DNA of 25,325 nucleotides from a virus. Below the pieces are notes generated by a model, which was given only the letters and a program-made list of their open reading frames with translations, had not been told where the DNA came from and searched no databases. Made by a program: the position numbers and the translations under genes. Positions 1 through 25,325 of the stretch are shown one piece after another (the stretch's first letter is position 1; each line of letters begins with the position of its first letter). The stretch covers positions 1 through 25,325 of the IMG/VR virus record IMGVR_UViG_3300033143_001958, one strand, 5' to 3'.

Positions 1-960
1 TGCTTGTGTTGCGGTGATTGGTTTTTTCTGCCGGAGATCCACACCCATTAACTCACCTGTTGAAATGATCACAGAATCGTCGGATATCCAACTTAATTTA
101 CCTCGTCCTGGTTCCAGTACCCAACCTTGAATAGATTCACCACCTGTGATCATTTCGGTGGCAGTCGATTCGAGTGCAGATAAACGGTTTTTAATCGTAT
201 CACTTGCGTGTTGTAATAACTCAAGTTCACGGGATATATTCGCCTCCTCGATTCCAACAGGCATATCCGCAATATCAATGGCGTTTAATGATGCTTGACG
301 ACATGCTTCACAACCAAGAATTGCAACACAATTTTTACAGTGGGAACCGGAACGCAACACCGGTGTACTGTTTGCAGCGTTGTGCATCTGGTTAACATAT
401 CCGCGTAACTCTTCGGCGGGTGCCCTCCATTCACGCATAGCACCATGTGGGTGATAAGGTCGTGGTTGGTGGATTCTGAGGCACACAGTTAATTGCAGAT
501 CAGATATATCAAGTAAATCGATAATGCCCGACGCGTATGCCATGTTTTGCCAGAACGATTCTACCAGACCCCACCCATATTTAAGATCATCCACAAATAG
601 AGTCATGCTTTCAGGCTCAAGGCACCAATGGTCGGTGGTTCCACCACAGTCGGTTAGGTGAATCCGTTTGATATCAATAAACTCCTCTATGTGGTGTTCG
701 CCGTCTACAGCAAGACAGGCGTTTACATAGTCGGTAACATAATCAATGATTTCCTGTGTGACCACAAAACCGTCGGGTGATGTGGTGCCCACCACACATG
801 GGTTGCCTGTCAGTAACCATTCGGACGCGACCCAGTGGGCACATTCACCCTCAACAGCCTCTACACCGGATGTGTTATCATATGACGCAGCCATGAACGG
901 CGCACCATTACAAAACACATTGCGACCCATTGCAGAGGGTGCCCAGAATTTATGGATCAT
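1..960 (-). CDS. DUF2800 family RecB/Cas4-like nuclease (3' part missing)
   Basis: This leftward frame is open from ATG at 960 to the window edge (320 codons seen, C-terminus missing). It looks like a PD-(D/E)XK nuclease of the DUF2800 phage family. An N-terminal GECAH segment (residues 38-42) fits nuclease motif I, GTTD (107-110) and DDLKYGWG (124-131) supply the acidic and lysine active-site motifs, and QNMAY (137-141) fits the QxxxY motif. Cysteines C17, C207, C210 and C216 match the one-plus-three arrangement that holds a 4Fe-4S cluster in AddB/Cas4-type nucleases. The start overlaps the stop of the upstream gene (ATGA), so the two are probably translationally coupled. A role in DNA end processing for replication or recombination is inferred from the family. 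Confidence 0.85.
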   Translation of the reverse strand, partial: MIHKFWAPSAMGRNVFCNGAPFMAASYDNTSGVEAVEGECAHWVASEWLLTGNPCVVGTTSPDGFVVTQEIIDYVTDYVNACLAVDGEHHIEEFIDIKRIHLTDCGGTTDHWCLEPESMTLFVDDLKYGWGLVESFWQNMAYASGIIDLLDISDLQLTVCLRIHQPRPYHPHGAMREWRAPAEELRGYVNQMHNAANSTPVLRSGSHCKNCVAILGCEACRQASLNAIDIADMPVGIEEANISRELELLQHASDTIKNRLSALESTATEMITGGESIQGWVLEPGRGKLSWISDDSVIISTGELMGVDLRQKKPITATQA

Positions 961-1460
961 TGGATTGCACATAATGAAGCATAAACGGTCGGGATATATT
1001 CAGGCTTTGCAGCAAGCTCGGTGATGTTCACTAAACCGGAGTTCTGGCACAATGTTTGAATCCCTTGTGGGTCAATTTTACCGGCTGCAGTCAACTCCGT
1101 GATTTTAACCATCACATCGTTAAAGTTTGTGGGTTGTTGAACCGGTGCAGGATCGACAACAGGTGGCGCAACCGGTGCAGGATCAACAAACTGTCCCTCA
1201 TATGCTACAAGTGTTGTTTTATCACCGCCTTTTTTTGCTTTCCATTCGCCATTTTTCTTTTGGGTCTGGGTTGACGCATGGTGTTCCTCGGACCAAACAA
1301 CACCACGATTATCTGTTAACTGTCCTACAGGTTCGACGGGTTCCGTGAATGGGTTGGGTAGCGTGGTCGGTGGGTCGAGTTCGGTGGCTACGGTCTGATG
1401 CGTTAACTCATCAATAATGGTTCGTAGTTCTGCGACTGTTTCGGCTTGAATTGTAATCAT
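957..1460 (-). CDS. Small phage protein with a G-V-V-W / G-x-W-K motif; function unknown
   Basis: This 167-residue protein has three parts. Residues 1-30 are probably helical. Residues 50-91 hold a conserved phage motif (D50, GVVW, HHAST, GEWKAKKGGDK, YE, F91). A Pro/Val/Asp-rich linker (about 93-112) leads to a C-terminal helical region (about 113-167). I recognise this layout from many phage hypothetical proteins in replication regions, but I know of no established biochemical role. It is the first gene of the leftward operon, with an AGGAAAC ribosome binding site just before ATG at 1460, and overlaps the DUF2800 nuclease gene by 4 nt. A role alongside the nuclease or replication proteins is inference. 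The motif recurs without gaps in the head-module protein at 15246-15548. Confidence 0.8.
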   Translation of the reverse strand: MITIQAETVAELRTIIDELTHQTVATELDPPTTLPNPFTEPVEPVGQLTDNRGVVWSEEHHASTQTQKKNGEWKAKKGGDKTTLVAYEGQFVDPAPVAPPVVDPAPVQQPTNFNDVMVKITELTAAGKIDPQGIQTLCQNSGLVNITELAAKPEYIPTVYASLCAIQ

Positions 1461-1486
1461 TTTGTTTCCTCTGTAGTGGTTAATAA

Positions 1487-1539
1487 TTTTCGTTGACTAA
1501 ACAGACAGTATTCGCTATTGTCCGAATAGTCAACGAAAA
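1487..1539. promoter_or_regulatory. Palindromic, overlapping divergent promoter and probable operator
   Basis: A perfect 12-bp inverted repeat (TTTTCGTTGACT at 1487-1498, its complement at 1528-1539) brackets two facing sigma70-like promoters. Rightward, TTGACT (1493-1498) is 17 bp from TATTGT (1516-1521). Leftward, TTGACT (complement of 1528-1533) is 17 bp from TACTGT (complement of 1505-1510). Each -35 box lies inside an arm of the palindrome, so a dimeric regulator bound to both arms would cover both. The rightward start is predicted near 1528, about 29 nt before the helicase start. The regulator is not identified; the TetR-like protein at 4787-5122 is one candidate. Confidence 0.7.
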
Positions 1540-1556
1540 ATAATCAGTGAGCGATA

Positions 1557-3185
1557 ATGTTTAATTTATATGGATTTCAAGAACAACTAGAAAATAATGT
1601 TTATGCTCGGTGGGCGTGTGGTCACAGGAACGTTTTAGCTGTTGCGCCCACAGGATCGGGTAAAACTGTGTTCTTTTCTGATGTAATATCCAAAACGTTA
1701 GGTGGTGTGTGTGCGATAGCTCACAGACAAGAACTTGTAGGGCAAATGTCTCTTTCCCTTGCTAAGTTCGGTGTTCGTCATCGTATTATTGGACCAGTTA
1801 ACGTTATAAAGATGATTAACCAGTTGCATGTTTATGTATTGGGTAAATCCTTCTATGAACCGTCTGCACCTGTTGCGGTTGCCGGTGTCAATACTCTGGT
1901 TCGTCGTGGGCACTCTCTGAGGAACTGGTTACCACAGGTAAAATTATGGATCATGGATGAAGCACACCACGTGCTGCGGGACAATGTGTGGGGCAAGGCT
2001 GTTGATATGTTCCCCAACGCTCTGGGGTTAGGGGTTACAGCCACACCATGCAGGGCAGATGGTGCCGGTTTAGGTTCCCACGCGGATGGTGTTTTTGATG
2101 AAATGGTTGTGGGCCCAACGGGTCGGGAATTAATAGATCAAGGTTTTCTTGCGGATTATAGGATTTTTGCACCGCCTTCGGATATTAATTTTGATAATGT
2201 AAAGATTAGTAAAACCACTGGTGATTATGTTAAAAACCAGATGGTTGCAGCCACTAAAAATAGTCACATAATTGGTGATATTGTCGGGCACTATCTGAGA
2301 ATTGCCCCCGGTGCCCTTGGTATTACGTTCGTGCCATCTGTGGAAATAGCAGAAGATACTGCATCAAAATTTAATAGTGCCGGTGTTCCTTCTGTTGTCG
2401 TAAGTGCCAAAACCCCAGACATCGAACGGCAAAAAATCATGCGCCGGTTTTCTGCAGGAGATATTAAAAATCTAGTAAATGTTGATTTATTTGGTGAGGG
2501 TTTTGACCTTCCAAAATTATCAGTGGTCTCCATGGGTAGAAAAACAGAGTCCTATTCTTTATACTGCCAACAGTTTGGAAGACCTTTACGAAAGGACGAC
2601 GGTAAAACCCATGGTATTATCATCGACCACGTGGGTAATGTTATGCGACACGGTCTGCCCGATGGTCCACAAGATTGGTCACTTGACCGGCGCGAACGTA
2701 AACGGGCAAAACCGGACCCTGATCTAGTGCCCACCCGTACCTGTATCACATGCACCGCTGTTTATGAATCATGGTCGAAGGTGTGCCCATATTGCGGGAT
2801 GGTTTGGATACCGATGGAACGCGCCACACCTGAACAGGTGGAAGGTGATCTTGAAGAACTCGACCCAACAGTGTTACACGCCATGCGTAGTGAAATTAAT
2901 CGTGTGGATATAGACGCGGGAACGTTTAAACAACGGATGGAACGCGCCGGTCAATCAGGGATTGTTATAAATTCCGCAGCTAAAAACCACAGGGAACGGC
3001 AAGCGATGCAAGGAATATTGCGGGGAAATATAGCACAGTGGGCAGGTAACCATAAACACACCGGTCGCACTTATTCAGAAATTTATACACGGTTCTGGCG
3101 TGAGTTCGGAACCGATATCATGACAGCACAGACCCTCGGCGCGTCTGCTGCTGAAACTTTAAACAATAAACTGGTGGGGATATGA
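1557..3185 (+). CDS. DEAH-box superfamily 2 helicase with C-terminal zinc-finger-like cysteines
   Basis: This 542-residue protein is an ATP-dependent DNA or RNA translocase of the SF2 group related to UvsW/SSL2-type phage helicases. Visible motifs are an N-terminal YGFQEQ (Q-motif-like, residues 5-10), Walker A APTGSGKT (30-37), DEAH (134-137), TATP (motif III, 161-164) and, in the second RecA domain, QQFGRPLR (motif VI, about 339-346). About 50 residues later a CxxC...CxxC set (about 396-413) looks like a zinc ribbon. It is the first gene of the rightward operon and lies just after the palindromic promoter; its ribosome binding site is weak. Its likely role is in replication fork or recombination remodelling; this is inferred from family and neighbours. 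Confidence 0.9.
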   Translation: MFNLYGFQEQLENNVYARWACGHRNVLAVAPTGSGKTVFFSDVISKTLGGVCAIAHRQELVGQMSLSLAKFGVRHRIIGPVNVIKMINQLHVYVLGKSFYEPSAPVAVAGVNTLVRRGHSLRNWLPQVKLWIMDEAHHVLRDNVWGKAVDMFPNALGLGVTATPCRADGAGLGSHADGVFDEMVVGPTGRELIDQGFLADYRIFAPPSDINFDNVKISKTTGDYVKNQMVAATKNSHIIGDIVGHYLRIAPGALGITFVPSVEIAEDTASKFNSAGVPSVVVSAKTPDIERQKIMRRFSAGDIKNLVNVDLFGEGFDLPKLSVVSMGRKTESYSLYCQQFGRPLRKDDGKTHGIIIDHVGNVMRHGLPDGPQDWSLDRRERKRAKPDPDLVPTRTCITCTAVYESWSKVCPYCGMVWIPMERATPEQVEGDLEELDPTVLHAMRSEINRVDIDAGTFKQRMERAGQSGIVINSAAKNHRERQAMQGILRGNIAQWAGNHKHTGRTYSEIYTRFWREFGTDIMTAQTLGASAAETLNNKLVGI

Positions 3186-3619
3186 ATAAAACAGATAAGT
3201 ATAAACTGGTATTGTTAACCGTTATTAATTCAGGTGTGGATAGTGTTCTGAAACATTTCGAGGTGTCAAACCCTGATTTAATGGTATCACTCGGAAACGT
3301 TCACGCTTACACCAAGTACAGGATGACCGAAATCATCAGTAAAGATATTAAAATAGCACGGTGGGCACACAGGCGATTAAAAGAGTGGCGCAACGAGCTA
3401 AATGGTTCCGACCACGATATGAATATTACCACACTGGTGGCTTGTTCATATCAAGCAGCCGTTGACATGAATGGTATTGATTCACACGTTGCAGAAATAT
3501 TACCACCGCTTGAAAAACTTAGTGATTTTTTCCACATCGGGCGTAAATCAGAAGATAATTATGTCCGTGCAGATGAAACACTTGAGCCGTTATACAACCG
3601 AATAGGGTTTAAACCATGA
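3182..3619 (+). CDS. Hypothetical protein, replication operon
   Basis: This 145-residue protein belongs to no family I recognise. It is predicted soluble and mostly helical, with a charged middle part (around residues 45-75, many K and R) and no signal peptide or membrane segment. The ATG overlaps the helicase stop (ATGA), and its own stop overlaps the start of the methyltransferase-like gene, so it sits inside a tightly coupled operon. This supports it being real and expressed with the DNA-processing genes. No function can be assigned. Confidence 0.75.
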   Translation: MNKTDKYKLVLLTVINSGVDSVLKHFEVSNPDLMVSLGNVHAYTKYRMTEIISKDIKIARWAHRRLKEWRNELNGSDHDMNITTLVACSYQAAVDMNGIDSHVAEILPPLEKLSDFFHIGRKSEDNYVRADETLEPLYNRIGFKP

Positions 3620-4323
3620 GATATTTATCTGTATTCGATGGAATGTCGTGTGGTCGAATTGCCGTTGAACAATTGGGACTACCTATAACAAAATATTATG
3701 CCAGTGAAATCGACAAACATGCGGTTAAAGTAGCACAGGCAAACTACCCCGATACTGTTCACATTGGTGATGTGAGGGAGACAGGTGTTAATGAGCAGTG
3801 TTTTTATTACACCGAAAAAGCAATACAATGGCTTGGGCGACATAGCAGGAGTAAGGATAAAAAGCTATCTGTTCACGCTGATAGTGATAAAATGCAAATG
3901 CTAGAAGCAAGCCGCCACAAGAAATACAGCTCTCAAAGATTCTTTGGTATTGTCGATGTACCAACTGATAAACATTGTGTTGGCGCTATGCGTGGACGGT
4001 ATGTTGTGAACGGTAAACGCCAAGACGGGAAGATGGCAACCAAAGGGCTTACAAAACAATTTCTTGAATTTAGATATGATGGAAAGACAAACGCCTTAAC
4101 CACGGTTTCAAAAGACAATGTAGTTGTACCATTTACATTACCAAACCGCGTACCTGTTGAAGATTTCTTTTTTAGATACATCACCCCACTTAAATGCGAA
4201 CGTTTGCAGACTGTACCAGACGGTTACACTGATCACGTGAGCAATACCCAACGGTATAAAATGCTAGGTAATGGATGGACTGTTGATGTTATAAAACACA
4301 TATTACAGGGAATCAAACCATGA
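3616..4323 (+). CDS. C5 cytosine methyltransferase-like protein lacking the catalytic core
   Basis: At 235 residues this is shorter than the roughly 300-400 residues usual for phage C5 methyltransferases. The N-terminus holds the S-adenosylmethionine-binding motif I (VFDGMSCG, residues 6-13), SEIDK (30-34) and GDV (51-53). The sequence then jumps within about ten residues to YYTEKAIQW, which normally lies C-terminal to the catalytic part. The target-recognition-like region (GRYVVNGKRQDGK, NALTTV) and C-terminal motifs (TPLKCERLQTVPDGY, RYKMLGNGWTVDVI) are kept. The PCQ catalytic loop (motif IV), ENV (motif VI) and motif VIII are not found, so methyl transfer is unlikely. The frame is intact and overlaps both neighbours by 4 nt. 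It could be a DNA-binding remnant with a new role or a recent in-frame deletion. Confidence 0.85.
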   Translation: MRYLSVFDGMSCGRIAVEQLGLPITKYYASEIDKHAVKVAQANYPDTVHIGDVRETGVNEQCFYYTEKAIQWLGRHSRSKDKKLSVHADSDKMQMLEASRHKKYSSQRFFGIVDVPTDKHCVGAMRGRYVVNGKRQDGKMATKGLTKQFLEFRYDGKTNALTTVSKDNVVVPFTLPNRVPVEDFFFRYITPLKCERLQTVPDGYTDHVSNTQRYKMLGNGWTVDVIKHILQGIKP

Positions 4324-4790
4324 ATGATCTACAGGCATGGGCAAACCGGTGGCAGATCCCACAAGATGCACTCAACGACCTTCGGCACACCCTCGGCGCG
4401 GTGGACCAACCGGAACACGTTCACGGAACATCTGAGGCGGTTATACAACAACGGGTTAGATTATCAGCATCCGAAACCGGCGCAAGACTCTGGCGAAATA
4501 ATAACGGTGTAGCGCAAAACCCAACAGGGCAGCCGGTGCGGTATGGTCTGGCGAACGAATCCACGAAAATAAACCGTGTTCTGAAATCGTCCGACCTGAT
4601 TGGTATTACCCCTGTGATCATCACACCTGAGCACGTTGGGCATACCGTTGGCGTATTTACCGCAATTGAAGTTAAAAAATCAGGGTGGTGTTTTCGTGGT
4701 GCATCTAGGGAAACGGCGCAATTGAAATTTATATTATTGGTTCTGTCTATGGGCGGAATCGGGAAATTTAACAGTACGGGTATATTATGA
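4320..4790 (+). CDS. VRR-NUC domain nuclease
   Basis: This 156-residue protein contains a VRR-NUC domain, a small PD-(D/E)XK nuclease fold related to structure-specific and Holliday-junction nucleases. Visible features are GARLWRNNNGVAQ (about residues 60-72), VRYGL, KSSDLIGI with the metal-binding aspartate (about 90-97), and AIEVKKSGW supplying the ExK pair (about 118-126), followed by RETAQLKFI. About 50 residues precede the domain; similar standalone phage proteins are often shorter. It overlaps both neighbours by 4 nt. Its position after a helicase and a methyltransferase-like gene fits a role in resolving branched replication or recombination intermediates, which is inference from the family. 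Confidence 0.88.
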   Translation: MNDLQAWANRWQIPQDALNDLRHTLGAVDQPEHVHGTSEAVIQQRVRLSASETGARLWRNNNGVAQNPTGQPVRYGLANESTKINRVLKSSDLIGITPVIITPEHVGHTVGVFTAIEVKKSGWCFRGASRETAQLKFILLVLSMGGIGKFNSTGIL

Positions 4791-5122
4791 AAACGCGGGA
4801 AAAAATACTAAAAACATTTATCGAACTAACTGAAACCAATAACTACATCACGATTACCCGGGAACGGTTGGCATGTGCCACGGGTGTGGCTCCGACAACA
4901 ATCACCCACCACTTCAAAACCATGGACGGTTTACGGTCTATTTTATTACAACATTCTGTGAATTGTGGGGTAAAACGGGTTATCAGTCAGGCAATCATTA
5001 ACAACGATCCATTCATTAAATCAATCCCTTACGGGGTCCTCATTGATGCAGCAAAGACCATGTACCAGACCACTATCAGGGATCACGCGGACCCCGTTAA
5101 TCAAACAGATATCAAACGTTAA
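4787..5122 (+). CDS. Short TetR-like helix-turn-helix protein
   Basis: The N-terminal half (residues about 4-52) resembles a TetR DNA-binding domain: a first helix (REKILKTFIELTE), the ITRERLACATGVAPTTITHHF helix-turn-helix region and a following KTMDGLRSILL helix. The protein is only 111 residues, about half of a normal TetR regulator, so most of the ligand-binding domain is missing. It is the last gene of the rightward operon, overlapping the VRR-NUC gene by 4 nt, and is followed by a hairpin. It may regulate phage promoters such as the palindrome at 1487-1539, but nothing in the sequence proves that link. Confidence 0.72.
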   Translation: MKTREKILKTFIELTETNNYITITRERLACATGVAPTTITHHFKTMDGLRSILLQHSVNCGVKRVISQAIINNDPFIKSIPYGVLIDAAKTMYQTTIRDHADPVNQTDIKR

Positions 5123-5138
5123 CAAACACACCACACGA

Positions 5139-5168
5139 TAAACGGGGATATTACCGCGACCCCGTTTA
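5139..5168. terminator. Hairpin between convergent genes, probable bidirectional terminator
   Basis: A perfect 9-bp stem (TAAACGGGG at 5139-5147 with its complement at 5160-5168) and a 12-nt loop lie between the TetR-like gene ending at 5122 and the primase-helicase gene ending at 5203 on the other strand. There is no clear T run on either side, so termination strength is uncertain, but its position between convergent operons fits a shared terminator. Confidence 0.5.
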
Positions 5169-5202
5169 AACTCCTCCTTGGCGTATTTACATGGTGGGTA
5201 AT

Positions 5203-7464
5203 TCACGACGCAAATACTTGCTCTGCGATACCACCCGATTGTGGTGCTTCACTTTGCGCTTTGATATACGCCTGTGTGATCATCGTACCGCCTGTTATTC
5301 CTGACTGTATTGAGTCCTTTAAAACATATAAACGTGGTTTCCTGTTTCCTTCTGTCACCAATGGACTATTAACTCGCCCCTGACTTAACCCCGGGTGTTT
5401 AATATACCCCAACGATTCGAGCATATCGGGACGTTTATTAACTGGTGTGCCTTTTACCCTCATCCCGTCAATTAAACGACTGAGGGCAATGCTACTAACC
5501 CAACCACCACAGAAACCTTTACGACCCTCGGCAACCGCCTGAATAACTCGTTGTTCTGTGTGACCATGTGAGGCAACCACAGCGGTTTGTATTGCACTTG
5601 TCCGTGGTGCCCGTTGTGCTCCGATAGTCGGGTTTAATTCATCTGGTATCTGGTAACTCTGTAAATAATCAATAACCTTAAGATACCCGTCGTTATTCGC
5701 CCACTCGAAGAGTTTATGAAAATACTTATCTGATCGTAAATCCGTGGCGTTCTGTTGTGCTGCGAAAAACGGTGCATACCGTCGTTCATTCTGGGTTATG
5801 ATCACACCATCTTTGTGATTAGTGAACAGGACAAAATTAGCACACGTTGAACCACTGCGTTGATTATCCCCTTTACCCTGTATTTCAATAAACGGTTGTG
5901 TGATCATCGGTTTCAGTAATTCCATGGTGTCATACTTCCCACCTATATTAACCTCATCGACGATAATCAAAATACTGTTTTCAATAAACAGGTTAAATTT
6001 ACTTCCTAGGTCACCCGCATTTTTAGGTGTGGTGTATCTACGTCCTATTGCTTTCACCAAACAATCAGAGATCAGGGATTTACCGTTACCCTGCACACCC
6101 TGAATCAACGGGCACCATCTGAATTTAAAACCTTTATACTGAATAACTGCAGCCATCCATGCAATTAATATCCCATGGTCCTCTGGGAACATCGATTTAA
6201 TGTGATCCATAAACGGTGTGATATCACCCTGAACACTGCGAATATTCGGCGCAACATACGTATTAATAGCCGTTCGCCCTAGGTTATCGGTCACAACTTC
6301 CTGTGGTTTCTTATCAGGTCTAAAACAAATATCATCAACCTTCGGGAAAACATACCCTTGTGACTCGGTAAATGCTTTCCATGCGTCGGGTGTGGTCTTG
6401 CTACCGTGTGAATCACTCAACATAAACGCATACCCACCATAAACAGCTTTAAACCGTGGTGAATCGAGTGTGGCACCGTTCGGCACCAATATTTTATTTA
6501 ACTCTGTAATATATGTGCAGTCTTTAAAATACTCGATCTGGTTATCAATATATAAAATCGGTATATCAGTGCGACGGGCACCGGTCTCGGTTTTAATATC
6601 TGCCGATTTACCATAGACGGTTTTAACAATAGAACAGGCGTTTAAAATCGTATCCCTGCGGTACTGCTCACGGTCTAACCATTTATCTCTTTTACCGAGT
6701 GCGGATAACCTAAACAACCTATCCATTCGCTCGCAGTCTTTACCAGTCCAGAACGCCAGAAGATTACACAACGACTGGTCCAACGAACTGTGGTCGTGTT
6801 CGGGTGTCACTTCACAATCCCATAATTCTTTAAACGACATTTTACCACCGAACGCGCCACCAACCGATTTACTATTATACATTTTACCGATCAAACCATT
6901 ATCGTCATCGGGTCCGTGCCATTCAGATAGTGGTTTATCCGTCCATTCCACATCATTCTTCACAACCTTTTTAAAATACGCATCCACTAACCATTTAACC
7001 TGATCATCACACACCATTGTGGGATCACCACACGCGTTATTACCGGTGAGTGCTACATATCTATCGGTTGTGTAAAATTCTAATTGTGCAGGGACGTTTT
7101 TACATGCGTGTTCTATCCCTGTGGTCATACTACCGAATATGTGGCAACCGGTGCCCGATATACTCGACTCATAATAACAAGCCGGTGTGAAGATACCCAG
7201 TAAACGGGTGGCTAACTCCGACCACTGACCATCGCGGTATGCTTTGTCGATATCCAGAAAGAAAAACGGATCGTTCCTTGTAAATACGAAACCGATACCA
7301 CTACCGGTGGTCAACCCTGCCTCGGCTTGTTCGGCAGTCATGTGATGCAATGGGTTCATGGGATCGAACTGTTTACCAGGGAATGCGGGATTGAATGGCA
7401 TTTTATCTGCTACATTATATAAGACGAATTGCGGGTATTTTCTGAATGCTTCGGGGATAATCAT
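5203..7464 (-). CDS. Primase-polymerase fused to a D5-like SF3 helicase
   Basis: This leftward gene encodes 753 residues from ATG at 7464, which has a well-placed AGGA site; the frame extends to an ATG at 7554 without a good site. The N-terminal part is a prim-pol domain: FLDID (about residues 69-73) supplies the metal-binding aspartates, SGTGCHIFG (about 100-108) matches the SxH-type motif, and EFYTTDRYVALTG matches the last conserved block. The C-terminal part is an SF3 ATPase: QGVQGNGKS Walker A (about 454-462), ILIIVDEV Walker B (about 500-507) and NFVLFTNHKDGVII plus ERRYAPF for the sensor and arginine-finger region. It probably primes and unwinds at the phage origin, possibly the adjacent region at 7640-8090. 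Confidence 0.9.
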   Translation of the reverse strand: MIIPEAFRKYPQFVLYNVADKMPFNPAFPGKQFDPMNPLHHMTAEQAEAGLTTGSGIGFVFTRNDPFFFLDIDKAYRDGQWSELATRLLGIFTPACYYESSISGTGCHIFGSMTTGIEHACKNVPAQLEFYTTDRYVALTGNNACGDPTMVCDDQVKWLVDAYFKKVVKNDVEWTDKPLSEWHGPDDDNGLIGKMYNSKSVGGAFGGKMSFKELWDCEVTPEHDHSSLDQSLCNLLAFWTGKDCERMDRLFRLSALGKRDKWLDREQYRRDTILNACSIVKTVYGKSADIKTETGARRTDIPILYIDNQIEYFKDCTYITELNKILVPNGATLDSPRFKAVYGGYAFMLSDSHGSKTTPDAWKAFTESQGYVFPKVDDICFRPDKKPQEVVTDNLGRTAINTYVAPNIRSVQGDITPFMDHIKSMFPEDHGILIAWMAAVIQYKGFKFRWCPLIQGVQGNGKSLISDCLVKAIGRRYTTPKNAGDLGSKFNLFIENSILIIVDEVNIGGKYDTMELLKPMITQPFIEIQGKGDNQRSGSTCANFVLFTNHKDGVIITQNERRYAPFFAAQQNATDLRSDKYFHKLFEWANNDGYLKVIDYLQSYQIPDELNPTIGAQRAPRTSAIQTAVVASHGHTEQRVIQAVAEGRKGFCGGWVSSIALSRLIDGMRVKGTPVNKRPDMLESLGYIKHPGLSQGRVNSPLVTEGNRKPRLYVLKDSIQSGITGGTMITQAYIKAQSEAPQSGGIAEQVFAS

Positions 7465-7570
7465 GTGGTGTCCTCGGTCAAAGGTGGTCAATGAAAAGAA
7501 ACATGGCGCGGGTCGGTGACCAAACCAGACCCTCGGGTGTTCACCCTCTACCATGCCCTGTGGAGCACTT

Positions 7571-7599
7571 AAAATATATTATCACAATTTATACGTCAA
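7571..7599 (-). promoter_or_regulatory. Probable promoter of the primase-helicase gene
   Basis: Read leftward, TTGACG (complement of 7594-7599) is 17 bp from TATTTT (complement of 7571-7576). The predicted start near 7564 gives a leader of about 100 nt to the chosen ATG at 7464. Within that leader a GGGTG-AA-CACCC hairpin could form. The match is good but there is no experimental support. Confidence 0.55.
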
Positions 7600-7642
7600 G
7601 TTTTTTTACATAAATATAATCTAACAACCACATGGGTACCGC

Positions 7643-7678
7643 TATCATTCGCTATCATCTACCCCGCACCTGTATCAT
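7643..7678 (+). repeat. Phased TATCAT repeats (iteron-like)
   Basis: TATCAT occurs at 7643-7648, 7653-7658 and 7673-7678, spaced 10 and 20 bp apart, so all three face the same side of the helix. The first two sit in nearly identical 10-bp tandem units (CGCTATCATT and CGCTATCATC). This resembles a short iteron array for an initiator protein. Confidence 0.55.
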
Positions 7679-7977
7679 TACCCTACATTAAGTCCCTGTT
7701 ATAACGTTGTTACCCCACGCACCCGAACTAAATACCAATTCAACGGTTATTTACCCCCTCCCTCTTTAACCCCATATTATTACCCTTTCGCCCCATGGTG
7801 TGCGGGTGTGTTTAACTACCTGTAAACACGTTATTAAACAACCCTATTTATCCTTTTACCCCTCCGAGGGGGTTGTTTTTCTATCCCCACTATATAGACC
7901 CCCCCCCTATGTAATATACACCATATACATGTGTACTATATATACCATATTATTATTATTAAAGGGGTAAGGGGTAA
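7678..7977. repeat. Dispersed TTACCC(C) elements, seven copies
   Basis: TTACCC(C) occurs on the + strand at 7678-7683, 7710-7716, 7751-7757, 7780-7785 and 7856-7862. It occurs on the - strand at 7964-7970 and 7971-7977, where two copies are in direct tandem. Seven copies in 300 bp with an orientation change suggest protein-binding or priming sites, though the strong C bias raises chance expectation. Confidence 0.5.
7837..7880 (+). terminator. Hairpin with T run, probable rightward terminator
   Basis: An outer stem pairs AACAACCC (7837-7844) with GGGTTGTT (7870-7877). An inner alternative pairs CCCC (7859-7862) with GGGG around TCCGA. T residues follow to 7880. No rightward gene lies directly upstream, so if it works it would end a non-coding or origin transcript, or readthrough from the left. 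Confidence 0.45.
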
Positions 7978-8093
7978 AAGGAGGGTAGAGGCACTGGTGC
8001 CAACGGTTCCCAAGCCCCCGCGTGTGTGGGGTTCTGTGGGGTGTGTAGGGGTGTAGTAAATCTAACAGTTCGACGGTGTGGGTGTTTATTCGT

Positions 8094-8121
8094 TTGACTT
8101 TTGGTGGGGTGCTGTTATTCT
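8094..8121 (+). promoter_or_regulatory. Promoter of the morphogenesis operon
   Basis: TTGACT (8094-8099) is 16 bp from TATTCT (8116-8121). The expected start is at about 8127-8129, on the ATG of the small terminase gene, so the transcript would be leaderless. The sequence TTCGTTTGACT (8089-8099) resembles the palindrome arm at 1487-1498 with one extra T, which may indicate shared control. Confidence 0.6.
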
Positions 8122-8127
8122 GTGATT

Positions 8128-8643
8128 ATGCGAACACAGCTCACAAAAAAACAAAGTATATTTTGCTACCAATACGCCCAATTAGGTAACGCCACCAATG
8201 CCTATATAAACGCGGGATATTCCCAACACGAAAAACGTTCTGTGATTACTAGGAACGCTTCACGGTTGATGGAAAAACCACTAATACAAGCAAAGATTTT
8301 AGAACTACAGGCAGAGCTTGCAAACGATATCATGGTGGATGCTCGAACCGTTGTACAAGAATATGCTAGAATCAGTTTTAGCGATATTAAAGAATTTTAC
8401 GACAAAGATGGTCAGTTGATCCCATTTCATAAACTACCAACCAACCTATCACATGCTATTGCTGCCGTTGAGCATAAAGTGGATAAAGATGGGAAGATAT
8501 ACCCTAGTAAAGTGAAGTTATGGGCAAAACCACAGGCATTACGTGCATTGGGTGACCACCTTGGTCTATTTGTAGCCGAAAACAACTCATCTGATGCCCT
8601 CATTGAAGCGTTTACAAACATGGCGAACCAACTACCCGAATGA
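8128..8643 (+). CDS. terS: Terminase small subunit (Terminase_2 type)
   Basis: This 171-residue protein recognises phage DNA and delivers it to the large terminase subunit. LTKKQSIFCYQYAQLGNATNAYINAGYS (split: a KKQ start, a YAQLGNATNAY helix and a GYS turn) is the N-terminal HTH region of the Terminase_2 family, and the central helices (MEKPLIQAKILELQAEL) form the oligomerisation part. The segment VVQEYARISFSDIKEFYD and the C-terminal KLWAKPQALRALGDHLGLF are typical of the family. I chose ATG at 8128 because a promoter -10 box lies seven bases upstream; the frame opens earlier with a TTG at 8101, which would fall inside the promoter. The large subunit gene overlaps by 4 nt. Confidence 0.88.
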   Translation: MRTQLTKKQSIFCYQYAQLGNATNAYINAGYSQHEKRSVITRNASRLMEKPLIQAKILELQAELANDIMVDARTVVQEYARISFSDIKEFYDKDGQLIPFHKLPTNLSHAIAAVEHKVDKDGKIYPSKVKLWAKPQALRALGDHLGLFVAENNSSDALIEAFTNMANQLPE

Positions 8644-9956
8644 GTGTCCATCTTCTTAAATCGCAACAAAAGAGGTGGTATGACCTCATTGCCCATAAAG
8701 TGCAAATGGATTTAGTGAGTGCTGTTAGTCGTGGTGTGCGGTTCCCTGTTGTTCCTGCGGGTCGTCGTTCGGGTAAAACTGAACGGCTAAAACGTTTTGT
8801 GATCAAACAGGCAATGCTAAACCCTGGTGAACTGTATTTTCTTGCAGCACCAACACGGGATCAAGTTAAAAAAATATTCTGGGATGACGTTAAAAAACTT
8901 TCGTTTTCCTGTATGCACCAACGGCGGCCTTCTGAAAGCGATCTGATTTTATACATGCCCAACGGAACAGAGGTTCATATGATCGGGCTTGATCGACCTG
9001 AACGCCTTGAGGGTGTGCCATGGACCGGTGGCGGTATTGATGAGATTGCAAACATCAAACCAGGGGCATGGGTAGAAAACATATTACCCGCATTGAATAC
9101 CGTCACACCTGACAGACCCGATTACCGTGCGTGGTGTTGGCTGATTGGTGTACCAGAGGGTTTAAATCATTATTACGATATGGCAGAATATGCCAGAACG
9201 TCGGGTGATCCTGATTGGGAACTATTCCACTGGAAATCGTCGGAAATTTTACCACCTGATGTGATCGAAGCAGCAAAACGGGTGATGTCTGTCCAACAGT
9301 TCAGGCAAGAGTTTGAGGCATCGTTTGAGACAGCCAGTGGACGGATTTACAGCGACTATGGGCATGATAATATCACCGGTGCCACCATCGAACCACATGA
9401 GCAAATATGGTGGTGCCATGATCAAAACTATACCCCTATGTCATCGGCTATTTGCGTTAAACGTCTTGACAGTGTACTAATATTAGACGAAATTATTCTA
9501 GAGTCTGCGGTATCGAGGCAAACGGCAGAGGAGTTTGTGGTCAAATACGAAAACCACTTGAACAAACATGTAATAATTTACGGTGATCCCGCAGGGCGGG
9601 CCGGTGAGAAACATGGGCACCCGTCGGATTACATCGAAATCGAAACAGTGTTGAGAAAACATGGGTGGAAGTTCACCCGTAAAGTTAAAAGAAAACACCC
9701 TGCAATTAAAGACAGGCAAAACGCTGTTAGGGCAAAGATTAAAAACGCTGCAGGTGAGGTGTCGTTGTTTGTAAACCCTAACCGTGCTCCATATAGTCAT
9801 AAAGGTTTGAGTGTGGTACAGATGAAAAAAGGTTCAACGTTTCTTGAAGAGGAAACCGAATATCAGCATATCACCACGGCAATCGGTTACATGATTGACC
9901 GTGAATTTCCTATAAACATTACCGGTGCGATACCTTTATCGGTCGGAGGTATTTGA
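8640..9956 (+). CDS. terL: Terminase large subunit
   Basis: This 438-residue protein is the packaging motor: an N-terminal ATPase that drives DNA into the prohead and a C-terminal RNase H-like nuclease that cuts it. Walker A is GRRSGKT (residues 41-47) and Walker B with the catalytic glutamate is GGGIDE (130-135). In the nuclease half, SDYGHD (about 238-243) and IIYGDPAG with an aspartate near 316 supply metal ligands. Length is normal for the family. It starts in the ATGA overlap with the small subunit gene, and its end precedes the portal gene start by one base. Confidence 0.93.
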   Translation: MSVHLLKSQQKRWYDLIAHKVQMDLVSAVSRGVRFPVVPAGRRSGKTERLKRFVIKQAMLNPGELYFLAAPTRDQVKKIFWDDVKKLSFSCMHQRRPSESDLILYMPNGTEVHMIGLDRPERLEGVPWTGGGIDEIANIKPGAWVENILPALNTVTPDRPDYRAWCWLIGVPEGLNHYYDMAEYARTSGDPDWELFHWKSSEILPPDVIEAAKRVMSVQQFRQEFEASFETASGRIYSDYGHDNITGATIEPHEQIWWCHDQNYTPMSSAICVKRLDSVLILDEIILESAVSRQTAEEFVVKYENHLNKHVIIYGDPAGRAGEKHGHPSDYIEIETVLRKHGWKFTRKVKRKHPAIKDRQNAVRAKIKNAAGEVSLFVNPNRAPYSHKGLSVVQMKKGSTFLEEETEYQHITTAIGYMIDREFPINITGAIPLSVGGI

Positions 9957-9957
9957 A

Positions 9958-11319
9958 ATGCCAGTAACTCACCAGCACGACGATTTTGTTAAATTCTCCC
10001 CAATATGGAAAAAAAGCCGTGACGTCACAGAAGGTCAGGAGGCGGTACACGGTGGCGGAGTGCTATACCTGAATACGTTGGTAGATGAAAAGGATGCAGA
10101 CTATAGAGCACGGGTTGATAGGGCTGTTTTCTATGATGCTACAGCGCGAACGATTGAGGGAATGCTCGGCATGTTGTTCAGAAAATCACCTGTTGTAGAA
10201 ATCAACCAGTTTGAAGATTTGTTGAACAACATAGACCTACAAGGTAATGATATCACGCAGTTCCTGAAAAGTGTATCGAAAGAAGCTTTGACCGTTAACC
10301 GGTTTGGGTTGTTGATTGATTATCCTTTCATAGCCGACGGTTCTACTCTTGCCGATGCCCTGAAGGTTGACGCAAGACCTAGTATGAATCTGTATAAAGC
10401 AGAAACCATAATTAACTGGAAGACAATGAGGATCAACGGTAAACAACAACTATCACAGGTTGTGCTTGTCGAAGATGTCACGGTTCCAATGGATGAATTT
10501 CAAGACGACACAGAGAAGCATTATCGTGTATTGGACCTTTTTGAAGGTCACTATCGTGTAAGGGTTTTCGATAAAGATGATACTCAAATTGTACCCGATT
10601 TGTTCCCAACAATGAGTGGTAAGAAGCAAACCACCATCCCTTTCTTTTTCTATCCTACGATTGATCCACAACGTCCAGCACTCCTTGGTCTTGTGAATAT
10701 GAACTTGTCGCATTACCAAACTACAGCAGATTATGAACATGGTTGTCATTTATCAGGGTTACCCACGTTGTTCATTTCTGGTTACACACCTGTTGAGGGT
10801 CATACTGTTTACATTGGTGGCCCAACAGCACAAGCATTACCTGAGTCCGATGCCAAAGCGTATTATGTTGAAGTGGGGAACGATTTTCAAGCATTGCGCG
10901 ACAACCTAAAAGACAAAGAGGCCCGAATGGGTATCCTCGGTAGTCGTATGTTGCAAGAACAAAAGAAGCAGACTGAAGCAGCCGAAACTGCGGGTATCCA
11001 CAGAGCTGGTGAAGTGTCCACACTCTCAGCAATGTCTATCGCACTTTCAACCACCTTCAATGAAGCACTTAGGAGAATGATTGAGTGGGCAGGCGCAACG
11101 AACCCCGAGGTAAACATTGAGCTGAACAGAGATTATGTGCCTGCTACGATGAACTATCAGATGGTTAGTGCATTACTTCAGGCTGTTCAAGCTGGTGAAG
11201 TGTCCAGCCAAGCATTCTTTGAAAACCTCAAGGCTGGTGAATTGTATCCTGAAAATATCGACTACGAAGCAGAGCAAGAACGCATCTCAAGCACACCACC
11301 ACCAACCCCTGATAAATAA
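9958..11319 (+). CDS. Portal protein, DUF4055 family
   Basis: This 453-residue protein forms the dodecameric portal at one head vertex, through which DNA enters and leaves and to which the tail connectors attach. The N-terminal block SPIWKKSRDVTEGQEAVHGG and the following YLNTLVDEKDADYRARVDRA are characteristic of the DUF4055 portal group, as is GMLFRKSP (about residues 73-80). ATG at 9958 is chosen because GGAGG lies eight bases upstream; an in-frame ATG at 9925 would give 11 extra residues inside the terminase gene. Its TAA stop shares a base with the next ATG (TAATG). Confidence 0.88.
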   Translation: MPVTHQHDDFVKFSPIWKKSRDVTEGQEAVHGGGVLYLNTLVDEKDADYRARVDRAVFYDATARTIEGMLGMLFRKSPVVEINQFEDLLNNIDLQGNDITQFLKSVSKEALTVNRFGLLIDYPFIADGSTLADALKVDARPSMNLYKAETIINWKTMRINGKQQLSQVVLVEDVTVPMDEFQDDTEKHYRVLDLFEGHYRVRVFDKDDTQIVPDLFPTMSGKKQTTIPFFFYPTIDPQRPALLGLVNMNLSHYQTTADYEHGCHLSGLPTLFISGYTPVEGHTVYIGGPTAQALPESDAKAYYVEVGNDFQALRDNLKDKEARMGILGSRMLQEQKKQTEAAETAGIHRAGEVSTLSAMSIALSTTFNEALRRMIEWAGATNPEVNIELNRDYVPATMNYQMVSALLQAVQAGEVSSQAFFENLKAGELYPENIDYEAEQERISSTPPPTPDK

Positions 11320-12347
11320 TGCAAGCAAAAGACGTTAACATACAGGACGATTTACTTCGTCACTTCCTCGATTTGATGAAGTTCGGTAATGGTGTTAATC
11401 GTGATGTGGTCACAGAATTAAACGCCATGCAACGCGATATTGTGAAACTACTTGACCAAGGCACCATGACCGAATGGCGCGCCTCACGGTTAAACAGTGT
11501 GCTAGATGATATTGATTCAACTGTTGCGCGATATTATGCAGGAATTGAAAATTCAGTTACTGGTAGCGTTGCAGCTATCCCACCGGTGTCGTCAAATGTC
11601 GCAGTGGGTGCAATATCGGACGCGTTGCAGGGTTCTATGTTTGTGGGTTTACCTTCTGATTCAATACTTGATCGGCTTGCAACGAACACCATGATACAAG
11701 GTGCCCCACAAGCCGCATGGTGGGCGAAGCAGTCCACAGATAGGGCGTTTCGGTTTCAATCTGTTGTCCGTCGTGGTGTGAGTACCGGTTTAGCCAACCC
11801 TCATATTATCAAAGCGGTGAAAGATGAAATCGGTGTCAGTAAACGCCATGCTGAAACACTGGTTCGCACAAGTATTTTGACTGTATCTAATGAGAGTTTA
11901 CTAGCTACATATAAGGCAAACGATTCTGTGATCAAAGGTGTTGAATGGGTAGCCACTCTTGATAGTCGTACCTGTTTACATTGTGCCCCACGCGATGGTT
12001 TAACATGGACACTTGACCGTCGTGGTGTTGGTCATAAAGTATCGTACCGCACTCCACCATTGCATTTCTCTTGCCGTTGCCTGTTGTCACCTATTACCAA
12101 AACATTTAAAGAACTTGGTTTGCCTTATGATGAGCCACCGCCTATAAACCGGTCATCTGTTGGCGGACCTGTTGGCGGTAACATGGATTTTGAAGCGTTC
12201 CTCAAACGACAAGGTAAAGAATTTCAAAAAGAGGTGCTTGGTACACGCCGTTTGAAGATGTGGCGGAATGACGACATTACTTTGCTCGATCTTATAAATA
12301 ATCAGGATCGTGTTTTGACTATTGACGCGATAAAGAAAAAGTTATAA
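11319..12347 (+). CDS. Mu gpF / SPP1 gp7-like minor head protein
   Basis: This 342-residue protein resembles the Mu F-like minor head proteins found directly after the portal gene in many phages, thought to act in head assembly or DNA ejection. The diagnostic region is RTSILTVSNES (about residues 183-193) followed by TLDSRTCLHCAPRDG (about 210-224) and PPLHFSCRCLLSPI (about 245-258), in which paired cysteines and a histidine look like a metal site. The N-terminal half is helical. Start and portal stop overlap as TAATG, indicating translational coupling. Confidence 0.88.
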   Translation: MQAKDVNIQDDLLRHFLDLMKFGNGVNRDVVTELNAMQRDIVKLLDQGTMTEWRASRLNSVLDDIDSTVARYYAGIENSVTGSVAAIPPVSSNVAVGAISDALQGSMFVGLPSDSILDRLATNTMIQGAPQAAWWAKQSTDRAFRFQSVVRRGVSTGLANPHIIKAVKDEIGVSKRHAETLVRTSILTVSNESLLATYKANDSVIKGVEWVATLDSRTCLHCAPRDGLTWTLDRRGVGHKVSYRTPPLHFSCRCLLSPITKTFKELGLPYDEPPPINRSSVGGPVGGNMDFEAFLKRQGKEFQKEVLGTRRLKMWRNDDITLLDLINNQDRVLTIDAIKKKL

Positions 12348-12374
12348 TATTTATATTTAAACCCGTGACGGGTT
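12322..12374 (+). promoter_or_regulatory. Possible internal promoter with a 5' hairpin before the scaffold gene
   Basis: TTGACG (12322-12327) lies 15 bp from TATAAT (12343-12348) or 17 bp from TAATAT (12345-12350), at the end of the minor head gene. A start near 12356 would put the small hairpin AACCCGTGACGGGTT (12360-12374) at the transcript's 5' end, where it could stabilise the scaffold and capsid mRNA. The hairpin could instead be a weak terminator, but no T run follows. Confidence 0.4.
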
Positions 12375-12402
12375 CCATTTAAAACGACGTGAGGTCGATA
12401 AA

Positions 12403-13119
12403 ATGCCTTTAGATTTGATTGTTGATAGTATTGATGGTTTGGGTGATTCCGTGAAGGGGTTATACAAAGAAGTGGATGGTAAATTTCATCTTGACGTTAC
12501 CGGTTTGCCAGATGTTACCGGTTTGAAATCTGCTCTTGATAAAGAACGCATTGGACACCGTGCAGCGTCAAAGCTTGCGAAGGATCTGCAAACAAAGTGG
12601 GTTGGTGTTGATCGCGATGTGGTTCGGGTTATGTTGGATCAAGCCGACACTGATGCAGAATCAAAACTGATTGCCGAGGGTAAAGTGAGTGAAGTCATTG
12701 AGGCACGACTCGCAAAACACCAACAGGCAACACAGACGCAGCTTGATGAAAAAGATACCACCATCAATGGTTTAACTAAAAAGGCACTTGAAAACATTTT
12801 CCGTACCGTCGCAGGTACTGAGGGTGTGCATACATCGGCTATTGATGATATCCTTTTGCGGGGTTCATCTGTCTTTCAGCTTGATGCAAACGGTAACGCC
12901 GTGCAACTTGGTGATGACGGTCATCCGATTTTAGGGGCAGATGGTAAATCATCGTTTTCCCCTGCTGAATGGTTAAAGGGGATGCGAGAATCATCTCCGC
13001 ACTGGTTCCCAGCTAACGACTCAGGGGGTGGCTCTGAGGGTGGTGGGAAACAAAACAGTAGTTTTATAAAAGACCCGATCCAGCGTATTAATAACGCTCG
13101 TGGGGTATCTGATAAATAA
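12403..13119 (+). CDS. Capsid scaffold protein
   Basis: This 238-residue acidic protein sits directly before the major capsid gene, the usual place of a scaffold. It has an N-terminal DGLGDSVKGLYKEVDGKF block, a long charged helical middle (about residues 45-140) likely to form coiled coil, and a C-terminal block SPAEWLKGMRESSPHWFPA followed by a Gly/Ser-rich linker (GGGSEGGG). This pattern is common in phage scaffolding proteins with HK97-fold capsids. GAGGT provides the ribosome binding site. Family assignment rests on pattern and position. Confidence 0.8.
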   Translation: MPLDLIVDSIDGLGDSVKGLYKEVDGKFHLDVTGLPDVTGLKSALDKERIGHRAASKLAKDLQTKWVGVDRDVVRVMLDQADTDAESKLIAEGKVSEVIEARLAKHQQATQTQLDEKDTTINGLTKKALENIFRTVAGTEGVHTSAIDDILLRGSSVFQLDANGNAVQLGDDGHPILGADGKSSFSPAEWLKGMRESSPHWFPANDSGGGSEGGGKQNSSFIKDPIQRINNARGVSDK

Positions 13120-13133
13120 TTGAGGAACAAAAT

Positions 13134-14060
13134 ATGCCGTTAACATTATTAGAAGCATCCAAGCAATCCAATAACCCAATCCAATCGGCAATCATGGAAA
13201 TGTACGCAATGTCAAGCGACATCCTTGCCAATCTCCCGTTTAACACCATTGCAGGTAACGCTCTAAAGTATAACCGTGAAGAGACTTTACCAGGAATCGG
13301 TTTTCGTGGAGTTAACGAAGCTTACACCGAATCAACTGGTATCCTGAATCCGCAAGTTGAGCCTCTTGTCATCGCCGGTGGTGATCTTGATATTGACAAG
13401 TTTATCATTAGCACCATGGGTAATAGCCAACGTGCAGTCCAAGAAATGATGAAAGTAAAAGCACTCTCTCTTGCATGGACATCTGCTTTTGTAAAAGGTG
13501 ATTCTGCTAGTGATCCCCGAAGCTTTGATGGTTTACAAGCTCGGCTCACTGGGAACCAGTTAATCGAAGCTGGTAGCACTGATGGTGGTGACGCTCTTTC
13601 TCTCGCTAAGCTCGATGAAGCAATTGATACATGCGACTCCCCAACCCATATCCTTATGTCAAAAGCAATGCGTAGACGTTTGACTTCTGCAGCACGTCTA
13701 TCCACTGTTGGTGGTTTTATCAGCTTTGAGCTTGGTGCCTTTGGTCGTAGGGTTTACAATTACAATGATCTGCCTATTATGATTGTTGATACCGACAATA
13801 ACGGCGATGACATCCTCGCCTATGATGAGGTTGGTAGTGGTGGTTCTACTGCCACAGCAACTTCAATCTATGTTGTTTCATTTGATCCTGGGCATGTAGG
13901 CGGTATCCAAAATTCAAGCATGGAAGTAACTGACTTAGGTGAACTTCAGACTAAGCCAGCACTGAGAACTCGTGTTGAATGGTATTCTGGACTTTCAGTA
14001 ATGCATGGGAAGGCTGCTGTTCGTCTTCGTGGTATTAAAAGTGCTGCTGTAGTTGTTTAA
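13134..14060 (+). CDS. Major capsid protein (HK97 fold, inferred)
   Basis: This 308-residue protein is the probable main shell protein. Visible features are an N-terminal arm with LLEASKQSNNP, an IMEMYAMSSDILANLPF segment, a T-E-S-T-G-I-L-N-P loop, GGDLDIDKFI and the spine-like helix region around GNSQRAVQEMMKVKALSLAWTSAF (read in two parts), then SKAMRRRLTSAAR and a C-terminal ALRTRVEWYSGL block. The order of scaffold, this gene and a small cement-like gene matches HK97-type heads. A GAGGAAC site lies before ATG. It has no obvious protease gene near it, so scaffold removal may need no phage protease or one outside the window. Confidence 0.87.
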   Translation: MPLTLLEASKQSNNPIQSAIMEMYAMSSDILANLPFNTIAGNALKYNREETLPGIGFRGVNEAYTESTGILNPQVEPLVIAGGDLDIDKFIISTMGNSQRAVQEMMKVKALSLAWTSAFVKGDSASDPRSFDGLQARLTGNQLIEAGSTDGGDALSLAKLDEAIDTCDSPTHILMSKAMRRRLTSAARLSTVGGFISFELGAFGRRVYNYNDLPIMIVDTDNNGDDILAYDEVGSGGSTATATSIYVVSFDPGHVGGIQNSSMEVTDLGELQTKPALRTRVEWYSGLSVMHGKAAVRLRGIKSAAVVV

Positions 14061-14095
14061 TTAACCAAATAATATATAAAATATAGAGGTATAGT

Positions 14096-14560
14096 ATGTC
14101 AGATTTAGGAGTTAAAAAAAGACCACAAGGTATTTTCGACGCAGAGACGGAAATGAAAGACGCAGGAGCTATTACCGCAAGCGCAGCCGCTCTCGTTGAT
14201 GCTTCTGCACAAGTTCTTGATCTCGGCACTGGTCATTTCAAAGGTATGGTGACACTCGATGTTACTGCTCTTGAGATTGCCAGCAATGATGAGATTTATG
14301 ATATTGTTGCTCAGGGAACCAATGTCGCGGCTTTTGCTACAGATACCGATATCTGGGACCTTGCTTCGTTGACTCTTGCAGCATCGCAAGTGAAGCGAAC
14401 CGATGCGAACGGTGACAGTACCACAGGTCGTTACAAGCTGTATATTGATAACGAGCTTGACGGGACATACATGCGTTACATTCGCCTTTATACTATCGTT
14501 GCTGGTACTATCGACACCACTGGTATCAATTACAGCGCATTCCTTTCACCCATTAACTAA
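14096..14560 (+). CDS. Probable capsid cement/decoration protein (Bbp16-like)
   Basis: This 154-residue protein resembles the Bbp16-type capsid cement proteins by its layout: a short start ending in FDAETEMKDAGAIT, a VLDLG strand, alternating strands over the middle (residues about 55-110) and a YMRYIRLYTIVAG segment near the end. It is rich in A, T and D, as virion surface proteins often are. It directly follows the major capsid gene, with AGAGGT before the start. The assignment rests on pattern memory and position; a generic structural protein is the alternative. Confidence 0.65.
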   Translation: MSDLGVKKRPQGIFDAETEMKDAGAITASAAALVDASAQVLDLGTGHFKGMVTLDVTALEIASNDEIYDIVAQGTNVAAFATDTDIWDLASLTLAASQVKRTDANGDSTTGRYKLYIDNELDGTYMRYIRLYTIVAGTIDTTGINYSAFLSPIN

Positions 14561-14594
14561 GGGTAACTAAATCTCTTAATTATAAGGTGATATT

Positions 14595-15245
14595 ATGACA
14601 GCTAGAAAAGTAAGCGTAAACAGGGTGGTCAACGACAATGTCGTTCGCCCAGTGATAGTTGACAAAGACAGTACCGGTGGTAATCCACTGACTACTGGGT
14701 ACGGCAACGGTGTTGTGCCTGCTACCCTTGGAACGACTTGCACAGTTGTTGAACAGGGTGATGGGGCTATTCACAAGACTATATTTACTTGTGTAGCGGT
14801 TCCTGTCTCTATGGCAGATGCGGCAGGTGTTATTCAGCATGGTGGGGTTAAGATTTACGACTTCCCTGCAGGTGTGATTATGACACTGGGAGGCACAGTG
14901 TCAGGTAACATGACTGCTATTGCCCCAATCATCGACAACTTCGATGGTGATGCTGGGGTGGGTACAGTTACGGCAAGCAATAACAACACTTTGGCTGCAA
15001 CTGAACAGGATATAATCCCAACCGCCGCTATTAGTGCAGGTGCTGCTGATAAAATTGCACCTGTGGCACTGAAAACAGCAGCGACTCTACTCACGGAAAG
15101 TGGGGCAACGTGGGTTGATGGAACTTCAACAGATGTAGATATGTTTCTAAATTTCCTGATTGATGATGATAACGCTCACACCGCGACAACCGTGACCTTC
15201 ACGGGTACGATCACGGTAGCGTGGATGAACCTTGGGGACGTGTAA
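14595..15245 (+). CDS. Virion structural protein
   Basis: This 216-residue protein has the low-charge, T/A/G/V-rich composition of phage structural proteins. Its middle part (GGVKIYDFPAGVIMTLGG, then FDGDAGVGTVTASNN and LAATEQDIIPTAAIS) resembles a family of virion proteins encoded just downstream of capsid genes in many phages; its exact role is not known to me. An AAGGTGAT site precedes ATG. Its TAA stop is followed immediately by the next ATG, so the next gene is probably coupled to it. Confidence 0.65.
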   Translation: MTARKVSVNRVVNDNVVRPVIVDKDSTGGNPLTTGYGNGVVPATLGTTCTVVEQGDGAIHKTIFTCVAVPVSMADAAGVIQHGGVKIYDFPAGVIMTLGGTVSGNMTAIAPIIDNFDGDAGVGTVTASNNNTLAATEQDIIPTAAISAGAADKIAPVALKTAATLLTESGATWVDGTSTDVDMFLNFLIDDDNAHTATTVTFTGTITVAWMNLGDV

Positions 15246-15548
15246 ATGCCCAAGACTCAAGTATACAACATAAAAACGGGCGAGTGTAAGCTTGTCCATG
15301 GTGTTGATGCTGGAGAGTATGTTTCGACAGGTGGTTGGTCATATGATCAACCACCTGTTAATCCAGCAATGAAAGCCAACGAACCCTGTCATGCAAACCC
15401 TGTCGACAGTCATGGTGTTGTGTGGTGTTCTGATTTCTACACAAAGAATAAATCAACAACAACAAAAGGTTGTTGGAAACGTAAAAACGGAGTGGATAAG
15501 GCATCATGTAAAGCATATGAGGCTGGTTTCTTTAATTCCGAGGATTAA
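15246..15548 (+). CDS. Small head-module protein with the G-V-V-W / G-x-W-K motif
   Basis: This 100-residue protein begins with VYNIKTGECKLVHGVDAGEY and STGGWS, a pattern I know from small proteins encoded between capsid and connector genes. Residues 54-95 carry a 42-residue motif (D54, GVVW, GCWKRKNGVDK, AYE, F95) which aligns without gaps to residues 50-91 of the protein at 957-1460, with 16 identities. It has six cysteines, unusual for a phage cytoplasmic protein of this size. It starts immediately after the preceding stop. Its biochemical function is unknown. Confidence 0.72.
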   Translation: MPKTQVYNIKTGECKLVHGVDAGEYVSTGGWSYDQPPVNPAMKANEPCHANPVDSHGVVWCSDFYTKNKSTTTKGCWKRKNGVDKASCKAYEAGFFNSED

Positions 15549-15553
15549 TAACC

Positions 15554-16012
15554 ATGGCAACAATAGTGGTGGGTACAAACAGTTATGTGACAGCGGCAGA
15601 ATGCACGACGTATGCCGCTGACCGTTACGGGTATGGTGCGTGGGCTACCGAAACCAACAAGGAGGAGGCTTTAATCTCAGCCACCCAACAACTTGATGTG
15701 TTGTGTGATTGGTACGGTACAAAATCCGACACAGACCAAACTCTTGAGTTCCCTCGCAATTCTGTTGACGCTGATCCAGTACCACAGGCTGTAAAAGATG
15801 CACAATGTGAGATTGCTTTTGCTATTGTGACAACAGGGGCAGTGGTGACGGTTGCCGACGATGCTCTTACCGAATTAAAAGCCGGTTCTGTTACAATGAA
15901 ATTCAAGGCAACATCCCCAAACAACCCTTTAATAAACGATCTTGTCACAAAATTAATGACTCCTTATGGTCGTTGCGGTGGCGGTGGTTCTATTCCTTTG
16001 GTGCGTGACTGA
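15554..16012 (+). CDS. Head-tail adaptor protein (DnaT-like/gp6-like fold)
   Basis: This 152-residue protein matches the head-tail connector group that has been labelled DnaT-like in annotations. Recognisable features are SYVTAAECTTYAADR near the start, the W and E-rich helix around WATETNKEEALISATQQLD, FPRNSVDADPVPQAVKDAQCE in the middle (written in two runs here, FPRNS and VPQAVKDAQCEIA) and a glycine-rich C-terminus. It probably forms the first ring under the portal. It follows the head genes and overlaps the next gene as TGATG. Confidence 0.78.
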   Translation: MATIVVGTNSYVTAAECTTYAADRYGYGAWATETNKEEALISATQQLDVLCDWYGTKSDTDQTLEFPRNSVDADPVPQAVKDAQCEIAFAIVTTGAVVTVADDALTELKAGSVTMKFKATSPNNPLINDLVTKLMTPYGRCGGGGSIPLVRD

Positions 16013-16410
16013 TGAGTGACCCTGGGGCACGATCTGCGAGCTTACTGCAAAAACATTTCCCAAAATTCGGCACGTTTCGTAAGAAATGCACATATGTTGT
16101 TGTGGGTGTTTCTGTTTATAATGCTGCTGCAGGAACGACCACACCCGTGGTTGTCAGTACCCACACCAACCTATATATTATTTTCGATGAGTTCGGTTTT
16201 ACCGAAACACAAGCTCAACAGATCCAACCGGATGAAACAAGGGTGATGTCTGTTGATCGTAAGGCGGTTTTCCCCTCACTTGATCTATCAGTCACACCAA
16301 GTGTAAACGATGAAATCACCGACGAGGGTGGGCAGAAGTGGCGCGTCATGGGTTTGTCAAATGATCCTAAACCCGCACATCATGCGTTGCATGTAAGGCC
16401 TATAGGATGA
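16012..16410 (+). CDS. Probable head-closure (stopper) protein
   Basis: This 132-residue protein lies between the adaptor and the tail completion gene, where the head-closure protein is normally encoded. It is strand-rich, with the segments YVVVGVSVYNAAAG, LYIIFDEFGF and a C-terminal DEITDEGGQKWRVMGLSNDP, which looks like the compact barrel of head-closure proteins (D-x-I...W-x-V). It overlaps both neighbours by one to four bases. The assignment is mainly positional. Confidence 0.65.
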   Translation: MSDPGARSASLLQKHFPKFGTFRKKCTYVVVGVSVYNAAAGTTTPVVVSTHTNLYIIFDEFGFTETQAQQIQPDETRVMSVDRKAVFPSLDLSVTPSVNDEITDEGGQKWRVMGLSNDPKPAHHALHVRPIG

Positions 16411-16838
16411 GCCTAGAAATAACGAACCTACCAGAATTTAACAAAGCACTGGGTAAGATTGTTAAACGAAACGAGCAACAAGGTAGTGCTATTATAACCA
16501 AGGTTTCAATGGATACTTTCCGTTTTCTCCAAAGGAAAACACCTAAAGATACCTCAAGGGCTGCATCGGGTTGGAACAATACCATAGACGCGCAGCCCTC
16601 CGAATGGAAACCTGTGAAGGGTAAGAAAAGTTACAGGCTTACACAATTTGCGGGTCGTGGTAAAATTAAATTCAACAGTATGGTAAACATATCGAATAAT
16701 GTTGAGTATATTTTACCACTGGAACATGGTCACAGTAAAATTCAATCACCCACAGGTATGGTGAACCCTGTTATTTCTGGCATGACTGCATACCTTAATA
16801 AACTGGTTAGTATCGAGTCAAGGAGGGTTGTTAAATGA
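16407..16838 (+). CDS. HK97 gp10-like tail completion protein
   Basis: This 143-residue basic protein resembles the HK97 gp10 family of tail components. Typical features are the helix KVSMDTFRFLQRKTPKDTSR (about residues 32-51) with the TPKDTSRAASGW block and the segment NNVEYILPLEHGHS (about 94-107), which correspond to the conserved TPvdTG...W and YA..lE.G motifs. It starts in an ATGA overlap with the preceding gene and overlaps the next gene by 4 nt. It likely acts at the head-tail interface or in tail completion. Confidence 0.8.
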   Translation: MSLEITNLPEFNKALGKIVKRNEQQGSAIITKVSMDTFRFLQRKTPKDTSRAASGWNNTIDAQPSEWKPVKGKKSYRLTQFAGRGKIKFNSMVNISNNVEYILPLEHGHSKIQSPTGMVNPVISGMTAYLNKLVSIESRRVVK

Positions 16839-17221
16839 GTACCGAGGCGGTCAGGGCAATACTCGAAGCACGGTTGCAAACTGAATGGAGTACTACTACC
16901 CCAATTGTTTGGGACAATGTGAATTACACCCCAGTGATCGGAACACCTTATATTGATTGCCACTTGGAGGGTGTTTTCTCCGTGATCAAGTCGTCATCTT
17001 GTCAACGTGAACACTATCTATTCACCATTGATGTTTATACACCCGGCAACATCACCGCTAAAACAGCAATGGTGTACACCGACACACTAGAGGCAATGTT
17101 TTACGGGTTTGCTTCTGGGCAACTAAGCATTCAAACAACTCACAGTGAACGGATCGGCACCATTAACGAGTGGCACCACAGAATTGTTTTAATCGATTTA
17201 TTTTTTGACCAACACTACTAA
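16835..17221 (+). CDS. Tail terminator protein (DUF4128-like)
   Basis: This 128-residue protein matches the DUF4128-like tail terminators, which cap the tail tube and join it to the head. It shows an N-terminal helix (EAVRAILEARLQTEW), the PIVWDNVNYTP segment, YIDCHLEG and REHYLFTIDVYTP with the central strands of the fold. Its place between the gp10-like gene and the tail tube gene is the standard one. The gene is followed 14 bases later by the tail tube start with GAGGT. Confidence 0.78.
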   Translation: MSTEAVRAILEARLQTEWSTTTPIVWDNVNYTPVIGTPYIDCHLEGVFSVIKSSSCQREHYLFTIDVYTPGNITAKTAMVYTDTLEAMFYGFASGQLSIQTTHSERIGTINEWHHRIVLIDLFFDQHY

Positions 17222-17235
17222 ATAGAGGTTACACC

Positions 17236-18156
17236 ATGGGTGCTCAAGGCGCGCAATCAGGAATATCATTCATTAAAGAGGTAACATGGGGAACCACCCC
17301 CACCGCCCAGTTTGCCGGAGTGAACTTTATTTCAGAAGATATGGGCATGGCACTTGAGAAAAATGTCTCTGGCACCATTCGCCCTGATCGTCAAACGGCT
17401 GCCCTCGTTTTGGTTGGTGCTGAAACGGATGGTGGTTTTGAAACAGAATTTCAAGCAACGAATTTAGATACACTATTACCAGGGTTTTTTATGGTCGACG
17501 ATTGGACCACACACGTTATTCAAAACGGCGTTGATCAATCGTCTTATTCCATCGAACGTAGTCATAATGATATTGGGCAGTTTTTCCTCTATGCAGGGAT
17601 GACACCGAACACTATGGAATTATCGTTTGAGTCTGGTGAACCGGTATTGTGTAAATTATCATTTGTCGGTAAAGACGAAGCACTAGCACAAGCAACACAC
17701 TCCTCATCTGCCGCCACTACCCCTGTGACCACACCGATTATGAATTCTGTCACCTCAGTGGGTTCCATTGAAATAGGCGGGGTGGGTGTTGCATCTTGTT
17801 TGATTCAGAAAGTTGATTTCAAAATTGATAACCAGGTGGAAGGTAAAACAGGTGTTGGAACACTCGGTTTCTGTTTCGCCCGTGAGAAATCGTTACTTGT
17901 GACGGGTAATCTATCACTGTATTTCAACGATGAAACATATTATGATTACAAACTTGATAACACCGCTTTCAGTCTCGAAATACCCTTGACCGATACCGAT
18001 GGAAACGTTTACACTTTCTTACTTGCTCAATGTGAGTTTGACGATATGAAAGCAAATGTAGGCGGTAAGGACGACGATGTAATGGTTGAGGGAAGTTTTA
18101 CGGCTTATATGGGTTCTGGTGGATTTACCATCAAATGTACCCGTTCTTTAATTTAA
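17236..18156 (+). CDS. Major tail tube protein
   Basis: This 306-residue strand-rich protein is the probable subunit of the tail tube. It begins with GISFIKEVTWGTTPT, a typical opening for this group of tail tube proteins, followed by VSGTIRPDRQTAALVLVG and ETDGGFETEFQ. Further conserved-looking segments are FKIDNQVEGKTGVG and FSLEIPLTDTDG. It lies between the tail terminator and the tail assembly chaperone. A strong hairpin with T run follows its stop, which could raise its output relative to the downstream genes. Confidence 0.82.
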   Translation: MGAQGAQSGISFIKEVTWGTTPTAQFAGVNFISEDMGMALEKNVSGTIRPDRQTAALVLVGAETDGGFETEFQATNLDTLLPGFFMVDDWTTHVIQNGVDQSSYSIERSHNDIGQFFLYAGMTPNTMELSFESGEPVLCKLSFVGKDEALAQATHSSSAATTPVTTPIMNSVTSVGSIEIGGVGVASCLIQKVDFKIDNQVEGKTGVGTLGFCFAREKSLLVTGNLSLYFNDETYYDYKLDNTAFSLEIPLTDTDGNVYTFLLAQCEFDDMKANVGGKDDDVMVEGSFTAYMGSGGFTIKCTRSLI

Positions 18157-18161
18157 CAGTT

Positions 18162-18219
18162 TGCGCCTTGCGGGTGCTGTTCTCCTTCGGTGGTGAACAG
18201 ACCCAATGGGCGCATTTTT
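18162..18219 (+). terminator. Large three-tier hairpin with T5 run after the tail tube gene
   Basis: Stems TGCGCC/GGCGCA (18162-18167 with 18209-18214), GGGT/ACCC (18172-18175 with 18201-18204) and CTGTTC/GAACAG (18177-18182 with 18195-18200) stack with one bulge and one small internal loop. The apex contains C-TTCG-G (18185-18190), and TTTTT follows at 18215-18219. It has all parts of an intrinsic terminator, and probably works partially because the tail genes continue downstream. Confidence 0.72.
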
Positions 18220-18237
18220 ACAGGAGTCACCACCGAA

Positions 18238-18618
18238 ATGGACTTGAAAAAAAGATACCCCGCAGATGCTACAAAGACTAAAGATGGTGTGCGGGTTGAT
18301 ATGGGGGGAGCTATTTTTATTCTCTCATTTTATCAATCATCACAAGCGCAATTAGTATTCCAAGCAGAAATCCAGAAACTGAAAGCAGAAATGACACCAG
18401 AAAACGCAGTGGTTCAAGGAATGAGGAACACCCTTGTAAACGTGATCGTACTCGGTTGGGAAAATCTGCAGGAAGATGGTAAACTGATCGAATACAGCAA
18501 AGAGAATTGCGAACGTATTCTTGATGATTATATTGGTTTGGATGTAGAATTGATGGAAAAATCTAGTGATATCTCATTGTTTCGCGCCGAACAAGTCGAA
18601 GAAATGCAGGGAAACTGA
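18238..18618 (+). CDS. Tail assembly chaperone, short form (lambda gpG-like)
   Basis: This 126-residue protein lies between the tail tube and tape measure genes, where lambda encodes gpG. It opens with MDLKKRYPADATK and has a helical middle (FQAEIQKLKAEMTPE) and an acidic helical end. I chose ATG at 18238, with AGGAG 11 bases upstream, because an in-frame GTG at 18190 lies inside the terminator hairpin. The final codons carry the slippery heptamer GGGAAAC, and a TGA stop follows directly, so most ribosomes make this short form while a minority should continue in the -1 frame. Confidence 0.78.
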   Translation: MDLKKRYPADATKTKDGVRVDMGGAIFILSFYQSSQAQLVFQAEIQKLKAEMTPENAVVQGMRNTLVNVIVLGWENLQEDGKLIEYSKENCERILDDYIGLDVELMEKSSDISLFRAEQVEEMQGN

Positions 18619-18653
18619 ACAAGGCGTTAGATTGGTTGCAGCGGTTTAACGCC
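18609..18653 (+). other. Programmed -1 ribosomal frameshift signal
   Basis: The heptamer GGGAAAC (18609-18615) is read G-GGA-AAC in the chaperone frame and allows re-pairing as GGG-AAA. A TGA follows at 18616-18618. Seven bases after the heptamer, GGCGTTA (18623-18629) pairs perfectly with TAACGCC (18647-18653) around a 17-nt loop. Slippery site, spacer length and stem all fit known tail chaperone signals. Confidence 0.85.
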
Positions 18654-18893
18654 GATCCTGAAAAAATAAAATGGTTGCAGAAACTACAGGATGAGGGGCA
18701 CACGGTAAAGATTCTTGACGATGAGCCGATGTTGTCCGTTTATGAATCTTTAATTATCACATGTTCAAGAATGTGTGGTAATGTGAGTGAAATAATTGAT
18801 TACGGACGGTTGCATTGTTTACCCGATTTGATCGAGTTCACCGATTTAGTATTATATTGCACAAACAGGATGCGAGAAAATGCCACAGATTAA
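18615..18893 (+). CDS. Frameshift extension of the tail chaperone (gpGT-like T domain)
   Basis: This frame is open from 18570 to the stop at 18891-18893 but has no ribosome binding site or good start. It is in the -1 frame relative to the chaperone. After slippage at GGGAAAC the next codon begins at 18615 and reads LNKALDWLQRFNADPEKIKW, adding 92 residues for a fusion of about 218. The extension has aromatic and acidic helices and a DEPMLSVYESLI segment, fitting a domain that bridges tape measure and tail tube. The tape measure start lies inside its last 14 bases. A separately started 85-residue protein from TTG at 18636 is the less likely alternative. Confidence 0.8.
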   Translation: MNKALDWLQRFNADPEKIKWLQKLQDEGHTVKILDDEPMLSVYESLIITCSRMCGNVSEIIDYGRLHCLPDLIEFTDLVLYCTNRMRENATD

Positions 18894-20151
18894 CGTTGGA
18901 ATAAACGCAAGGGGTGCAGAACGAGGAGCCAAACGGGTAAGTAATGCTCTTGGTTCCATCGGTCGTAAAGCGTCCAATATAGTTAAAACAGCGTTTAACC
19001 CGTTAGGTATAGCATTAACCACAATTGTTTCCGGTGCCGGTGTTGTAGGGCTTGCAAAAATCGCAGATAAGTACACGGTAATGGCTACCCAGTTGGAATA
19101 TGTAACTGGGTCCGCACAGGATGCATCCTACGCGCAAGATGAGTTGTACCAGATCAGCAAACTAACTGGTACACAGATGCAGGATAATGCAGGGACACTT
19201 GTAAAATTACAACAAGCCTCTGCAATGACCGGATTAACCATGGGTGAAAACCTGCAGGTTATTAAAGGTCTTAACTCGTTGATGATCAAGACGGGCACAA
19301 GCGGTATTCAAGCATCTAATGCCATGCTACAGCTATCCCAGGCCTTAACAAGCGGTAAACTTTCCGGTGACGAATTTCGTAGTATGGCTGAGAATGCCCC
19401 AGGTGTTCTAAACGAAATGGGTAAAGCCATGGGTTTTGCTCGTTCTGAACTAAAAGCAATGTCCACACAGGGTGAGTTGACCTCTGACCGTCTTGGTGCT
19501 GCATTGTTAAAGATTGCTCAAGATGCGGAAAAGTCCATGGAAGATATGCCGGAGACGGTCCACCAAGGGTGGAATGCCGTGGTTTTATCTTTTGAGCGCG
19601 CGTGGGATATTATCAACGATGAAACAGGTATCATGGGTTATTTACGTACTGCCTTAATGAAGCTCGCCAGTTGGATCGAAGAAAAAACACCTGCTTTTTC
19701 AATGTGGTTTCTTGATATGGTTGAAAACGTTCGGGCGAATATGCCTGATATGGTCGATAGTCTTTATGATGTTCGTGATTCACTCATTGAATTATACAAC
19801 AAAGCACTTGTGACACTTCCAAACATGGAAGAATTTTTCATTAATATTTCACATATCGCACAGATATCGGCTAAATCTTTGGACTGGTTCATTGGAAAAA
19901 TGCAGTGGATTTTTGACAACTGGAACAAAATAACAAACGCATACGGTACAATATCTGCGTTTACTGATGTCGGTTACATGAAACAGGTATCAAGCCTTGT
20001 GCATAATGTTGGTGTGGTTGCAGGTCAGGCAGCAAGTGAAGCCATGGTGGGTGGTTCGATCTACGTTAATAATATTTTTAATACCCAGTTAAGTGCAAAC
20101 GATATCACCAAAATGACCACCGAACAAACACGACAGGTTTCCCAATTATGA
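18880..20151 (+). CDS. Tape measure protein
   Basis: This 423-residue protein sets tail length and lies inside the tail tube. The N-terminal part has NVGINARGAERGAKRVSNAL and a hydrophobic segment (about residues 39-62, PLGIALTTIVSGAGVVGL). The block SAQDASYAQDELYQISKLTG to SGDEFRSMAENAPGVLNEMG (about 78-185) is the conserved tape measure domain. The C-terminus ends in NNIFNTQLSANDI and EQTRQVSQL, a typical tail. It is short for the family: at about 0.15 nm per residue, a value known from other phages, the tail would be near 60 nm. The start overlaps the chaperone extension and the stop overlaps the next gene. Confidence 0.88.
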   Translation: MPQINVGINARGAERGAKRVSNALGSIGRKASNIVKTAFNPLGIALTTIVSGAGVVGLAKIADKYTVMATQLEYVTGSAQDASYAQDELYQISKLTGTQMQDNAGTLVKLQQASAMTGLTMGENLQVIKGLNSLMIKTGTSGIQASNAMLQLSQALTSGKLSGDEFRSMAENAPGVLNEMGKAMGFARSELKAMSTQGELTSDRLGAALLKIAQDAEKSMEDMPETVHQGWNAVVLSFERAWDIINDETGIMGYLRTALMKLASWIEEKTPAFSMWFLDMVENVRANMPDMVDSLYDVRDSLIELYNKALVTLPNMEEFFINISHIAQISAKSLDWFIGKMQWIFDNWNKITNAYGTISAFTDVGYMKQVSSLVHNVGVVAGQAASEAMVGGSIYVNNIFNTQLSANDITKMTTEQTRQVSQL

Positions 20152-20516
20152 GCACTTCATTACAATTCGATTATGGTGTTGATTCGTTGGTTTTTGAAAA
20201 CGCCAGTGATTACCCGTCACAGAAACGTGTTGAAATGCTACAGGTTCAGGACCGCACAGCTGGTGGAACTACCCATGTAGAAACACTCGGTATCAACATT
20301 ATATCTAGGAAACTACAATTCAACTTGATGTCTTTAACCGATTACAATGCGTTGGTTGATTGGTTTGTGAACACGGTGCAAGGTGGTCGATTGCCGTTTG
20401 ATTTTACCGACGAATATGGCACCACGGCGGAGGTTCGTTTTGTTGATAATGTGCTAGATTTTACAGAAGTTTCACTGAACAGTTATTCGGGTTCTTTCAC
20501 ACTGGAATACACTTAA
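20148..20516 (+). CDS. Distal or minor tail protein
   Basis: This 122-residue strand-rich protein follows the tape measure gene with a 4-nt overlap. FDYGVDSLVFENASDYP opens it, LDYNALVDWF-like residues (MSLTDYNALVDWFVNTVQGG, about 60-80) form a helix, and PFDFTDEYGTTAEVRFVD leads to a C-terminal SGSFTLEY strand. The pattern of a domain linking input data on a tube end fits distal tail or baseplate-like proteins, but I do not recognise an exact family. Its stop is followed immediately by the tail hub start. Confidence 0.62.
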   Translation: MSTSLQFDYGVDSLVFENASDYPSQKRVEMLQVQDRTAGGTTHVETLGINIISRKLQFNLMSLTDYNALVDWFVNTVQGGRLPFDFTDEYGTTAEVRFVDNVLDFTEVSLNSYSGSFTLEYT

Positions 20517-23500
20517 ATGCGGAATGATTTAACAGCAAATTTTCTTGCGGTAATGTCTGAACATTCAAGGACACCCATACAGTTTATGGTTGTCCATTCG
20601 GTGTTTGGTGATATTTATCTTGCTGATCGTGATATTACTATCGATGGTCAAGTGTTTGAGGGGATTGTTGAGGATTGGGGCAGTTTATCAACCGTGGGTG
20701 ATGAAAACGCGGTGTCTGGCACCATGCGAACAACGGTTGCAATCTGGAACGGTGGTTTGATACCATTTTCTCAAAGAATGTCCGACAGTGACCCCGCAAA
20801 CACTTTTGTTGAAATCTATCAAACATTTGATGGTTTAGCGTTTGCAGATGCTGCAATATTGGGCAATTTTGTAATGCAGGACCCTATCCGTTTTGATGAA
20901 GTTTCCGGTTTGATCTATACCGAGCTTGTGACCACGAACATGCGTTATTTTGGTCAGGTTGGGACACTTTTAACCCGTGAGAATTTCCCCAACGCGCTAG
21001 ATGATCACTTGAACCAACCCATTGATCTAATCGTGGGTGATGCGGGTACAGTTCAGTGCCTGTGTTCTGTTAAACCACCTCATACCACTCTCAGTGGTTC
21101 CATTCTCAAACTACCGACCACGATAACCGTTACCGATGATCTGGGTGAATTAAATTTCCTTGCCTCTGGTTTTTTACAAATCGACGATGAAATTTTAGAA
21201 TATGATGCTCGAACCGATGACTCTTTTAACGTGGTCACACGTGGGTATAACTCAACGATCACCACGGAGCATTCTGATGGTGTTGAGATTATACAGGCTC
21301 ATCAAGATATTGAATATGTTGTTGGTCAAGGTCCGGTTACATCGATTACAAACGTAAAGGTTGAGGGGTTTGATACCTCGACCCCATATACTGTTTTTCC
21401 TGATGAAAACCCTGCCAGAATCGTTTTCTCCGCGCAACCAACGTTTGCCAGTTTTTCCCGTGGTGCTCGCTCGTTGCTTGAGTATTTCGACGCGCCTGCA
21501 GACGATAACACAGCATTCAGACCTGATTTAGCTTTTGATCCTGATGAAATGGCAAAAGGCGCGATTATGTCCGCGTCATGGGATAAGCTCGCGGTTCAAC
21601 AACACACATCCCCACAGGATGAGGGTGAGATTGTAAAACTATTTCTGACCGTGAGCCACTGGGCAACTAAGGCATACCTGTCAGATCATGTTGATGTTCA
21701 TGTTGACGGTATTGGTGTTATCGGCTTCCTAAATCGACCAAATGAAGCCGATTTAGTGGAAATGGGTGGTGAAATTGATATTGATCACGGGCACGATCAT
21801 ATCACAGGTGGTGACCACGATCACGGGTTGCTAGACCCTGCATTCAGTGGTCAAACTATCTCACACCTTCACGGGTTAAATGTGACTTATCCGGGGGGAA
21901 CAGTGGGCACACCCTCATATTTAAAGGTTTACGCCTACACCACTAGATCGTGTGGTATATATTACGAATGTGGTACTGCATATGCACCTATCACTTTTTA
22001 TGGTGTACCAGGCAAGTGCGCATCGTCAACAATATACATCACCTTTGAGTGGGCAGGTGCCGGTGAATCTGCAACCATAACACCTAGTGCAACAGGTATT
22101 TCACAACCTTTACCGTTTGGCGGTGGTACACTATCAATAGCCATAAATGGTGGTGGTTGGAATACACCATACTCAACAATTAATACCAGCATATCCATAA
22201 GTGTCAAGGCAAGGTCAACCACTAGTGGTCAGTATGGTGGGGTTATTATAAAAAGTGTCAGGATGGACCACAACAGAATAGTGAGTAACGTCCAACCCAC
22301 CAATACACCGGTAGGTGTGAGCAAGACAACCAGTGGGAGTGTTCGCGTTGAATCCATCGACACCACATCGACACCCATTAAAGATGTCAACGATGTTGCA
22401 GACCTCACAGAAGCACAGAACAGGCAGTTAGTAAACATCACCAGTGAAAACGCCAGCCGATCCGTAACACAACGTTTTGATATTTCCCAACACCTTGAAA
22501 CGGTGTCATGGGATTGGGTTGTGGGTCGTAAAGTTTGGTTGCAGTATGTCGATGAAACTGGTGCCGAATCACCGGAAATTATCGTATCTGCCCTAAACTT
22601 TGAGATTGAATACAGACAACGACAGATTGAAACCACGGATAATATCACCTGTGATGTTGTGGGATCGATAGAAAACCGACCTGACGCAGTTATTCAGTAT
22701 CTGTTGACTGAAAAGGCGGGTGTACCACTATCAACACTGGGTTCAGTGTTCCGTGAAATTCCGAAATGGGACGACGCAGACATATGGGACGACGCAGACA
22801 TATGGCAAGATGAGGGACAGGTTGCAGGTGTTCCCAGTGGTGCAGCGTTCGAGGAGGCTGCAGCGTGGTTTGATTTCCACGATTACCTGATTAATGGTGT
22901 TATTTCAGGTCTGGACACTGTAAAGGATGCTGTTGCTGAAATAACATGGCAGACACGTAGCCGCATCCTGTGGCAAAACGGTTTGACTCAGTTGGTTATT
23001 CTGCGTAAAGAAACGGGATGGATACCTGCAAAAAGTTTAGCCACCGATGAAATTCAACTAAAATCTGTTTCTGTGACCAGAAGCAATGTAAACGAAATAG
23101 TAAACGAGATTGATCTTTTTCATACCATTGACCGCTTGAGTACAGCAGATGGTGGCGGTCAATATACTGACAGTGTGAGCGTTCGTGATACTGGTTCCAT
23201 AGCACGGCACGGCACACGATCAAACGAAAATCAATGGTTGTTTCATTTGATCCGTGATCAGGCAACAGCCGAATCAATCGCAGATTATTACCTTTGGTTG
23301 CTTGGTGAAACAACGGCGTATTATACATTCAACACTTATTTGAATAACTTCGACCTTGAGAAAGAGGATTATATCCGTTTTGCCACAAATGGTTTGAACG
23401 GTGTGAAAGGTTCTATTTCTGTTATTAAAGAAATGGTGCGCGAATTTGGTTCCGGTAAAAACAGTAAGATAAACACCCTGCAACTCGTTTCACAGGTGAT

Positions 23501-24044
23501 TCGACACAATATAATTATACAGGCACTTGAGTCGTCTGCGGTCGTTAATGATTCGGTAGAAATCGCGTTAGGTAATGAGATTGTATTAAGTGATGTTGTG
23601 TCAGTAATTGGTGATTTGATATTTTTTGCTGAAATCGGTATTATTGATGATTCGTTGACCGTTGACGATGTGGTTTCGATGATTACAAGGTTTCGTCCCG
23701 AACTCACCGAGCAGATAACTATTGTTAGTGAATTATCTACACAGATTTATTTTGAAATATATGATAATGTAATTACCGATGATAACTTACACGTGACAGA
23801 TAGAAAATGTTTCGGTTCGTGTGGTTTCGGTGCCCCAAATTGTGAATTACCATTTGGGTCATCTGCCCGTGATGCTGAACGTGATGAAAGTGATTTCTTG
23901 ACCGTGGGTGATGTGTTAGGTGGTGGTAGTGGCGTTGCTGAATCTGATACGGTTATTGCAAATGATGATTTGAAAATGTCTAGTTGTTTCGGTGCCCCTA
24001 TTGATGGCACACTTGGTTTTGGTGAAAGTTGTTTTGGACAATAA
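20517..24044 (+). CDS. Tail hub / tip protein (central fibre-like)
   Basis: This 1175-residue protein is the probable tail tip hub that ends the tube. Residues about 1-190 resemble the hub N-terminal region (DITIDGQVFEGIVEDWG, then GNFVMQDPIRFDEVSGLIY). About 205-255 hold FLQIDDEILEYDA and VTRGYNSTITTEHSDG, a small domain common in tail proteins. A glycine/serine-rich insertion with a His/Asp cluster follows (about 423-600). Residues about 860-1000 (VTRSNVNEIVNEIDLFHTID onward) resemble the hub domain of J-like proteins. The C-terminus has V-x-D-x-V repeats and two cysteine-containing FGAP blocks. It lies directly after the distal tail gene. It may combine hub and attachment functions. Confidence 0.8.
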   Translation: MRNDLTANFLAVMSEHSRTPIQFMVVHSVFGDIYLADRDITIDGQVFEGIVEDWGSLSTVGDENAVSGTMRTTVAIWNGGLIPFSQRMSDSDPANTFVEIYQTFDGLAFADAAILGNFVMQDPIRFDEVSGLIYTELVTTNMRYFGQVGTLLTRENFPNALDDHLNQPIDLIVGDAGTVQCLCSVKPPHTTLSGSILKLPTTITVTDDLGELNFLASGFLQIDDEILEYDARTDDSFNVVTRGYNSTITTEHSDGVEIIQAHQDIEYVVGQGPVTSITNVKVEGFDTSTPYTVFPDENPARIVFSAQPTFASFSRGARSLLEYFDAPADDNTAFRPDLAFDPDEMAKGAIMSASWDKLAVQQHTSPQDEGEIVKLFLTVSHWATKAYLSDHVDVHVDGIGVIGFLNRPNEADLVEMGGEIDIDHGHDHITGGDHDHGLLDPAFSGQTISHLHGLNVTYPGGTVGTPSYLKVYAYTTRSCGIYYECGTAYAPITFYGVPGKCASSTIYITFEWAGAGESATITPSATGISQPLPFGGGTLSIAINGGGWNTPYSTINTSISISVKARSTTSGQYGGVIIKSVRMDHNRIVSNVQPTNTPVGVSKTTSGSVRVESIDTTSTPIKDVNDVADLTEAQNRQLVNITSENASRSVTQRFDISQHLETVSWDWVVGRKVWLQYVDETGAESPEIIVSALNFEIEYRQRQIETTDNITCDVVGSIENRPDAVIQYLLTEKAGVPLSTLGSVFREIPKWDDADIWDDADIWQDEGQVAGVPSGAAFEEAAAWFDFHDYLINGVISGLDTVKDAVAEITWQTRSRILWQNGLTQLVILRKETGWIPAKSLATDEIQLKSVSVTRSNVNEIVNEIDLFHTIDRLSTADGGGQYTDSVSVRDTGSIARHGTRSNENQWLFHLIRDQATAESIADYYLWLLGETTAYYTFNTYLNNFDLEKEDYIRFATNGLNGVKGSISVIKEMVREFGSGKNSKINTLQLVSQVIRHNIIIQALESSAVVNDSVEIALGNEIVLSDVVSVIGDLIFFAEIGIIDDSLTVDDVVSMITRFRPELTEQITIVSELSTQIYFEIYDNVITDDNLHVTDRKCFGSCGFGAPNCELPFGSSARDAERDESDFLTVGDVLGGGSGVAESDTVIANDDLKMSSCFGAPIDGTLGFGESCFGQ
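22767..22802 (+). repeat. 18-bp perfect tandem duplication in the tail hub gene
   Basis: The unit TGGGACGACGCAGACATA occurs twice in a row and encodes WDDADI twice (residues 751-762), with a degenerate third WQDE next. The exact identity at nucleotide level suggests a recent duplication. Confidence 0.95.
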
Positions 24045-24056
24045 CGAGGAAATAAA

Positions 24057-24512
24057 ATGATTAAGGAAAATTTAAAAGCAACAGGGCAAGTGGTGGTATG
24101 TCTCCGTGGCCCAGATGGTCGGATTAAAGACCGTATTACCCATGAAAACCTTGTTGTGACCACAGGGCGTAACCATATTGCGGATCAACTATCGGGACAA
24201 GTTGAGGCTGCAATGAGCCATATGTCAATTGGTACGGGCACAACAGCACAAACCGTAGCAGATACTACCCTTGGAACTGAACTATCAAGAAAAGCGTTTT
24301 TGTCAAAAGACCAAGGTGCGGGTTTGGATGCTCACAAGATTGTTTACATTACTGAATGGGCAGCCGGTGAAGGTACGGGGGCAATTACAGAGGCGGGTAT
24401 TTTTAACGCTGCTGCAGCCGGTTCGATGCTTTGTCGTACAGTATTCGCCGTTAAAAATAAAGGTGCGGGTGATAGCTTAACACTCACCTGGACAATTTCA
24501 ATCTCAGGTTAA
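24057..24512 (+). CDS. Small tail-module protein
   Basis: This 151-residue protein has a layout I recognise from many phage tail regions: an N-terminal GQVVVCLRGPDGRIKDR, then NLVVTTGRNHIADQL, SIGTGTTAQTVADTTLG, and a C-terminal GAITEAGIFNAA ... TVFAVKNKGAGDSLTLTW. The order of strands suggests a small beta-sandwich, probably attached to the tail tip or fibres. Its function in infection is not established to my knowledge. It has an AGGAAAT ribosome binding site and follows the hub gene by 12 bases. Confidence 0.72.
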   Translation: MIKENLKATGQVVVCLRGPDGRIKDRITHENLVVTTGRNHIADQLSGQVEAAMSHMSIGTGTTAQTVADTTLGTELSRKAFLSKDQGAGLDAHKIVYITEWAAGEGTGAITEAGIFNAAAAGSMLCRTVFAVKNKGAGDSLTLTWTISISG

Positions 24513-24516
24513 TATT

Positions 24517-25325
24517 ATGCCTAGTTATACCAACCGGTTAAAATTAAGTAATCCTGCATCTGGTGAGTGTTCGTGGGACGATGATTGGTGGCGCAACCAA
24601 TATATTAAAGATGTTGTTGCTGCTCAATTATTGGATAGCAATTTTATCATCGAAGGTGGTGTATTGAGTGCATCCACTGGGTTAAATATTGATATGACCG
24701 CATTGACTGTTGTGGTTGATGATGTTGAGTATGAAATCAGTGCAGGAACTCTATCACTAACCGCCGGTACTGCCGATGAGGATCAACATAATTGGATTTA
24801 CGTCGATGACGCGGGTGTGCTGCAAGTGTCAATCGTGGTTCCTTCTGGGTCGTTTGCCTTGGTTGGCATGGTTGACACCAACTTGACCACGGTTGAAAGA
24901 TGGTGTGATCTTCGCAATAAAGGACAGATTGTAACCATACTTGATGAGATCGATGCAGTTGTTGCCTCAGTAAACGCTGTTGATGTTAAATTGTATGATA
25001 CCACTAAAGATTCAGACGGTGGTGCATGGGTTGATAGACAGCGGAACAAATATCGTTCCATTCTATTTATAGCTACATCAACAGGCGTGACAGCCTATGA
25101 TGCTACAGATAGTACAGTTCCTGAAATTACCGATATGGAAATTACACTATCTGGTATTAGTTCAATCGACGCTCTCAACGGTGTTTTGTTTATTGGGACA
25201 TCGGCAGGATGTAAGAAATACAATATTACGGATGGTATGTCATTGAAACAGACATACACCACGACAACAACCCCTGCAATAGTCAACAACACTGTCAACA
25301 GTGTGGTAATGATAGTGGAACCAGA
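24517..25325 (+). CDS. Probable tail fibre or receptor-binding protein (3' part missing)
   Basis: This rightward frame starts four bases after the preceding stop and stays open to the window edge (269 codons seen). The N-terminal MPSYTNRLKLSNPASGE and the SWDDDWWRNQY segment look like a virion-attachment start, followed by strand-rich sequence (LNIDMTALTVVVDDVEYEI, SAGTLSLTAGT). From about residue 155 repeated strands such as RSILFIATSTGVTAYDATD and GVLFIGTSAGCKKYNITD resemble blades of a beta-propeller. The position at the end of the tail genes fits a receptor-binding protein. No enzymatic motif is visible in the part present. Confidence 0.68.
   Translation, partial: MPSYTNRLKLSNPASGECSWDDDWWRNQYIKDVVAAQLLDSNFIIEGGVLSASTGLNIDMTALTVVVDDVEYEISAGTLSLTAGTADEDQHNWIYVDDAGVLQVSIVVPSGSFALVGMVDTNLTTVERWCDLRNKGQIVTILDEIDAVVASVNAVDVKLYDTTKDSDGGAWVDRQRNKYRSILFIATSTGVTAYDATDSTVPEITDMEITLSGISSIDALNGVLFIGTSAGCKKYNITDGMSLKQTYTTTTTPAIVNNTVNSVVMIVEP

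Follow-up and report, generated by a model that had tools for sequence, protein, structure and literature searches.

The intergenic stretch between the prim-pol/SF3 gene and the late operon of this 25.3-kb virus fragment (hereafter the window, the whole stretch of DNA analysed) is probably the replication origin of the phage, a function that we infer from comparisons: the element is conserved among relatives, its boxes covary, it is linked to the prim-pol and phage NrS-1 offers a precedent. It is best read as an initiator-box origin that seems to be organised like those of SaPIs and PICIs, in autonomous tailed phages. The element has a defined anatomy, is conserved, shows box covariation on both sides of an AT-rich core and is linked to the prim-pol, not to the terminase.

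The prim-pol/SF3 protein comprises an AEP domain, an NrS-1-type helix bundle, an SF3 helicase and a winged-helix-like C-terminus (Table 1). Its true start is likely at 7464, where GAGGA lies ahead of the ATG. The gene is inverted relative to the loci checked in relatives, where a helicase, an endonuclease and the prim-pol are co-directional, and its 5′ end therefore faces the array. The late operon, 17 kb long and on the plus strand, opens with the phage's own terS and terL. The terS ATG is at 8128, and the list of open reading frames gives the terS frame from 8101. Counterparts of the small TetR_N-like protein lie directly upstream of the prim-pol in relatives, and in those of phages IME346, ZCEC13 and Scuro the TetR_N-like match is above the Pfam cut-off.

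Table 1 Features of the prim-pol/late operon intergenic region and its flanking genes in the window.
Feature	Coordinates	Strand	Description
Small TetR_N-like HTH protein	4787..5122	+	Match below the Pfam cut-off in the window
Prim-pol/SF3 replication protein	5203..7554	-	PHROG 1829, PF22763, PF19263
Promoter-like site, prim-pol gene	7571..7599	-	TTGACG-17-TATTTT; from a consensus scan, not functional evidence
Left boxes	7660..7861	+	TACCCC at 7660; TTACCC at 7678, 7710, 7751, 7780 and 7856
Inverted repeat, perfect, 13 bp	Arms 7851..7863 and 7970-7982	+ (left arm)	
Terminator-like hairpin, then TGTTTTTC	7858..7873	+	Overlaps the last left box
C9 tract	7899..7907	+	Read from the sequence
AT-rich core	About 7908..7962	.	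Best 50 bp are 82% AT; presumed melting site
Right tandem AGGGGTA-AGGGGTAA	7963..7977	+	Core-proximal; TTACCC on the minus strand at 7965 and 7972
Right flank, G-rich	7978..8093	+	GTG-rich; CCCC/GGGG inverted repeat
Sigma70-type promoter-like site, late operon	8094..8121	+	TTGACT-16-TATTCT, TG before the second hexamer
Terminase small subunit, terS	8128..8643	+	PF03592; first gene of the late operon

The sequence-only reading had described seven TTACCC elements that change orientation across an AT-rich segment, a C9 tract and a switch from C-rich to G-rich sequence, and all of these are present. TTACCC occurs five times on the plus strand left of the core and twice on the minus strand right of it, with zero reversed cases, and the composition changes from 32% C and 12% G (7640–7900) to 14% C and 39% G (7962–8127). 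The tight right tandem, the additional TACCCC box and the sigma70-type site ahead of the late operon had been missed. The tandem lies 164 bp from the terS ATG, and the 13-bp inverted repeat links it with one left box across the core. GTG, at which the NrS-1 prim-pol is known to start (PMC8718748), occurs 14 times in 7981–8127 (6.7 expected). The hairpin at the last left box could halt early rightward transcripts (genes 1557–5122) before the late operon. An RNA element was rejected: no Rfam match was found, and single-strand folding of 7840–8127 was unexceptional (z −1.2). The seven TTACCC copies in 7620–8090 compare with 1.6 expected (P = 0.0005 with the word fixed; P = 0.011 with free choice among non-homopolymer hexamers; P = 0.06 when homopolymer words are included). 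With the choice of word allowed for, the enrichment in the window alone is moderately above chance.

Two arguments that had been put forward for an origin did not hold. TATCAT repeats do occur at 7643, 7653 and 7673, spaced by 10 and 20 bp as claimed, but the pattern was chosen post hoc and forms no conserved array in relatives, and TATCAT phasing was rejected as an origin element. Cumulative GC skew has its minimum in the window at 7946, yet skew largely tracks the coding strand, being positive for the plus-strand genes left of the array (1557–5122) and negative for the minus-strand prim-pol. A regression on silent sites of 12 larger genomes, with gene strand accounted for, gave an arm effect of mixed sign that was strong only in Stenotrophomonas phage B2. 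With skew tracking gene orientation and the arm effect at silent sites inconsistent, the GC-skew argument is unsupported and was discarded as evidence for an origin; the lack of a consistent arm skew measured from the element counts against an origin. Used alone, a generic skew-flip score is a poor marker (20 of 35 prim-pol regions), and at other loci several of the strong flips proved to be coding sequence.

The case for an origin comes instead from relatives. A single-protein search with the window prim-pol found no close viral relative; an alignment-based search found hundreds of prim-pol relatives with up to 46% identity. In these, an element recurs upstream of late genes, with the neighbouring upstream gene usually on the opposite strand, in the order C-rich boxes, AT-rich core, G-rich tandem, inverted-repeat flank, promoter-like sequence, gene. 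Most prim-pol relatives have it, like the window, ahead of terS, and across divergent GGGGTA lineages 161–169 bp lie between the tandem and the start of terS. A gene-blind motif scan recovered the element independently; it gave 73 contigs, many of them irrelevant coding matches, and most AT-rich intergenic matches in long contigs belonged to prim-pol phages. Isolated phages with the element include Klebsiella phages IME346 and JustaPhage, Escherichia phage ZCEC13, Edwardsiella phage MSW-3 and Acinetobacter phage Scuro, and phage B2 carries it with different boxes. Among further prim-pol contigs, 16–18 of 20 terS-upstream regions carry the element as judged by eye. A strict automatic test passed 12 of the 20, with G087 and G062 passing on words unlike the boxes. 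The same test passed 11% of shuffles and a single one of the 68 pieces taken from terL relatives. That only 12 regions passed, and that G064 and G087 have no clear element upstream of terS, counts against an origin. The sequence-only reading had named as its own refutation relatives that keep the replication genes but lack the array; on that check, the array is present in most such relatives. In six genomes (G001, G004, G006, G008, G010 and G013), the divergent gene left of the element encodes a cysteine-rich protein with the pattern TGxxCxxGHxxxRYxxxGxCxxC, possibly a free-standing nuclease. Three contigs with no prim-pol detected (L154, L170 and L177) have a conserved intergenic sequence with AAGGGGTAAGGGGTAAA that looks unrelated.

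Placed immediately before terS, as it is in the window and most relatives, the element would also suit a cos/pac packaging site to which the small terminase subunit binds. Such a site should travel with the terminase. The window terL has 43 viral relatives at 63–72% identity; none carries the array, and a prim-pol was found in 0 of the 23 records tested. The array, as far as these comparisons reach, tracks the prim-pol rather than the terminase. It is also absent from phages NrS-2 and NrS-3 despite their shared terS-terL (88% identical; see below), and it occurs with unrelated terminases and in second copies far from terS. We therefore rejected a packaging site, which is extremely improbable.

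The sequence of the box differs between lineages. It is GGGGTA in the window and many other genomes, GTGGTA in G016, GGTCAT in G055, ACTTGG in B2, CCGGTA in G072, GAGGTA in G048 and GGTTAC in NrS-1. In most genomes, the flanking boxes match the tandem of their own genome and not the tandems of others. When the tandem is masked, the counts of own units total 57, compared with a permutation mean of 10 (P < 1e-5, a somewhat optimistic value since the G072 and G017 units overlap, units were picked by eye and the NrS-1 tandem was left unmasked). G061 has no additional box copies beyond its tandem. Since flanks and tandem change together within a genome, a single protein probably reads all boxes of that genome. 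These results also bear on a simpler account, in which the region is an ordinary pair of divergent promoters with a terminator and coding-strand skew, and the repeats arose by chance. The genes are divergent, promoter-like and terminator-like sites lie on both sides, the skew minimum falls at the gene divergence and the hexamer enrichment in the window is only moderate. However, this account leaves the conserved AT core and tandem, the box covariation and the prim-pol linkage unexplained; conserved, covarying boxes already seem to disfavour it, and we consider it very unlikely.

The origin reading is anchored by phage NrS-1, whose prim-pol recognizes the template sequences 5′-TTTGGTTA-3′ and 5′-GTG-3′ (PMC8718748). 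The window protein contains the NrS-1-type helix bundle PF22763 (63.9 bits), and its predicted model matches the N-terminal and C-terminal NrS-1 structures (6a9w, Z 19.3, and 6k9c, Z 24.1, respectively). With an AEP domain, an NrS-1-type helix bundle and an SF3 C-terminal region, it is a prim-pol of NrS-1 type. Exactly one TTTGGTTA occurs in the NrS-1 genome, at 17198, whereas two recognition copies, one per strand, have been counted previously (PMC7102993). The site at 17198 lies between the prim-pol and terS in an array of AAAGTGTAACC/GGTTACACTTT repeats, which surround an AT-rich stretch and occur in both orientations, and GTG is part of the repeat. The chance of one site falling in the array is about 1%. 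Allowing at most one mismatch, 3 of 33 sites lie inside the array, which makes up 0.9% of the genome. The annotated hypothetical gene NRS1_29 (L258, NrS-1 17055–17456) spans the repeat array and may be no real gene. NrS-2 and NrS-3 share terS-terL with NrS-1, the NrS-2 match being 88% and beginning exactly at the terS start codon, and neither has a prim-pol gene at the terS locus or the array; the array accordingly is exchanged along with the replication module. NrS-1 and the window therefore share homologous prim-pols (PF22763; Z 19–24) and, between prim-pol and terS, an inverted-repeat array that contains an AT-rich stretch. They differ in the box and in the tandem period (GGTTACAC and 12 bp in NrS-1, GGGGTAA and 7 bp in the window), and the two prim-pols are about 26% identical. 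Neither TTTGGTTA nor TAACCAAA occurs in 7555–8127 of the window, and this unlikeness of GGGGTAA to TTTGGTTA counts against the origin reading.

The layout has its closest parallel in satellites. PICI origins carry two sets of iterons around an AT-rich region, the presumed melting site, and as in the family described here the iteron sequences are lineage-specific and go with the Pri-Rep (PMC6092414). The model of the window prim-pol closely matches the SaPI5 primase-helicase (Z 17.7) and also matched the PriRep1 fold, and by this predicted fold the protein appears to be a PICI-type initiator (SF3 helicase, C-terminal DNA-binding domain, fused or adjacent primase). In contrast to PICIs, which are satellites, the window phage is a tailed phage with a terL, a portal gene and structural genes of its own; in relatives the array is upstream of the late operon, sometimes in two copies, and the AEP domain is of NrS-1 type. 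A PICI origin lies 3′ of rep, whereas the window array lies 5′ of the inverted prim-pol; in NrS-1 the array is immediately 3′ of the prim-pol, and in most relatives 2–4 kb downstream. Since the array is not placed 3′ of its initiator as in PICIs, we do not class it as a PICI origin, only as one that would work alike. In SCCmec elements, the initiator helicase Cch2 uses its C-terminal domain to bind short direct repeats, within which the primase starts, but the putative origin for Cch2/CCPol-MP has three 5-nt iterons, the helicase and primase are separate proteins and the element is a chromosomal cassette (PMC7581432). ORF904 of pRN1 is likewise an AEP-SF3-winged-helix protein with a nearby non-coding origin and GTG priming, but that origin consists of a large stem-loop and has no iterons; the authors of that study sought iterons in the AEP phage BIP-1 and judged those found not to be an origin, and they describe P4 iterons as bound by a winged-helix domain (PMC4234260).

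In some genomes, a second copy of the element precedes a neck or other late gene. The two copies are near-identical over roughly 250 bp in JustaPhage (L237, around 77 and 13538) and in ZCEC13 (L236, around 213 and 15056). These Jedunavirus copies end just before the promoter and are more alike within a genome than between phages, and are therefore homogenised, which points to gene conversion between them. In contrast, the copies in G061 (about 5.1 kb, L253, and 22596) seem to have diverged in their boxes, with a GGTTAA type before terS and a GGGTAA type in the second copy. Two separated sites per genome are familiar from initiators that bind repeats, as for the P4 alpha protein (ori and crr) and SPP1 (oriL and oriR). 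Jedunavirus and G002/G006 resemble these in having two sites in one genome; P4 and SPP1 have other primase types and other repeat sequences. Two homogenised copies would suit a two-site origin of this kind or a control site for late transcription.

Because of these second copies, we keep late-gene control as the main rival, in which a phage activator or repressor (e.g. the TetR_N-like protein) switches the late promoter and the region has no origin function. The HTH gene adjoins the prim-pol, and promoter-like sites lie downstream of the boxes. The tight spacing to the late gene start fits such control too, and the second copies that several genomes have ahead of further late operons fit it equally well or better; both count against an origin. 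On the other hand, late control explains neither the presence of the sole exact NrS-1 prim-pol recognition site in the array nor the placing of iterons on both sides of an AT core, an arrangement typical of SF3-initiator origins. More than 100 bp separate the tandem from the promoter-like site downstream, and other late segments of the same genomes have no copy. We judge late control without origin function unlikely, although far from negligible.

For the preferred origin reading, we infer the binding protein, melting, priming and direction of replication within a model. Either the prim-pol/SF3 protein or a co-encoded partner would bind the TTACCC(C)/GGGGTAA boxes, which are oppositely oriented on the two sides of the AT-rich core. 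SF3 hexamers would assemble on the core-proximal tandem and then melt the core, and the AEP domain would prime on the exposed strands. The HTH protein adjoining the prim-pol could be the box reader instead. The earlier proposals of an origin and of TTACCC elements as initiator or primase sites find support in the comparative evidence, the origin function itself being probable. Since the element is directly upstream of the late promoter, initiator binding may also influence late transcription. A stronger version, that NrS-1-type prim-pol phages share an origin at which one protein is initiator, core melter and primer and the same array licenses late transcription, is possible but on balance doubtful.

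Satellites are known to have this layout; its wide occurrence in autonomous phages with NrS-1-type prim-pols, with boxes that covary, appears to be new relative to the open literature searched, although the NrS-1 array may have been mentioned earlier. Free-living phages now prove to have the layout, among them isolated Klebsiella, Escherichia, Edwardsiella, Acinetobacter and Nitratiruptor phages, and NrS-1, with solved prim-pol structures and a measured recognition site, gains a concrete candidate origin. In culturable phages, the box specificity of the initiator can now be tested directly. Since the layout is constant while the sequence of the box varies, the family is a natural data set on how initiator and origin change together. 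If the dual role is true, replication initiation and the early-to-late switch would use one DNA element, in one or two copies.
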